Assembly (NCBI RefSeq): GCF_030295385.1
Contig: NZ_AP027079.1
Span: 2,418,001-2,482,000 of the forward strand
Length of the DNA: 64,000 nt
Source of the DNA: Geothrix oryzae
GTDB taxonomy: Bacteria; Acidobacteriota; Holophagae; Holophagales; Holophagaceae
Direction: 5' to 3'
Shown here: positions 1 to 64,000 of the stretch, in pieces
Layout: the number at the start of each line of letters is the position of its first letter
Position numbering within the stretch: the stretch's first letter is position 1
Position numbers and translations under genes: made by a program
The notes under the pieces: generated by a model
What the model was told of the DNA's origin: nothing
The model's database searches: none
Seen by the model: the letters and a program-made list of their open reading frames with translations, nothing else

Positions 1-1882
1 GCCAAAGTCGATCCTGGTTCGGTTCCCCTCGCTGGCAGAAGCCCTGCCAGGCCGAATCTACGCCTTCTCGGGCGATGCCGGCCTCCGCCAGACGGTCCGG
101 ACGGAGCAGGGCCTCCGCCCAAGGCCTGAGCGGCCCTCTGAGCCAACTTCCAAGCGGCACGCCAAATCCCATCTTTTTGCGCTCCACGAGTTCCCGGGGC
201 ACATGCCGATGCAGAATCTCCTTGAGAACCTGCTTCCCCTGGCCCCCGTCCAGTTTGAATGCCAGGGGCAGCCTCCACGCAAAGGTGAACACCCGCTTGT
301 CCAGAAGGGGATTCCGCACCTCCAGGCTGTTGGCCATGCTGGCTCGGTCCACCTTCACGAGGATATCGTCCACGAGGTAGGTGAGCGTGTCCGTCAGCAT
401 CATCCGGGAGACGGGCTCCCAATCTGCAGGAAGGAAATCCTGCCTCCAGACGGGTGCCCCCAGGCCCGATGGCAGGCATAGGAGCCGCTCGGGTGCCTGC
501 CAGTAGGACATCATGTCCCGATAGACGGCCTGGCTTCCCTCGGGGAGCATGAGCCGCCCCAGTTTCTGGAAACGGGACGAGGACCACCTGGGCCCCAGGA
601 GCGCGCCCATGGTTCGGTCCCACCCGGGGCCCGGGATTTGACCGCAGGCCCAGGCCGCCATGCGACGAAGGGCTGGCGGTAGCCGCTGAAACCGGCCCAT
701 CAGCATCTGGCCCACACGGTACCGGTCATACCCCCCGAAGAGTTCATCCCCTCCGTCTCCCGAAAGCGCCACGGTCACATGCTGACGGGTCATCCGGGAC
801 AACAGGAAGGTCGGGATCTGGGAGGGATCCGCAAAGGGCTCGTCGTACACGGCCGGGAGCAGCGGAATCACCTCCCGGGCTTCCGAGGAAGCGAGGTAGA
901 GCTCCGTGTGCTCGGTTCCCAGGTGGCGGGCGACCTGCTTGGCGTAAGGAGCCTCGTCGAAGTCGCGCTCCTCGAAACCGATGGTGAAGGTGCGTGCTGG
1001 GGAGTGGCTTCCTTGCTGCATCAGGGCCGTCACCAGGCTGGAATCGATCCCCCCCGACAGAAAGGCGCCCAGGGGGACATCTGCCACGCAGCGCCTCCGG
1101 GTGGCGTCGAGCAAAAGGGCTTCCAGCTCATCTGTGGCTTCCTGGAAGCTCCCTCCGAACCCCTGCTCCCGCGCCCGGAAAGCCTCTGCCCTCGAATCCC
1201 AGTACACTTCCGGTCCGGGCAGTTGGCCAGGCTCGGGCATGCCCAACCGTAGGAAGGTTCCCGGTGGCAGCTTGCGAATTCCACGGTAGATGGTGGCGGG
1301 TCCGGGGATGTAGCCGAAGCGCAGGAAAGCTGCCATGGCTTCGCGGTCCAGGCCGGGGCGGAAGGCTGGGTGTCTTCGCAGGGCCTTCAGTTCCGAGCCG
1401 AAAAGGAAGACCCCATCCCCCCACCCGTAATAGAGGGGTTTTTTGCCGAAGGGGTCCCTGGCAAGGCTCAGCACCCGAGCGTTCTTGTCCCACAGCGCCA
1501 TGGCGAACATGCCATTGAACCGGGCCAGCGCCGTTTCCAAACCCCAACGCTCGATCGCCTCCAGGACGACCTCGCTGTCTGAGTGGCCTCGCCAGGAATC
1601 CCCAAGTTCGGCACGAAGCTCCTGGAAATTGTAGATTTCGCCATTGAAGACCATGACATGCCGACCGGAGTGGGCCTGCATGGGTTGGTGGCCTTCGGGG
1701 CTGAGGTCCAAGATGGAGAGCCTGCGGAACCCTAGACCGACGCCGGCCTCGGGATCCTGCCAGTGGCCCTCGTCATCGGGCCCCCGGTGCTGGAGGGAAC
1801 CGGTCATGCCCGCAAGGATGTCGAGCGACGCCTTCGAGGCATGGCGGCCCTTCGCATCCCAGTACCCCGTCAATCCACACAT
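1..1882 (-). CDS. asnB: Asparagine synthetase (glutamine-hydrolysing), C-terminus cut by window edge
   Basis: The enzyme transfers ammonia from glutamine to an aspartyl-adenylate-type intermediate. In polysaccharide clusters, homologues are thought to amidate sugar acids. About 627 codons are visible. The protein begins MCGLTGYWD, so Cys2 is the nucleophile of the class II glutamine amidotransferase domain, followed by an RGPDDEGH stretch and NGEIYNF. The synthetase domain contains the ATP pyrophosphatase P-loop SGGIDSS and then SGDGGDELFGGYDRY. The ATG at 1882 is preceded by GAAGGA at good spacing, and Cys2 must follow the initiator Met, so the start is secure. The 3' end lies outside the window. 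It is divergent from the GT-C-like gene at 2036 and heads a glycan cluster, so a role in modifying a surface polysaccharide is more likely than general asparagine supply; that role is inference. Confidence 0.93.
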   Translation of the reverse strand, partial: MCGLTGYWDAKGRHASKASLDILAGMTGSLQHRGPDDEGHWQDPEAGVGLGFRRLSILDLSPEGHQPMQAHSGRHVMVFNGEIYNFQELRAELGDSWRGHSDSEVVLEAIERWGLETALARFNGMFAMALWDKNARVLSLARDPFGKKPLYYGWGDGVFLFGSELKALRRHPAFRPGLDREAMAAFLRFGYIPGPATIYRGIRKLPPGTFLRLGMPEPGQLPGPEVYWDSRAEAFRAREQGFGGSFQEATDELEALLLDATRRRCVADVPLGAFLSGGIDSSLVTALMQQGSHSPARTFTIGFEERDFDEAPYAKQVARHLGTEHTELYLASSEAREVIPLLPAVYDEPFADPSQIPTFLLSRMTRQHVTVALSGDGGDELFGGYDRYRVGQMLMGRFQRLPPALRRMAAWACGQIPGPGWDRTMGALLGPRWSSSRFQKLGRLMLPEGSQAVYRDMMSYWQAPERLLCLPSGLGAPVWRQDFLPADWEPVSRMMLTDTLTYLVDDILVKVDRASMANSLEVRNPLLDKRVFTFAWRLPLAFKLDGGQGKQVLKEILHRHVPRELVERKKMGFGVPLGSWLRGPLRPWAEALLRPDRLAEAGIAREGVDSAWQGFCQRGEPNQDRLW

Positions 1883-2035
1883 ACAATTCCTTCAAGGTCC
1901 CCAGTTTGCACCCGGCATTTGTGAATAGCCCAGCAGATGAAGGACCCGATAAAGTTATCGAGCCCCAGCCACCTAAGTTAACTGACGCAATCCAGATTTT
2001 CCTTCACCCATCGATCGAATTCACGAGGCGGCCAT

Positions 2036-3934
2036 TTGTTGAAGTCCATGGGCGTCCCAGGAAGGCATTTTCTGGTCAAAGTCTCATCACGGCTCCGCCA
2101 GGCCCGAGCTGACGGGGCCCTTCACCGAGGAGTGTTTGCAGGATTGGCCCTCCTCCTTTTTTGCGCCTACATGCCGGTGCTAGGGGCCGACCTCAAATGG
2201 CACTGGGCAAGTTCCGGCCTGATCGCCCTCTGCGGATGCCTCCTGGCTACGCGCCTGCCGCGCCCCTGGATCCTCCCTGGATTGACGGTGGGGTTCGCTG
2301 GTCTAGGCACCGTCACCCTTCTGGCCCTTTGGCATAGTGGCCTTTCCGATGGATTCACCCTGGCGGGCCTCTTCCCCTATTCCGATGCTGCCGGCTATTT
2401 CAGTGACGCCCAGCGGATCCTGGCCGGTGAACCAATCACGGCTTTCTCTTCCAGACGCCCTCTGTACGCAGCCTTCCTCGCGGGTCTATTGAAGATCACA
2501 GGAAACAACCTGCGCTGGGCACTGTGGCTTCAGACACTTCTCGTCTCTTGTTCCATAGGATGTGTCACTTGGGGCCTGCTGAAGAGGATCCGAAATACCT
2601 TCAGCGCCTCCGTATTCGGAATGCTCCTGTGGTTGTTCTTTCGCCGCTTCATCGGAACCACCACCACGGAACACCTCGGGCTGCTGTTGGGTGCGTTCGG
2701 ATTCCTGGCCATCTTGGAGGCGGTTCACGACCGCTCGATCCGGTTGTTTGCCCTCGGGCTCTTCACGACAGGCCTCGCTTTGAATGCGCGAGCCGGGGCC
2801 TTTTTCGTCCTGCCGTCCCTCTTGGTCTGGGGAGGTCGATATTTCGCGAAGCAAAATCACCGGGTTTCTTGGCCGCTCCTCGGGATGGGATGTACCGCCA
2901 TCGTCTTGTCCTTCTGTGTGAACTATGGCGTCCTGATTCTGTCCGGAGGTCGGCCGGGCTTGGCCTTTTCGAACGCCTCCTTCACGCTCTATGGGCTTGT
3001 TCATGGGGGGAATTGGCAACTGGCTCTGGCTCAACACCCGGAGTTGGGCGCGGTCGAACCCCAACAGCAAGCCATTTCCGTGTTTCAGCTGGTCTTGGCT
3101 CAGATCGGAGCCCACCCCTTTTCTCTGATCAAGGGGGCCTTAAGGGCGTGGGTGAGCTTTCTTCCGCAGGCCTTCAGCTTCGTGGACTCCCCCCATCCAT
3201 TTGCACCCATTTCGCTCGGAAGCCGACTTCTCGCCTTGCTTGCCCTCCGGGGCTTGTTCACATGGCAGCAGCCCCATTCCACGGTTCCGTTCTCCCTTCT
3301 GTTGGCTTACCTCGCCGGAATCATCCTCTCCGTTCCCTTTGCTCCGTCCTGGGATTCCGACTACATGAGAATTTATGCGGCCACCATTCCTGCCCTCTGC
3401 TGGTTGGCTTCGGCAGGTGCATGGTTGGAACCCAGCCACGAGCCAACTTACCCCTCGTTCAATTCCGCCACGGCCTTCTGGGGAATGTTGGTGGCCAATT
3501 CAGGCCTTCTCCTCTTGGTCTCCTTGCCGCACATGTCTGGGGCATCCACGGGAATCAGACGGTTGTCCGCCATCCCGGGTTCCACCCTTCGCATCGGCTC
3601 GAGCGTGAAATTCCCCGATTCCTTGAACTCGATTCCAAACCAGGAAAGGTGGAGATCCTGGAAATGGCTGATTCAGGAGAAGCGACTCCCTCCCATTCCG
3701 CTCAATCAACTTCTTGAAAATGCCCATCCCAGGATCTCGCCCGAAGGCGCCCGCTCATTCCTGAAGTCGATTCCTCGGGAAAACGCCACGCTGCTTCTCG
3801 CCACCGGGAATGCATGGCCCGACTCGGCGGGCCATGACACCAGAATCGTCGTGCTTCAGGAATCCGGCGAGTGGATGTCGAGTGGTCCAGATTCTCGTCC
3901 ACTCGGCTCCGTCAAGCCCTCCTCGCTGCCATGA
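2036..3934 (+). CDS. Polytopic membrane protein, GT-C glycosyltransferase-like
   Basis: An integral membrane protein of 632 residues with about ten hydrophobic segments in the first 460 residues and a soluble C-terminal part of about 150 residues. After the first membrane helices there is an acidic loop (FPYSDAAGYFSDAQRIL) and then a SRRPLYAAFLAGL stretch, a layout typical of GT-C glycosyltransferases that use lipid-linked sugars. No family could be fixed by eye. The start shown is a TTG preceded by GAGGCGG; an in-frame ATG at 2048 is the alternative. The stop is 7 bases before the next start, which suggests co-transcription with the methyltransferase-glycosyltransferase fusion. A role in adding a sugar on the periplasmic side of the membrane is inference from topology and context. 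Confidence 0.7.
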   Translation: MLKSMGVPGRHFLVKVSSRLRQARADGALHRGVFAGLALLLFCAYMPVLGADLKWHWASSGLIALCGCLLATRLPRPWILPGLTVGFAGLGTVTLLALWHSGLSDGFTLAGLFPYSDAAGYFSDAQRILAGEPITAFSSRRPLYAAFLAGLLKITGNNLRWALWLQTLLVSCSIGCVTWGLLKRIRNTFSASVFGMLLWLFFRRFIGTTTTEHLGLLLGAFGFLAILEAVHDRSIRLFALGLFTTGLALNARAGAFFVLPSLLVWGGRYFAKQNHRVSWPLLGMGCTAIVLSFCVNYGVLILSGGRPGLAFSNASFTLYGLVHGGNWQLALAQHPELGAVEPQQQAISVFQLVLAQIGAHPFSLIKGALRAWVSFLPQAFSFVDSPHPFAPISLGSRLLALLALRGLFTWQQPHSTVPFSLLLAYLAGIILSVPFAPSWDSDYMRIYAATIPALCWLASAGAWLEPSHEPTYPSFNSATAFWGMLVANSGLLLLVSLPHMSGASTGIRRLSAIPGSTLRIGSSVKFPDSLNSIPNQERWRSWKWLIQEKRLPPIPLNQLLENAHPRISPEGARSFLKSIPRENATLLLATGNAWPDSAGHDTRIVVLQESGEWMSSGPDSRPLGSVKPSSLP

Positions 3935-3941
3935 GGATCTG

Positions 3942-5375
3942 ATGCCTCTTCTTCCTTCTCTTGAATCCGAGACTTACCGGACGGCGCGAAGCGCTCACTG
4001 GGATGGCGTAGCAGGAAGGTCGCGAGCCAGTCTAGGCCGCTACTATCGCCATAGGCTCCTCTCCGTTTATCGGGAACTTATCCCTCCGGGCAGCCGCATC
4101 CTTGAAATCGGGTGTGGTCGCGGCAATCTGCTGGCCGCCCTGTCACCTTCCCACGGGGTCGGAATCGACCTGTCCACTCGGGCGATCGACCTGGCCCGAG
4201 CCGATCATCCGGACCTCGACTTCATCGTGGCCGATGTCCACGAACTTGGGCTCGAAGGGCAGGTTTTCGATTTCATCGTCTTGTCGGATGTCGTCAACGA
4301 CCTCTGGGATGTGCAGGCGGCGCTCGCGCGAATCCGCCCCTTGTGCGGGCCCCAGACGCGTCTCGTGTTCAATTACTTCAGCCACTTGTGGAGTGGCCCT
4401 CTGCGAGTGGCCCAGTCTCTGGGCTTGGCCCAACCAACGCTTCCCCAGAATTGGCTGACCCGGAAGGACCTGAACAACCTTCTGGAACTGGCGGGGTTCG
4501 AGCCCCTGCGAGGATGGGAAGAGGTCTGCGTTCCCGTTTGGATTCCGCTTCTGTCCGGTTTTGCCAACCGCTATCTTTCGAAGATCCTCCCCTTCTCCTG
4601 GCTGGCCATGACCAACTTCCTGGTCGCCCGGCCGCTCTTGCCACCGGAGACGCAGGAGCCTTCGGTCACCGTGGTCATCGCCGCACGAAATGAATCCGGG
4701 CATATCGAGGAACTGCTTTCCCGGATTCCCGACATGGGTTCGGCCACTGAGATTCTTTTCGTGGAAGGAAACTCCACCGACGATACCTACGAGGTGATTC
4801 AGAGGGCGATTCACGCTCACCCGGAGCGCAGTTGCCGACTGCTGAAACAGGGAGGTCGCGGGAAGGGAGATGCCGTGCGCCTTGGCTTTTCAGAGGCTAA
4901 GGGCGACATCCTCATGATTCTCGATGCGGACATCACCGTACCACCGGAAGACCTCCCACGGTTCTACGAAGCCCTCGCCTCGGGCAAGGCCGAGTTCGTC
5001 AATGGCGTCCGGCTGGTCTATCCCATGGAGGACCGCGCCATGCGCTTCGCCAACCTGGTGGGCAACAAATTTTTCTCGTGGGTCTTCAGCTGGTTGCTGG
5101 GCCAACCCATCCGCGACACGCTGTGCGGAACCAAGGTGCTCTGGATGCGGGATTACCGTCAGATCGCCCGGAATCGATCCCATTTCGGCGACTTCGATCC
5201 CTTCGGCGACTTCGACCTGCTCTTCGGGGCGGCGAGGCTCAATTTGAAATTCATGGAGGTCCCCGTGCGTTATCGGATGCGCCGGTACGGCGAAACCAAC
5301 ATCCAGCGCTGGCGACACGGGTGGCTGCTGCTGAAGATGGTCGTTTTCGGTGCCCGGAAGATCAAGTTCCTATGA
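3942..5375 (+). CDS. Fusion of SAM methyltransferase and family 2 glycosyltransferase
   Basis: A 477-residue two-domain protein. Roughly residues 20-200 form a class I methyltransferase with motif I ILEIGCGRGN and an acidic residue closing strand 2 (VGIDLS). From about residue 240 a GT2 domain begins (SVTVVIAARNE), with the nucleotide-sugar motif LDADITVPPEDL and the acceptor-side stretch FGDFDPFGDFDLLFGA seen in dolichol-phosphate-mannose-synthase-like GT2 enzymes. The ATG at 3942 has GAGG upstream; longer in-frame readings would overlap the previous gene and lack similarity. The stop overlaps the next start as ATGA, indicating translational coupling. The GT2 half probably loads a polyprenyl phosphate or glycan and the methyltransferase half probably acts on the same product. 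Substrates are unknown. Confidence 0.85.
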   Translation: MPLLPSLESETYRTARSAHWDGVAGRSRASLGRYYRHRLLSVYRELIPPGSRILEIGCGRGNLLAALSPSHGVGIDLSTRAIDLARADHPDLDFIVADVHELGLEGQVFDFIVLSDVVNDLWDVQAALARIRPLCGPQTRLVFNYFSHLWSGPLRVAQSLGLAQPTLPQNWLTRKDLNNLLELAGFEPLRGWEEVCVPVWIPLLSGFANRYLSKILPFSWLAMTNFLVARPLLPPETQEPSVTVVIAARNESGHIEELLSRIPDMGSATEILFVEGNSTDDTYEVIQRAIHAHPERSCRLLKQGGRGKGDAVRLGFSEAKGDILMILDADITVPPEDLPRFYEALASGKAEFVNGVRLVYPMEDRAMRFANLVGNKFFSWVFSWLLGQPIRDTLCGTKVLWMRDYRQIARNRSHFGDFDPFGDFDLLFGAARLNLKFMEVPVRYRMRRYGETNIQRWRHGWLLLKMVVFGARKIKFL

Positions 5376-6142
5376 GCGCACTTCCAGGGCGGCTCCGGGA
5401 GACCTTTCGCCGGGATGCCGGAATGGGTGTGGATGATCCCCGCACGACCCTCCTCCGGCGCCGCTTGCTGCAGAGCAAACCCTTCCTGCGATGCCTCTAC
5501 CTCGAGTGGTACTCCCTCCTGGCCGCACGGATCCAAGGCCTCGACCCGGTGCTTGAATTGGGATCCGGAGGCGGCTTCCTATCGGAGTTCCGGGCCGGGG
5601 TCATCCAGAGTGATCTGATCAGAGTTCCGGGCCTCTCCCTCTCGGCGGATGCCTGCCGTCTCCCCTTCAAGGAAGGTCGATTGGGGGCCATTGTGATGAC
5701 GAATGTCCTCCACCACATTCCGGATGTCGCCCAATTCATAGCTGAGGCCGTCCGCTGCCTCCGGCCAGGCGGCCATGTGGTCATGGTCGAGCCGTGGAAC
5801 ACAGTCTGGTCCCAGCAGATCTACCGTCACCTGCACAACGAGCCCTTCGACCCCGGGGCGACCTGGAAATTCCCTTTCACGGGCCCTCTCAGCAGCGCCA
5901 ACAACGCCCTGCCCTGGATCCTGTTCCGTCGGGATCGGGCCAGGTTTGAAGAGACCTTCCCTAAAATGAGCATCGATACCATCCAGCCCATGATGCCCTT
6001 CGCCTATCTTCTTTCGGGCGGCGTTTCCAGGCCCATCGGCGCGCCTGGCTGGAGCTATCGGAGCTGCCGGACCCTAGAGCGACGCCTCGCCCTTGAGCGC
6101 TTGGGACTGTTCGCGCTCATCGATCTCAAGCGAAGGAGCTGA
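5372..6142 (+). CDS. Class I SAM-dependent methyltransferase
   Basis: A 256-residue protein with a Methyltransf_11-type core. Motif I is VLELGSGGGFLSEF, and the post-I region includes MTNVLHHIPDVAQF and LRPGGHVVMVEPW, the usual motifs around strands 4 and 5. The C-terminal third (about residues 150-256) carries aromatic and proline-rich stretches outside the core fold and may bind the acceptor. The ATG lies inside the stop codon of the upstream fusion gene (ATGA), so the two are coupled. It is likely to modify a glycan or lipid intermediate of the island. The acceptor cannot be told from sequence. Confidence 0.85.
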   Translation: MSALPGRLRETFRRDAGMGVDDPRTTLLRRRLLQSKPFLRCLYLEWYSLLAARIQGLDPVLELGSGGGFLSEFRAGVIQSDLIRVPGLSLSADACRLPFKEGRLGAIVMTNVLHHIPDVAQFIAEAVRCLRPGGHVVMVEPWNTVWSQQIYRHLHNEPFDPGATWKFPFTGPLSSANNALPWILFRRDRARFEETFPKMSIDTIQPMMPFAYLLSGGVSRPIGAPGWSYRSCRTLERRLALERLGLFALIDLKRRS

Positions 6143-6264
6143 TCCCTCACTTCAGTCACGCAGTCGACCCGCGCCAGAGGCTTGCGAACCCGGAAGGACC
6201 TCAAGGCTGAGGTCACTGGGTGACCCAACGCAGCCCGGGTGCGCGCCCTCTCCCAGTCCGGAAT

Positions 6265-7050
6265 TCATTGATCGGACGCTCGTTTCCGAGCAACCAGAAT
6301 CACATTGCTGTAGAAGGAAGCAGTCCGGTCCAGGAAATCGATGGCCACGGCCATCCCGTTCAACAAGGCGGTCACGATCAGCCACAGTGGAAGCAGTGGT
6401 ATTTTCAACATCCGGGTCGGAGATCTTCGGTCCCACATGGTCCGAAGCCAGGCCAACAAGAGGACGCTCAGCGTGCTTCCCAATCCCCCCTGGGTGTCGT
6501 TCCGGAGAATGTCATACGACCCCGGAAGAAGTCGCGTCGTTTCATGCCTGGAAAAGCGCCTGAAGTCCCTGGGTGCTCCATGCTCGTAGTAGATAAAGGG
6601 GACCGTGATCACCACTTGCCCGCCGGGGGCCAGGACCCGGTGGATTTCCGCCATGACGAAATCCACATCTGAGGCGTGCTCCAGCACCTGGGTGCACAGC
6701 ACCATGTCGAACGATGCCGCCGGAAAAGGCCAGGGTTGACCTTCCCCGATGACCACATCGACGCCGGGCCCAGGCTCGATGTCGATCCCCACAATGGATG
6801 AGGGAGGAACCGACTTGAACCAGGTGAGGTAGGGCTTGTTCCCGCAACCGACATCCAAGACCCGCCCAGTCACAGCGGAGAGACTGGTCCGAAGGTCCCG
6901 GTGAAGGTCGCGCACGGCCATCCATTGCCAATGCCAGGGGTAGACGGCGGGATGGACGCCGCAGATTCGGTCGTAAAGGCCTGTCGCGGCCCGGTCCAGC
7001 ACCGCAACGGCCCTCAGGCGGAGGGATGCCCTGGGTTCAGGAGGATTCAT
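6265..7050 (-). CDS. Class I SAM-dependent methyltransferase
   Basis: About 261 residues from the ATG at 7050. The methyltransferase core shows motif I VLDVGCGNKPY, the acidic residue after strand 2 in VGIDIEPG, and the strand 4 region MVLCTQVLEHASDVDF followed by LAPGGQVVITVPF. A hydrophobic stretch near the C-terminus (LLPLWLIVTALLNGMAVAI) may be a membrane anchor. An in-frame TTG at 7077 is another possible start; neither has a clear ribosome-binding site. It is the last gene of a minus-strand run that starts at the GT4 gene (11973) and is convergent with the methyltransferase at 5372-6142. It probably acts on the same glycan, with unknown acceptor. Confidence 0.82.
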   Translation of the reverse strand: MNPPEPRASLRLRAVAVLDRAATGLYDRICGVHPAVYPWHWQWMAVRDLHRDLRTSLSAVTGRVLDVGCGNKPYLTWFKSVPPSSIVGIDIEPGPGVDVVIGEGQPWPFPAASFDMVLCTQVLEHASDVDFVMAEIHRVLAPGGQVVITVPFIYYEHGAPRDFRRFSRHETTRLLPGSYDILRNDTQGGLGSTLSVLLLAWLRTMWDRRSPTRMLKIPLLPLWLIVTALLNGMAVAIDFLDRTASFYSNVILVARKRASDQ

Positions 7051-7120
7051 GGGACGCGAGTGTATGGCATGGGACAAAGCCTAGCGAGAGGGCCCGGGGG
7101 GAGCCAGTTCCAGAGCGGAT

Positions 7121-8686
7121 TCAGACAGAGGAAGGTGAACGCTGGATCAAGAAGATTCGCCGCATCCAATCCGGGGCCAGCACCCACCCCAAGAGCCCTC
7201 CCGTGAGGGCTCCGACGGGGAATTTGAGGAGCAGACTCCTCCACGCAGACTCGCTCCATGGCGGGGCCAGGAAGCTCCCGGCCACCAACGCGGCCAGCGC
7301 GGCAACGCCCAGACGACCCCAGGGCAGAGGGAGATAGAGCCTCGACTGGGCCGACCAGACCATTCCTCCTGCAATGATGGCGAAGGTGAGGCAATTGACG
7401 ATGACCGCCCCCATGGACCCGAAGGATCGGATCACCAGGGCGTTGGCCGCCACATTGAAGGTGGCCCCCGCGGCCCACCAGAGGGCCGTGGGTTTGAGAT
7501 CCTTCTTCAAGAACAACCCCGTGTTAGCTAGGTCGGCGATGCCACTGAAGAAGACGCCTCCTGCAATCCAGGGAATGAGGTTTGCACCTCCGTGGAATCT
7601 CGAATCCGCGAGCCATCGGACAACATCTCCGCCCGCAGCGGTCACAGCCAGCCAGGTCACCAGGTGGAGACCCGCCAGCCGGGCCCAGAGCCGGGCGATG
7701 TTGAGGGGAGCGCACTCGCCGGAATGCTCGAATTCCCGGCTCACTTCCGGGAACCAGGCTGTGGTGATGGCGCTGTTGATCATCATTCCCGAGAGCCCGA
7801 GGCTCGCGGCGAAGGCGTACACCCCCACCCCGCCTGCCCCCACCCAGAGGCCCAGGAACCAGCGATCCGCCGAGCTGATGACCCAGAACATCGGAGTGGT
7901 CGCCATGCTGGCCATTCCAAGTCCGAGAAGCCCTCTTCGTTGCCCGGAATCCAGGTTGGACTTCTGAAGCAGGAACTTGACCCGGGGAAGTCCCAGAATC
8001 CCCAGAGACAGGATGGATCCAGCCAGGGTGCCGGAGAGCATGGCCCAGGAATCCGGGCGCCAGAACCTGGCCAGCAGGAGAGAGACCAGGATCCCCACCC
8101 CGGTCCCGGCCAGGGTGGCCATGGCGATCCGGGCATAGGCTCCCCGAATCCGCTGACGGGTCGTGGCCATGACGCTCGTCACGGCGACCAGGGTCGTCAG
8201 ACTGGCCATGAGGGCCAGGTCCCGGTGAGCCGAGGCCGAGGGAATCAGGCGCCACCAACCGATGCCCGCCGCCACCGCAAAAAGGAGGCCCAGACCAAGG
8301 GCGAAGCGCCAGCAGAAGCTCTCCACCGCGGACGGCTGATCACCGCGTCCGGCGAAGAAATACCGTGCATAGGCGAGGTCGATGCCCACCAAGGCCACCG
8401 AGGCGGCGAGGGAGGATACGGTACCGATCAGGGCGAGAATGCCATAGGGCGAAGGACCTACGAGCCGGGTCAGAATCGGGGCAGAGAGCAGGCTGAAAAG
8501 GCGCGCGATGACCCCGGTGGTCACCATGACTCCAACGCCCTTCACCATGGCTCGCGTCAGGGAGCGGATCGGCGCATCCTCACGCACCGTCACCTGACCC
8601 GCGGCAGTGGCCCGGGGCATTTCCAGGTCGGGGGACCGAGGGCAATCGGAACGAGGCGCAGAGTCCTCGGGAAGGTCGCGGTTCAT
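7121..8686 (-). CDS. Wzx-type polysaccharide flippase
   Basis: A 521-residue polytopic protein with about 12-14 hydrophobic segments spaced as in the MOP/Wzx oligosaccharide flippase family. After a soluble leader of about 45 residues it has a first helix region with GVMVTTGVIARLFSLLSAP and a typical LVGPSPYGILALIGTV loop. Members of the family move undecaprenyl-linked oligosaccharides from the inner to the outer face of the cytoplasmic membrane. The start ATG has GAGGAG about 12 bases upstream. It stands 30 bases downstream of the GT4 gene in a minus-strand operon of sugar genes, which supports the assignment. Confidence 0.85.
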   Translation of the reverse strand: MNRDLPEDSAPRSDCPRSPDLEMPRATAAGQVTVREDAPIRSLTRAMVKGVGVMVTTGVIARLFSLLSAPILTRLVGPSPYGILALIGTVSSLAASVALVGIDLAYARYFFAGRGDQPSAVESFCWRFALGLGLLFAVAAGIGWWRLIPSASAHRDLALMASLTTLVAVTSVMATTRQRIRGAYARIAMATLAGTGVGILVSLLLARFWRPDSWAMLSGTLAGSILSLGILGLPRVKFLLQKSNLDSGQRRGLLGLGMASMATTPMFWVISSADRWFLGLWVGAGGVGVYAFAASLGLSGMMINSAITTAWFPEVSREFEHSGECAPLNIARLWARLAGLHLVTWLAVTAAGGDVVRWLADSRFHGGANLIPWIAGGVFFSGIADLANTGLFLKKDLKPTALWWAAGATFNVAANALVIRSFGSMGAVIVNCLTFAIIAGGMVWSAQSRLYLPLPWGRLGVAALAALVAGSFLAPPWSESAWRSLLLKFPVGALTGGLLGWVLAPDWMRRIFLIQRSPSSV

Positions 8687-8715
8687 GTCCGGAGGGATCT
8701 CCTCGCCTGCAGCAA

Positions 8716-9840
8716 CTATCGCACCAGGGATTGGTATAGCGATTGATATTGAAGGGCCACCGATCGGATGCTGAATTCCGTTTCCATCTTCACGCGCCCC
8801 AGTTCCCCCAGCTGAATCCGCTGCTCAGCAGAAAGGGAGAGGAGCGAGTGCACTGCTTCCGCCAACGCGGCCGTGTCACCAGCCGGGATGATCCGGCCCG
8901 CGGCCCCGACCAGGGCCGCGGAATCACCCACATGGGTCGCGACACAGGGCACGCCGCAGGCCAAGGCCTCGCCGAGAGCGTTGGAGAAGCCCTCGTTCCA
9001 GGATGGGGAAACCGCGATATCCAGGGCCGCGGTCAGGCGCGGCAGATCGGTGCGTTCCCCGAGCAGATGCACGCGCCCCGCCAACGCCGGGTCGCGCAGT
9101 GCGGAATTCAGTTCTGGCTGGCCCTGATGGACGCCCTGCCCGGCAAACACACCGTGCACCTCGGGTGGCAGCCGCCGCAAGGCATCCAGAAACATCCGAT
9201 GGTTCTTTTCAGGATGGAATCGTGCGAATTGCCCAATCAGCCGGGCTTCCGGTTCCAGGCCCAGCTCCTTTCTGACCTGGGCTCGGGCCGAGGGATCTGG
9301 ATGGAAACGGTCGAGCGCGAAACCGTTCGGAATCCAACGACTACGGTCCTCCCGGTACCCGATGGCCTCGTGCTGCCTCCGCGCCGAGTGGGCGTTGTAG
9401 AGCACGACATCCGCGGCGGCGGAAAGCCTGGCGCCCAGGTGGATGAGTGCCCGCGTCATGGGGCGATAGGTGGCCATGGTGTCGATTCCCACTCGGATAT
9501 TCCATAGCAGCGGCGCCTGACCAGGTATGAAGCGTGCAGCCAGGTAGGCGGCGAGGTTCCCGTGGTACATCCACCCCTGGATGATGTGGGGCTGCCAGGG
9601 TGCCCCGCGCAAGCAGAAGCCTGGGAGGCGCCACAAGCCAGGCGCTCCCCGCCCAAGCCCCAGGCAAAGGGTGGGCACTCCCTGTTCCCTCAGTTCCGCA
9701 GCCAAAGGCGCTTCGGCACCCAGGCACAGCACCCGTGGATCGAATGCCTCCCGGTCCATGGCCCCCAGCAGGCGCACCAGCATGGACTCGGCGCCTCCGC
9801 GAGTGAGGCCGGTGATCAGATGGAGGACGCGAAGCTTCAT
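8716..9840 (-). CDS. Glycosyltransferase, GT4 family
   Basis: A 374-residue GT-B fold transferase. The N-terminal domain has LITGLTRGGAESMLVRLL, the glycine-rich loop common in GT4 enzymes. The C-terminal domain has IGQFARFHPEKNH at the nucleotide-sugar binding side and EGFSNALGEALACGVP, the E-x7-E motif of retaining GT4 enzymes. The start ATG at 9840 is chosen because it is preceded by a strong GGGAGGAGGGGGAG purine tract and begins the fold (MKLRVLHL). It is transcribed with the epimerase (17 bases upstream) and the flippase. It probably adds a sugar to the lipid-linked glycan at the inner face of the membrane; donor and acceptor are unknown. Confidence 0.88.
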   Translation of the reverse strand: MKLRVLHLITGLTRGGAESMLVRLLGAMDREAFDPRVLCLGAEAPLAAELREQGVPTLCLGLGRGAPGLWRLPGFCLRGAPWQPHIIQGWMYHGNLAAYLAARFIPGQAPLLWNIRVGIDTMATYRPMTRALIHLGARLSAAADVVLYNAHSARRQHEAIGYREDRSRWIPNGFALDRFHPDPSARAQVRKELGLEPEARLIGQFARFHPEKNHRMFLDALRRLPPEVHGVFAGQGVHQGQPELNSALRDPALAGRVHLLGERTDLPRLTAALDIAVSPSWNEGFSNALGEALACGVPCVATHVGDSAALVGAAGRIIPAGDTAALAEAVHSLLSLSAEQRIQLGELGRVKMETEFSIRSVALQYQSLYQSLVR

Positions 9841-9856
9841 CTCCCCCTCCTCCCAA

Positions 9857-10795
9857 TCATGGAACCAGCCACTCCAGATACCGTTGGAGTCCCTGATCAA
9901 TCGAGGTTTTCGGGGAGAGGCCCAATAGTCGCTGAGCTTTGGCGCTGTCCGCCAGGGTCGCCGGGACATCCCCGGGGAAAGGGGCCTGGAAGATGAGCTT
10001 GGCTTCGCGCCCGACGGTGCGCGAGACCGCTTGGATCAGTTCCAAAACCGTGATGGACTGGGCCCCGCCAAGGTTGATGATCTCGAACCCAAATCGTCGC
10101 TCCACCGCGGCCAGGACTCCGTCGACGATGTCTCCCACATAGGTGAAGTCCCGGATCGCGCTTCCATCTCCGAAGACCGTGATGGGGTCCCCCTGGAGAA
10201 TGGCCCGGGTGAACTTCGCGATGGCCATGTCTGGCCGCTGGCGAGGCCCATAGACCGTGAAGAAGCGCAGGGCAACCGTGTCCAGACCGTGGATGTGGTT
10301 GTAGTTGTAGCAGAGAAGCTCACCCATCCGCTTGGTGACGGCATAGGGGGAGATGGGACAGTCCACGGGGTCGTCCTCGCGCCACGGGAGCCTTGGGCTG
10401 AGGCCGTACACCGATGAGGAGGAGGCGAACACGAATCGGGGTTTCCCGAATTGGACGGCGCCCTCAAGAAGATTCAGGAGGCCGATCACATTCACCGTTT
10501 CATAGAGCACCGGGTCCTTCAGGCTGGGGCGCACGCCCGCCCGTGCCGCCAGGTGGACCACCACTTCGAATTCGCCCTGGAGCAGCGTCTCGATGAGGGC
10601 TCGATCCCGGATGTCCCCCTCGACCAGGCGGAAGGAGGGGTGGTCCAGCACGCCCGCCAGATTTCGCCGCTTGATGGCCGGATCGTAATAATCGTTGAAG
10701 TCGTCCACGACGGTGACTTCATCGCCCCGCTTCAAGAGGGCTTCCACCACATGGGATCCGATGAATCCCGCCCCCCCGGTGACCAGAATCTTCAT
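9857..10795 (-). CDS. NAD-dependent nucleotide-sugar epimerase (extended SDR)
   Basis: A 312-residue extended short-chain dehydrogenase. The NAD-binding TGGAGFIGSH motif is at the N-terminus, followed by VVDDFNDYYDPAIK, a form usual in UDP-glucuronate 4-epimerases and their relatives. The catalytic triad is visible as the serine in ASSSSVYG and the YAVTK motif. The length fits UDP-glucose or UDP-glucuronate 4-epimerases. Its ATG overlaps the stop of the upstream GT4 gene by four bases (ATGA), so it is translationally coupled to it. It supplies an epimerised nucleotide sugar for the glycan; the exact substrate (UDP-GlcA, UDP-Glc or UDP-GlcNAc) is not decided. Confidence 0.88.
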   Translation of the reverse strand: MKILVTGGAGFIGSHVVEALLKRGDEVTVVDDFNDYYDPAIKRRNLAGVLDHPSFRLVEGDIRDRALIETLLQGEFEVVVHLAARAGVRPSLKDPVLYETVNVIGLLNLLEGAVQFGKPRFVFASSSSVYGLSPRLPWREDDPVDCPISPYAVTKRMGELLCYNYNHIHGLDTVALRFFTVYGPRQRPDMAIAKFTRAILQGDPITVFGDGSAIRDFTYVGDIVDGVLAAVERRFGFEIINLGGAQSITVLELIQAVSRTVGREAKLIFQAPFPGDVPATLADSAKAQRLLGLSPKTSIDQGLQRYLEWLVP

Positions 10796-11973
10796 GGCTC
10801 GACACGCATCCTTTCTGGGGCATCAGAGCGGGGCGGGAAGCCCAGCTCCTGATAGACGGCGAAGGTGGCATCCAGGACCCGCCTCTGGTCGAACCCCTCC
10901 ACCACCAGCCTCCGGCTCTCCCGGCCATAGGCCTCCCGGGTGCTGGGATCCACCAGCAGTTCCAGCAGGGCTTCGGCCAGAGCGCCGCCGTCTTTCGGCG
11001 GAACCAGACGGCCATTGCTCCCGTGCCGGACGATGTCCCGGATCCCTTCGCCGTCGACCGCCACGAGAGGCAAGCCCGAGGCCGCTGCCTCCAGGAGGCT
11101 TCTCGGGACACCTTCGCGGTAATGGGAGGGCAGGACCGCGAGGGTAGCCTGCCGGTACAGGTCCGGCATGTCGTCCCGGTGACCCAGGAATTGGACCATC
11201 GGGAACCGGCATTTCAGTGCTTCCAATTCGAGGGGGGAGAAGGATCCGGGGTTGCCCTCGTCGATCTCTCCCGCCACCTGGAACACGACCTCGGGGCAGC
11301 TTTGATGCACGATGCTGGCCGCCTCACAGAAATCACCGATCCCCTTGTCCTTGAGCAAGCGGGAAGCCAGGATCAGCCTGGGGGGGGTCGACGGGCGGTC
11401 TGAAGGATGGAACCGGTCCGTGTCGATGCCCGACCCTGCGATCAACCGACACCGATCCTGATGACCGGCGTGCGTGGCGACCTGCGCGAGGTCGCTCGGA
11501 TTCTGGAAGATCGTCCTTGTGCCCGGGTTCCGGAAGGTCCATCGGAGGAACGCCTCCAGCAGGGTGCGGGGAAGCCGGTAGCGTCCCCAATGGCTCGAAC
11601 TGAACATGCTCCCGAGGCCCGTCACGGCGTTGACGATTCGCGGCGTTCCGGCGCGTCGGGCGGCCAAGGTTCCGATCAGGATGGATTTGAGCGTGAAGTT
11701 GTGGAGCAGGTCCAGTCGGACCTTCCGCAGGTCTCGCGCCAACCGCGCGGCTGCCGTCAGGTCGCGGACAGGGTTCAATCCCCGCCGGTCGACCTCGGCG
11801 GAGATCCAATGGAACCCCTCCGCTTCCAGCCTCGGGCGATAGGGACCGTCAGGGCAGATCACCCACACTTCTGCCCCCAGCTCGACCTGAAGGCGTTTTG
11901 CCAAGGGCAATCGGAAATTGTAGAGATACCATTCGGTGTTGGCGAACAAGGCGATGCGCGGGGGTTGAGGCAA
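10792..11973 (-). CDS. Glycosyltransferase, GT4 family
   Basis: A 393-residue GT-B transferase. It starts RIALFANTEWYLYNFRLPLA, typical of GT4 enzymes acting on polyprenyl-linked GlcNAc-type acceptors. The C-terminal domain has LILASRLLKDKGIGDF and the E-x7-E motif EGVPRSLLEAAASG. The start is a TTG at 11973 with AAGGGAA just upstream; no ATG lies near the fold start, so the ribosome-binding site decides it. It is the first gene of the minus-strand operon and lies 57 bases from the divergent phosphoglycosyl transferase. It probably adds the second sugar after that enzyme; this is inference from position and family. Confidence 0.86.
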   Translation of the reverse strand: MPQPPRIALFANTEWYLYNFRLPLAKRLQVELGAEVWVICPDGPYRPRLEAEGFHWISAEVDRRGLNPVRDLTAAARLARDLRKVRLDLLHNFTLKSILIGTLAARRAGTPRIVNAVTGLGSMFSSSHWGRYRLPRTLLEAFLRWTFRNPGTRTIFQNPSDLAQVATHAGHQDRCRLIAGSGIDTDRFHPSDRPSTPPRLILASRLLKDKGIGDFCEAASIVHQSCPEVVFQVAGEIDEGNPGSFSPLELEALKCRFPMVQFLGHRDDMPDLYRQATLAVLPSHYREGVPRSLLEAAASGLPLVAVDGEGIRDIVRHGSNGRLVPPKDGGALAEALLELLVDPSTREAYGRESRRLVVEGFDQRRVLDATFAVYQELGFPPRSDAPERMRVEP

Positions 11974-12030
11974 AGTGTTCCCTTAGGCTGTGCCTGGCCA
12001 TAGTAGCCTTGATCGTTTTCCCAGCCTACG

Positions 12031-13047
12031 GTGCAGCCACCCATGCCATTCGACCCTCGCCTCGCTCGATTCCTGGGAGGACTGCTTTCGGCCGGGCTCG
12101 CATCTTATTTCGCACTTCGCATCCTGGGACCTCAGGGGTGGATGGATGTACCCGATGGACGAAAGCTCCATGGACATCCCAGGCCCCGAACGGGAGGCGT
12201 AGCCCTCTGGGCGGCCTTGACCCTTGGGCATGCGCTCGGGTGGCTCCAGTTGCCCATCGCAGGAAGCGAATGGATCTGCCTCCACGGACTCGCCCTGATG
12301 GGCGCCCTCGACGACCGCCATTCCCTGAGCCCACGGATCAAGGCCCTGGCGGGTCTCGGGCTTGCCTTCACCCTGGCCATCCCAGTGGCCTACGCCTTCG
12401 CCCTGGATCGCCCTGTGGCGATGCTGATGCGCCTGTCCATTCCGACGAACCCACCGTACCTGACCCTTCCGCTCCTGGTGCTCTGGTTCTGGGCGATCCC
12501 TCAATCATTCAATCTCATCGATGGCATGGATGGTCTTGCCACCGGCTTGGCTCTGCTCATCGCTTCCTTCCTCCTGGTGGGACGGGGCTTCACGGGCACC
12601 CCCTTTCTCCTTGGCGCCCTGCTGGCCACCTTCCTCCTGAACTGGCCCAAAGCCATTCATTTCCTGGGGGACTGCGGCGCCTATTTTCTCGGGGGCCTCC
12701 TCGGGTTGCTGGCGCTTCGGACCAGAGCCTTCGAATTTCCTTCGCTGGCCCTTTGGGTATTCGCCTATCCGATCCTGGACATGGCGCTGGTCATCACGAT
12801 TCGATTCCTCCGGGGCCGCCCGCTCGGAGCCGGAGACCGCAACCATCTCCACCACCAGTGGGCCTCCCTCATTGGCGAGCGGTGGGCGGTTCCCCTGCTC
12901 TGGCTCGAGGCGGCCGCCCTCGCCGTGGGCCCCACAGGGTTCCCCGGAAGCTCCTGGGTCTGCTGGCCCGCCCTTGTCCTGATGCTGGCCCAATGCGCCT
13001 TCTTCGTGCGCCGGTCCTTGCAGGAATCGGAAAAGACCCCAGGCTGA
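12031..13047 (+). CDS. Undecaprenyl-phosphate sugar-1-phosphate transferase (WecA/TagO-like)
   Basis: A 338-residue polytopic membrane enzyme of the MraY/WecA/TagO superfamily. These transfer a GlcNAc-1-phosphate-type group from a UDP-sugar to undecaprenyl phosphate and so start glycan assembly on the inner membrane. Diagnostic motifs are present in order: DVPDGRKLHGHPRPRTGG, the LDDR of the first cytoplasmic Asp pair, FNLIDGMDGLATG, FLGDCGAYFLG and the HIHH-like loop as DRNHLHHQ. About ten membrane helices can be drawn. The start shown is GTG; ATG at 12043 is equally possible, and neither has a clear Shine-Dalgarno. It is divergent from the GT4 operon and is the likely priming enzyme for the cluster. 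Confidence 0.9.
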   Translation: MQPPMPFDPRLARFLGGLLSAGLASYFALRILGPQGWMDVPDGRKLHGHPRPRTGGVALWAALTLGHALGWLQLPIAGSEWICLHGLALMGALDDRHSLSPRIKALAGLGLAFTLAIPVAYAFALDRPVAMLMRLSIPTNPPYLTLPLLVLWFWAIPQSFNLIDGMDGLATGLALLIASFLLVGRGFTGTPFLLGALLATFLLNWPKAIHFLGDCGAYFLGGLLGLLALRTRAFEFPSLALWVFAYPILDMALVITIRFLRGRPLGAGDRNHLHHQWASLIGERWAVPLLWLEAAALAVGPTGFPGSSWVCWPALVLMLAQCAFFVRRSLQESEKTPG

Positions 13048-13239
13048 GGCCTCGTCCAGAGGAAGACCCCATGGTCGCGATTGGGCCATGGGCCTGACGC
13101 AATCCGTCGCCCCTGGACCTGGGTGTCTAGCCTGACGCGGGTTCTCTGTGATGGACCCCTCAAGGTCCGGGAGGATTTCCAGGCTTTACCTCTTGCATCC
13201 AAACCTGGGTCGAGGCACCTTGTTGGCATCCCCTTAACC

Positions 13240-13255
13240 TGGCATGGGACTTGAT
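13240..13255 (+). promoter_or_regulatory. Sigma-54-like promoter of pilin gene 1
   Basis: The sequence TGGCATGGGACTTGAT resembles the -24/-12 promoter TGGCAC-N5-TTGCA. The GG-N10-G spacing is right, but the -12 C is an A. It lies 37 bases before the pilin ATG, leaving a short leader. The 23-base block around it is kept identical upstream of the second pilin although the flanks have diverged. Confidence 0.55.
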
Positions 13256-13291
13256 AAAATGTCTCTGGCCATCGCCATCCTGGAGCGCATC

Positions 13292-13783
13292 ATGCAAAAA
13301 CAGTCCGGCTTCACCCTCATCGAACTGCTGTTGGTGCTCGCCATCATCGGCATCATCTCCGCCATCGCGGTGCCCGCCCTCCTCGGCCAGCGTGAGCGCG
13401 CCCGCATGCAGGCCACCAAGGACAACACCACTTCCGTCATCGCCGACCTCACCTCCACCCTCGGCGAGCTGAGCGATCCCCCGTCCGAGCGCAAGACCGG
13501 CCTGCCCACCACCCTCTATGACGGCACGGCGGGCATGAACCAGACCAAGGCCACCGACGCCATCACCGCCGTCATGGCCAAGACCAACTTCAACACCGCC
13601 AAGAACCCCTATGGCTCCGGCCCGGCCTACATCGCCACGGCGAAGGGTACCGTCAGCGGCGCCGTCTACCTCGATGCGACCACTGCCAATACCACCACCG
13701 ATCCGGTCATCACCGTCACCGGCGTGTTCATGAACTCCAAGGGCGTCCAGGACACCCTGGCCAAGACCGTGGCCGTCAACTAG
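13292..13783 (+). CDS. Type IV pilin, tandem copy 1
   Basis: A 163-residue prepilin. The short leader MQKQSG ends in the Gly used by prepilin peptidase, and the mature protein would start FTLIE with the conserved Glu5. It continues with the hydrophobic helix LLLVLAIIGIISAIAVPALL. The C-terminal domain is rich in Thr and Ala, has seven aromatic residues and no cysteine, so it lacks the usual disulfide loop. ATG 13292 follows GGAG at good spacing and gives the short leader expected; upstream in-frame starts would lengthen it unnaturally. A strong terminator follows at 13802. It differs from the next gene at only six residues. It is likely a major pilin (PilA-like); which copy is major is not decided. 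Confidence 0.92.
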   Translation: MQKQSGFTLIELLLVLAIIGIISAIAVPALLGQRERARMQATKDNTTSVIADLTSTLGELSDPPSERKTGLPTTLYDGTAGMNQTKATDAITAVMAKTNFNTAKNPYGSGPAYIATAKGTVSGAVYLDATTANTTTDPVITVTGVFMNSKGVQDTLAKTVAVN

Positions 13784-13801
13784 GCTGGTTTGAAAATCGG
13801 C

Positions 13802-13830
13802 AAAAAGGGGGCCACGGCCCCCTTTTTTTA
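13802..13830 (+). terminator. Rho-independent terminator after pilin 1
   Basis: A GGGGGCC / GGCCCCC stem flanked by an A-run before and seven T residues after, 19 bases past the pilin stop. It separates the two tandem pilins into single transcription units. Confidence 0.9.
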
Positions 13831-13881
13831 ATCTTCGGAAATTACCCGGGCCAGGAGCAGGCTTTCGCATCATCCTGGACC

Positions 13882-13897
13882 TGGCATGGGACTTGAT
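13882..13897 (+). promoter_or_regulatory. Sigma-54-like promoter of pilin gene 2
   Basis: The same TGGCATGGGACTTGAT as upstream of pilin 1, again 37 bases before the ATG. The bases between it and the upstream terminator are not conserved between the copies, so the element itself seems to be under selection or was copied with the gene. Confidence 0.55.
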
Positions 13898-13933
13898 AAA
13901 ACATCAGCGGCCATCGCCACCAAGGAGCACCTC

Positions 13934-14425
13934 ATGAAAAAACAGTCCGGCTTCACCCTCATCGAACTGCTGTTGGTGCTCGCCATCATCGGCATCATCT
14001 CCGCCATCGCGGTGCCCGCCCTCCTCGGCCAGCGTGAGCGCGCCCGCATGCAGGCCACCAAGGACAACACCACCTCCGTCATCGCCGACCTCACCTCCAC
14101 CCTCGGCGAGCTGAGCGATGCCCCGTCCGAGCGCAAGACCGGCCTGCCCACCACCCTCTATGACGGCACGGCGGGTATGAACCAGACCAAGGCCGTGGAT
14201 GCCATCACCGCCGTCATGGCCAAGACCAACTTCAACACCGCCAAGAACCCCTATGGTTCTGGCCCGGCCTACATCGCCACGGCAGTCGGCACGGTCAGCG
14301 GCGCCGTCTACCTCGACGCGACCAGCGCCAATACCACCACCGATCCGGTCATCACCGTCACCGGCGTGTTCATGAACTCCAAGGGCGTCCAGGACACCCT
14401 GGCCAAGAATGTGGCCGTCAACTAA
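13934..14425 (+). CDS. Type IV pilin, tandem copy 2
   Basis: A 163-residue prepilin, same length as copy 1 and different at six positions (second residue Lys for Gln, and later Pro to Ala, Thr to Val, Lys to Val, Thr to Ser, Thr to Asn). Leader MKKQSG, mature start FTLIE with Glu5, no cysteine. The DNA over the first 145 bases after the start region is almost identical to copy 1, including synonymous sites, which points to a recent duplication or gene conversion. ATG 13934 has AAGGAG upstream. Its own promoter-like element and terminator make it a separate transcription unit. The replacement of Lys/Thr by Val in the C-terminal domain slightly changes surface charge. Confidence 0.92.
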   Translation: MKKQSGFTLIELLLVLAIIGIISAIAVPALLGQRERARMQATKDNTTSVIADLTSTLGELSDAPSERKTGLPTTLYDGTAGMNQTKAVDAITAVMAKTNFNTAKNPYGSGPAYIATAVGTVSGAVYLDATSANTTTDPVITVTGVFMNSKGVQDTLAKNVAVN

Positions 14426-14440
14426 AACGGCCTGATCACA

Positions 14441-14475
14441 AAAAAAGGGGGGCCGAGGCGCCCCCCTTTTTCGTT
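14441..14475 (+). terminator. Rho-independent terminator after pilin 2
   Basis: An A-run, a GGGGGG-rich arm, a short loop and CCCCCC followed by TTTTT, 16 bases past the stop codon. A strong intrinsic terminator by eye. Confidence 0.88.
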
Positions 14476-14476
14476 T

Positions 14477-14492
14477 TGGCATATTATTTCCT
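14477..14492 (+). promoter_or_regulatory. Sigma-54-like element upstream of pilin gene 3
   Basis: TGGCATATTATTTCCT keeps the -24 TGGCA part and the spacing seen in the other two pilins but has a poor -12 part (TTCC). It lies 38 bases before the ATG, almost the same distance as in copies 1 and 2. It is weaker evidence than for the first two. Confidence 0.35.
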
Positions 14493-14529
14493 ACTCAATC
14501 CCGAAACCTGCCGGATGGATTGAGGAAAC

Positions 14530-15036
14530 ATGAGACGCGCTGCTGGATTCACCCTGATCGAGCTGCTGCTGGTGCTGGCCATCATCGGCATTCTCGCCAC
14601 CATTGCGGTTCCTTCCCTGTTGAACCAACGGGAGAAGGCCAAGATGAACGCCCTCAAGGACCAGACCGTGAGAGTCGTGGGGGACTTGGGGTCCGTGATC
14701 AATGAGCTGGCCGACCCCCCCTCGGAGCGAAAAGCCGGCTATCCCACGACCAGCTACCTGGGGACGGCTGGGGACAATCAAACCAAAGCCCAGGATGCGA
14801 TCACCCTGGTCATGGCGCGCCCCAACTTCTCCTCCGCGCGCAATCCGTACACCGGTGGCGGCGGGGCCTACCTGGCCGCGCCGACCCCTGCGCCTGGAGG
14901 AGGTACCCTTGGGGCCGTCTACCTCGACGCCTCCACCGCCAATACCACCCAGGACGCCTACATCACGATCACGGGCGTTTTCCGCGATATCAAGGGTGAT
15001 ATTCAGGGCCTGACCAAGACCGTATCTGTGAATTGA
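14530..15036 (+). CDS. Type IV pilin, divergent third copy
   Basis: A 168-residue prepilin with leader MRRAAG and mature start FTLIE (Glu5), followed by the same kind of hydrophobic helix (LLLVLAIIGILATIAVPSLL). The C-terminal domain aligns with the two tandem pilins along its length (ELADPPSERKAGYPTTSYLGTAG, NQTKAQDAIT, VYLDASTANTT) but is much more divergent and has a Gly/Pro-rich insert (about residues 99-122). No cysteine. ATG 14530 is preceded by GAGGAAAC. Its last 47 bases overlap the 3' end of the ligase-like gene on the other strand. It may be an alternative or minor subunit of the same pilus. Confidence 0.9.
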   Translation: MRRAAGFTLIELLLVLAIIGILATIAVPSLLNQREKAKMNALKDQTVRVVGDLGSVINELADPPSERKAGYPTTSYLGTAGDNQTKAQDAITLVMARPNFSSARNPYTGGGGAYLAAPTPAPGGGTLGAVYLDASTANTTQDAYITITGVFRDIKGDIQGLTKTVSVN

Positions 15037-16888
15037 GGGCCTCGATGGCGCTCGCGTGCCGGGGGGAGAACCCGGGCTGGCGCCGGGCCTCTGCCAGGAG
15101 CTGGCGCGCCGATTCAGGCTTGCCTTGTTCCAGGGCCGTCTTGGCGAGGCGGAGGTACCGGTCTGGATCGTGGGGAGCCACAGCGGCATAGCGATTCAAG
15201 AGGCTCTGCGTGGCCTGCGAGTCGCCCAGGCGCCGGGCGATCTGGGCGCGGCACAGCAGCAAGTGGTGGTCGAACGGGTCGCGCCGCAAGAGCTGGTCCA
15301 GCTCCTGGATGGTGGATGCATCCGCCGTCAGCGCTGCGTTTTGGATCGCGGCTTTGCTGTAGAGGTCGAAGAGGTCGGCCGTAAAGGGATAGCACTTCCA
15401 AAGGCTGCGAGCCTCTTCCAGGGTTTGGGCAGGACGGTTGGAAGCCTCGAAGCGCTGTTCGACTCCCGGCCTTAAGATGGCGACACGGATCTGAAATCCG
15501 GCCAGAGCCAGAAGGCCAAGGGCAGCCAGTCCATGCAGCACTCGGGTGGTGCGTCCGGTGGTGCCTCCAGTGGGCTGGACCAGCGGGGCCAGTGTAATCC
15601 CCGCCCAGAGAAGCCCCAGGGGGTTGTGGAAGGGAAAATCCAGGAGGGCGATCAGCGCGACCGGGACCAGCAAGGCTCGCCGCGTCTCCCGGGAATGGCC
15701 GCTCCGGTCCAGCCAAAGCCCCAGCAGCGCCGTCAGCGCCAGGAGGAGCCCTCCTTCCACCAGCCATTCCAGCACCTCGCTGTGCAGGTTGTTGGGTCGC
15801 TGAAAATCGCCGTAGGCAATCTCGGCAGCCGGGCGGCTTCGATCGACGAACTGCGGGTAGATGGGGCGCGCGGAACCCAACCCTTGCCCCGTGAAAGGAT
15901 GGTCCAGGAAGGCCAGGGCGGCGGCGCGATAGTAGCTCAGCCGCTGGGAAAGCGAGACATCCCCCTGGACCAAGGTTCCCCGAACGACGGTCTGAGACGC
16001 ATTCTTGGGTGCCCGGGTGGCCATCCCAGCAAGGATGGCCAAGCTTAGGCCAAGAATCGGAAGCAGCCGGGAAAAACGCCCGAACCGGACCGGTTCTGTT
16101 CCCCGGGGCTTTTGCAGAAGGGCCAACGCCCCTCCCCCCAACGGGAGGAGCCAACCCCAGCGATGGGCGGTCAGGCTCCAGGCCAGGGCCAACACGAACG
16201 GCGGCGCGGCCTTGAGCCATGAGCGGCCCGAAGAAGGTTCCTCCGAGGCGTTCCGGCACAGGGTTGAATAGGCCAGGAGCCCCGCACAAACGCCGATGCC
16301 CAGGCGGCTCTGGGTCAGCGTCAAGGCCGGCAGCACCCAACCTAGATGGAGGATCCGCGATCGCCCCTGGTCGGACAACAAGAGCCATCCTGCGAGAATG
16401 ACGAAGGGAAGCGCCGCCATGTTCGTGTTGTGGAACAGCCCTCGGCCGACGCCCTGGAAGGGGTCGATCCCAAGGCTGGGTGGCAGCACGGCGCGCACGG
16501 AGGGGATCCACTGAACCAGGATCAGGAATGCGTGGATCCCGGTCCCGACCATGAACCCGCCCATGAAGGAGGGCAATCGACCCTCTTCGGCCACGAGCCA
16601 GGTTCCGACGCCCATGGCCGCCGCCAACCAGATGACGCGCTGCAGCCCAAAAAACGGGGCAGGACTCCAACAGGCGCTCAGAAGCAACCATCCAAGCGGC
16701 AGCAGCAAGGTCCATGGATAAGCCGCCATGGGACGGGCCTTCCATCCCTGCCAGCCCCAGGCCAGCGCGCCTGCCAGAAGCAGCACCGCGCTCTTGGGTT
16801 CCAGCGAGGGCTGGCTCCAGGAAGGCACATGCGCCGCCACGATGGCGAAGCCAAACAGGAAAGCCAGGCACTTGGACATAGGCCCCAT
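14990..16888 (-). CDS. O-antigen ligase / Wzy-like membrane protein with C-terminal helical repeats
   Basis: A 632-residue protein with about 11-12 hydrophobic segments over residues 5-460 and a soluble C-terminal part of about 150 residues made of TPR-like helical pairs (for example ALEQGKPESARQLLAEA). The large periplasmic loop holds HPFTGQGLGSA and then RPNNLHSEVLEWLVEGG, matching the Wzy_C pattern of O-antigen ligases and polymerases and of PglL/PilO-type pilin oligosaccharyltransferases, where a conserved His lies in this loop. Start ATG 16888 or ATG 16879 (after GGGG). It lies between pilin genes and next to a glycan island, so pilin glycosylation is an attractive but unproven role; LPS O-antigen ligation or polymerisation are the alternatives. 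Confidence 0.8.
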   Translation of the reverse strand: MGPMSKCLAFLFGFAIVAAHVPSWSQPSLEPKSAVLLLAGALAWGWQGWKARPMAAYPWTLLLPLGWLLLSACWSPAPFFGLQRVIWLAAAMGVGTWLVAEEGRLPSFMGGFMVGTGIHAFLILVQWIPSVRAVLPPSLGIDPFQGVGRGLFHNTNMAALPFVILAGWLLLSDQGRSRILHLGWVLPALTLTQSRLGIGVCAGLLAYSTLCRNASEEPSSGRSWLKAAPPFVLALAWSLTAHRWGWLLPLGGGALALLQKPRGTEPVRFGRFSRLLPILGLSLAILAGMATRAPKNASQTVVRGTLVQGDVSLSQRLSYYRAAALAFLDHPFTGQGLGSARPIYPQFVDRSRPAAEIAYGDFQRPNNLHSEVLEWLVEGGLLLALTALLGLWLDRSGHSRETRRALLVPVALIALLDFPFHNPLGLLWAGITLAPLVQPTGGTTGRTTRVLHGLAALGLLALAGFQIRVAILRPGVEQRFEASNRPAQTLEEARSLWKCYPFTADLFDLYSKAAIQNAALTADASTIQELDQLLRRDPFDHHLLLCRAQIARRLGDSQATQSLLNRYAAVAPHDPDRYLRLAKTALEQGKPESARQLLAEARRQPGFSPRHASAIEALNSQIRSWSGPEYHP

Positions 16889-16963
16889 GGTAGTGGAAGG
16901 GCGCTCCGGCCGAGGCGGGACCTCGCCTTGGCCCTAGGCTCCGATCGAAGCAGACCGCAGCGG

Positions 16964-17395
16964 CTAAGGGGCGTAAACCGTCTTCGCTCCAGACTGATCC
17001 ATGCTGATCAGCTTGGTGCCGGCAGTCCCCCCCTCATAGACCTCGATCCTGTAGGTCAGGGGCTGGGCAGTCAGGACGAAGGTCATTTGGCTGTTGCCCT
17101 GGGCCTTGAACGACGGCGCCGGACTGACGGTGAAGCCGGTCAGGGTGGGCGCGGCGGCAGTGGGGGTCCAGGTGGCGGTGGCGTTCGCGGGACCGTAAAT
17201 GCCGTTCTCAGCCTTCGTGGCCTCCATGGCCATGGCGATCGTCCGGGCATTGGCTTCCGCATCGCCAATCCTCTTGGCGCGCTGGCGCTGCCCTGTGAGG
17301 GAAGGAACGGCAATGCCGACGAGGGCACCTATGACGGCCAGCACCAGCAGCAGCTCGACCAGGGAGAAACCGCGGGAATGGGCTCGATCAGGCAT
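16964..17395 (-). CDS. Type IV prepilin-like protein
   Basis: A 143-residue protein with leader MPDRAHSRG and mature start FSLVE, so Gly at -1 and Glu5 are both present, followed by the hydrophobic helix LLLVLAVIGALVGIAVPSL. The C-terminal domain (YGPANATATWTP to the end) is short and unlike the three other pilins. GGAGG precedes the ATG at suitable distance. It is 45 bases downstream of pilC and reads as the last gene of the pilB-pilT-pilC operon. It may be a minor pilin or another subunit. It has no cysteine. Confidence 0.87.
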   Translation of the reverse strand: MPDRAHSRGFSLVELLLVLAVIGALVGIAVPSLTGQRQRAKRIGDAEANARTIAMAMEATKAENGIYGPANATATWTPTAAAPTLTGFTVSPAPSFKAQGNSQMTFVLTAQPLTYRIEVYEGGTAGTKLISMDQSGAKTVYAP

Positions 17396-17440
17396 AAGGC
17401 CTCCAGGCCGGGGATCCGCTAAGCAAGCAAGGATCGTGCG

Positions 17441-18643
17441 TCAATCTTTGCCGAACACATTGGCCAGATTGAAGATGGGCAGATACATGGCGATCACGAT
17501 GAAGCCGATGATGCCGCCCAGCATGGCGATCATGACGGGTTCCATGAGGCTGGTGAGGTTGGTCACGGCGTTATCGACCTCGTCCTCGTAGAAGTCGGCC
17601 ACTTTGGACAACATGGCGTCGAGGGCGCCCGTGGCCTCGCCCACGCCCACCATCTGAACCACCATGGGCGGAAAGACCTTGGTTTCGGCCAGCGGCGTGC
17701 TGATGTTCCGGCCCTGCTCCACGGCATCCTTGGATTTGAGGATGGCGTTCTGGATGACCATGTTGCCCGCCGTCTTGGCAGTGATGTCCATGCCTTCGAG
17801 GATGGGCACACCCGAGCTGATGAGGGTGCCCAGGGTGCGGCAGAAGCGGGCCACGGCCACCTTCCGCAACACATCGCCAATGATGGGGATCTTCAAGAGA
17901 AGCGCGTCGATCTGGAGGCGGCCAGCCATCGTTTTGTAATACTGCCGAAGCCCGACCACGATGAGGGCTACGGCGAGGATGATGAGCCAACTGTAGTTGA
18001 TGAGGGCGTTCGACAGCGCGATGCAGACCAGGGTGGGGAAGGGCAGTTTGCTACCCAGGCCGTCATACATGGCTGAGAAGACCGGGATGACCTTCACCAT
18101 GATGATGACCACCACGGCGATGGCGATGGTGATGACGGCGATGGGATAGGTCATGGCGCCCTTCACCTTGGCGGTGAGCTTCACGGCCTTTTCGATGTAG
18201 CCCGACAGGCGCTGGAGGATGATGTCGAGGATGCCGCCGCTTTCGCCCGCACCCACCATGTTCACATAGAGGTCGTTGAAGGCCTTGGGGTGCTTGGAGA
18301 GGGCGGCCTGCAGGGTGAGGCCCTGCTCCACATCCCCCCGCACGGCTTCGATGATTCGCTGGAAGCCCTTGTTCTGCTGCTGGGCGCCCAGGATCTCCAG
18401 GCACTGCACCAGGGGCAGGCCCGCGTCGATCATCACGCTGAACTGCCGGGTGAAGATGGCCAGTTCCTTGGGTCGCACTTTGCCGATGGACTTGCTGCTC
18501 TTGCCCGCCATGAGGTTGACGCTCATGACCTCGATGCCGTTGCGTTTCAGCGTATTGGCGGCCGAGTCGCGGGAATCGGAGACCAGGACGCCCTCCTGGA
18601 CCTCCCCCATTCGGTTCTTGCCTTTCCATGCGTAAGCGGGCAT
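17441..18643 (-). CDS. pilC: Type IV pilus inner-membrane platform protein PilC
   Basis: A 400-residue protein of the GspF/PilC family, which forms the inner-membrane platform that couples the assembly ATPases to the growing pilus. Two T2SSF domains are visible, opening FTRQFSVMIDAGLPLVQCLE (about residue 65) and FCRTLGTLISSGVPILEG (about residue 270), each with the conserved Gly-x-Pro-Leu pattern. Hydrophobic segments follow each domain (AVITIAIAVVVIIMVKVIPVF; the C-terminal MIAMLGGIIGFIVIAMYLPIF). The length is typical. It lies between pilT and a prepilin gene in the same direction. Confidence 0.95.
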   Translation of the reverse strand: MPAYAWKGKNRMGEVQEGVLVSDSRDSAANTLKRNGIEVMSVNLMAGKSSKSIGKVRPKELAIFTRQFSVMIDAGLPLVQCLEILGAQQQNKGFQRIIEAVRGDVEQGLTLQAALSKHPKAFNDLYVNMVGAGESGGILDIILQRLSGYIEKAVKLTAKVKGAMTYPIAVITIAIAVVVIIMVKVIPVFSAMYDGLGSKLPFPTLVCIALSNALINYSWLIILAVALIVVGLRQYYKTMAGRLQIDALLLKIPIIGDVLRKVAVARFCRTLGTLISSGVPILEGMDITAKTAGNMVIQNAILKSKDAVEQGRNISTPLAETKVFPPMVVQMVGVGEATGALDAMLSKVADFYEDEVDNAVTNLTSLMEPVMIAMLGGIIGFIVIAMYLPIFNLANVFGKD

Positions 18644-18713
18644 GCGGACCTCGGCGAGCGGCTAGGAACGGTGGTGAACCCAGGATAGGCAGGAATGGCG
18701 CATTCGAGAAGAC

Positions 18714-19895
18714 CTAGGTGTACTTGATGTTGGGGTTCCGCCCCCCAAGGGCCGGATTGACGGGCGAGGCCGGGGTGGCGGTCCGGCCGCCGGCGGTGCC
18801 GACGCCCACGCCCCGGTTGATGAGCTCGCGCAGTTCGTCGGTGTTGGAGGAGTAGTCGAAGGCGGCTTCCTGCGTGATCTCCTTCTTCAGCACCAGGTCG
18901 GACAGGCTCTGGTTGAAGGTCTGCATGCCGTACTTCGTCTGGCCGGCCTGCATGGTGCCGTAGATCTGGTGGATCTTGTCCTCGCGGATGAGGTTCCGGA
19001 TGGCGGCGTTGGGGATCATGATCTCCAATGCCAGGGCGCGCCCCTTGCCGCCGGCCTTGGGAATGAGGCTCTGACAAATGACGCCTTCCAGCACCAGCGA
19101 AAGCTGGGCCCGCACCTGCGGCTGCTGGTGGGACGGGAAGACATCGATGATGCGGTTGATGGTCTGCACCGTGCTGTTGGTATGCAGGGTGGCGAAGGTG
19201 AGGTGGCCCGTCTCGGCGATGGTGAGGGCCGACTCGATGGTCTCCAGATCCCGCAGCTCGCCCACCAGCACCACATCGGGATCCTGGCGGAGGGCTGATC
19301 GCAGCGCTTTCTTGAAGCTGTGGGTGTCCGCATGGATCTCGCGCTGGTTCACCAGGGCCCGGCGGTGCTTGTGGACATATTCCACCGGGTCCTCGATGGT
19401 GAGGATGTGGACCGGCTCCTCGGCGTTGATCTTGTCCACCATGGCGGCCAGAGTCGTGGACTTGCCGGATCCGGTCACACCCGTGACCAGAACCAGGCCC
19501 CGGGGCTTGTCGCAGAGGGCCTGCACCGAGGGTGGTAAGCCCAGCTGATCGAAGCTGCGGATGTTCTCGGGGATGGTGCGGAACACGCCCGCCGTGGCGC
19601 CGCGCTGGTTGAAGACATTGGCGCGGAACCGGGCCACGCCCTGGAGGCCGAACGAGAAGTCCACCTCCAGATCCTCCTCCAGGCGATGCTTCTGCTGGTC
19701 GGTCATGACCCCGTAGCAGAGCCAACGGGTCTGGGAAGCGTCCAGGGGCGGCAGCTTGAGGGGGACCATGCGCCCGTCGATGCGGATCTGGGGCGCGGAA
19801 TCCGTGGTGATGTGGAGGTCCGTTCCCCCGTACTCCACCATGGTCTTGAGGAGCTGCTGCAACGGGGCCACATAGTTCGAACCGACTTCGCTCAT
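18714..19895 (-). CDS. pilT: Type IV pilus retraction ATPase PilT
   Basis: A 393-residue hexameric ATPase of the secretion NTPase superfamily that depolymerises the pilus and drives twitching. It has Walker A GVTGSGKSTT, an Asp box region ILTIEDPVEYVH, Walker B DVVLVGELRDLETI, the His box TGHLTFATLHTNS, and AIRNLIRE, the C-terminal motif characteristic of PilT needed for retraction. After about residue 345 there is a Gly/Pro-rich tail longer than in classic PilT. It starts 11 bases after the pilB stop, so the two are co-transcribed. Confidence 0.96.
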   Translation of the reverse strand: MSEVGSNYVAPLQQLLKTMVEYGGTDLHITTDSAPQIRIDGRMVPLKLPPLDASQTRWLCYGVMTDQQKHRLEEDLEVDFSFGLQGVARFRANVFNQRGATAGVFRTIPENIRSFDQLGLPPSVQALCDKPRGLVLVTGVTGSGKSTTLAAMVDKINAEEPVHILTIEDPVEYVHKHRRALVNQREIHADTHSFKKALRSALRQDPDVVLVGELRDLETIESALTIAETGHLTFATLHTNSTVQTINRIIDVFPSHQQPQVRAQLSLVLEGVICQSLIPKAGGKGRALALEIMIPNAAIRNLIREDKIHQIYGTMQAGQTKYGMQTFNQSLSDLVLKKEITQEAAFDYSSNTDELRELINRGVGVGTAGGRTATPASPVNPALGGRNPNIKYT

Positions 19896-19906
19896 GGGAA
19901 CCTCGC

Positions 19907-21745
19907 CTAGAGAACGGTTTCGCGGATGATCTCTTCGATGGTGGTGACGCCGTCCAGGACTTTGCGGCAGCCCGAGCGCCGGAGGGTGATCATGCCCTCT
20001 TTCTGCCCCTGCTCGCGCAGTTCGATGGCCGAAGCGCCCGTGAGGATCATGTCCTTGAGGGTCTCGGACATCTCCAGCACTTCGTAGAGGCCCACCCGCC
20101 CCTTGTAGCCGCGCTTGTTGCAGACCTCGCAGCCCACGGTCTTGTAGAAGGTGATGCCCCTCTGGATCTCTTCGGGCGTGAAGCCCACCTTGAGGAGGGC
20201 CTCCTCGGGCTGGTGGTGGGTGTCCACGGCCTTGCAGTTCGTGCAGAGGCGTCGCACGAGGCGCTGGGCGCAGATGATGTTCACGGAGGTCGCGACGAGG
20301 AAGGGTTCGACGCCCATGTTCATGAGGCGGTTGATGGTGCTGGGGGCGTCGTTGGTGTGCAGGGTGGACAGCACCAGGTGGCCCGTGAGGCTCGCCTTGA
20401 TGGCGATCTCGGCCGTCTCGAAGTCGCGGATCTCGCCGACCAGGATGATGTTGGGGTCCTGCCGCAGGAACGAGCGCAGGGCCGCGGCGAAGTTCAGGCC
20501 GATCTGCTCCTTCATCTGCACCTGATTGATGCCGGGGAAGTTGAACTCCACGGGATCCTCGGCCGTGAGGATATTGGTATCCACGGTGTTGAGCTTGGCG
20601 ATGGACGAGTACAGGGTGTTCGTCTTGCCCGACCCCGTGGGCCCGGTGACGAGCACCATGCCGTAGGGCTTGGAGATCTGCCGGTCCCAGCGGTCGAGGC
20701 TCTCCTGCTCGAAGCCCAGCTTGGTGAGGTCGAGCATCAGCTTGTCGCTGTCGAGCAGCCGCAGCACGATCTTCTCGCCGAAGAGGGTCGGCAGGATGCT
20801 CACGCGATAGTCGATGACCTTCTGCTTGCCGCCCATGTTCACGCGCAGCTTGATGCGACCGTCCTGGGGCAGACGCTTCTCGGCGATGTTGAGCTTGGCC
20901 AGGATCTTCACGCGGGAGGTGAGGGGGTCCTTCAGCTTCAGGTTCGGGCGCATCACCTCCATGAGGATGCCGTCGATGCGGAACCGGATGCGGTAGTTCT
21001 TCTCGTAGGGCTCGATGTGGATGTCGGAGGCGCCGCGCTTGATGGCGTCGATGAGCACCATGTTCACCAGCTTGACCACCGGTGCGTCTTCGCTGCCCTT
21101 CTTCAGGGCGCCGACATTGATGCTGTCTTCCTCGTCGTCCGTGGTGTCGAATTCGGCGTCGGCGTCGAGTTCCTGTTCCAGGTCCGCCAGGTCGAACTGC
21201 TCGTCCGCCTCATTGAATGGGGAGGTTCCCCCGCTGGTATCGGTGGGCCCGGCGGCGGCGGCCCCGCCCGCGTAGGAGCTCCGGCCCTGGGTGCCGTCGG
21301 CCAGGCGCACGGCGCTGGCGCCCCCGTAGTATTTCTCGACCGCCCGGACGAGCCCCATCTCGCTGGAGACCACCGGATCCACATTGTAGCCCGTGTGGAA
21401 GCGCACATCGTCCATGGCGAAGATGTCGGTGGGATCGGACATGGCCAGGGTCAGCACATTGCCCGTGCGCTGAAGGGGCAGCACCTTGTGGCGCTGGGCC
21501 AGGTCCTTGGGGATGAGGGCGATGACGCTCGAATCGATGGGCGGCCACTGTTCCAGGTCCGCGGCGGGCACGCCGTACTGCATGCCCAGGAAGCTCACGA
21601 TGTCCTGATCCGAACAGAAGCCCTGCCGGACGACGATGCTTCCAAGCTTGCCCCCCTCCCGCCGCTGGATTTTCATCACTTCTTCCAGCTGGGCATCCGT
21701 GATGAGCTGGGCCTTGACGAGCATTTCCCCGAGCTTGCTGACCAC
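19907..21745 (-). CDS. pilB: Type IV pilus extension ATPase PilB with MshEN-type N-terminus
   Basis: A 612-residue ATPase powering pilus assembly. The N-terminus (residues 3-60) has two repeats of the type KLGEMLVKAQLITDAQLEE and KLGSIVVRQGFCSDQDI, which fit the MshEN fold known to bind c-di-GMP in MshE and PilB proteins. The ATPase core has Walker A GPTGSGKTNT, ILTAEDPVEF, Walker B NIILVGEIRDFETAE and the His box LTGHLVLSTLHTND. A zinc site is formed by CTNC and CEVC. The start is GTG 21745, chosen because GGAGG stands seven bases before it and the MshEN motif begins at once; an upstream in-frame extension has no family support. It is the first gene of pilB-pilT-pilC. Confidence 0.94.
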   Translation of the reverse strand: MVSKLGEMLVKAQLITDAQLEEVMKIQRREGGKLGSIVVRQGFCSDQDIVSFLGMQYGVPAADLEQWPPIDSSVIALIPKDLAQRHKVLPLQRTGNVLTLAMSDPTDIFAMDDVRFHTGYNVDPVVSSEMGLVRAVEKYYGGASAVRLADGTQGRSSYAGGAAAAGPTDTSGGTSPFNEADEQFDLADLEQELDADAEFDTTDDEEDSINVGALKKGSEDAPVVKLVNMVLIDAIKRGASDIHIEPYEKNYRIRFRIDGILMEVMRPNLKLKDPLTSRVKILAKLNIAEKRLPQDGRIKLRVNMGGKQKVIDYRVSILPTLFGEKIVLRLLDSDKLMLDLTKLGFEQESLDRWDRQISKPYGMVLVTGPTGSGKTNTLYSSIAKLNTVDTNILTAEDPVEFNFPGINQVQMKEQIGLNFAAALRSFLRQDPNIILVGEIRDFETAEIAIKASLTGHLVLSTLHTNDAPSTINRLMNMGVEPFLVATSVNIICAQRLVRRLCTNCKAVDTHHQPEEALLKVGFTPEEIQRGITFYKTVGCEVCNKRGYKGRVGLYEVLEMSETLKDMILTGASAIELREQGQKEGMITLRRSGCRKVLDGVTTIEEIIRETVL

Positions 21746-21824
21746 TGGCTGCCTCCGGATGGGGTGAGGCGATGGTATCACCACCCGAAGCGTCCTGAAG
21801 TCCAACCCATTGTATGCTTTTGCC

Positions 21825-23783
21825 ATGCCCGCCCCAGGAACCCCGCCCCAGCGCCTGCTGCTGGCCCGGCAGTTGATCCGGGAGAAGGGCCTGTCCAGAA
21901 GCGACCTGACGCTGCTGGAGGACATCCTCCGGGAGGGGGCCGGGGATCTGGACCCCCTGCTCGGTTCGGCCCCGCAGGAGGCGGCTCCGGTCGAGGAATC
22001 GACGGCCCAGGCGAGCTTGCGGCGCAACCTGGGACTCTTCCTGGCCTTCCTGCACCAGTTTTCCGCCCGCCGCCTCGGGGAATCCCGGGCGGCCATGGCC
22101 CTGGTCATGCAGCACGGGCTGGGGCGCCTGGGCGATCAGGCCGAGGCCGCCCACCGGGAGCTCATGGTGGAGCTGCAGCAGCCGGAATGGGTGGGGCAGC
22201 TGCTGGACCTCCTGGCTTCCCTGCGGGCCATGGCCCCCACCCCCGCCGAGGATGCCGGAGCCCTCCGGACCTTGTGGGCCGCCTTCCTGGCGGACCACCG
22301 CGACTCCTTCCGGCAGATCCTGGCCGCGATCCAGGCCCCGGAAGGCGGTTCCGAAGCCGTGGCGCGGCTGAACGCCCAGATGAAGTCCTTGAACCGGGCC
22401 ATCCAAGGGCAGGGACGGCTGGAGGAGGCCCTGGCCCGGCTGGCGGAGCAGCTGGAATCCTGCATCCCCAAGGAGATCCACGCCCGCGTGGAGCCGCTGA
22501 TCCTCCTCGAGCATGTCATCTCCAACCTCCGCCTGAGCCTGCTGCGCCCCCTCGACCGGGGCATCCACTGGCCCGCCGTGGAGCAGGTCCGGGGCAGCCT
22601 GCGCTGGCTCTGGGACAACCTGGGCTGGACCCTGCCCCGCATGGACGCCGAGCTGCTCAGGGACCGCATGCCCACCGAGCTACGGCGCCTGCTGGGGCAG
22701 ATCCGCCAGGAGGACCGAGCGGCCTTCTCCGTGGTGGCCCGGGCCCTGGCCAGCCACATTTCCCTGCTGGGTCTGCTGGAATCCATCGAGCCCGCCGCCG
22801 GAGGGAATCTCCGCGACCGCTACGCCGCCGTCCCCACCTTCTTCGTCGTCGAATCGGAGCTGGGCCGCATGTCGGAGCGGGTCTATGATCCCGAGCGCGC
22901 CGCCCTCCTGGACCCGGATCGACCGGAAGCCCCCAGGCTCCGGGCCTACCTGCGGCAGGCGGTGCTGAGCCTGCAGCAGGATCAGGGGACCCTGCGGAGC
23001 CTCCTCCAGCAGGCGTTGGCCGGCCAGGATGCCGACCAGCTGGCCCAGACCCTCGACAGCCTGAAGGCCCTCCTCGTGAACCACCAGAAGCAGCTCATGG
23101 GCGAGCTGGTGGGGATCTTCTCGCCGGATGTCCAGCACCGGCTCTTCCCCGAATCGCCCAGCATGATGGAGGAGGGCGAGCGGCTCCGACTGCGGATCCA
23201 GCGGCTCTGGGAGCAGGTCCCCCCCCTGCATGGCCAGCTTCTCCTCCACCTCGAACTCCAGGATTGGCCCCGTCTGGCCCTCGGCCTGTCGCAGACCTAC
23301 CGTCACCTGCTGGCTTTCCGGCGCAGCCCGGAGTTCCCCCTAATGCGGCGGCCCGACCGGGAGGAGGGCGAGCGGCTCATCCAGGACCTGGGGCGTCTGC
23401 TGGAGTCCCCGGAGGATGTGCCCCAGGCCCTTCGCGACGGGATGGACCTGCTGGGCGAGCTGATGCGCTTCCTGGAGCTCTTCCTGCTGCGCATCAATGC
23501 CCGGGTGCCGCTGATCCGGCAGGATCTCGAGGTGGCCCAGGAGGCCCTGAAGCTCGTCGCCAGCCTGAAGCAGGGTCCCACGGGCCCCGAGCGCACCCGG
23601 CTCTCCCACAAGCTCATCCAGACCGCCAAGCGGCTGGGCGTCCGCGACTCCCAGGCCCTGACCCTCCTCAAACGGTGGGTCCGGGCCGAGCGCAGCCAGC
23701 GGGAGGGCTCCCTTCCTGCACTGGAACAGCTGGCCGCCCACCTGCGTCAGCTGGCCCTGCGGCTCGAAGCGGCCCTGGGCTGA
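21825..23783 (+). CDS. Large helical protein of unknown function
   Basis: A 652-residue soluble protein I do not recognise. It is rich in Leu, Arg, Glu and Gln and appears helical throughout, with many heptad-like stretches (for example RNLGLFLAFLHQFSARRLG; LRAYLRQAVLSLQQDQGTLRSLL). No signal peptide, membrane helix or catalytic motif is visible. The chosen start is ATG 21825; a TTG 15 bases earlier is in frame, and neither has a good ribosome-binding site. It is divergent from pilB (79 bases apart) and followed 58 bases later by a diguanylate cyclase, so a scaffold or regulatory role in pilus or c-di-GMP control is possible, but this rests only on position. Confidence 0.75.
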   Translation: MPAPGTPPQRLLLARQLIREKGLSRSDLTLLEDILREGAGDLDPLLGSAPQEAAPVEESTAQASLRRNLGLFLAFLHQFSARRLGESRAAMALVMQHGLGRLGDQAEAAHRELMVELQQPEWVGQLLDLLASLRAMAPTPAEDAGALRTLWAAFLADHRDSFRQILAAIQAPEGGSEAVARLNAQMKSLNRAIQGQGRLEEALARLAEQLESCIPKEIHARVEPLILLEHVISNLRLSLLRPLDRGIHWPAVEQVRGSLRWLWDNLGWTLPRMDAELLRDRMPTELRRLLGQIRQEDRAAFSVVARALASHISLLGLLESIEPAAGGNLRDRYAAVPTFFVVESELGRMSERVYDPERAALLDPDRPEAPRLRAYLRQAVLSLQQDQGTLRSLLQQALAGQDADQLAQTLDSLKALLVNHQKQLMGELVGIFSPDVQHRLFPESPSMMEEGERLRLRIQRLWEQVPPLHGQLLLHLELQDWPRLALGLSQTYRHLLAFRRSPEFPLMRRPDREEGERLIQDLGRLLESPEDVPQALRDGMDLLGELMRFLELFLLRINARVPLIRQDLEVAQEALKLVASLKQGPTGPERTRLSHKLIQTAKRLGVRDSQALTLLKRWVRAERSQREGSLPALEQLAAHLRQLALRLEAALG

Positions 23784-23841
23784 GCGCGCACCCCCGGCCC
23801 TCGAAACCCCGCCCTTGATTGAATCGATCCATCGGAGTCCC

Positions 23842-25002
23842 ATGCACCGCATCCACTGGCTGGAGCCGCACCCCTCCAAGGCCGGAGACGCCCTTCGCGT
23901 GGCGCTGACCGAGTGGGGCTACGAGGCCGTCCCCGGGCCGGGGCCGGGCTCGCTGGTCCTGGTGGCCGAACGGCCGGACCCGCGACTGATCCCGGCCGAA
24001 GGTTCGGAGCTGCTGTGGTGGGTCCAGGAGGCCAGTGCCGAAGAAGTCAGCGCCGTCCTGGGCCTGAGGCCGGGCTGGGTCCTTCTGCAGGATCACCCCC
24101 TGGAGGCGGTCCGGGAGGCCCTGCACCACCTGCGGCACCGGGACCTGGGCAGCGAAGGCTGGCTGCGCCAGATGCTGCATTTGGCCTCGCTGGACGATCT
24201 GCTGCGCCTCGTGCTGGAGCGGGCCATCCGCCTGTCCGGGGCCCGGGGCGGCGCCATCTGGCTGCGCCGGGACGACCTCTTCTACCAGCGCGCCGGCGAT
24301 GGCGCCTTCCCGGAGGCCCCCCTGCCCCGGCAGGAAGCCGCGGACCTGGTGCGCCGCGGCGAGGCCTTCCTCCTGGCCGCCTCGGAACAGCTGGGCATCC
24401 TTCGGCTGCTGGATCCGAAGGAGGCCCCAGAGCGCTGCCTCCGCGGCTTCGACGATGTGGAGCCCCTGCTGCTCAATGCCTGGCGCCTGGAGGAGAGCCG
24501 GGCCCTCTCCTTCAAGGACGATCTCACCGTCGCCCAGAACCGCCGTTGTCTCGAGGCAGAGCTGCCCCAGGCGGTCCGGACCGCCGCCGCCAAGGGGGAG
24601 CCCCTCGCGCTGCTGTTCCTCGATGTGGACGACCTCAAGCGGGTGAACACCAGCCATGGCCATCCCGCGGGCAGCATCCTGCTGGAGGCCGTGGCCCACA
24701 CCGCCCAGCGCCTCTGCCGGGCGCACGACCGCCTCTACCGCTACGGCGGCGACGAGTTCTGCATCCTCATGCCCAGCACGACTTCCCGGGGCGCCCGGAA
24801 GCTCGGCGAGCGGCTGCTGCAGACGCTCCGGGAACAGCCGGTAGCGTTCGGCTCCAACCACCTCGCCATCTCCCTCAGCGCCGGCGTCGCCGCCTTCCCC
24901 GAGCATGCCGACGGGGCCGGCCACCTCATCGAACAGGCCGACCGCGCCCTCCTGCGGGCCAAGGAGGAAGGCAAGGGACGGGTGGTGATGGCGCGCTCGT
25001 AG
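23842..25002 (+). CDS. Diguanylate cyclase with GGDEF domain
   Basis: A 386-residue protein. The C-terminal half is a GGDEF domain: LLFLDVDDLKRVN at the metal site, then the active-site YGGDEF. Five residues before GGDEF is RAHD, matching the RxxD inhibitory site, so product feedback inhibition is likely. Residues about 120-215 resemble a degenerate GAF-type sensor (LASLDDLLRLVLERAIRLSG, GAIWLRR). The first 100 residues are unassigned. No membrane helix is seen, so it should act in the cytoplasm, making c-di-GMP from two GTP. ATG 23842 follows GGAG. Its neighbours (the helical protein, pilB with MshEN) suggest it feeds pilus control. Confidence 0.92.
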   Translation: MHRIHWLEPHPSKAGDALRVALTEWGYEAVPGPGPGSLVLVAERPDPRLIPAEGSELLWWVQEASAEEVSAVLGLRPGWVLLQDHPLEAVREALHHLRHRDLGSEGWLRQMLHLASLDDLLRLVLERAIRLSGARGGAIWLRRDDLFYQRAGDGAFPEAPLPRQEAADLVRRGEAFLLAASEQLGILRLLDPKEAPERCLRGFDDVEPLLLNAWRLEESRALSFKDDLTVAQNRRCLEAELPQAVRTAAAKGEPLALLFLDVDDLKRVNTSHGHPAGSILLEAVAHTAQRLCRAHDRLYRYGGDEFCILMPSTTSRGARKLGERLLQTLREQPVAFGSNHLAISLSAGVAAFPEHADGAGHLIEQADRALLRAKEEGKGRVVMARS

Positions 25003-25036
25003 ACGCCCCTAGGCCGCCGGGTCGAGCCCCTGCAGT

Positions 25037-26203
25037 CTACTTCCGCTTCTTCTTTCCGCCCTTTTCCGAACCGAACACCTTGGCGAGGAAACCCTCCCCC
25101 TCGCCCGATGCGGCCTCGCCGTCGAGGCTGCGGCGGAGCTGCTCCACGAGCTGGCGCTGCTCGGCGCTGAGCGACTTCGGCACCGCCACCCGGAGGTGGA
25201 GGTACAGGTCGCCCCGCCCACTGCCCTGGAGACGCGGCACGCCGGCATTCACCAGCTTCACGACATGGTCCGCGGGAGTGCCGGCCGCCAGCTTCACCTT
25301 GTCCGCGCCGTAGGGTGTCTCCACTTCGAGCGAGCCGCCGGTCACCAGCAGGGGCCAGGAGACCTCCAGCCGCTGGTGCAGGTCGCTGCCGTCACGCTCG
25401 TAGCGCGGATCCGGCTCCACATCGAACACCACATAGAGGTCGCCGGTCCGGCCCCCGAACCGCCCGGCCTCGCCCTGGTTCTGGAGTCGCAGCCGGGTGC
25501 CCCGGTCCACGCCCGCAGGGATCTTGAAGCTGACCTTGGATTTGCGGTGGCTGCGCCCCTCGCCGTGGCAGGTCCGGCAGGGCTTGGGGATGATGCGGCC
25601 TCGGCCTTCGCAGCGCGGACAGGGGGTGAGCATCTGAAAGAAGCCCTGGCGCACGGCCACTTGGCCCGCCCCCCGGCACTGGGGGCAGGTTTCGGGGCGG
25701 GATCCCGCCTCGCAGCCGGAGCCATGGCAGGTGTCGCAGGCCTCCAGCCGGGGGATGCTGAGTTCGACGGAATCCTTGCCGAAGATGGCGTCGCGGAAGC
25801 TGAGCTTCAGGTTGTACTGCAGGTCCGAGCCGCGCTCCTCGCCGCCGGCCCGGCGGCGGCCGCCGCCCCCCCCGAAGAGGTCGCCGAAGAGGCCGCCGCC
25901 GAAGAAGCTGCCGAGAATGTCCTCGAAGTCCGCGAACTGGTTCGGATCGAACTGGAACTGCTGGCCGCCTCCCCCCGCGCCGCCCAGGCCCGCGTGGCCG
26001 AACTGGTCGTAGACCTTCCGCTTTTCGGGATCGGACAGCACGCTGTAGGCCTCCGCGGCCTCCTTGAACTTCTCCTCCGCCTCCTTGTTGCCCGGATTGC
26101 GGTCGGGGTGCAGTTCCATGGCCAGCTTGCGATAGGCCTTCTTGAGCTCGTCGGATCCCGCTTCCCGGGTGACCCCGAGAACCTCGTAGTAGTCTCGCTT
26201 CAT
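25037..26203 (-). CDS. dnaJ: Co-chaperone DnaJ
   Basis: A 388-residue type I Hsp40 that delivers substrates to DnaK and stimulates its ATPase. The J domain (residues 4-70) has the HPD motif in [10 protein letters not shown] Gly/Phe-rich linker (residues 75-115) precedes the zinc region with four Cys repeats ([32 protein letters not shown]), followed by the two beta-barrel C-terminal domains. The tail ends in a Lys-rich stretch. It is the last gene of the hrcA-grpE-dnaK-dnaJ cluster, 39 bases after dnaK, and convergent with the diguanylate cyclase. Confidence 0.97.
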
Positions 26204-26242
26204 GCATCCATCCTGGGTTCCAGGATAGCCGATGACGCGGGA

Positions 26243-28108
<1,866 letters not shown>

Positions 28109-28148
28109 GGGTGGAACTCCAGGGGGATCGCGAGGTCATGGTAATGAG

Positions 28149-28172
28149 TTATGGACATTACATCCATCATAA
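28149..28172. promoter_or_regulatory. Imperfect palindrome upstream of dnaK
   Basis: TTATGGA and TCCATcATAA form inverted arms around CATTACA, about 40 bases before the dnaK start, in an unusually AT-rich gap. This could be an operator or part of a leader. It is not the CIRCE element bound by HrcA (TTAGCACTC-N9-GAGTGCTAA). Confidence 0.3.
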
Positions 28173-28194
28173 GCATTGAATGCGACTAGGATTT

Positions 28195-28863
28195 TTAAGA
28201 ACTCTGAAGTCGATTCACCACGACGCGGGCGGCCCGCAGGAGCTGGCCCTTGAGCTTGAAGCCCCGCTCGTAGATGGCGGCCACGGCTCCATCCGGCAGG
28301 TTGGGATCGCTGAAGGTGGTGAGGGCCTCCGCATGGAGGGCGTCGAAGGGCTCGCCCACCTGCAGCGGCAGGGCCTCGACATTCATGCGGCGCAGGGCCT
28401 CCTGGAACTGCTTGCGGATGAGCTCCACGCCGGAGCGGAAGGACTCGACATCCTGATAGGTGGCGTCGAGCCCCCGGTCGAAGTTGTCGAGGACCGGCAG
28501 CAGCTCCAGGAGGATCTTGCGCTCGGCCTGCTCCACGGCCAAGGCGATGTCCCGCTGGGCCCGGTTCCTGAAATTGTTGAAGTCCGCCGCCAGCCGCCGG
28601 TGCTGATCCATCAGCTCGGCCTCGCGCCGGAGCATCTCCTCCATCTGGCGTTCCGCGTCGCCCAGCGCCGACTCCAGGTCCACCTCGGGCACGATCTGGG
28701 TGGGGTATTCCGAGGCCACCTCGTCGGCCACGGATTGGAGGTCCTCATCCAGGGAATCATCCAGGTTGAGGTCCACCACATCCTCGGGTTCCCCGACGGG
28801 GCGGGGGCCCGTACGACTGTGGTCGGGATGGGCATCTGGTTCGTGGGGAAGGCCGGTGGTCAT
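28195..28863 (-). CDS. grpE: Nucleotide exchange factor GrpE
   Basis: A 222-residue homodimeric exchange factor that releases ADP from DnaK. A disordered acidic N-terminus (residues 1-65) is followed by a long coiled coil (MEEMLRREAELMDQHRRLAADFNNFRNRAQRD) with the family hallmark DFNNFRNRA, then the C-terminal beta domain with the signature GAVAAIYERGFKLKGQLLRAARVVV. The ATG at 28863 is the most upstream in-frame start close to the coiled coil; no good ribosome-binding site is visible, so the N-terminus is provisional. It is 53 bases downstream of hrcA. Confidence 0.94.
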   Translation of the reverse strand: MTTGLPHEPDAHPDHSRTGPRPVGEPEDVVDLNLDDSLDEDLQSVADEVASEYPTQIVPEVDLESALGDAERQMEEMLRREAELMDQHRRLAADFNNFRNRAQRDIALAVEQAERKILLELLPVLDNFDRGLDATYQDVESFRSGVELIRKQFQEALRRMNVEALPLQVGEPFDALHAEALTTFSDPNLPDGAVAAIYERGFKLKGQLLRAARVVVNRLQSS

Positions 28864-28916
28864 CGCAGCAGTATACGCAATCCCCGCAAGCCACGGGGAC
28901 CGTGCCCTGGGGGTAC

Positions 28917-29963
28917 CTAGGCCCCCTGTCGCCGGTTGACCTGCCCCGACCACCAGCGCAGGCCGCCCATGACCAGGGCATAGTCCATCCGCAGGGGCCC
29001 CACCAGGGCGAAGGTCACGAAACCTGCGGAACCCAGGCGGACCGTCCGGACGGCGGTGGCCAGGGGCCAGCCCTCCAGGTAGGGATTCTCCGAACCCAGC
29101 AGGAGCTGGACATCCTCGGAGGCCCGGTCCGCAAAGGCGTTCAGCAGCCGGGCCAGGCGGCCGTGCTCCTCGAATGCCGCCACGAGGCCGCGGAACCGGG
29201 CGGCGTCCTCGAACTCGGGGAACCCGCCCAACCGCCCCAGGCCCGACACCATCACCGGCGGCTCTCCGGCCGGGCGCTCGTCCGGCCAACGCGAGGCCAG
29301 ATCACGCAGCCGGGCGCGGAGGAATTCCCCTTCCTGCGCCTCGGCCTGGAGGACATCCAGCAGGCGCGACCGCATCTCCACTAGGGTGAGTCCGGCAAAC
29401 CGGGCCGTGGCGTAGTTCCCCAGCTCGACGAGGACGGACTCGGGATAGTTCCAGGCATTTTCCATGAGGCGGTGTTCCACCTCCCCCTGGCAGCCCACCC
29501 AGACCGCCACCAGCCGGCCTGGCCCCACGGGCACGAACTCCAGCCGGGCCAGACGGCTGTGGGTGAGCGGCAACGGCAGCGCCACGCAGACGCCCCCCAT
29601 CACCTCGGCCAGCGTGCGTCCCGCGTGCCGGGCCCAGGTCTCGGGGTCGAGGTCCAGGTCCTCCAGCGTGGCCGCCAGGCGCCCTTCCATCTCCGGGCCC
29701 GGGGGCTGCGCCTTCAGCCAGCGGTCCACATAGTAGCGGTAGGCCCGCTCAGTCGGCACCCGGCCCGCGGAGGTGTGGGGCTGGGCCACCATCGATTCAT
29801 CTTCCAGATCCGACAGCACATTCCGGATCGTGGCGCTGGACAGCGGCTCGGGGTAGCGCTTGGCCAGCAGGCGGGACCCCACCGGCTCCCCCGCCTCGAG
29901 GTAGGTCTCGATGAGGGTGCGGAGCACGGACTCGCCGCGGGGATTGAGGTGGGGTCGCGCCAT
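28917..29963 (-). CDS. hrcA: Heat-shock repressor HrcA
   Basis: A 348-residue winged-helix repressor. The N-terminal DNA-binding domain has LRTLIETYLEAGEPVGSRLLAKRY and the recognition region SSATIRNVLSDLED, then HTSAGRVPTERAYRYYVD, all family signatures. The GAF-like dimerisation part follows. HrcA normally represses chaperone operons through CIRCE and is kept active by GroEL. No CIRCE inverted repeat could be found upstream of hrcA or dnaK here, so its target is probably elsewhere (for example groESL) or is divergent. It is the first gene of the chaperone cluster and divergent from the lipoprotein gene at 30021. Confidence 0.94.
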   Translation of the reverse strand: MARPHLNPRGESVLRTLIETYLEAGEPVGSRLLAKRYPEPLSSATIRNVLSDLEDESMVAQPHTSAGRVPTERAYRYYVDRWLKAQPPGPEMEGRLAATLEDLDLDPETWARHAGRTLAEVMGGVCVALPLPLTHSRLARLEFVPVGPGRLVAVWVGCQGEVEHRLMENAWNYPESVLVELGNYATARFAGLTLVEMRSRLLDVLQAEAQEGEFLRARLRDLASRWPDERPAGEPPVMVSGLGRLGGFPEFEDAARFRGLVAAFEEHGRLARLLNAFADRASEDVQLLLGSENPYLEGWPLATAVRTVRLGSAGFVTFALVGPLRMDYALVMGGLRWWSGQVNRRQGA

Positions 29964-30020
29964 GAAAGGAAACCCTCTGGGGTGTCATACTATACGGCAA
30001 GATTCCCCCAAGGAGGCCCC

Positions 30021-30863
30021 ATGCGCACCATCCTCTCCAGTCTGTCCCTCGCCGCGATCCTGGTCGTCTCGCTGGGTTGCAACCGCAAGAGCGAAGCGGC
30101 CATCCAGGCTGAGGAAGCCGCCAAGGCCGCCGAGACCAAGGTCGCCCAGCTGGAGCAGCAGCTGGCCGAGGCCAAGTCCGGCAAGGTCGCCGGCGCCGAC
30201 AGCGACACCGTCCAGCACATCACCAAGTCCCAGGTGAAGGCCCTGGAGCGGCAGGTGGCCGATGCGAAGAAGCGGGCCGAGGCCAAGAAGCAGGAAGCCA
30301 TCACCCTCGCCGCCGCGCCCGCTCCCAAGGACGCCCCGAAGGCCGTGGTGGTGGATGTCCCCACCGGCACCAAACTCGAGATCGCTCTCGCCCGTGACCT
30401 CGCGACGGACAAGGAACAGCCCGGGGATGCCTGGGAAGGCACCCTGGCTGCCGATGTCGTGGTGGACGGCAAGCTGGTTTGGAGCGCCGGCAGCCTGGCC
30501 CGCGGCGTGGTCACGCAGAGCGCCCCGGCAGGCCGTCTCAGCAATGGCCAGGGCGCCCTGGGCATCCGCCTGACCGAGATCGCCGGTGTCGGCATCGACA
30601 CGGACACCCATGTCGTGGTGGCCAGCGCCCGTGGCGAGCGCAATGCCAAGTTCATCGGCGGCGGCGCGGCCCTGGGTGCCCTGGTCGGCCTCCTCTCCGA
30701 CAAGAAAAATCAGGGTGACCACGCCCTTGGCGGCGCGGCCATCGGCGCCGCCGCTGGCACCGCCGTGGCGGCCGGCAGCGCCGATACCGTCATTCGGATT
30801 CCCGCTTCCAAGCCCGTGGCCTTCAGCCTGACCGCACCGGAGCGGGTCACCCTGAAGAAGTAG
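30021..30863 (+). CDS. Lipoprotein with coiled coil and glycine-zipper region
   Basis: A 280-residue exported protein. The signal peptide MRTILSSLSLAAILVVSLGC ends in a lipobox-like SLGC, so Cys20 would be lipidated. Residues about 27-100 are an Ala/Lys/Glu/Gln coiled coil. A central beta-rich part (PTGTKLEIALARDLAT onwards) is followed by two glycine-zipper segments (FIGGGAALGALVGLL and ALGGAAIGAAAGTAVAAG). AAGGAGG precedes the ATG. A strong hairpin follows the stop. I do not recognise a named family; a role in the cell envelope is inferred from the signal and zipper only. Confidence 0.8.
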   Translation: MRTILSSLSLAAILVVSLGCNRKSEAAIQAEEAAKAAETKVAQLEQQLAEAKSGKVAGADSDTVQHITKSQVKALERQVADAKKRAEAKKQEAITLAAAPAPKDAPKAVVVDVPTGTKLEIALARDLATDKEQPGDAWEGTLAADVVVDGKLVWSAGSLARGVVTQSAPAGRLSNGQGALGIRLTEIAGVGIDTDTHVVVASARGERNAKFIGGGAALGALVGLLSDKKNQGDHALGGAAIGAAAGTAVAAGSADTVIRIPASKPVAFSLTAPERVTLKK

Positions 30864-30877
30864 CCTCATTCACCCTC

Positions 30878-30914
30878 AACGAACGGGGGAGGCGGTGCCT
30901 CCCCCGTTTCGTTG
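30878..30914. terminator. Long hairpin between lipoprotein gene and prfA, bidirectional terminator
   Basis: AACGAA-CGGGGGAGGC, loop GGT, GCCTCCCCCG-TTTCGTT. About 16 base pairs between two convergent stop codons. The T/A-containing lower stem could serve either direction, though neither side has a long T-run. Confidence 0.7.
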
Positions 30915-30939
30915 TACCCATCCGGGAAAACCGCCCGCT

Positions 30940-32013
30940 TCAGGCCTCCAGCGCCTGCAGCCGCTCCGCCTCGAATGCGGCCCGCAGGGGCTCGATGATG
31001 GGCTCGATCATGCCGCCCATGAAGCTGTCGATCTGGTGGACCGTGACGCCCACGCGATGGTCGGTGACGCGACCCTGGGGGAAGTTGTAGGTGCGGATCT
31101 TCTCGCTGCGATCGCCGCTGCCCACCTGGGACTTGCGCATGGCCGAGTGGATCGCATCCGCCTCGTCCTGGGCCTTCTGGAGCAGCCGGCTGCGGAGCAC
31201 GGTCATGGCCTTGGCCATGTTCTTGATCTGGCTGCGCTCGTCCTGGCACTGCACCACGGTGTTGGTGGGCAGGTGCGTGAGGCGCACTGCGGAATAGGTG
31301 GTGTTCACGCTCTGGCCGCCCTTGCCGCCGGAGCAGAAGGTGTCGACGCGGAGGTCCTTCTGGTGGATCTCGATGTCCACCTCCTCGGCTTCGGGCATGA
31401 CGGCCACGGTGCAGGCGGAGGTGTGGATGCGGCCCTGGGTCTCGGTCTTGGGCACCCGCTGCACGCGGTGGACGCCGCTCTCGAAACGGAAGAGGCTGTA
31501 GGCCCCCTCACCCTGGATTTCGGCCGTGGCATCCTTCAGCCCGCCCGCGTCGGCGTCGCTTTCGTCCAGTACGGAAACCTTGAAGCCCCGGCGCTCGGCG
31601 AAGCGGATGTACATGCGGAAGATCTCCGCGGCGAAGAGCGCCGCCTCTTCCCCGCCCGTGCCGGCGCGGACCTCGAGAATCACATTCTTGGCATCGGCCG
31701 GATCCTTGGGGATGAGCAGACGCTTGATCTCCGCATCGCCCTCGGCGATGGCCTTCTTCAGGTCGGGGATCTCCATCTCGGCCATCTCGCGGAGTTCGGC
31801 ATCCATGCTCTTGTCGCCCAGGATGGATTCGGCCTCCTCGAGCTGCTTGATCAGGTTCCGCTGGGCCTGGAAGGCCAGCACCACCGGCTCCAGCTCCGCC
31901 CGGAGCTTGGACAGCTCCCGGAGGCGCTTGGGGTCCGACACCACGGCGGAATCCTGGAGCTGCGCCTCCACTTCCTGGAAGCGGGCTTCGACGGCTTCAA
32001 GTTGATCGAGCAT
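30940..32013 (-). CDS. prfA: Peptide chain release factor 1
   Basis: A 357-residue class I release factor for UAA and UAG. Domain 1 is a coiled coil (residues 1-100). The codon-reading tripeptide of RF1 is PKT in HRVQRVPKTETQGRIHTSA, an allowed variant of PxT; RF2 would have SPF here. The catalytic GGQ lies in CSGGKGGQSVN, where most RF1 have SGAGGQHVN, so the residues around the loop are unusual. The tail IHQIDSFMGG matches RF1. AGAGGTGG precedes the ATG. It lies downstream of rpmE on the same strand with an intrinsic terminator in between. Confidence 0.95.
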   Translation of the reverse strand: MLDQLEAVEARFQEVEAQLQDSAVVSDPKRLRELSKLRAELEPVVLAFQAQRNLIKQLEEAESILGDKSMDAELREMAEMEIPDLKKAIAEGDAEIKRLLIPKDPADAKNVILEVRAGTGGEEAALFAAEIFRMYIRFAERRGFKVSVLDESDADAGGLKDATAEIQGEGAYSLFRFESGVHRVQRVPKTETQGRIHTSACTVAVMPEAEEVDIEIHQKDLRVDTFCSGGKGGQSVNTTYSAVRLTHLPTNTVVQCQDERSQIKNMAKAMTVLRSRLLQKAQDEADAIHSAMRKSQVGSGDRSEKIRTYNFPQGRVTDHRVGVTVHQIDSFMGGMIEPIIEPLRAAFEAERLQALEA

Positions 32014-32042
32014 GGTCCACCTCTTTTGCTGACTCTAGGCGC

Positions 32043-32080
32043 AAAAAAGAAGGACGGGCCGATCGCTCGGCCCGTCCTTC
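32043..32080 (-). terminator. Rho-independent terminator of rpmE
   Basis: A perfect 14-bp stem, GAAGGACGGGCCGA / TCGGCCCGTCCTTC, with a TCGC loop, followed on the minus strand by six T residues. It sits between the rpmE stop and the prfA start, so prfA must depend on read-through or its own promoter. Confidence 0.9.
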
Positions 32081-32092
32081 GGAACATCGCAG

Positions 32093-32347
32093 CTAGGCTT
32101 CGGTGGTCGGCGCGACTTCGGGCGTGGCCTCGGCAGGGGCCGCGGCTTCCTTCTTCGCGTACTTCTTGTTGAACTTCTCCACGCGGCCTTCGGTATCCAT
32201 CAGGCGCTGCTTGCCCGTGAAGAACGGGTGGCAGGCCGAGCAGATTTCCACGCGCAGCTCCTTCTTCGTGGAGCGCGTCATGAACTCATTGCCACAGGCA
32301 CAGTGGACTTTGACTTCGTGCAGCTCGGGGTGAATCTTGTCCTTCAT
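32093..32347 (-). CDS. rpmE: 50S ribosomal protein L31, zinc-binding type
   Basis: An 84-residue L31 of the bacterial large subunit. The form is the zinc-binding one: CACG and CSAC supply the Cys ligands, with the family sequence [18 protein letters not shown] and HPFFTGKQ. The last 20 residues are an Ala/Glu/Pro tail beyond the usual end. ATG 32347 is preceded by AGGAGG at ideal spacing, so a longer in-frame reading can be dismissed. Confidence 0.96.
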
Positions 32348-32488
32348 CGCTTCCTCCTGGGACCGACCGGATGCCCCCATGAGCGGGGTATCTGCACGCG
32401 GCTTGTCCACGCAAGACGAACAGCTTACCGCCGAATCCCCGGTGGCTCAAGGGGGATTCCCGGGGCGGAGGGGTGATCAGGCCCTTCC

Positions 32489-33247
32489 CTACCCCTGTTC
32501 CTGGGGCGTCAGCACCCAGCGCTCGGCCAGGAGCCGCTTCAGCTTCAGGGCTCCCATCACGCTGAGCAGCAGGGTGGCGTTGAAGCTGAGTTCCAGGGGC
32601 ACCTTCCACCACTGGAAGCGGACCCGACCCAGGAAGCCGGCCTCGAGGATGAACATGAAGGCCGTGAAGAGGACGGGTTCCAGGACGGTCTGCCAGAGGG
32701 GCCGCTCCTGGCTGTGACGCTCCAGGAGGAAGCCCGTGTAGGCCCCGTAGAGCAGGCGGGTGGGCTTGAAGCCGTGGTGGGTGGTGAAGCCCAGGGGGAT
32801 GGACAGCAGGGAGGTGATGAGGACGGCCACCGCTGTGCGTGCCCAGGGATTCAGGCGGAGCCAGTGGCGGCGGACCCAGAAATAACCCGTGCCCACGGCC
32901 AGGCCCTGGGCCGCGGCAAACGCCAGGCTGATGTACCAGCGCCAGCCCTCGAACCACATGTGCGCACCGGTGGCGAGGCCGATCATCATGCCGGCGGCCA
33001 GGGCCGTGCTGCCCCGGTGGTTGGCGTCCTGGCCTTCCCCGGCGGAGAGTTCCTCGGCCAGCAGGGTGGGGTGCTCCTTCTCGGAAAGCATGGCCGACAT
33101 GCCTGCTTCGGAGTCGATGCCCCGGGCCTCGGCCTCATCCCTGAGGTGCGCTTCCAGCTCCCTCAGGAGGGTGAGCCGACGCCTCCGGGTCAGGCCCTTG
33201 AAGCCCGAACCCACTTGGGAGAGATAGGCTTCCAGCGCCCGGGACAC
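32489..33247 (-). CDS. Membrane protein with N-terminal HAAS-like helical domain
   Basis: A 252-residue protein. The first 70 residues (LEAYLSQVGSGFKGLTRRRRLTLLRELEAHLRDEAEARG) resemble the HAAS signalling domain that often accompanies PadR regulators. The rest has about six hydrophobic segments. It starts 15 bases after the PadR gene, so the pair forms an operon, the usual HAAS arrangement. The substrate or signal of the membrane part is not known. Confidence 0.75.
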   Translation of the reverse strand: MSRALEAYLSQVGSGFKGLTRRRRLTLLRELEAHLRDEAEARGIDSEAGMSAMLSEKEHPTLLAEELSAGEGQDANHRGSTALAAGMMIGLATGAHMWFEGWRWYISLAFAAAQGLAVGTGYFWVRRHWLRLNPWARTAVAVLITSLLSIPLGFTTHHGFKPTRLLYGAYTGFLLERHSQERPLWQTVLEPVLFTAFMFILEAGFLGRVRFQWWKVPLELSFNATLLLSVMGALKLKRLLAERWVLTPQEQG

Positions 33248-33262
33248 GGGGATCTCCTGAGC

Positions 33263-33589
33263 CTAGACCTTGGGCCCCACGAAGGCCTGGACCATGTCCA
33301 CGAACTGGTTCCACTCCTTCTTCTTGGCCGTCAGGAAAGCATGGCCGGCGGGCTGGATCGCGTAGTAGCGCCGCTCGCGGCCGTTCTCCTGGGTTTCCCA
33401 ATACGAGGCGATGAACTCGGTGGCCTCCAGCTTGTGGAGGGCCGGGTACAGGGCCCCCTCCTTCAGCGTGTAGGTGCCCCCCGTGCGCTGGCGGACCGTC
33501 TCGATGATCTGGTACCCGTACATGGGCCCCTCGCAGAGCAGCGACAACAGCAGCAGGGGTGTGCTGCCCTTCAGCAGTTCACGGTCCAC
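33263..33589 (-). CDS. PadR family transcriptional regulator
   Basis: A 108-residue winged-helix regulator. PadR signatures are clear: LLLLSLLCEGPMYGYQIIE, then GGTYTLKEGALYPALHKLE and the wing GRERRYYAIQPAG. The start is a GTG at 33589, preceded by GGAGG; an upstream reading in frame is not conserved and lacks the fold. It is probably autoregulated through the palindrome just upstream and controls the HAAS membrane protein behind it. Confidence 0.92.
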   Translation of the reverse strand: MDRELLKGSTPLLLLSLLCEGPMYGYQIIETVRQRTGGTYTLKEGALYPALHKLEATEFIASYWETQENGRERRYYAIQPAGHAFLTAKKKEWNQFVDMVQAFVGPKV

Positions 33590-33608
33590 GGGGTCCTCCG
33601 GTTTAGGG

Positions 33609-33641
33609 CACTTCGATGCCTTTAATGTGCATCGCAAAGTG
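33609..33641. promoter_or_regulatory. Candidate PadR operator (inverted repeat)
   Basis: CACTTCGATGC and GCATCGcaAAGTG form inverted arms around CTTTAATGT, 20 bases upstream of the PadR start. On the minus strand a TTGACG hexamer at 33646-33651 could be a -35 box placed so that the palindrome covers the -10 region. This fits autorepression. Confidence 0.5.
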
Positions 33642-33710
33642 AGGTCCGTCAAGCCATCCCCTCGTGATCTCGGCAAAACCTGCACGAAATTCTGATCCTT
33701 CGAGTGGGCT

Positions 33711-34181
33711 TCAGGACTGACGGAAGGGTCTCTTCGTCTGGCGGAACAGGCGCCCCAGCCCCCAGGCGAGCACCACCATCGGCAGGGGAACCACCAGCAG
33801 CCAGGCCGCGCCCGCATGCCAGAGGCTGGTCCAGAAGAGGCCCAGCGCCCCCCAGGCATCCGCCTTTAGCGCCTCCTCGAGAATGGGCAGGGAAAGCGGC
33901 AGGCGCGGCGCCCCGAAGAGCCGCTCGCCTAGGCGGATGAAGGGGATGAGCAGGGCCAGCTGCAGGGGGTAGGCCAGGTAGTTGGCCACCTGCATGGCGG
34001 GCTGGTTCAACCGGAAGGCGGAAGCCACCCCCAGGCAGAGCACCGTGGAAGTGCCATACAGGGGTGTGATCCCCAGGGCCAACCCCACCGCCACGCTCCA
34101 GGCCAGGGCCTCCGGGCTGAGGCCCTTCCGGAGCAGCCCGAGCAGCGGATCCCAGATCCGGGCCTTCAGCCAGGCCCTCAT
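33711..34181 (-). CDS. DUF2062 family membrane protein
   Basis: A 156-residue membrane protein matching the DUF2062 pattern: an amphipathic start LLGLLRKGLSPEALAWSVAVGLALGITPLYGTST, then FRLNQPAMQVANYLAYPLQL and two more hydrophobic segments. The family is widespread and lacks a firm function. The start ATG 34181 begins the conserved part and has GGTGG upstream. It stands alone on the minus strand between the PadR unit and the tRNA gene. Confidence 0.8.
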   Translation of the reverse strand: MRAWLKARIWDPLLGLLRKGLSPEALAWSVAVGLALGITPLYGTSTVLCLGVASAFRLNQPAMQVANYLAYPLQLALLIPFIRLGERLFGAPRLPLSLPILEEALKADAWGALGLFWTSLWHAGAAWLLVVPLPMVVLAWGLGRLFRQTKRPFRQS

Positions 34182-34274
34182 GCGGCCACCGGCAACCCGT
34201 GGACGGGGACGACCGGCGCGGCGAGAGGGGCATGGAGGCGGCTCATGGGCCCTCAGGGTAGCCGGGCGAAGGGA

Positions 34275-34312
34275 CCTTGGCCTCCGAAGCCAATGGTCGC
34301 CGGAGGCCAAGG
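34275..34312. repeat. Inverted partial copy of tRNA-Arg inside a perfect hairpin
   Basis: Plus-strand bases 34277-34303 match 25 of 27 bases of the tRNA-Arg gene at 34375-34451 (anticodon stem-loop, variable loop, start of T stem) but in the opposite orientation. The same stretch forms a perfect 12-bp inverted repeat, CCTTGGCCTCCG / CGGAGGCCAAGG, with a 14-base loop. No cloverleaf can be completed, so it is not a second tRNA gene. Confidence 0.8.
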
Positions 34313-34374
34313 GAGCACTGGGCCTTTTCATGCCGCAAGTCGAAGGGGGGCCGCTCGGCCCCCCTTGACTCAAT

Positions 34375-34451
34375 TGGTGTACCCGACTGGGGTCGAACCA
34401 GCGACCTTTGGCTTCGGAGGCCAACGCTCTATCCAGCTGAGCTACGGGTAC
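34375..34451 (-). tRNA. tRNA-Arg (anticodon CCG)
   Basis: A full cloverleaf is drawn by hand. The acceptor stem GTACCCG / CGGGTAC is perfect, the D stem is GCTC/GAGC, the anticodon stem is TTGGC/GCCAA with loop CTCCGAA (anticodon CCG), the variable loop is AGGTC, and the T arm is GCTGG-TTCGACC-CCAGT. Discriminator A and an encoded CCA end follow. The tRNA reads CGG codons, frequent in this genome. Confidence 0.96.
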
Positions 34452-34480
34452 GAGGGGTACTGCGACTACGACGACCTTTC

Positions 34481-34509
34481 ATCATGGCCGTGAATGGGTG
34501 GCAGTTCAA
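34481..34509 (-). promoter_or_regulatory. Sigma-70-type promoter of tRNA-Arg
   Basis: On the minus strand TTGAAC (-35, 34504-34509) and CATGAT (-10, 34481-34486) are separated by 17 bases and lie 29 bases before the tRNA 5' end. Confidence 0.5.
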
Positions 34510-34532
34510 GGTCGGGGCCGGGGCGGCGCTCC

Positions 34533-35333
34533 TCAGCCCGGGCCTCCCACCGTCCGGCGCCGCACGCCGCCGTTGGTTTCGGCGAAATAGCGGCGGACGC
34601 CCAGGGTGATGGCCTCGGCCACCTTGGCGCGGAAGGCGGCCTCCTTCAGCTTCGCCTCTTCCTTGGGATTGGAGATGAAGGCGACCTCCACGAGGACCGC
34701 GGGCATGGCCGCGCCCCGGAGGACGATGAAAGGAGCCTGCTTGACGCCGCGTTCCTTGATGCCCGCCAGGCGGTTGAGCTGGCCCTGGATGGCCACGGCG
34801 AGGCGCTCGGAATCCTGGAGGAAGGCCTTCTGGGCCAGGTCGTCGAGGATGCTGGCCACCACGCTGTCGGGGCTCCCGGGGCCCGCCCCCGCCCCGGCGT
34901 TCTCCACGGCCACCACCTCGTCGTCGTCGCCCTTGCCCAGGCTCAGGAAGTAGACCTCGGAGCCCCGGGCGGCGCGGGCCCGGGCGGCGTTCAGGTGGAG
35001 GCTGATGAAGAGGTCCGCGCCCTGGGCGTTGGCGGCCCGGGCCCGGTCCCAGAGGGGGATGAAGGTGTCGTCGTCCCGGGTGACGGCGGCCTCGAAACCG
35101 GCGGCCTCCAGGCGGGCGGCCACGGCCCGGCCGATCTCCAGGGCGGCGGTCTTCTCCTTCAGGCCCCTGGGGCCCTTGGCGCCCCCGTCATCCCCGCCGT
35201 GCCCCGGATCCACCATGACCTTCAGGCGCGGAGGATGGTCCCCGGGATGGCCACCGGGGGGGGCGGGTTTGGGAGTCTGCGCCCAAGACAGTAGGCTGAA
35301 GGTGAGCACCAGCGTGCTCGGGAGTCGGATCAT
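34533..35333 (-). CDS. N-acetylmuramoyl-L-alanine amidase (Amidase_3 type)
   Basis: A 266-residue exported cell-wall hydrolase. The signal peptide (MIRLPSTLVLTFSLLSWAQ) leads to a proline-rich linker and the catalytic domain. Zinc ligands are visible as His45 in VDPGHGG, Glu60 in KEKTAALEI and His113 in SLHLNA; the catalytic Glu is in VLVEVAFISNP. It cleaves the amide between MurNAc and the stem peptide in the periplasm. A Gly/Asp-rich insert (about residues 125-150) between His113 and the catalytic Glu could be the autoinhibitory or regulatory helix region. Its ATG overlaps that of hisS on the other strand within one CATG. Confidence 0.92.
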   Translation of the reverse strand: MIRLPSTLVLTFSLLSWAQTPKPAPPGGHPGDHPPRLKVMVDPGHGGDDGGAKGPRGLKEKTAALEIGRAVAARLEAAGFEAAVTRDDDTFIPLWDRARAANAQGADLFISLHLNAARARAARGSEVYFLSLGKGDDDEVVAVENAGAGAGPGSPDSVVASILDDLAQKAFLQDSERLAVAIQGQLNRLAGIKERGVKQAPFIVLRGAAMPAVLVEVAFISNPKEEAKLKEAAFRAKVAEAITLGVRRYFAETNGGVRRRTVGGPG

Positions 35334-36579
35334 GGCCCAGTCGGTGAAAGGTATGCGGGATCTCTTCGGGGCGGAGCTGCGGTGGTTCCAGCATATCGAA
35401 GAAACCGCCCGCCGCGTGTTCGGGCGCCACGGCTACGGCGAGATCCGCACCCCCATCCTGGAAGAGCTCGATGTCTTCAAGCGCAGCGTGGGCGAAAGCT
35501 CCGACATCGTGAACAAGGAGATGTACGAGTTCACGGACAAGGGCGGCCGCCAGGTGGTGATGCGCCCCGAGAACACCGCCGGCGTGGTGCGGGCGGCGAT
35601 CCAGCACAAGCTGCTGACCTCCAACGATCCCGTCCTGTTCTATTACATCGGCCAGCAGTTCCGGTACGAGCGCATGCAGACCGGCCGCTACCGCCAGTTC
35701 TGGCAGATCGGCGCCGAGAGCTTCGGCGTGGCCACGCCGGAATCCGAAGCGGAGTCCCTGCTCATGCTCCACGGCTTCCTCACGGAGCTGGGCCTCAAGC
35801 ACCTGGTCTTCTCCATCAACAGCGTGGGCACGCCCGAATCCCGGCCGGCGTTCCACGCCGCCTTCCGCGCCTTCTTCGCGGCCCGGGAGGCGCAGTTCTG
35901 CGAGGACTGTCACCGGCGCATCGAGACCAACCCCCTGCGGGTGCTGGACTGCAAGAACGAACGGTGCCAGGCCGCGCTGGAGGGGCACCCGGTCATCACC
36001 GATCACCTGGACGAGGCCTCCGCGAAGCACCACGCGCGGCTGAAGGCCCTGCTCACGGAACTGGGGATCCCCTTCAAGGAGGATCCCCGGCTGGTGCGCG
36101 GCCTGGACTACTACACCCGCACGGCCTTCGAGGTGCTCAGCTCCGACCTGGGCGCCCAGAGCGCCCTGCTGGGCGGGGGGCGCTACGACCTGCTCGTGAA
36201 GCACCTGGGCGGGCCGGATGTCCCGGCCTTCGGCTGGGCCATCGGCCTGGACCGCCTGGCCATGGTGCTGCAGCAGGTCCACGGCGAAGCGCCCCGCGAG
36301 GTCCCCGCGGTGCTGATCCCCCTGGGGGACCGCGCCGCCACCGAGGCCCTCAAGCTGGCCCGCACCCTCTGGGAGGCCGGCGTGGCCCTGCAGTTGGAGA
36401 CCCGGGGCGGCGCCCTCAAGAAGGCCATGGCCTCCGCCAACCGCATGGGCGTCCAGACCGTGCTCATCCTGGGCGACGGCGAGCTGGACGGCGGCACCGT
36501 CACCGTCAAGCACATGGCCACGGGCGAGCAGGAAAGCTGGTCCCTGGAGGAAGTTGCGACACGGCTGGCCAAATCCTGA
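35332..36579 (+). CDS. hisS: Histidyl-tRNA synthetase
   Basis: A 415-residue class II synthetase that charges tRNA-His. Class II motif 2 is FRYERMQTGRYRQFWQIGAE, the two histidine-specific motifs appear as LVRGLDYYTRTAFEV and GGGRYDLLV, and motif 3 is FGWAIGLDRL. The C-terminal anticodon-binding domain follows (VPAVLIPLGD to VLILGDGELDGGTVTVKHM). GGAG stands before the ATG. A Cys cluster (CEDC, CKNERC) in the insertion region may bind metal and is seen in a subset of HisRS. Confidence 0.97.
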   Translation: MAQSVKGMRDLFGAELRWFQHIEETARRVFGRHGYGEIRTPILEELDVFKRSVGESSDIVNKEMYEFTDKGGRQVVMRPENTAGVVRAAIQHKLLTSNDPVLFYYIGQQFRYERMQTGRYRQFWQIGAESFGVATPESEAESLLMLHGFLTELGLKHLVFSINSVGTPESRPAFHAAFRAFFAAREAQFCEDCHRRIETNPLRVLDCKNERCQAALEGHPVITDHLDEASAKHHARLKALLTELGIPFKEDPRLVRGLDYYTRTAFEVLSSDLGAQSALLGGGRYDLLVKHLGGPDVPAFGWAIGLDRLAMVLQQVHGEAPREVPAVLIPLGDRAATEALKLARTLWEAGVALQLETRGGALKKAMASANRMGVQTVLILGDGELDGGTVTVKHMATGEQESWSLEEVATRLAKS

Positions 36580-36714
36580 CCATTCAGATAAACTAAGCAC
36601 TTCGCGATCGCAGGCGACCCCCGGTCTCCGCCTCTTTTCAGTCCGAATACCCCACTTTTCGCCCTGACCGGGCCCCCGGAATCCTTCCGCGGGCGGGCCC
36701 TTCAAGGAGCGACC

Positions 36715-38010
36715 ATGTCCTTCGATACCCTCGGGCTGATGCCCGAGCTCCTGCGCGCCGTACGCGAGCAGGGCTACGAACACCCCACCCCCATCCAGGT
36801 CCAGGCCATTCCCCTGGTGCTGGAAGGCCGCGATCTCATGGGCCGGGCCCAGACCGGCACCGGCAAGACGGCCGGCTTCACGCTGCCCATGCTGCAGCGG
36901 CTGGCGCACCACGCCAACACCTCGGCCTCGCCCGCGCGCCATCCCATCCGCGCCCTCATCCTCACCCCCACCCGCGAGCTGGCCATGCAGGTGGAGGAGA
37001 GCGTCCGCACCTACGGGAAGTACATCCCCCTGCGGTCCACCACCATCTTCGGCGGCGTGAACATCAACCCCCAGACCAAGGCCCTCCGCGCCGGCGTCGA
37101 GATCCTCGTCGCCACCCCCGGCCGCCTGCTGGACCACCAGGGCCAGGGCAACCTGAACTTCAGCCAGCTCGAAGTCCTGGTGCTGGACGAAGCCGACCGC
37201 ATGCTCGACATGGGCTTCATCCGCGACATCCAGAAGATCCTGGCCCTGCTGCCCACCAGCCGGCAGACCCTGCTCTTCTCGGCCACCTTCACGGACGAGA
37301 TCAAGCAGCTGGCCTCCAAGTTCCTGAAGGCCCCCGCCTCGGTGCAGATCACCCCCCAGAACACCGCCGCCGAGCTGGTCCGCCAGGTCGTCCACCCCGT
37401 GGACCGCGAGCGCAAGCGCGCCCTGCTGGCGCACCTGATCACCAGCCGCAAGCTCGAGCAGGTGCTGGTGTTCACCCGCACCAAGCACGGCGCCAACCGG
37501 CTCTCCGAGCAGCTGGACAAGGACGGCATCAGCTCCATGGCCATCCACGGCAACAAGAGCCAGCCCCAGCGCATCAAGGCCCTGGAGGACTTCAAGAAGG
37601 GCGCCGTCCGCGTCCTGGTGGCCACCGACATCGCCGCGCGGGGCCTGGACATCGACAGCCTGCCCCATGTGGTGAACTACGAGCTGCCCCAGGTGCCCGA
37701 GGACTACATCCACCGCATCGGCCGCACAGGCCGCGCCGGCGCCGAGGGCGAGGCCCTCTCCCTGGTCTGCGTGGACGAGCACAAGCTGCTCAAGGACATC
37801 GAGAAGCTGCTCCGCAAGGAACTGCCCCGGGATGTGGTCCACGGCTACGCCCCGGACCCCAGCATCCCCGCCGAGCCCATCCTGACCGGCCGCCAGGGCG
37901 GCGGTGGCGGACGGAGCCGGGGCCCCGCCCGTCCCCGTGCCGCGGCGGCTCCGGCCCCCCGGGGCGAGCGCGGCCGTCATCCCTCGCGACCTGGTGCCCG
38001 CGGGAAGTGA
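36715..38010 (+). CDS. DEAD-box RNA helicase, RhlE-like
   Basis: A 431-residue ATP-dependent RNA helicase. In order: Q motif [14 protein letters not shown], motif [12 protein letters not shown], Ia PTRELAMQ, motif [15 protein letters not shown], motif III FSATF, motif V ARGLDID and motif [12 protein letters not shown]. The last 45 residues are a Gly/Arg/Pro-rich basic tail, as in RhlE-type helicases that act in ribosome assembly or RNA decay. AAGGAG lies before the ATG. A 135-base leader between hisS and this gene has a G/C-rich inverted repeat (GGGCCC arms near 36670-36703) that could form an untranslated hairpin. Confidence 0.93.
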
Positions 38011-38026
38011 GGCCGGGATATACCCC

Positions 38027-38055
38027 TTGACACGAGGGTAGTCCGGACACAATCT
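38027..38055 (+). promoter_or_regulatory. Promoter of the marR gene, likely leaderless
   Basis: A perfect TTGACA (38027-38032) lies 17-18 bases before a poor -10 (CAATCT/AATCTT, 38050-38056). Transcription would begin within a few bases of the ATG at 38064, and there is no Shine-Dalgarno, so the mRNA may be leaderless. Confidence 0.45.
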
Positions 38056-38063
38056 TCTTGCTT

Positions 38064-38555
38064 ATGCAAGAACAGACCCCTCCCCCCACATCAGAAGTCG
38101 GCCTGGGCGTCCTCGCCTCCGCCGTGCGTCGCCGCCTCAAGCAGGTGGTTTGGGCCCGCTTGACGCCCTATGGCCTCAGCCCCCAGCAGCTCTGGGTGAT
38201 GCTGGTGCTCCTCGAGAAGGGCCCCTCCTCCCTGCACCCGCTCGCCCAGCAGGTCTGGATGGACGATCCCACGGCCAGCCGCGTGGTGAAGGCCATGGTG
38301 GGTCGCGGCTGGCTCACCACCATGCCCGACCCCCATCACGGCCGGCGGATCCTCATCGATCTGGCGCCGGGGGCCCTGCCCCTGGCCCGGGAGCTCGGGG
38401 CCATGACCGAGCGGCTCAAGGAAGCCCTGGTGACGGGCCTGAACGAGCAGGAGCGCGCCATCGTGCGCCACGGCCTGGAGACCATGCTCGGAAACCTCGA
38501 CGACCTGCTCGCCGCCGGCCAGGCCCTGGGCTCCAGCGAAGCCGCGGCTTCGTGA
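38064..38555 (+). CDS. MarR family transcriptional regulator
   Basis: A 163-residue winged-helix regulator. The layout is typical: helices, then [17 protein letters not shown], the recognition helix region [18 protein letters not shown] and the wing [19 protein letters not shown]-terminal dimer helix follows ([20 protein letters not shown]). It opens an operon with a metallo-beta-lactamase-fold protein and an MdtABC-like pump, so it probably represses them and responds to a pump substrate. The start is ATG 38064; a TTG two codons earlier is the alternative. Confidence 0.88.
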
Positions 38556-38605
38556 CCGGGGCTTCCCCCCAGGGATTGCCGTCGCCGACCCCCCACGGAG
38601 GCCCC

Positions 38606-39553
38606 ATGCGTGTCCTGATTGCCGCCAGCCTCATGGCCGCCGTGGCCCTTCCCCTGGCCGCGCACGCCCGGCCCAGCGCGGCCCCGGCTCTGGCTCTGAC
38701 TTCGGCCCCGGCCGAGACGCCCAAGGTCCATCGCATCGAGAAGCTGGCCGAGAACGCCTACTGCATCTTCGGCCAGGGCGGAAACATCGGGCTCATCGTC
38801 ACCGCGAAGCACGCGGTGCTCATCGACGACCAGTTCGAGCGACTGGTGCCGGGGCTGGTGGAGGCCGTGCGGTCCGTCACGGACAAACCCATCAAGTACC
38901 TCGTCAACACCCATGGCCACGGCGATCATGTGGGCGGCAATGTGGTGCTGGAGAAGCAGGTCTCGGCCATCATCGCCCACGCCAATGTCCGCCGGCGCAT
39001 GGTCACCGAGCAAGCCAAGCTGGAGCCCGCCAAGCGGGGCGGCCTGCCGGAGCTGGCCCTCGGATCCGAGGATGCGACCGAACGGGCCCGCCTGAACATC
39101 CACCTGGACGGCACCGAGATCCACCTCCTCCACATGGGCCCGGGCCACACCAACGGCGATGTGATCGTGGGAATCCCCTCGGCCCTCGTCATGCACATGG
39201 GCGACCTCTTCTTCCTCGGCATGCTGCCCTATGTGGATGTCGAAGGCGGCGGCAGCTTCGAGGGTCTGGTGGCCCAGATTGCCTCGGTGGCCGCCTGGAT
39301 CCCGGATGGGGCACGCATCATTCCCGGCCACGGCCCCGTCTGCGGCAAGAAAGACCTTCTCCGCTACCGGGACTTCCTCCAGGCCGTGCAGGCCCATGTG
39401 AAGGCCAACGCCGGCAAGGACGCCCCCGCCCTAGCCGCCTCCTTCGACACCGCCGCCTGGCCCGAGTGGAAACCCCGCCCGGACTTCGTGACCTGGGAAA
39501 CCCTCTTCTCGGCGGCTCTCGGCAAGGGGCCGGGCCGCGTGACCCGACCCTAG
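38606..39553 (+). CDS. Exported metallo-beta-lactamase-fold hydrolase
   Basis: A 315-residue protein with an N-terminal signal peptide ([21 protein letters not shown]), so it acts in the periplasm. The metal motif HGHGDH is in [11 protein letters not shown]. Further ligands are likely the His in MGPGHTNGD, the Asp in MHMGDLFF and the His in IIPGHGP. ACGGAGG lies before the ATG. Its place between marR and the efflux genes suggests a detoxifying or quinoprotein-relay-like hydrolase rather than a true beta-lactamase; the substrate is unknown. Confidence 0.86.
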
Positions 39554-39609
39554 CCGCCCACCGCCCGCATCACCCCATCTCCACCTGTTTGAAAAGGCTC
39601 GATTCCCGT

Positions 39610-40797
39610 ATGGATGCTCCCGACCTCCTCTCTTCTGAATCCGGATCCGCCCGCCCCGCCCTGCTGCGCGGCTGGCGCCTCTGGGCCCTCCTCGGGGCCG
39701 GCCTGGCCCTCGCCCTGGGCTTCCTGGCCCGGGGCGGAACGAAGTCACCCGGCCCCAATCCAGCCGGTGGCCGGCCCGTTCCTGTGGTGGTGGCCAAGGC
39801 CCGCCAGGGCGACATGGCCGTGAACCTCACGGGGCTCGGCACCGTCACGGCCCTGAACACCGTCACCGTGAAGAGCCGCGTGGACGGTCAGCTGGTGCGC
39901 GTGGCGTTCACCGAGGGCCAGATGGTGCGCCAGGGCGACCTGCTCGCGGAAATCGACCCCCGCCCCTTCCAGGTGCAGCTCATGCAGGCCGAGGGCCAGC
40001 TGGCCAAGGACACCGCCGCCTACCAGAACGCGGTCGCGGACCTGAAGCGCCTCCAGGGGCTGGTCCAGCAGGGCATCATCTCCCGCCAGCAGCTGGACAC
40101 CCAGGGCTCCGCCGTGGCCCAGTACGAGGCCACCCTCAAGGCGGATCAGGCCCAGGTGGAGAGCGCCAAGCTGAACCTGACCTACAGCCGCATCACGGCC
40201 CCCATCGCCGGGCGGGTGGGCCTCCGCCAGGTGGACGCCGGCAACATGGTGCGCGCCAGCGATGCCAGCGGCCTGGCCGTCATCGCGCCCATCCAGCCCA
40301 TCAATGTGGTGTTCGCCGTGCCCGCCGACCAGATCCAGAAGGTGCTCGGCCAGTCGGCCAAGGCCGGGAAGCTGCCCGTGGAGGCCTGGGACCGCGACCT
40401 CAAGGCCCGGCTCGCCGCCGGCACCCTGGCGGCCATCGACAACCAGGTGGATCCCGCCACGGGCACCGTGCGGCTCAAGGCGCTGTTCGGCAACGACGAC
40501 CGGACGCTCTTCCCCAACCAGTTCGTCAATGCCCGCCTGCTGGTGGACACCCTCCGCGGCGTGGTGATCGTGCCCACGGAGGCCGTGCAGCGCAGCCCCC
40601 AGGGATCCTTCGTCTATGTGGTGAAGGCCGACAGCACCGTGGAGATGCGCCCCGTGGAGATCCTGGCCACCGATGGCGGCGAGACGGCCCTAAAGAAGGG
40701 CCTGACCGGCGGCGAGACTGTGGTGACCGACGGCATCGAGAAGCTGCGGCCCGGCAGCAAGATCGCCCTGCCCAAGCCTCCCGGCGCGAAGGGCTGA
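39610..40797 (+). CDS. RND efflux periplasmic adaptor (MdtA-like)
   Basis: A 395-residue membrane fusion protein linking an RND pump to an outer-membrane channel. One N-terminal hydrophobic segment (about residues 25-42) anchors it. Then come the lipoyl half [35 protein letters not shown], the alpha hairpin (residues about 110-180), the second lipoyl half [23 protein letters not shown] and the beta-barrel with [16 protein letters not shown]. The order of motifs is that of MdtA. It is followed 4 bases later by the first RND gene. Confidence 0.92.
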
Positions 40798-40801
40798 AAA
40801 A

Positions 40802-43800
40802 ATGAATCCCTCAAGGCCGTTCATCCTCCGGCCCATCGCGACCTCGCTGCTCATGGTGGGGCTGCTGCTGGTGGGCCTGCTCGCCTTCCGCCAGCTGCCG
40901 GTCTCGGCCCTGCCCCAGGTGGACTACCCCACGATCCAGGTGGTCACCTTCTATCCCGGCGCCAGCCCCGATGTCATGGCCTCCGCCATCACCGCGCCCC
41001 TGGAGCGGCAGTTCGGCCAGCTCCCGGGCCTGAACCGCATGTCGTCCACCAGCTCCGGCGGCAGCTCCATCATCACGCTCCAGTTCGTGCTGGACCTGAA
41101 CATCGATGTCGCGGAGCAGCAGGTGCAGGCGGCCGTGAACGCCGCGGGCACCTACCTGCCGCGGGACCTCCCCAATCCGCCCATCTACAGCAAGATCAAC
41201 CCGGCCGACTCACCCATCCTGACGCTGGCCCTCACCTCGAAGACCCTGCCCCTGTCCAAGGTGGAGGATTTCGCCGATACGCGACTGGCCCAGAAGATCT
41301 CGCAGCTGCCGGGCGTGGGCCTCGTCAGCATCAGCGGCGGCCAGAAGCCCGCCGTCCGCATCCAGGCCAACCCCTCGGCCCTGGCGGCCAATGGCCTCAC
41401 CCTGGGCGATGTCCGAACCGCGGTGGCCCAGAGCAATGTGAACCAGGCGAAGGGCAGCTTCGACGGCCTGCGCCAGGCCTACGCCATCGGCGCCAACGAC
41501 CAGCTGCTCTCCAGCGAGGACTACCGCCCGCTCATCATCGCCTACAAGAACGGCGCGCCCGTGACATTGTCCGAAGTCGCCCTCGTCAGCGACGATGTGG
41601 AGAACGCGCGGCTCGCCGCCTGGATGGACCGGACCCCGGCCGTCATCCTCAACATCCAGCGTCAGCCCGGCGCCAACATCATCGCGGTGGTGGACCGCGT
41701 GAAGGAGTTGCTGCCCCAGCTGCGGGCCTCGCTCCCCGCGGCCGTGGAGCTCACCATCCTCACGGACCGCACCACCACCATCCGCGCCTCGGTGGCGGAT
41801 GTGGAGTTCACGCTGATGCTCACCATCGCCCTGGTGGTGATGGTGATCTTCCTGTTCCTGCGCACCCTGGCCGCCACCATCATCCCCAGCGTGGCCGTGC
41901 CGCTGTCGCTGGTGGGCACCTTCGGCGTGATGTACCTGCTGGGCTACAGCCTGAACAACCTCACGCTCATGGCGCTCACCATCTCCACGGGCTTCGTGGT
42001 GGATGACGCCATCGTGATGATCGAGAACATCATGCGCTACATCGAAGAGGGCGAGCCGCCCCTCCAGGCGGCGCTGAAGGGCTCGGGCCAGATCGGCTTC
42101 ACCATCCTGTCCCTCACCGTCTCGCTCATCGCCGTGCTCATCCCGCTGCTCTTCATGGGCGACATCGTGGGCCGCCTCTTCCGCGAGTTCGCCGTCACCC
42201 TGAGCGTCACCATCCTGGTGTCGGCGGTGGTGTCGCTCACGCTGACGCCGATGATGTGCGCCAAGTTGCTGAAGCACACGCCGCCGGAAGAGCAGGGCCG
42301 GTTCTACCAGTCCTCCGAGCGGGTCTTCCAGCGGATCATCGCCTTCTACGGGCGCACCCTCTCCTGGGTGCTCAAGCACCAGACCGGCACCCTGGTCGTG
42401 GCCGTGGCCACCCTCGTCTCCACCGTTTTGCTCTACCTCGTCATCCCCAAGGGCTTCTTCCCGGTGCAGGACACGGGCGTGATCCTCGGCATCTCCGAAG
42501 CCCCGCAGACCGTCTCCTTCCAGTCCATGGCCGAGCGGCAGCAGTCCCTCGCCACCGAGATTCTCAAGGATCCGGCCGTGGAGAGCCTGTCCTCCTTCAT
42601 CGGCATCGACGGCACCAACACCACCCTCAACAGCGGGCGCATCCAGATCAACCTGAAGCCCCTGGAAGAGCGTGGCCTCAGCGCCAGTGAGGTCATCCAC
42701 CGCCTGCAGCCCGAGCTCGCCAAGATCGACGGCATCCGCCTCTACCTGCAGCCCGTGCAGGACCTCACGGTCGAGGACCGGGTCAGCCGCACCCAGTACC
42801 AGTACTCCCTGGAAGATGCCGACGCGAAGGAACTGGCCACCTGGGTGCCGAGGTTCGTGGAGCGCCTCTCGGCCCTGCCCGAGCTGCGGGATGTGGCCAG
42901 CGACCAGCAGAACGCCGGGCTCCAGATCCGCATCGTCCTGGACCGCACCACGGCCTCCCGCCTGGGCATCACGCCCCAGATGCTGGACGACGCGCTCTAT
43001 GATGCGTTCGGCCAGCGCCAGGTTTCCACCATGTTCACCCAGCTGAACCAGTACCGCGTAGTGTTGGAGGCCCACCCCGGGCAGTACCAGCGGCCCGAGG
43101 ATCTCCAGTCCATCTATGTCCGGTCCGCCTCCGGCGGGTCCGTGCCCCTCAGCGCCTTCACCCGCATCGAGACCATCACCGCCCCCCTGGCCGTGAACCA
43201 TCAGGGCCAGTTCCCCACCGCCACGGTGTCATTCAACCTGGCCCCCGGGGCCTCCCTGGGCGACGCGGTGAAGGCCATCCAGCGCGCCCGCCAGGACCTG
43301 GACCTGCCCCCCAGCATCAAGGCCGGATTCCAGGGCACGGCCCAGGCCTTCGGCGCCTCCCTCTCCAACACGCCGCTGCTCATCCTTGCGGCGGTCCTCA
43401 CGGTCTACATCCTGCTGGGCGTGCTGTACGAAAGCTACATCCACCCCATCACGATCCTCTCGACCCTGCCTTCGGCCGGCGTGGGAGCCCTGCTCTCCCT
43501 CATGCTGTGCCGGACGGACTTCAGCGTCATCGCCCTCATTGGCATCATCCTGCTCATCGGCATCGTCGAGAAGAACGCCATCATGATGATCGACTTCGCC
43601 CTGGAGGCCGAACGGAAGGATGGCCTGCCGCCGGAGGAGGCCATCTACCAGGCCTCCCTGCTGCGCTTCCGGCCCATCATCATGACGACCATGGCGGCCC
43701 TGCTGGGCGGCGTACCCCTGGCCCTGGGCTCCGGCGTGGGCGCCGAACTGCGCCGTCCCCTCGGCATCGCCATCGTGGGCGGCCTCATCTTCAGCCAGAT

Positions 43801-43891
43801 CCTCACGCTCTACACCACGCCCGTCATCTACCTGGCCTTCGATCGCCTCGCACGCCGCGTGCGCGGCCTGCGGGGGATCACTCCCCAATGA
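40802..43891 (+). CDS. RND efflux transporter, MdtB-like
   Basis: A 1029-residue inner-membrane proton-driven pump of the HAE-1 family. It begins [41 protein letters not shown]. The two adjacent aspartates of the proton relay are in helix 4 ([15 protein letters not shown]). Twelve membrane helices and two large periplasmic loops fit the size. AAGGG lies upstream of the ATG. Its stop overlaps the next start (ATGA), so the two RND subunits are made together, as for MdtB and MdtC, which form a mixed trimer. Confidence 0.94.
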
Positions 43892-46800
43892 GCATCTCCA
43901 CCCCCTTCATCCGCCGCCCGGTGGCCACCACGCTGCTGACGGTGGCCCTGGCCCTGCTGGGCGCCATCGCCTACCAGTTCCTGCCGGTGTCGCCCCTGCC
44001 CCAGGTGGAGTTCCCCACCATCCAGGTGCAGGCGGGCCTGCCGGGCGCCAGCCCCGAAACCATGGCCTCATCCGTGGCCACGCCCCTGGAGCGCCAGTTC
44101 GGGCGCATCGCGGGCATCACGGAGATGACCTCCTCGAGCTCCCTGGGATCCACCAACATCACCCTCCAGTTCGACCTCAGCCGCAACATCGACGCCGCGG
44201 GCCGGGATGTACAGGCCGCCATCAACGCGGCCCGGGGCGACCTGCCCTCCAACCTGCCCAACAACCCGTCCTACCGGAAGGTCAATCCGGCCGATTCGCC
44301 CATCCTCATGCTGGCCCTCACCTCCAACCTGATTCCCCGGGAGCGCATGTACGATGTCGCCTCCTCGGTGCTTCAGCAGAAGCTCTCCCAGATCCAGGGG
44401 GTGGGCCAGGTCTTCGTGTGGGGCGGCGCGCTGCCGGCCGTGCGGGTGGATGTGAACCCGGCCCTGCTGAACGCCCAGGGTCTGGCCCTGGAGGATGTCC
44501 GGGTCGCCGTGGCCGCCGCCAACCTCAACCGGCCGAAGGGCGATCTGACCAACGACCGCACCGCTTGGTCCATCGCCACGACGGACCAGCTCATGACCGC
44601 CGAGGACTACCAGCCCCTCATCATCCGCTACCGGAACGGCAGCGCCGTCCGCCTGTCCGATGTGGCCCAGGTCACCGATTCGGTCGAGAATGTGCGGAAC
44701 CGGGGGCTGTCCAACGGCGTCCCCGCCATCATCGTCCCCATCTTCCGGCAGCCCGACGCCAACATCATCGAGACCGTCGACCGGGTGCGGGCCGTCCTGC
44801 CGCAGCTGCAGGCCTCCCTTCCGCCCGCCATGGAGCTGAAGGTCCTCATCGATGCCACCCGCACCATCCGCGCCTCGGTGAAGGATGTGCAGCTGGCCAT
44901 GTCCATCTCCATCGCCCTGGTGATCCTCGTCGTCTTCGTGTTCCTCCGGAGCGTCCGGTCCACCCTCATTCCCAGCGTCGCGGTGCCCATCTCGCTCATC
45001 GGCACCTTCGGCGCCATGTACATGCTGGGCTACACCATCGACAACCTCTCCCTCATGGCGCTCACCGTCGCCACGGGCTTCGTGGTGGACGACGCCATCG
45101 TGGTGGTGGAGAACATCACGCGGCACCTGGAGAACGGCATGCAGCCCATGGAGGCGGCCCTCCACGGCGCGAAGGAGATCGGCTTCACGGTGGTCTCCAT
45201 CAGCATCTCGCTCATCGCGGTCTTCATTCCCATCCTGATGATGGGGGGCATCGTCGGACGGCTCTTCCGCGAATTCGCCGTCACGCTGTCCGTGGCCATC
45301 GTCGTGTCCATGGTGGTCTCCCTGACTACCACGCCGATGATGTGTTCGCGCCTCCTCCGGCCCCACAGCGAGGAGCGCCACGGGCGGGTCTTCCAGGCCA
45401 CTGAGCGCGTCTTCCAGTGGATCATGCGCCACTACGAATCGTCCCTCGGCTGGGTGCTGAGGCACCAGCGCTTCACCCTGGCAGTGGCCCTGGGGACCAT
45501 GCTCGCCACGGTCGGACTCTACATCGCCATCCCCAAGGGCTTCTTCCCTCAGCAGGACACGGGCCGCATCAACGGCTCCCTCCAGGCCGCCCAGGACATC
45601 TCCTTCGCCGGCATGGAGAAGCTGATGACCGAGTATGTGGCCATCGTGCAGGCGGACCCGGCCATCGAGAATGTCACCGCCTTCATCGGCGGGGGCAACA
45701 CGGGCCGCATGTTCGCCTCGCTGAGGCCCACCGAGCAGCGCAAGGAGACCGCAGACCAGGTCATCGCCCGCCTGCGGGGCAAGACCTCCCACCTCCCCGG
45801 CGGCACGCTGTTCATGCAACCCGTCCAGGATCTCCGCATCGGCGGGCGGCCCTCCAGCTCCCAGTACCAGTACACCCTCCAGGGCGACGATGCCCGGGAG
45901 CTGTTCGAGTGGGCGCCGAAGGTGCTCCAGAAGCTCCGTTCCGTGCCCCAGCTGGCCGATGTGAATTCCGACCTGCAGAACAAGGGGCTGGAAGCCTCCC
46001 TGGTCATCGACCGCGCCACCGCCTCGCGCCTGGGCATCACGCCCCAGGCCATCGACAGCACCCTCTACGATGCCTTCGGGCAGCGCTTCGTCTCCACCAT
46101 CTACACCGCCCTGAACCAGTACCATGTGGTCATGGAGGTGGACACGCCCTTCATGCAGACGCCCGACGGCCTGCGCCACACCTATGTCCGCTCCACCACC
46201 GGCAACCTGGTGCCCCTCAGCGCCTTCACCACCCTGGAGCGGCGGAACACCGCGCTCTCCGTGAACCACCAGGGCCAGCTGCCCTCGGTGACGCTGTCCT
46301 TCAACCTGCCGGTGGGCGTGGCCCTGGGCGACGCGGTCGCCGCCATCGACAAGGCCGAGCAGGAGATCCACCTGCCCGGCACCCTGCGGGGGAGCTTCAT
46401 GGGCACGGCCCAGGCCTTCCGGGCCTCGCTGTCGAACCAGCCCCTCCTGGTGGTGGCGGCCCTCCTGGTGGTCTACATCGTGCTGGGCATGCTCTATGAA
46501 AGCCTCATCCACCCCCTGACCATCCTGTCCACCCTGCCCTCCGCGGGCGTGGGCGCCCTCCTGGCCCTGCTGGCCTTCCGCACCGAGCTGAGTGTCATCG
46601 CCTTCATCGGCATCATCCTCCTCATCGGGATCGTGAAGAAGAACGCCATCCTCATGATCGACTTCGCCATCGAAGTCGAGCGCCGGGAGGGCGTCACGCC
46701 CGAGGCCGCCATCTTCCAGGCCTGCCTGCTGCGCTTCCGGCCCATCACCATGACCACCATGGCGGCCCTGCTCGGGGGCTTGCCCCTGGCCATCGGCATG

Positions 46801-46986
46801 GGCACCGGCTCCGAGCTGCGCCGCCCGCTGGGCATCGCCATCGTGGGCGGCCTGCTCTTCAGCCAGATCCTGACCCTCTACACCACGCCCGTGATCTACC
46901 TCTACATGGACCGGGCCCGGCTGCGATGGGCCCGGCTCCGGCGCCGGCGCCCGGACCCTCTCGCGACCGCTGTGCCGCGGGTCTAG
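43888..46986 (+). CDS. RND efflux transporter, MdtC-like
   Basis: A 1032-residue HAE-1 pump subunit paralogous to the preceding gene. It starts [47 protein letters not shown] and carries the proton-relay pair in [15 protein letters not shown]. The chosen ATG overlaps the stop of the MdtB-like gene by four bases; an earlier in-frame reading lies inside that gene and is not homologous. No outer-membrane TolC-type gene follows, so the channel must be encoded elsewhere. Likely substrates are hydrophobic drugs or bile-salt-like compounds, by analogy with MdtABC. Confidence 0.94.
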
Positions 46987-47142
46987 ACGATCGCCGCGGG
47001 AACCCCCTGCCCTATGGCATCGAGCGACGGGTCCATCGAGACGCCCCGGCCCGGCCCCGGGAAGGCCCGGACCTGGATGAAGGCGGCCCTCGTCATGCCC
47101 GCCGCTTGAGCCTGGGCCCTCCGGGTGCGATCCTGTAAGGCT

Positions 47143-49128
47143 ATGAAACTCGATCGGCTCGGCGACTTCCAACGCACCCACCGCAACGGCGACCTGCGCC
47201 TCGACCACGCGGGCCAGACTGTGCGCCTGCTCGGCTGGTGCCGCCGGGTCCGCAACCTGGGCTCGCTGGTGTTCCTCGACCTCCGCGACCGCTGGGGCTT
47301 GGTGCAGCTGGTGGCCAACGAGGAGACCGCCGATCCCGAGCTGCTGGCCAAGCTCAAGGCCGTGCGCAGCGAGTTCGTGCTGGCCGCCGAAGGCGTGGTG
47401 GCCGAGCGCGAGAGCAAGAATCCCAACATGGCCACGGGCGACATCGAGATCCGCCTGACGGGCCTGAAGATCCTCAACACCGCCGCCCCCCTCCCCTTCC
47501 CGCTGGAGGACGAGGGCGTGGGCGAGGACCTGCGCCTCACCTACCGCTTCCTAGACCTGCGCCGCGAGCAGCTGCAGCGCAACATGGTCCTCCGCAGCGA
47601 GGCCTCCAACCTCATCCGGAACTACTTCCGGAAGAACGATTTCGTCGAGTTCGAGACCCCCATCCTCGGCAAGTCCACGCCGGAAGGCGCCCGCGACTAC
47701 CTGGTGCCCAGCCGCGTGCATGCCGGCGAGTTCTTCGCCCTGCCCCAGAGCCCCCAGCTCTACAAGCAGATGCTCCAGGTCTCGGGCTTCGAGCGCTATG
47801 TGCAGATCTGCCGCTGTTTCCGGGACGAGGACCTGCGCGCCGACCGCCAGCCCGAGTTCACCCAGGTGGATGTGGAGATGAGCTTCGTGCGCCAGGAGGA
47901 CATCCAGGCGCTCATCGAGGGCCTGATGGTGGAGCTCTGCCCCCTGGTGGACCAGCAAGCCGTCGCCCCCTTCCCGCGCCTGACCTACAAGGACGCCATG
48001 GAGTGGTACGGCTCCGACAAGCCCGACCTCCGCTGCAAGATCAAGATCCAGGATGTGACGAGTCTGTTCGCCGGCAGCGAGTTCAACCTCTTCCGCGCCG
48101 CCGCCGACTCCCAGGGCCAGCGCCGGGTCCGCGGCCTCTTCCTGCCGGGCGAGGCCGCCGGCGCCTATAGCCGCAAGCAGCTCGACGAGCTGCAGGAGAC
48201 GGCCAAGAAGCTCGGCGCCGGCGGACTGCCCTATGCCAAGTGGGGCAAGGACGGCCTCGCTTCCAGCTTCAAGAAGTTCATCAGCGCCGAGCTTGAGGCG
48301 GAGCTGAAGACCACCCTGGGCATCCATGGAGAGGGCCTGGCCATCTTCGCCGTGGGCACCGATGACCAGACCTCCCGGGTGCTGGGCGACCTGCGCCTGC
48401 GGCTGGCCCGCACCTTCGGCCTGACGGATACCTCGGCCTTCGAGTTCCTGTGGGTCGTGGACTTCCCCCTCCTCCAGTGGGACGAGGACGAGCAGCGCTT
48501 CGTGGCCTGCCACCACCCCTTCACCAGCCCCCACCCGGACGACCTCGGTCTGCTGGAATCCAACCCGGGCGCCTGCCGGGCCGTGGCCTACGACCTGGTG
48601 CTCAACGGCTATGAGCTGGGCGGCGGCAGCATCCGCATCCACGACGCCGAGACCCAGAGCCTCATGTTCCGCACCATCGGCATCGGCGAGGCCGAGGCCC
48701 GGGCGAAGTTCGGCTACCTGCTGGATGCCCTGTCCTTCGGCGCGCCGCCCCACGGCGGCCTGGCCCTGGGCCTGGACCGCCTCGTCATGCTGCTGGCGGG
48801 CGAGGACAACATCCGCGAGGTCATCGCCTTCCCCAAGACCGCCCAGGCCCGCTGCCTCATGACGGACGCGCCCAGCCCCGTGGACGAGCGCCAGCTGCGC
48901 GAACTCCACCTCGTGCAGGACGCCAAGCAGACCTACCGCGTGGGCGCGGTGTTCTTCGAGTCCGCCGAGGGCGGCGTCGATGCCGCCAAGAGGGGGGAAC
49001 TGCGCGGCCAGGCCCTGCAGCAGATCAGCCAGATGACGCCCAAGCAGACCCAAGGTCTCGTCACCCTCGACGCCCAGGGCCAGATCCTGGACGCCCAGAC
49101 CCTCAGCGGGCCGACCTTCGAGTTCTGA
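47143..49128 (+). CDS. aspS: Aspartyl-tRNA synthetase with C-terminal extension
   Basis: A 661-residue class IIb synthetase. An OB-fold anticodon domain (RLLGWCRRVRNLGSLVFLDLRDRWGLVQLV) is followed by motif 1 (NDFVEFETPILGKSTPEGARDYLVPSR), motif 2 (RCFRDEDLRADRQPEFTQVDVEMSF), the bacterial GAD insertion and motif 3 (GLALGLDRLVMLLAG). After the usual end DERQLRELHL there are about 65 more residues (from LVQDAKQTYRVGAVFFESAEG) of unknown use. GTAAGG precedes the ATG. Whether it also charges tRNA-Asn cannot be told from sequence alone. Confidence 0.95.
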   Translation: MKLDRLGDFQRTHRNGDLRLDHAGQTVRLLGWCRRVRNLGSLVFLDLRDRWGLVQLVANEETADPELLAKLKAVRSEFVLAAEGVVAERESKNPNMATGDIEIRLTGLKILNTAAPLPFPLEDEGVGEDLRLTYRFLDLRREQLQRNMVLRSEASNLIRNYFRKNDFVEFETPILGKSTPEGARDYLVPSRVHAGEFFALPQSPQLYKQMLQVSGFERYVQICRCFRDEDLRADRQPEFTQVDVEMSFVRQEDIQALIEGLMVELCPLVDQQAVAPFPRLTYKDAMEWYGSDKPDLRCKIKIQDVTSLFAGSEFNLFRAAADSQGQRRVRGLFLPGEAAGAYSRKQLDELQETAKKLGAGGLPYAKWGKDGLASSFKKFISAELEAELKTTLGIHGEGLAIFAVGTDDQTSRVLGDLRLRLARTFGLTDTSAFEFLWVVDFPLLQWDEDEQRFVACHHPFTSPHPDDLGLLESNPGACRAVAYDLVLNGYELGGGSIRIHDAETQSLMFRTIGIGEAEARAKFGYLLDALSFGAPPHGGLALGLDRLVMLLAGEDNIREVIAFPKTAQARCLMTDAPSPVDERQLRELHLVQDAKQTYRVGAVFFESAEGGVDAAKRGELRGQALQQISQMTPKQTQGLVTLDAQGQILDAQTLSGPTFEF

Positions 49129-49184
49129 TCCCCAGGGAAACCGGCCGATCCACCCACTGGCCACGATGAGCGACGAGGAACCCC

Positions 49185-49751
49185 ATGACTGCGACGCCCG
49201 GAAAAGCCCCCAAGAAGGAAAAAGAGAAGCGGCAGACCCCCGAGGAGCGCCTCGAGGCCCTGCGCTACAACCACATGATGTACGGCCCCACGGCCGGGGA
49301 GAGGCGCCCCACGGTCAAGAAGGTCAACTACGGGGCCCCGTATCTCAAGCATCCCAAGTTCCAGAGCCTCATCGCGGCCTTCAAGAAGGGCACGGCCTTC
49401 CAGTTCGATGTCACCGACAAAGCCAAGCTCTGCAGCATCTCCACGGACGGCTCCCACATCTCGTTCGACGGGAAGATCATCTTCTATTCCCGCCCGGCCA
49501 ATAAGTACGAAGACAACCTGCTCCTGGACCGGACCTCGACCATCCACTACCAGGCCTACGATGCCCTGGTGCACCTGGTCTTCGCCGTCCTCCGCAGCTT
49601 CCCGGAGCTTGAGCCGCCTCCGCTCTCCTATATGGGCCATCAGTTCCACCTGGGCGCCGAGACCCTGGAAGTGGGCATGGCCGAGCTGGGTCCCAACCTC
49701 CTGATGGGGTCCTACCGCCACAGCAAAGTTCAGGAAAAGCCCCGGAAGTAG
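49185..49751 (+). CDS. Protein of unknown function
   Basis: A 188-residue protein I do not recognise. The first 20 residues are Lys/Glu-rich and probably disordered (KAPKKEKEKRQTPEER). The rest looks like one mixed alpha/beta domain with several aromatic positions (YNHMMYGPTAGERRPTVKKVNYGAPYL, FDGKIIFYSRPANKYEDNLLL). There is no signal peptide or membrane helix. GAGGAA stands upstream of the ATG. It follows aspS by 56 bases and precedes the SprT-like gene, probably in one operon. Codon use is like that of its neighbours. Confidence 0.7.
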   Translation: MTATPGKAPKKEKEKRQTPEERLEALRYNHMMYGPTAGERRPTVKKVNYGAPYLKHPKFQSLIAAFKKGTAFQFDVTDKAKLCSISTDGSHISFDGKIIFYSRPANKYEDNLLLDRTSTIHYQAYDALVHLVFAVLRSFPELEPPPLSYMGHQFHLGAETLEVGMAELGPNLLMGSYRHSKVQEKPRK

Positions 49752-49805
49752 GCTCCTCCTGCCCGCGCCCCAGCCAAGCTCCCCGATCCGTCCCAGACCA
49801 GGCCC

Positions 49806-50201
49806 GTGACCATCACCCTCCGCCAGCGCGCCCAGGCCATCCTCCGCGAAGCGGGCTGGGAGATCCCGGCGCCGCCGGTGCTCTGGTCGCCGCGCATGGC
49901 GCGCTGCGCGGGGCTCTTCGTCATCGAGAAGGATTCCCGGGGCAAGTGGCACCCGGAGATCCGCCTCAGCATTCCCCTGCTGCGCCGCCGGGACTGGCCC
50001 TGGCCCCAGCAGGTGTGCGGGATGAACTGTCACGCGCCCGAGGAAGTCCAGCAGCGCATCCTGGAGCACGAGCTGATCCACTACAAGCTCTGGATGGACC
50101 GGGAAAAGGACTGGGGGCACAGCGAGCGCTTCCGGCAGCTGGCCTGGGAAGTGTTCGGGCACCAGAGCATCACCCACGGCATCGGCACGGAACCCGAGTG
50201 A
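49806..50201 (+). CDS. SprT-like zinc metalloprotein
   Basis: A 131-residue protein of the SprT-like family. The zinc-peptidase motif HELIH (His88, Glu89, His92) is followed by a GHSERF motif whose His105 would be the third ligand. The start is a GTG at 49806. The family includes proteases for DNA-protein crosslinks (Spartan) as well as small bacterial members of unknown target. Cys71 and Cys75 (CGMNC) lie before the active site. Downstream, a G/C-rich inverted repeat separates it from the convergent gene. Confidence 0.8.
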   Translation: MTITLRQRAQAILREAGWEIPAPPVLWSPRMARCAGLFVIEKDSRGKWHPEIRLSIPLLRRRDWPWPQQVCGMNCHAPEEVQQRILEHELIHYKLWMDREKDWGHSERFRQLAWEVFGHQSITHGIGTEPE

Positions 50202-50202
50202 G

Positions 50203-50227
50203 CTGACCCGCCGCGCGGGCCGGGTCA
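50203..50227. terminator. Hairpin between two convergent genes, possible bidirectional terminator
   Basis: TGACCCG and CGGGTCA form a 7-bp stem around a G/C-rich interior that can pair further. There is no T-run, so this is only a candidate. Confidence 0.35.
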
Positions 50228-50238
50228 ACCTTCGTGGA

Positions 50239-50874
50239 TCATCCCACTCCGTAGGGAGGGAACACCGCATCGGCCGGGCGCGACAGCGCGCTTTGGAGGA
50301 CACCATGCAGGAAGTCGATGGCGCTCTGAGGATCCGAGATGGCGGGACGCCCGAATTGGTGGCTGTTCAGCTGCCGGGCGTAGGCGATGTCACCCGATGC
50401 CGCCAGGACATAGGTCTGGATGCCGACGATCTCCCCTGCGGGATGGCGGAGCAGCTCCACAAACACGAAGAAATCTCCCTCCGGCCGGGTCCTCCGAATC
50501 CAGTCTGCGTAGGCATGGGCCCGTTTCCAGGTGTAGCGCATCTGGTTCGCCCCGAGCGGTGTCGGGTCGATGTCCTTCGGAGCGGGGACGGGCACGGCGT
50601 GTGGCATTCCCTGCTGCTGCATCAAGGCCACCAGCTGGTCCGCCGTTCGTGGCTCCCAGGCACCCTGCGGCCCCCTCGGATCCAGGGCGGAATGCACCAC
50701 GATGCGCGCGGTGCCCCGCTGCGACTTGAATTGTTCAAAGGTGGCACGGCATCGCTTCAATTCCCCCTCGGAAGGAGATCCGAAAGCGCGGGCCAGCGGG
50801 TAGAGCATGGACTTGCACCCGAATTGGGGAACCACCAGCACCAGCAGGCAACTCAAGGCAGGACCGAGCCGCAT
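50239..50874 (-). CDS. Probable exported protein or lipoprotein of unknown function
   Basis: A 211-residue protein with a hydrophobic N-terminus (MRLGPALSCLLVLVVPQFGC) ending in Gly-Cys. The lipobox is atypical (Gln at -3), so lipidation is uncertain, but export is likely. The body has two Pro/Gln-rich stretches (VPVPAPKDIDPTPLG) and a Tyr/Trp-rich centre (MRYTWKRAHAYADWIRRTRPEGDFFVFVELL). AAGGAGG precedes the ATG. It stands alone on the minus strand. I do not recognise a family. Confidence 0.65.
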   Translation of the reverse strand: MRLGPALSCLLVLVVPQFGCKSMLYPLARAFGSPSEGELKRCRATFEQFKSQRGTARIVVHSALDPRGPQGAWEPRTADQLVALMQQQGMPHAVPVPAPKDIDPTPLGANQMRYTWKRAHAYADWIRRTRPEGDFFVFVELLRHPAGEIVGIQTYVLAASGDIAYARQLNSHQFGRPAISDPQSAIDFLHGVLQSALSRPADAVFPPYGVG

Positions 50875-51040
50875 GGGATCCTCCTTCTGCCAGGCACTCC
50901 AGATTCATTCACGATCATCTGGTGCTGTTCAACCTGACAAGCATAGGCCTCCAGGTCCGGCCCGCCAGCCATCTCCCGCAGCCGTCCCGGGCTGGCCAGC
51001 CTTCTGCATCCTCCGGCCGCTCCCGAGCTACACTCGCCCC

Positions 51041-52510
51041 ATGACCGCCTGGGACCCTGCCCTGCTCGCCGCACCGCCCCTGCTGGATGCGGACGACCGG
51101 CTGCCGCCGGAGCACAAGCTCTTCGCGCTGCGGACGCTGCCGCTGGGAGAGATCCGGGCCATCGGTTTCGACATGGACCATACCCTGGCCCGCTACCGCT
51201 CACCGGAGATCGACGAGCTGGCCTTCAAGAAGGCGGCCCGGCTGCTGGTCCGCGACCGCGGCTACTCCCCCTGGCTGCTGGAGGTGGACTACGACCCGGC
51301 CTTTGCGGTGCGGGGCCTGGTGCTGGACGGGTTGCGGGGCAACCTGCTGAAGCTCAACCGGGAGCGGCAGGTGGTCCGGGCCAGCCACGGGGGCCGCCCC
51401 CTCTCGCGCCTCGAGGCGGAAGCCATCTACAGCCGCCGGCGGCTGTCCACGGCAGCCAAGGGCTTCCGGAGCATCGACACGCTCTTCGAAATCCCCGAGA
51501 GCCACCTCTACGCGCAGATGGTGGATGGCTTCGACCGCGGCCGCCTGAAGGCCGAGAACTACCTTCAGCTCTTCCGGGATGTGCGCTGGGCTGTCGACAC
51601 CGCCCACCGGAACGGCGAGATGAAGGCCGAGATCCTGGAGCACCGCCACTTCTTCATTCCGCAGGATCCCCAGCTGGCCCTGGCCCTGGACCGCCTCAAG
51701 CGCGAAGGCAAGAAGCTCTTCCTCCTCACCAACAGCGAATGGAGCTTCACCGCGGGCGTGCTCGGGCACCTCCTGAACGGCCAGGATGAGGCCCGCCCCC
51801 TGTGGACCGACTACTTCGACCTGGTGGTGGTCAGCAGCCGCAAGCCCGCGTTCTTCCTCGAGACGCCCCCGCCGGTACCCGTCGAGGGGCAGCCCCGCTG
51901 CTTCATGGGGGGGCATGCCGCCTGGCTGGAATCCGTGCTGGGCGCGGAGGGCGAGCAGGTGCTCTATGTGGGTGACCACATCTACGGTGATGTCCTGCGC
52001 TCGAAGAAGAACGCCTCCTGGCGGACCCTGCTGCTGGTGCCGGAGCTGGAGCGGGAGCTGAAGCTGCTGGAGTCCCGCAGCCAGGACATGCGGGAGCTGC
52101 TGCACCTCGAGACCGTGCGGCGGCGGACCCTGCGCCGGGCCTCGGTGCTCATGGACCAGTGGAAACGCAACCGGGTGCGCCGGCACCTGCTGGGCCCCCG
52201 CCTGAGCGCCGAAGCCACCATCGCCCTGGACCACGAGGCCGCCCACCTGGCCAGCAGTGCGGAGGCCCTCCAGCGGCGTGTCGAGCTGCAGACCCTCGAG
52301 CTGGATGCCCTCACGCAGGCCGTGGAGGCGGCCTTCAACCCCCTCTGGGGGCCCATCTTCCGGGACCGCGACGAGCAGACCCGCTTTGCGGACCAGATCC
52401 AGCAGTTCGCCTGCGCCTACACGGGAAAGGTGGGCAACCTCTACATGTACGATCCCCACGCCACGGTCTATGCGCCCGTCCCCACCCTGCCCCACGAGCG
52501 GATGACCTGA
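51041..52510 (+). CDS. HAD-superfamily 5'-nucleotidase (HAD-IG type)
   Basis: A 489-residue protein matching the cytosolic purine 5'-nucleotidase-like family of bacteria. The HAD motif I is GFDMDHTLARY (Asp44, Asp46), and motif II is KLFLLTNSEWSF. The late motif VGDHIYGDVL supplies the metal-binding aspartates. The length and the start MTAWDPALLAAPPLLDADDRLPPEHKLFALRTL fit the family. It would dephosphorylate nucleoside monophosphates in the cytoplasm. The stop TGA is directly followed by the stop of the convergent kinase gene, forming TGATCA with no spacer. Confidence 0.87.
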   Translation: MTAWDPALLAAPPLLDADDRLPPEHKLFALRTLPLGEIRAIGFDMDHTLARYRSPEIDELAFKKAARLLVRDRGYSPWLLEVDYDPAFAVRGLVLDGLRGNLLKLNRERQVVRASHGGRPLSRLEAEAIYSRRRLSTAAKGFRSIDTLFEIPESHLYAQMVDGFDRGRLKAENYLQLFRDVRWAVDTAHRNGEMKAEILEHRHFFIPQDPQLALALDRLKREGKKLFLLTNSEWSFTAGVLGHLLNGQDEARPLWTDYFDLVVVSSRKPAFFLETPPPVPVEGQPRCFMGGHAAWLESVLGAEGEQVLYVGDHIYGDVLRSKKNASWRTLLLVPELERELKLLESRSQDMRELLHLETVRRRTLRRASVLMDQWKRNRVRRHLLGPRLSAEATIALDHEAAHLASSAEALQRRVELQTLELDALTQAVEAAFNPLWGPIFRDRDEQTRFADQIQQFACAYTGKVGNLYMYDPHATVYAPVPTLPHERMT

Positions 52511-54397
52511 TCAGGCCCTGGAAGTCAGCACCCGGTCGAGGATCTCCCGGAGCTCCTTGCTGGTGAAGGGCTTCTTGAGGAAGTCGGCGAACCCCTCGGC
52601 CACGGCCTGCTCCCGGGAGGCCGGCAGGGCATAGCCGCTGCACAGGATCCCCGGCAGCCCCGGCCGGACCTGCCGCATGCGCCGGAAGGCCTCCACCCCG
52701 TTCATGCGGGGCATGGTCGCGTCCAGGAACACCAGATCGAAGGCTTCGGGCCGGTGGTTGAAGATCTCCAGGGCCTCCTGCCCGTCCGAAGCGCACACCA
52801 CCTCCAGCCCGAACCACTCTTGGAGCATCTCGGCCAGCACCGACCTCAGCTCGGCCTCATCGTCCGCCAGCAGCACGAGGTTGCGGGTGGGCAGGCCATC
52901 GACTGGCGGAACGACGGGCGCCTCCAGGCTTTCAGGCGAGGGGAAGTAGCCCCGGAAGACGCTGCCGGCCCCGGGGATGCTTTCCACCTGGATGCCCCCG
53001 CGGTGGCCCCGGAGGATCCCCAGGGCCGCGGGCAGGCCCAGGCCGCGCCCCATGTCCCGGGTGGAGAAGAACGGGTCGAAGATCCGCGGCAGGGCGGCCG
53101 CGTCGATGCCGTCACCCTGGTCCGTCACCTCCAGCACCGCGTACAGCCCGGGCTCCACCGGCTCGGGCCAATGCCCCGCGGCCAGTTCGACGGAGGTGAT
53201 CTGACGCATGAAGGTCCGCACGCGGACGGCGCCCGGCGCCGAGTTCGCCTCCAGGGCATTGGTCACCAGGCCCTCGACCACGCGGCCCACCAGGACCGGA
53301 TCCATCATCACCCGTGGCAGCACGGTCGCCAGGTCGCGGGTCACCCCCAGACCCATCTGGTCGAGCACGCCCGCCACCAGGGAGGACAGGTCCAGGGACT
53401 CGGGCCGCCGCAGATCCCCCCCCGAGCAGTGGAGGATGTCGCGGCTGAGGTTGGAGGCCCGGTCCAGGCCCGCCTGGAGGCGATCGAGGTAGCTCCGCAC
53501 GGGGGACTCCCCCGTCGCGCTGGACCGGGCCATCTCCAGATTGGCCACCATGACCTGGAAGATGTTGTTGAAGTCGTGGGCGAGCCCCCCGGCGAGCATG
53601 CCCAGGCTCTCCATTTTGTGGGCCTTGGCCAGGGCGCCCTCGACCCGGCGGAACTCCGTCAGGTCCACCATGCAGCACACGGCGCCATGGATGCGGCCAT
53701 CCCCAAGACGCAGGGGCGTGGCATAGGACATGAGGTGGCGCACGGTCCCGTCGGTGAAGACCAGGTCCAGCGGCTCCTCCCGGACCTCCTCCCCCTTCAG
53801 GCAGGCCCGCTGCATGGGCATCTCGTCCGGCCGGAGCTCCCGCCCGTGCTGCACCAGCCGGAAGTGGCCCGTCCAGGTCTCCCGGGCCTCCTGAAGGGCC
53901 GGAGCGGAGTGGTTCGCATCGACGGGCACCCGCAGCAGGTCGGCGGCGGCGGGATTGCCATGGACGACCCGGCACTCGGAATCCTCGGCGATCCAGGTGG
54001 GCACGGGCGTGGCCCTGAGCACCGCGGAGAGCTTGTCGGCATCCTCCCGGGCCCCGGCCCGCGCCACCTCCAGGCTCGCGGCCTCCGCCGCCTTGGCGCG
54101 GAAGAGCCCATGGATGAGGATGACGCCCCCCAGCAGCAGGGCCGAGATCACGAAGCTCATGACCTCGTTGGGAAGCAGGTAGGCGGGGAAGCCGTTCTGG
54201 TGGAATTCCAACAGCAGGAAGATCCGGCGCACAGCCATCAGGGCCAGGGCCGAGGACATCAGGATCCAGGCCAGGGGCCGCCCCGCGATCCGGTTGATCC
54301 GCAGGGCGAACCAGGCCGCCACGATCTGCAGCAGCGCCGCCAGGAGGATGAGGAGGAGGATGGTCACGGGAAAGGGTCCCGGCCATCCTATCGACAA
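52511..54397 (-). CDS. Hybrid sensor histidine kinase with receiver domain
   Basis: A 628-residue hybrid kinase. The N-terminus has about four hydrophobic segments (residues 8-115), then a PAS-like domain (about 130-245, ATPVPTWIAEDSECRVVHGNPAA), a dimerisation helix with the phospho-His in LAHDFNNIFQ, an ATPase domain with DQGDGIDAAALPRIFDPFFST and GRGLGLPAALGI, and a C-terminal receiver (LVLLADDEAE, phosphoacceptor Asp in LVFLDATMP, Lys in FLKKPF). The start is a TTG at 54397, 24 bases after the aminotransferase stop; a GTG further in (VTILLLILL) is an alternative. No response regulator gene is adjacent, so phosphotransfer goes elsewhere. Confidence 0.88.
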   Translation of the reverse strand: MSIGWPGPFPVTILLLILLAALLQIVAAWFALRINRIAGRPLAWILMSSALALMAVRRIFLLLEFHQNGFPAYLLPNEVMSFVISALLLGGVILIHGLFRAKAAEAASLEVARAGAREDADKLSAVLRATPVPTWIAEDSECRVVHGNPAAADLLRVPVDANHSAPALQEARETWTGHFRLVQHGRELRPDEMPMQRACLKGEEVREEPLDLVFTDGTVRHLMSYATPLRLGDGRIHGAVCCMVDLTEFRRVEGALAKAHKMESLGMLAGGLAHDFNNIFQVMVANLEMARSSATGESPVRSYLDRLQAGLDRASNLSRDILHCSGGDLRRPESLDLSSLVAGVLDQMGLGVTRDLATVLPRVMMDPVLVGRVVEGLVTNALEANSAPGAVRVRTFMRQITSVELAAGHWPEPVEPGLYAVLEVTDQGDGIDAAALPRIFDPFFSTRDMGRGLGLPAALGILRGHRGGIQVESIPGAGSVFRGYFPSPESLEAPVVPPVDGLPTRNLVLLADDEAELRSVLAEMLQEWFGLEVVCASDGQEALEIFNHRPEAFDLVFLDATMPRMNGVEAFRRMRQVRPGLPGILCSGYALPASREQAVAEGFADFLKKPFTSKELREILDRVLTSRA

Positions 54398-54421
54398 GTT
54401 GCGGGCTTAGGTAAATGCCGA

Positions 54422-55636
54422 TCAGAGAATGATGCGGCTCGCGACTTTTGCGTGGGCGATCACCCGCCGGATGGCGGCCACCACCTGGTCCTGGTCAGCC
54501 TCGCCGAGGCCGGGCCAGAGGGGCAGGCTCAGGAGGCGCTCACCGCTCCATTCGCTGTGCGGCAGGCCGTCCTTGGGCAGGTGCGCGGGGTGCGCGGCGT
54601 AGAAGTCCCGGTACCAGGGATGGATGTGGGCCGGGCGGTAGTGGATACCCGTCCCGATGTTCTCCTCCTTGAGGGCGGCCACAAAGGCGTCCCGGTCCAG
54701 GCCCACCTTCTCGGGGTGGATGCGCAGCACGAAGAGGTGGTAGCAGTGCCCGTGGTCGGCATCGCCGGGCCAGGGGAGCATCACCTCGTCGAGGTCCTTC
54801 ATCAGCTCGAGGTAGCGGTGGAACAGCACGCCGCGCCGGGCATTGAAGCCGTCCAGCTTGTCGATCTGGTGAAGGCCCATGGCGGCCTGGAGGTCCATGA
54901 AGTTGGCCTTGCGGGCCGGTTCGTACACTTCCGTGTGGGGGCTGCCCTCCTTGGCGAAGCGCTTCCACGCGTCCCGGTCGATGCCGTGGAAGCGCAGGCG
55001 CTTGATGCGGCTCTCGTAGTCGCCGTTGAAGAAGGCAATGGCACCGCCCTCGCCCGTGGTCATGTTCTTGTTCGGGTGGAAGCTGTAGACACTCATGATC
55101 GAGCGGGGATTGCCGCCGATCTTGGTGCCCTTGTAGTGGGCGCCCATGGCCTGGGCCGCGTCCTCGATGACCCAGAGGCCATGCTTTTCCGCGATGCGCC
55201 AGATCTCATCCATGGGGCACGGCAGGCCCGTGAGGTGCACGGGGATGATGCCCTTGGTGCGGGGCGTGATGGCGGCCTCGAGCTTGGCCGGATCGATGTT
55301 CAGCGTCACCGGGTCGATGTCCACCAGCACGGGCACACCGCCCTGCAGCACCACCGTGCTGAGGGTGCTCACCCAGGTCAGCGAGGTGGTGATCACTTCA
55401 TCGCCGGGCTGGATTTCCAGCACCTGCATGGTGATCTCCTGGGCGGTGGTGGCGCTGTTCATCACCAGGCAGTGCGGCACGCCGTTGTAGGCCTTCAGCT
55501 TCTCCTCGAAGGCGGCCGACTTGGGCCCCGTGGTGATCCACCCGCTGTGGATGGTGTCGATGATCTCCGCGATCTCCTCCTCGCCGACCATGGGCCGGGT
55601 GAAGGGGAGGAAGTCGGGGCGGCGCTGATAGGGCAT
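54422..55636 (-). CDS. DegT/DnrJ/EryC1/StrS aminotransferase
   Basis: A 404-residue PLP enzyme of the sugar aminotransferase family. It has PFTRPMVGEEEIAEIIDTIHSGWITTGP at the start, the substrate-side stretch NSATTAQEI, EDAAQAMGAHYKGTKIG, and the PLP Lys region FHPNKNMTTGEGGAIAF, followed by RFHGIDRDAWKR. This pattern matches ArnB/PglE-type enzymes that aminate a keto-sugar nucleotide, often for surface glycan. It lies with a sensor kinase rather than in the glycan island. The ATG lies in TCCCATGCCC, 80 bases from the next gene. Confidence 0.92.
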   Translation of the reverse strand: MPYQRRPDFLPFTRPMVGEEEIAEIIDTIHSGWITTGPKSAAFEEKLKAYNGVPHCLVMNSATTAQEITMQVLEIQPGDEVITTSLTWVSTLSTVVLQGGVPVLVDIDPVTLNIDPAKLEAAITPRTKGIIPVHLTGLPCPMDEIWRIAEKHGLWVIEDAAQAMGAHYKGTKIGGNPRSIMSVYSFHPNKNMTTGEGGAIAFFNGDYESRIKRLRFHGIDRDAWKRFAKEGSPHTEVYEPARKANFMDLQAAMGLHQIDKLDGFNARRGVLFHRYLELMKDLDEVMLPWPGDADHGHCYHLFVLRIHPEKVGLDRDAFVAALKEENIGTGIHYRPAHIHPWYRDFYAAHPAHLPKDGLPHSEWSGERLLSLPLWPGLGEADQDQVVAAIRRVIAHAKVASRIIL

Positions 55637-55717
55637 GGGAGCTCCGGACGCAAACCATCATTTTCACACATCGCCGAGCGGAACCTGGCGATCGAGCACA
55701 GACCACCCGGGGCGGCT

Positions 55718-57181
55718 CTAGGCGATTGGGATCGTGATCCGCAAGGTGCTGCCCGTGCCCAGGCCCTCGCTGGACAGGCTGATGGTGCCGCCCATCATCT
55801 CCATGAGGTGCTTGCAGATGACCAGGCCGAGGCCAGTGCCCCCGTATTCCCGGCTGTGGCCCCCTTCGGCCTGGGCGAACTTCTGGAAGAGGCGGGCCTG
55901 GGCCTCGGGGCTCACGCCGATGCCGGTATCCACCACCAGCAGGGCGATGACGCCGGGATGGCGCTCCACCTGGATGCTCACCGTTCCTTCCTTGGTGAAC
56001 TTCAGGGCGTTGGAGAGCAGGTTCAGGAGGACCTGCTTCAGGCGGCTCGGATCCACCATCACTTCGGGGATGTCCACCACCTCGGGCCACTCCAGCGTCA
56101 CGGCGGGCTGGCGGGGGTAGGCCTCCGCGATGGGCTTCACCTCGTCGAGCAGGGGGGCGAGGGAGTGGGGTTCCGGATGAACCTCCATGCGTCCGGATTC
56201 GATCTTCGCGAGGTCGAGGATGTCGTTGAGCAGCCCCAGCAGGTGCTGGCCCGAGCTGTAGCTGTCCTGCAGCATGGAGCGCATTTCCTCGGCGTCGTCG
56301 TAGAGGCCGTCCATGACGAGGCGCGTGAAGCCCAGGATGCCCGTGAGGGGCGTGCGCAGCTCGTGGCTGGTGAGGGCGAGGAATTCGCTTTTCAGCTGAT
56401 CGGCTTCCCGCAGGCGGTTGTTCACCCGCTCCAGCTCGAGGGTCTGGCTCTGCAGGGCATCGCGCTGTTCGGAGAGGTCGCGGAACAGCCAGGCGTTGTA
56501 GAGCGAAATGGCCGCCTGCCGCTGGAGGATGGCGATGGAATCCAGCTCCTCCTCCTCCACCCGGCGATCCGCGGGCATGGCGAGGACCACGAAGCCCAGC
56601 AGGAGCAGCTGGTGCTCGAAGGGGATGAAGTAGAGCGGCGCGCCTTCGGGACCCCGCAGCGCCTGGAGGGGATCCTCGCCGCAGGTGGCGTCCAGCCATT
56701 GGCTCTGGAACAGCACCAGGGGCGTATCCGGGAAGGGGTTCGGCGCCGGCAGGCGCATGGCGGACCAGGCCGGGCGGGGGAAGCCGAAGCCCTCCTTCGG
56801 CACATAACCGGAGCCGCCGTCCTCGAGCGCCCACACCACGGCCCGCGGGCAGTGGAATTCCTGGACGAGCACATCCAGCACCACGCTCACCACCTGCCCG
56901 CCCTTGGAGGTGGCGGCCAGGATCTCGGACACATGCTGGAGCATCTGCATCTGGTGGGAGCGCCGGCCCAGCTTGGCCCGGAGATCCCGCGCCTCGGCCG
57001 TGACCTGGGTCAGCTGCCGCTGGGATTGCAGGAGCTCCGCCAGCAGCTCGGCCCCCTGGGGCCGGGCGGCCGGGGCGCCCGGAACCTGTTTCGGGCCTGA
57101 ACTGGCCTTGCCCGCCGGTGGCGCCACGGGATAGGTGGGCGGGATCGGTTTGGGGCCGGAGGAGGAGTTCGAGGCTGACAT
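55718..57181 (-). CDS. Cytoplasmic GAF-domain sensor histidine kinase
   Basis: A 487-residue kinase. After a low-complexity Ser/Pro/Gly-rich start (residues 1-45) and a coiled coil, a GAF domain occupies about residues 75-235 (MLQHVSEILAATSKGGQVV, then IAILQRQAAISLYNAWLF). The H box is ALTSHELRTPLTGILGF, and the ATPase domain has NLLSNALKFTKEG, DTGIGVSPEAQ and GTGLGLVICKHLM. No membrane helix, so it senses an internal ligand. ATG 57181 follows GGAG; an upstream reading is not kinase-like. It is divergent from another kinase 46 bases away. Confidence 0.9.
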   Translation of the reverse strand: MSASNSSSGPKPIPPTYPVAPPAGKASSGPKQVPGAPAARPQGAELLAELLQSQRQLTQVTAEARDLRAKLGRRSHQMQMLQHVSEILAATSKGGQVVSVVLDVLVQEFHCPRAVVWALEDGGSGYVPKEGFGFPRPAWSAMRLPAPNPFPDTPLVLFQSQWLDATCGEDPLQALRGPEGAPLYFIPFEHQLLLLGFVVLAMPADRRVEEEELDSIAILQRQAAISLYNAWLFRDLSEQRDALQSQTLELERVNNRLREADQLKSEFLALTSHELRTPLTGILGFTRLVMDGLYDDAEEMRSMLQDSYSSGQHLLGLLNDILDLAKIESGRMEVHPEPHSLAPLLDEVKPIAEAYPRQPAVTLEWPEVVDIPEVMVDPSRLKQVLLNLLSNALKFTKEGTVSIQVERHPGVIALLVVDTGIGVSPEAQARLFQKFAQAEGGHSREYGGTGLGLVICKHLMEMMGGTISLSSEGLGTGSTLRITIPIA

Positions 57182-57227
57182 CGGACTCCAGGATGGCCTC
57201 CCGGAGCGACACTGCCAAGATGGGGGC

Positions 57228-58499
57228 ATGGCCAATCGCGCCCAGACCTTCTCGCTGCAGCGGATCATTTTCCTGTCCGTGTCCGTCGTGCTGTGCGTCC
57301 AGGTGGGCTGGTGGATCAAGCTGCAGATCCGCGAATCGGGGCGTTTGCTGGCGGCCCGCTCGCAGGCCTTGAAGGCCGGACGGGCCGAGGCCTGGCAGAT
57401 GGACAGCCTGAGGGTGCTCACCTACATCCACGGCCAGCCCGATCCGTCGTCCCGGCGCGGCGCCATTGAGGGCCGGGTCCCATCCATGCCCAGCCTGGAG
57501 GAGCGGCGGCAGGCCATCCACTCGACCTTCCCCTATGTGGCCATGGTGCCCTACCCCGTGGCACCGGATGATCCCCCCCTGCTGGACGGCTCCGCCTACC
57601 TGACCCTGCGCCCGGAGCCCCTGGCCGAGCTGGAGCGCCAGGAGCGCCATGCCATCATCCGCACCGGCAGCGAGGGCGCCTTCATGGTGGTGGCCGTGCT
57701 GTTCGGCTTCGTCGTCCTCTACCGGAAGCTGTCGGAGGAACTGGGCCTCAAGCTGCGCCAGCGCAACTTCACCTCCGCCGTCACCCACGAACTCAAGACC
57801 CCCATCGCCTCCCTGAAGGTCTGGACGGAGACGCTCTTCACCCGCAGCCTCGGCGAGGAGCAGCGCCAGCGGATCCGGGGTCTCATGGAGAAGGACCTGG
57901 ACCGGCTCAATGAGCTGGTGGGCAACCTGCTCGATGTGGCCCGGGCCGAATCCGGGAGCCTCGTCCTCCACACGGCTCCGCTCGAGTTGGCCCCGTGGCT
58001 GCGGGGCGTCTGCGAAGGCATGGACCACCGGCTGGGGCCCGGGGCCCTGGGCCTGAAGCTCGAGACGACCCCGGAACCCCTGTGGGCCCAGGCGGACCCC
58101 AAAGCCCTCGGCACCGTCATCGAGAACCTGCTCTCCAACGCCTTCAAATACGCCGCCGAGCCCCGGGAGACCACCGTCACGCTGGACGGGGACGGCGAGG
58201 ACATCCTCATCGTCGTCAGCGACCTGGGACATGGCATCGCCGCCAAGGACCTGCCCCGGATCTTCCATCGCTTCTTCCGGGTGGGCGACGAGATGACCCG
58301 CCAGGTGTCCGGCACGGGCCTCGGCCTGTTCCTCGTCAAGGAGATCGTGACCCGGCACGGCGGCGAGGTGCGGGTGTCCAGCCGCGGGCTCGGGCTGGGC
58401 TCGGCCTTCACCATCCGCCTGCCCCGGCTGGCGCCGCCCCTGGAAGCCCCGCAGGAGGCGACCGCCCCCGATCCGACGGGTTCCCTGGAGGCTGGATGA
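57228..58499 (+). CDS. Membrane sensor histidine kinase
   Basis: A 423-residue kinase with two membrane helices (about residues 12-30 and 150-165) enclosing a periplasmic domain of about 120 residues that I cannot assign. His187 lies in the H box FTSAVTHELKTPIASLKVW. The ATPase domain has ENLLSNAFKYA, DLGHGIAAKDLPRIF and GTGLGLFLVKEI. Its stop overlaps the sigma factor start (ATGA). No response regulator is adjacent; instead it is coupled to an ECF sigma factor and its anti-sigma factor. Confidence 0.91.
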   Translation: MANRAQTFSLQRIIFLSVSVVLCVQVGWWIKLQIRESGRLLAARSQALKAGRAEAWQMDSLRVLTYIHGQPDPSSRRGAIEGRVPSMPSLEERRQAIHSTFPYVAMVPYPVAPDDPPLLDGSAYLTLRPEPLAELERQERHAIIRTGSEGAFMVVAVLFGFVVLYRKLSEELGLKLRQRNFTSAVTHELKTPIASLKVWTETLFTRSLGEEQRQRIRGLMEKDLDRLNELVGNLLDVARAESGSLVLHTAPLELAPWLRGVCEGMDHRLGPGALGLKLETTPEPLWAQADPKALGTVIENLLSNAFKYAAEPRETTVTLDGDGEDILIVVSDLGHGIAAKDLPRIFHRFFRVGDEMTRQVSGTGLGLFLVKEIVTRHGGEVRVSSRGLGLGSAFTIRLPRLAPPLEAPQEATAPDPTGSLEAG

Positions 58500-59119
58500 G
58501 CCCCACGCCCGGGGAGCGCCCCGAAACCGCCCTGGTCCAGGCCGCCGCCGCGGGGGACGCGGAGGCCTTCGAGGCCCTGGTCCGCCCCCACCTGGGCATG
58601 CTGTTCCGCGTCATCGACCGCATCCTGGGCAACGAGGCCGAAAGCCAGGACGCCCTGCAGGATGCCCTGCTCACCCTCCACCGGGAGCTCCCCGGCTTCC
58701 AGGGGGCCAGCAAGTTCAGCACTTGGGCCTACCGCATCTGCGTGAACCAGGCCCTCATGGCCCGCCGGAAGCGGGTCCGGCGCCGGGAGGACGCCATCGA
58801 GGATCTGATGCCACGATTCGGTGACGACGGGCATCACATGAATGTGGATGGGCTCCTCGAATGGAGCGAGGATGCGGAGGCGCTGATGAAGGTCGAACAG
58901 GAGGAGCTGAAGGCCCGGGTCCGGGCGGGCCTGGACCGCCTGTCCGACGACCAGCGGGCCGTCTTCGTCCTGCGCGACCTTGAGGGCTGGAACACCGATG
59001 AGATCAGCCGGCAGCTCGGCATCACCCGGGAGCTGGTGCGCCAGCGCGTGCACCGGGCCCGTCTGGCCCTGCGGGCCATGCTGCCCGAATTCGCACCCGG
59101 CCAGGGGGAGGAGCCATGA
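58496..59119 (+). CDS. ECF-type RNA polymerase sigma factor
   Basis: A 207-residue sigma factor with the two ECF regions. Region 2 runs from about residue 25 to 100 (LFRVIDRILGNEAESQDALQDALLTLHR, then FSTWAYRICVNQALMARRKR), region 4 from about 145 to 195 (LSDDQRAVFVLRDLEGWNTDEISRQLGITRELVRQRVHRARLAL). It has no region 3, as usual. The ATG overlaps the stop of the histidine kinase and its own stop overlaps the start of the anti-sigma factor, so all three are translationally coupled. It directs RNA polymerase to stress-type promoters, which I could not identify here. Confidence 0.93.
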   Translation: MSPTPGERPETALVQAAAAGDAEAFEALVRPHLGMLFRVIDRILGNEAESQDALQDALLTLHRELPGFQGASKFSTWAYRICVNQALMARRKRVRRREDAIEDLMPRFGDDGHHMNVDGLLEWSEDAEALMKVEQEELKARVRAGLDRLSDDQRAVFVLRDLEGWNTDEISRQLGITRELVRQRVHRARLALRAMLPEFAPGQGEEP

Positions 59120-59895
59120 CCCTGTTCATGCCGACCTGTGCCGAAGTGGTGGATCTGCTCACGGATTACGAGGAGGGCGCCCTGGGGCCCTTCCATTGGC
59201 TCGGACTCAAACTGCACCTGAGTCTGTGTCCCCCGTGCCGCGCCTTCCTGGACAGCTTCCACCGCACGGCCCCCATCCTGCGGGCCCTGTGGGGCAACCC
59301 CGCCGGGCCGGCCGCCGAGCGGGCCCTCGATGGCGCCCTGGCCGCCCTGCGGGAGGGCCGCCTGCCCCAGGGCCCCCAGCATCACCCCGAAGAGGAGGCC
59401 TGGCGCGCCCTCGAACCCGGCGGCGATCCCCTGACCGCGCTGCTGCTGCGGGTGCACCTGGGCCACTGCGGGACCTGCCGCGGCATCCACGGCCCCGGGC
59501 AGGCCCTCGCCTCCGGCGACCATCCCCTCGTCGCCCTCCGCCCCCTCCTCCCCCCGGAGGATCAGTGGGAGTGGACGCGCCACGGCCTTGGCGGCGCGCA
59601 GGTGGCCCGGCTCATGAAGGATCCCGCCACCGGCGCGACCCTGAGCCTGGCCCGCATGCCCGGCGGGCGGACCATGCCGGTCCACGGGCACCGGGGGCCC
59701 GAGCTGTCCCTGGTGCTGTCCGGCGCCCTCCAGGATGGCCCGGCGCACCTCCGGCCCGGCGACTGGATCGCCCACGGGCCGGACCATCAGCACGGCCCCA
59801 CGGCCGATCAGGGAAGCGACTGCTGGACGCTGATCCGCCTGGAGGGCGGCGTGCAATTCCGGGGCTGGCGGAGCCTGCTGGGGGTCGTGGGCTGA
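59116..59895 (+). CDS. ChrR-like anti-sigma factor with zinc motifs and a cupin domain
   Basis: A 259-residue protein. The N-terminal zinc anti-sigma motif H-x3-C-x2-C is His34, Cys38, Cys41. A second H-x3-C-x2-C lies at His114, Cys118, Cys121. From about residue 165 there is a cupin fold with His190, His192 and Glu196 in VHGHRGPELSLVLSG and His224/His226 in GPDHQHGP. That is the ChrR plan: an anti-sigma domain that holds the sigma factor and a cupin that senses oxidative or singlet-oxygen-type stress. The second HxxxCxxC is unusual. The start overlaps the sigma factor stop (ATGA). Confidence 0.88.
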   Translation: MTLFMPTCAEVVDLLTDYEEGALGPFHWLGLKLHLSLCPPCRAFLDSFHRTAPILRALWGNPAGPAAERALDGALAALREGRLPQGPQHHPEEEAWRALEPGGDPLTALLLRVHLGHCGTCRGIHGPGQALASGDHPLVALRPLLPPEDQWEWTRHGLGGAQVARLMKDPATGATLSLARMPGGRTMPVHGHRGPELSLVLSGALQDGPAHLRPGDWIAHGPDHQHGPTADQGSDCWTLIRLEGGVQFRGWRSLLGVVG

Positions 59896-59925
59896 TTCCC
59901 TGAAGCGGCATGATCCAATGGATCC

Positions 59926-60804
59926 ATGACCGGACATGGCGACAGGATGCGGGGCGCGGCCCTGGTGGCGTTGGCGGCCCTGCTCTGGAGTTCCAGCGGG
60001 CTCTTCATCAAGGTGCTGCCCCTCGGGGCCCTGCAGATCGCCTTCGCCCGCAGCCTGGTGGCGGCCCTCACCATCGCCCTGGTGGTGAAGCTCCGGGGCG
60101 GGCGCCCGTTCCCCCGGCCGGACGCCCTCGCCTTCGCGTGCGCCGCCGCCTATGCGGGGGTGCTCATCTTCTTCGTCGCCGCCACCAAGCTCACCACCGC
60201 CGCGAACGCGATCTTCCTCCAGTTCTCCGCCCCCATCTACCTGGTGTTCCTCGAGCCCCGGCTCGCCGGACGACCGGTGGCGCGCCGGGATCTCCTGGCG
60301 GTGATCCTCTGCCTCGGCGCCATGGGCCTCTTTTTCGTGGGCCGGCTCGGAGCGGGCACCCTGGCGGGCAACCTTCTCGGCGTGGTCTCCGGCCTCTGCC
60401 TGGCGCTCTTCTCCATGACCCTCAAGCTGCAGCGGGAACGCCGCCCCGAGGTCGATCCCATCGGCGCCATCATCCTCGGCAACCTGCTGGTGGCGGCCGT
60501 CTGCGCCCCCGCCCTGCCGGGCCTCCGGGTCACCCTGCCCCAGGCCGGCATCCTGCTCTACCTCGGCGTCTTCCAGATCGGCATCGCCTACCTGCTCTTC
60601 AACGCCGGGATGAAGCACCTGTCCGCCACGGCCGCCGTGGTGACCGGCACCCTGGAGGCCGTGCTCAATCCCGTCTGGGTCTTCCTCGGCATCGGCGAGC
60701 GCCCCTCGGCCTGGGCCCTTCTGGGCGGGCTGCTGATTCTCGGGACGATCATCTGGTACAGCCTGCCGCCGCGCCCGTCCGGACGCCGTTCCGCCCGGTT
60801 GTGA
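59926..60804 (+). CDS. EamA-family (DMT) membrane transporter
   Basis: A 292-residue membrane protein with ten hydrophobic segments in two EamA repeats. It begins ALVALAALLWSSSGLFIKVL, and the second repeat starts near LLGVVSGLCLALFSMTLKL. Members export metabolites such as amino acids or nucleotide sugars across the cytoplasmic membrane; the substrate is unknown. It starts 30 bases after the ChrR-like gene in the same direction, so it may belong to that operon and be part of its stress regulon. Confidence 0.88.
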   Translation: MTGHGDRMRGAALVALAALLWSSSGLFIKVLPLGALQIAFARSLVAALTIALVVKLRGGRPFPRPDALAFACAAAYAGVLIFFVAATKLTTAANAIFLQFSAPIYLVFLEPRLAGRPVARRDLLAVILCLGAMGLFFVGRLGAGTLAGNLLGVVSGLCLALFSMTLKLQRERRPEVDPIGAIILGNLLVAAVCAPALPGLRVTLPQAGILLYLGVFQIGIAYLLFNAGMKHLSATAAVVTGTLEAVLNPVWVFLGIGERPSAWALLGGLLILGTIIWYSLPPRPSGRRSARL

Positions 60805-60888
60805 CCAAGGTCCGCCGCTGCGGGGCTGGATCAAAGACAACCTGAGGGTTATGTTTGGCCAGCGGCGCGCCCCGCGGAGGTTCTTTCC

Positions 60889-62301
60889 ATGCATGGCCCT
60901 TCGGAAGCATTCCCCCTGGATGAAGCGTCCATCGGCCGGCTGTTGGACGGCGCGCCGGCCCAGGACCCGGTGCGGGTGCGCGACATCCTCGCCCGGGCCC
61001 GGGAGCTGCGGGGTCTGGACGAGGCCGACCTCCCCGTCCTCATGGCCGTCCAGCGGCCCGATCTGCTGGACGAGCTGTTCCACGCAGCCGAACAGGTGAA
61101 GGAGGAGATCTATGGTCGGCGCATCGTCCTGTTCGCGCCGCTCTATGTATCGAACCTCTGCGGCAACGAGTGCCTCTACTGCGCGTTCCGGGCCTCCAAC
61201 CGCGGCCTGACCCGCCGCGCCCTGGGCCAGGCGGAGATCGCCGCCGAGGTGTGCCACCTTCTGCGCCAGGGGCACAAGCGCCTGCTGCTCGTGGCCGGCG
61301 AGGCCTACCCCAAGGAGGGCCTGGACTACATCCTGAAGGCCATCCGCACGATCTACGCCACCCGCGAAGGCGCCGAGAGCATCCGGCGGGTGAATGTGAA
61401 CATCGCCCCCCTGGATCTTCCCGACTTCCGGCGCCTCAAGGAAACCCAGATCGGCACCTATCAGCTGTTCCAGGAGACCTACCACCGGGCCACCTACGCC
61501 CTGATGCATCCCCGCGGCCTCAAGGCCGACTACGACTGGCGCCTGGGGTGCATGGACCGGGCCATGCAGGCGGGCATTGAGGATGTGGGCATCGGCGCCC
61601 TCTTCGGCCTCCATGATTGGCGCTTCGAGCTGCTGGCGCTCCTGCGCCACGCCCGCCACCTGGAAGATCGCTTCGGGTGCGGGCCCCACACCATCAGCGT
61701 GCCGCGCATCGAGCCCGCCGAAGGCTCCACCACCAGCGAAGCCCCGCCCTTCGCCGTGACGGACGCCGACTTCCGCAAGCTCGTCGCCATCCTCCGGCTG
61801 GCGGTGCCCTACACGGGGCTGATCCTCAGCACCCGCGAACGGCCGGAAGTCCGCCGCGAGGTCTTCCATCTGGGCATCAGCCAGATCAGCGCAGGCAGCC
61901 GCACCAACCCCGGCGGCTACCGGGAGGAGGAGGCCGGCAACGGCCCGGGCGATGGCGGCGCCCAGTTCTCCCTGGGCGATCACCGCGACCTGGATGAGGT
62001 GGTGCGCGACCTGGCGGAGTCCGGCTTCATCCCCAGCTTCTGCACTGGCTGCTATCGCATGGGCCGTACCGGCGCCGACTTCATGGATCTCGCCAAGCCT
62101 GGTGAGATCAAGCTCCATTGCCAACCCAACGCCCTCTCCACCCTCCAGGAGTTCGTGGAGGACCATGCCAGCCCCGCCACCCGCGCCGCGGCCGAAATCC
62201 TGGTCGCGGGGAGCCTCGCCGCCATGGACGACCGGGCCCGCACCCGCGCCGGGGCCATGGTGGCGCGCGTGCGGCGCGGCGAACGCGATGTGTTCTGCTG
62301 A
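60889..62301 (+). CDS. hydG: [FeFe]-hydrogenase maturase HydG (radical SAM)
   Basis: A 470-residue radical SAM tyrosine lyase that makes the CO and CN ligands of the hydrogenase H-cluster. The radical SAM cluster is bound by CGNECLYC (Cys91, Cys95, Cys98). HydG-typical sequences are present (AGEAYPKEGLDYI, LFQETYHRATYALMHPRG, ISAGSRTNPGGY). The C-terminal auxiliary cluster site is FCTGCYRMGRTG. The length matches HydG. GGAGG stands before the ATG. hydF follows after 15 bases and hydE after that, so this is the first gene of a maturase operon. Confidence 0.96.
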   Translation: MHGPSEAFPLDEASIGRLLDGAPAQDPVRVRDILARARELRGLDEADLPVLMAVQRPDLLDELFHAAEQVKEEIYGRRIVLFAPLYVSNLCGNECLYCAFRASNRGLTRRALGQAEIAAEVCHLLRQGHKRLLLVAGEAYPKEGLDYILKAIRTIYATREGAESIRRVNVNIAPLDLPDFRRLKETQIGTYQLFQETYHRATYALMHPRGLKADYDWRLGCMDRAMQAGIEDVGIGALFGLHDWRFELLALLRHARHLEDRFGCGPHTISVPRIEPAEGSTTSEAPPFAVTDADFRKLVAILRLAVPYTGLILSTRERPEVRREVFHLGISQISAGSRTNPGGYREEEAGNGPGDGGAQFSLGDHRDLDEVVRDLAESGFIPSFCTGCYRMGRTGADFMDLAKPGEIKLHCQPNALSTLQEFVEDHASPATRAAAEILVAGSLAAMDDRARTRAGAMVARVRRGERDVFC

Positions 62302-62316
62302 CGGATCGGAAACCCC

Positions 62317-63537
62317 ATGCAGCCCGCGCCCCGCACCCTCCGCCTCCACATCGGCCTCTTCGGGCGCCGCAATGTGGGGAAGTCCTCCCTGCTGAACGCC
62401 CTCACGCGCCAGCAGGTCTCCCTCGTGTCCGAGCAGGCGGGCACCACCACGGATCCCGTGGAGAAGCCCATGGAGCTGCGGCCGCTGGGCCCGGTGCTCT
62501 TCGTGGATACGGCGGGTCTGGATGACGAGGGCGCCCTCGGGGGCCAGCGCATGGCCCGCACCCGCGCCGTCTTCGAGCGGGTGGACCTGGCCCTCCTCGT
62601 GGCCGAAGCCGGGGCCTGGGGCCCCTTCGAGGATGCCCTCCTGGCCGAGCTGAAGCAGCGGGACATCCCCACCGTGGGGGTCCTGAACAAGGCCGATCTC
62701 GCGGCGCCCCCGGAATCCGAATGGGCCCGCATCGAGGCCCTGGGGACGCCCTGCGTGCCGGTCTCCGCCCAGAGCGGCGAGGGGCTGCCGGAGCTGAAGG
62801 AGGCCCTGCTCCTGGCCGCGCCCGGCGGGTTCCTCGACTCCCGGCAACTGCTCGCGGACCTGGTCCCCGCGGGGCAGGTGGCGATCCTGGTGATGCCCAT
62901 CGATTCGGAGGCCCCGAAGGGGCGCCTCATCCTGCCCCAGGTCATGGCCATCCGCGATCTGCTGGACGGCCACGGCCTGGCCCTGGTGGTGCAGGAAAAC
63001 GAGCTGCCGGCGGCGCTGGAGGGGCTGAAGCGCCCCCCCGCCCTGGTCGTCACTGATTCCCAGGCCTTCCAGGGCGTCTCCACCCGGGTCCCCGCCGACA
63101 TCCCCCTCACCTCCTTCAGCATCCTGTTGAGCCGGTTCCACGGCGACCTGCGGGCCCAGGTGCGTGGCACCGTCGCCATCGACCGCCTCCGCGGCGGCGA
63201 GCGCGTGCTGGTGGCCGAAGGCTGCACCCATCACCCCGGCGACGAGGACATCGGCCGCGTGAAGATCCCCCGCTGGCTCGAGACCAAAGTGGGCGCGCCG
63301 CTGCGCTTCGAGCACATCCAGGGGCGGGACTTCCCGACAGATCTCGCCCGCTACGCCCTGGTGGTCCACTGCGGGAACTGCATGGGCAACCGCCGCGAAA
63401 TGCTGTCCCGCATCCAGCGCTGCGAGAACGCCGGGGTTCCCATCACCAACTACGGGCTGGCCATCGCCCGCGCCAAGGGCATCCTCGACCGCGCGCTGCG
63501 CCCCTTTCCGGAAGCCCTGGAGGCCCTGCGTGGCTGA
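62317..63537 (+). CDS. hydF: [FeFe]-hydrogenase maturase HydF (GTPase scaffold)
   Basis: A 406-residue scaffold GTPase on which the diiron subcluster is built and from which it is passed to the hydrogenase. The GTPase domain has the P-loop GRRNVGKSSLLNAL (residues 16-29), DTAGLDDEG and the NKADL specificity motif. The C-terminal [4Fe-4S] site has CTHHPGDEDIGRVKIP and HCGNCMGNR, the CxH...HCxxC pattern of HydF. Start ATG 62317. Its stop overlaps the GTG of hydE by eight bases. Confidence 0.96.
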   Translation: MQPAPRTLRLHIGLFGRRNVGKSSLLNALTRQQVSLVSEQAGTTTDPVEKPMELRPLGPVLFVDTAGLDDEGALGGQRMARTRAVFERVDLALLVAEAGAWGPFEDALLAELKQRDIPTVGVLNKADLAAPPESEWARIEALGTPCVPVSAQSGEGLPELKEALLLAAPGGFLDSRQLLADLVPAGQVAILVMPIDSEAPKGRLILPQVMAIRDLLDGHGLALVVQENELPAALEGLKRPPALVVTDSQAFQGVSTRVPADIPLTSFSILLSRFHGDLRAQVRGTVAIDRLRGGERVLVAEGCTHHPGDEDIGRVKIPRWLETKVGAPLRFEHIQGRDFPTDLARYALVVHCGNCMGNRREMLSRIQRCENAGVPITNYGLAIARAKGILDRALRPFPEALEALRG

Positions 63538-64000
63538 CCTCGACCAGGGCCGCGTGAAGGCCTGGCTCATGGAGGACGACCCCGCCGCCCTCGAACGCCT
63601 CTGGGCCGAGGCGGATGCGGTGCGCCGGGCCCGGGTCGGCGACGAGGTCCACCTGCGCGGCCTCATCGAAGCCTCCAGCTTCTGCGTGCGCGCCTGCCAT
63701 TACTGCGGGCTGCGGGCTCCCGCCCGGGGCCTGGACCGCTACCGCATGACGGGGGAGGAGATCCTCGAGGCGGCCCGGGAGGCCCACCGCCTCGGCTACG
63801 GCAGCGTGGTCATCCAGGCCGGAGAGGACCCGGGCCTCGATCAGGCCTTCATCGCGGAGGCGGTGCGGGCCATCAAGGCCGACACGCCCCTCGCCGTCAC
63901 GCTTTCCCTGGGGGAACGGAGCGACGAGGAGCTGGCCGCCTGGAAGGCCGCCGGGGCGGACCGCTACCTGCTGCGCTTCGAGACCGGCGATCCGGAGCTG
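63530..64000 (+). CDS. hydE: [FeFe]-hydrogenase maturase HydE (radical SAM), cut by right window edge
   Basis: The first 157 codons of a radical SAM enzyme that helps build the dithiomethylamine bridge of the H-cluster. The start is a GTG at 63530 inside the hydF end, preceded by GGAGG. The radical SAM cluster is bound by CVRACHYCGLR in SSFCVRACHYCGLRAPARGL, and the fold continues through GYGSVVIQAGEDPGLD and ADRYLLRFETGDPEL, both typical of HydE. The remainder lies outside the window. The operon order hydG-hydF-hydE gives all three maturases together; no hydrogenase subunit is visible. Confidence 0.94.
   Translation, partial: MADLDQGRVKAWLMEDDPAALERLWAEADAVRRARVGDEVHLRGLIEASSFCVRACHYCGLRAPARGLDRYRMTGEEILEAAREAHRLGYGSVVIQAGEDPGLDQAFIAEAVRAIKADTPLAVTLSLGERSDEELAAWKAAGADRYLLRFETGDPEL

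Follow-up and report, generated by a model that had tools for sequence, protein, structure and literature searches.

An inverted partial copy of tRNA-Arg(CCG) beside its intact gene in Geothrix oryzae, and tRNA-linked Y-elements across the genus

Quasi-palindromes, or template-switch inverted duplications, consist of a short inverted copy that forms a hairpin and whose source lies no more than about 100 nt away. Partial tRNA copies beside intact tRNA genes are known from integrative elements (PMC4383910; van der Gulik et al. 2023, PMC9897764), and Islander, which searches for them, rejects tRNA fragments that are internal, oppositely oriented or without an integrase in the interval (PMC4383910). 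The locus described here, in Geothrix oryzae, resembles a template-switch product in that a short inverted copy lies near its source and forms a hairpin. With the tRNA fragments of integrative elements it shares a partial copy beside an intact tRNA, which in related species is a host of tyrosine-integrase elements, but it differs from them in being inverted and internal and in enclosing no element.

Within the window, the whole 64,000-nt stretch of G. oryzae DNA that was analysed, the intact tRNA-Arg(CCG) gene (34375-34451, minus strand; 77 nt with CCA, called by ARAGORN and Rfam) has an inverted partial copy of itself beyond its 3' end. A repeat search matched this fragment (34277-34303, plus strand) in opposite orientation to tRNA positions 28-54 at 25 of 27 bases, giving 27-nt inverted arms at 34277-34303 and 34398-34424 with 93% identity, and its content is the anticodon arm, the variable loop and the start of the T-stem. 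The fragment lies 71 nt from the tRNA 3' end, and the gap holds a strong, G+C-rich, terminator-like hairpin (34343-34366, minus strand; -28.7 kcal/mol for 34336-34374), which a terminator scan left unflagged and whose T-run is weak. Repeat search and folding also recovered a perfect 12-bp stem between 34275-34286 and 34301-34312, closed by a 14-nt loop (-27.6 kcal/mol, z = -4.1). The first 10 bases of the right arm (34301-34310) are a direct repeat of 34415-34424 of the tRNA gene in plus-strand sequence, so the partner arm of the hairpin is tRNA-like as well. Both the inverted copy some 70 bases past the tRNA and the perfect stem, as the initial annotation had described them, were therefore borne out.

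The best local score of the fragment was 44, and none of 300 dinucleotide shuffles of the 250-nt flank on the downstream side scored above 25. The genome is closed (3.27 Mb) and holds the fragment as a single copy, which rules it out as a dispersed repeat or the end of a mobile element; its recurrence in the sister species G017 likewise disposes of the earlier worry that it might be a sequencing error. Phage records gave weak chance matches only to the intergenic region, and in an Rfam search over the window the tRNA alone reached the gathering score. The tRNA has a probable promoter on the minus strand (TTGAAC-N17-CATGAT, 34481-34509), read from the sequence and also visible as a motif in related species, which a consensus promoter scan did not find. 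Its conserved neighbours, both on the minus strand, are an N-acetylmuramoyl-L-alanine amidase gene (Amidase_3; 34533-35333) upstream and a gene for a DUF2062 protein (33711-34181) downstream.

The order hisS, amidase, tRNA, DUF2062 is common to much of the genus, and on sequence comparison the tRNA-Arg(CCG) locus is an apparent hotspot of REARRANGEMENT. The tRNA is flipped relative to the amidase and DUF2062 genes in 12 of the 36 scored genomes (G011, G015, G020, G022, G024, G030-G034, G039 and G044); G030 and G032, both single-contig, are among them. Mapped on a three-protein tree, this distribution requires at least five orientation changes, and seven when nodes under 90% support are collapsed. 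The amidase orientation is retained in distant Holophagaceae that have the tRNA beside the amidase (L122-L129). A further anticodon-arm fragment, in direct orientation and covering about tRNA positions 22-56, lies directly past the amidase stop codon in ten genomes (G001-G005, G008, G009, G012, G025 and G031), each scoring above all 500 shuffles. One of these, G031, has a flipped tRNA, and its amidase-side fragment is placed relative to the tRNA as the inverted fragment is in the window. We nevertheless rejected descent of the window's fragment from those of other species, because its flanks show no significant similarity to the flanks of the amidase-side fragments; common descent is unproven.

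The same tRNA in relatives hosts integrated elements of 2-38 kb that carry tRNA remnants together with an integrase gene or gene fragment. The G017 element (L039:2179-5470) places 3.3 kb, in which a tyrosine integrase and a Prim-Pol are encoded, between the full tRNA and a fragment of positions 32-77; the match of this integrase does not extend to the C-terminal end of the domain. In G030, 38 kb (G030:C1:2952617-2991063) separate the full tRNA-Arg(CCG) from a remnant of positions 1-43, and a 400-aa integrase adjoins the tRNA. Smaller elements are found in G027 (2 kb, fragment 33-77, short integrase) and G032 (5 kb, fragment 1-43, truncated integron-type integrase), and in G004 two complete tRNAs flank 12 kb with an integrase inside. 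The tRNA fragments beside these elements extend to one end of the tRNA, share its orientation and break in the region of the anticodon loop. TIGR02249, the integron integrase model, scored above its cut-off in 29 of 47 genomes, and a full-length integron integrase occurs at G000:C1:581571-582515 in the window genome, as it does in most Geothrix genomes. We did not take integron integrase to be the cause: the G032 copy near the flipped tRNA is broken, and the full-length copy of the window genome lies about 1.9 Mb away.

We found that inverted partial copies are a recurrent feature of tRNA gene ends in this genome. When the 46 distinct tRNA genes were scanned for cognate copies within 250 nt, with the expectation taken from non-cognate pairs, 12 had an inverted partial copy downstream (0.33 expected), the tRNA-Arg(CCG) fragment being one of them. 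A direct cognate copy lay downstream of one of the 46 genes, and copies of either kind were absent upstream of all of them. Most of the other inverted copies correspond to the T-arm, several including the acceptor end as well, and the majority are found past the terminator. A tRNA-Arg(CCT) (L193:708-783) is followed, about 190 nt downstream, by an inverted 40-nt copy of its positions 1-39 that stops at the anticodon loop. Unlike what random template switching would predict, inverted copies thus recur after 12 of 46 tRNA genes of one genome, and always downstream.

Seven of the 12 tRNA genes, those for His, Pro(TGG), Pro(GGG), Pro(CGG), Asp, Met and Arg(TCT), carry in their 3' flanks (L077, L080, L082, L084, L060, L071 and L191) a structured unit that we call the Y-element. 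It runs from an inverted copy through a core of about 65 nt to a sense T-loop, is about 90 nt long as a whole and folds into a three-way junction whose outer stem is the cognate T-arm in most copies. A covariance model of the core, R1, gave 7-8 significant matches in the window genome, all directly after the seven tRNA genes named above, and found copies in 44 of the 47 Geothrix genomes and, in the rest of the order searched, in only six genomes. Across the genus, 105 of the 125 copies examined are found downstream of a same-strand tRNA gene, and about half of the other 20 are at or near contig ends. The first copy lies 27-93 nt past the CCA, and later ones follow in tandem, commonly at a spacing of about 126-131 nt. 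An alignment of 140 copies (A4) has two-sided changes in 19 of 23 pairs and pairing in 95.6% of cells, and no shuffle matches it on any measure. Such values are favoured by the fitting of the alignment to the model, but sliding the partner by one column lowers pairing to about 30%. The antisense strand matches its cognate T-arm far better than others (31.6 against 20.4), and among the Arg(CCG) orthologues that have a Y-element the two strands for the most part agree with whichever T-loop variant the tRNA has.

Sister species differ in Y-element content, which suggests that the Y-element is a mobile or easily recombining unit: at Arg(TCT) it is missing in G017 and is bordered in G. oryzae (G000) by direct repeats of CTGGACTCG, and at Pro(GGG) there are two copies in G017 and one in G. 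oryzae. A second hairpin element, with the ends CTCC..CCTGACG / GGCGGAGCCTC, was observed in L025 (G014), L012 and L018 and in a cassette after Pro(CGG) (L080); it lies within the D-loop of upstream tRNA copies that are truncated, and also inside a Y-element, nested in its hairpin loop. At ten tRNA loci nothing but tRNAs reached the Rfam gathering score, leaving the Y-element without a family, and a search of the literature on tRNA-linked inverted repeats and Geothrix elements found no description of it, so as far as Rfam and this literature go it seems to be undescribed. Like REP/REPIN sequences (PMC3116915), Y-elements are short, structured, multi-copy and often tandem; they differ in lying directly downstream of tRNA genes (all significant copies in the window genome, and the large majority in the genus) and in an outer stem that copies the T-arm of that tRNA. 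With integron attC sites they share the character of folded, variable hairpins with AAC/GTT near the ends, in a genus that has integron integrases, but by eye their ends read GTTCGA and not GTTRRRY, and there is no integron integrase at the locus in the window genome. The inverted fragment itself was also set aside as an attC-like site, an informal comparison by eye having found no AAC/GTT boxes in it.

Three origins had been offered for the fragment in the initial annotation: a scar of integration, a product of recombination, or a functional antisense or terminator structure. We find the second best supported, since the tRNA has flipped repeatedly and inverted partial copies follow 12 of the 46 tRNA genes, and the fragment is probably a remnant of local DNA rearrangement at an unusually prone tRNA locus, with no function today. 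Part of the tRNA-Arg(CCG) gene would have been copied in inverted orientation beyond the tRNA terminator, through a flip of the tRNA block, a tail-to-tail duplication or template switching in replication, and the bulk of it may then have decayed or been deleted until the anticodon arm was left; we infer both this molecular event and the lack of function. Consistent with such a remnant, the fragment is real, single-copy and shared with G017, where its partner arm has diverged without compensation, and it lies in a setting of tRNA flips, integrated elements in relatives and a genome-wide excess of downstream inverted copies. Against it, a tail-to-tail palindrome should have kept the terminator-near tRNA positions 55-77 as well as 28-54, yet 55-77 are missing; the flanks do not resemble those of the amidase-side fragments; and the anticodon-arm core is well preserved for debris common to two distinct species. 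An integration scar, meaning an attachment-site leftover after an element at the anticodon loop was excised or deleted, seems unlikely. The locus is indeed an integration hotspot in relatives, where the crossover of tyrosine-integrase elements falls at the anticodon loop of the same tRNA (their remnants begin at 32/33 or stop at 43), and the fragment holds the whole crossover core. That part of the idea stands, but the fragment fails all three Islander rules: true displaced fragments run to one tRNA end in the same orientation (PMC4383910), whereas this one reaches neither end (28-54 only) and is inverted, and where integrase-bearing DNA should intervene, as it does for the tRNA fragments in G017 and G030, there are only 71 bp and no adjoining element.

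A functional role, as an antisense RNA or as a terminator or attenuator acting on the tRNA or on the downstream DUF2062 gene, is very improbable. The hairpin is very stable, as its z-score indicates, the fragment is complementary to the anticodon arm of the tRNA, and it lies 94-131 nt upstream of the DUF2062 start; its G+C-rich 12-bp stem is also what an intrinsic terminator calls for, but no T-run follows the stem and the scan found no terminator-like site there on either strand. In addition, the fragment is downstream of a stronger hairpin and was not found at this position in most other Geothrix. Alignment with relatives, which the initial annotation had proposed as a check, recovered the fragment in G017 with its tRNA-like arm nearly unchanged (the anticodon-arm part is identical) but not the perfect stem: the partner arm has diverged uncompensated, folding there is no better than in shuffles, and no compensatory change keeping the stem was found in this one usable relative. 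The perfect stem is not conserved, as judged from this alignment, and is best read as a lineage-specific state of the quasi-palindrome. The absent T-run, the stronger hairpin in between and the uncompensated stem in G017 together make a conserved terminator or antisense role unlikely on the two genomes compared, and the functional proposal was not supported. It is also quite unlikely that the fragment is a degenerate relative of the antisense/Y-element system found at other tRNAs of the genome. It shares with Y-elements an antisense, cognate copy past the terminator, and in about 18 relatives the orthologous tRNA is followed by a Y-element at this place, but the fragment copies the anticodon arm and not the T-arm, and with filters off the best R1 score around it (34100-34620) was 6.6 bits, so the model rejects it as a Y-element and no core was found there. 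The link between the two consists of position and orientation only and is unproven, because the tRNA-Arg(CCG) of the window is without a Y-element.

Besides rearrangement as the probable origin of the fragment, we tentatively put forward a broader reading, which is somewhat less likely than not: that Geothrix tRNAs host an undescribed family of small (about 90 nt), often tandem Y-elements just past the terminator, whose outer stem holds the cognate T-arm in an antisense and a sense copy, both changing along with the tRNA, and that the inverted fragment is what this copying process left behind at tRNA-Arg(CCG). By itself the fragment is minor; of greater interest is the pattern in which it sits. 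The fragment draws attention to a genus whose tRNA gene ends have been repeatedly rebuilt, through flips, hosted elements and inverted cognate copies that occur only downstream. The Y-elements, which covary strongly and have tRNA-specific ends, pose the question of whether they are mobile elements that use a T-loop site or a structured RNA that acts on the tRNA.
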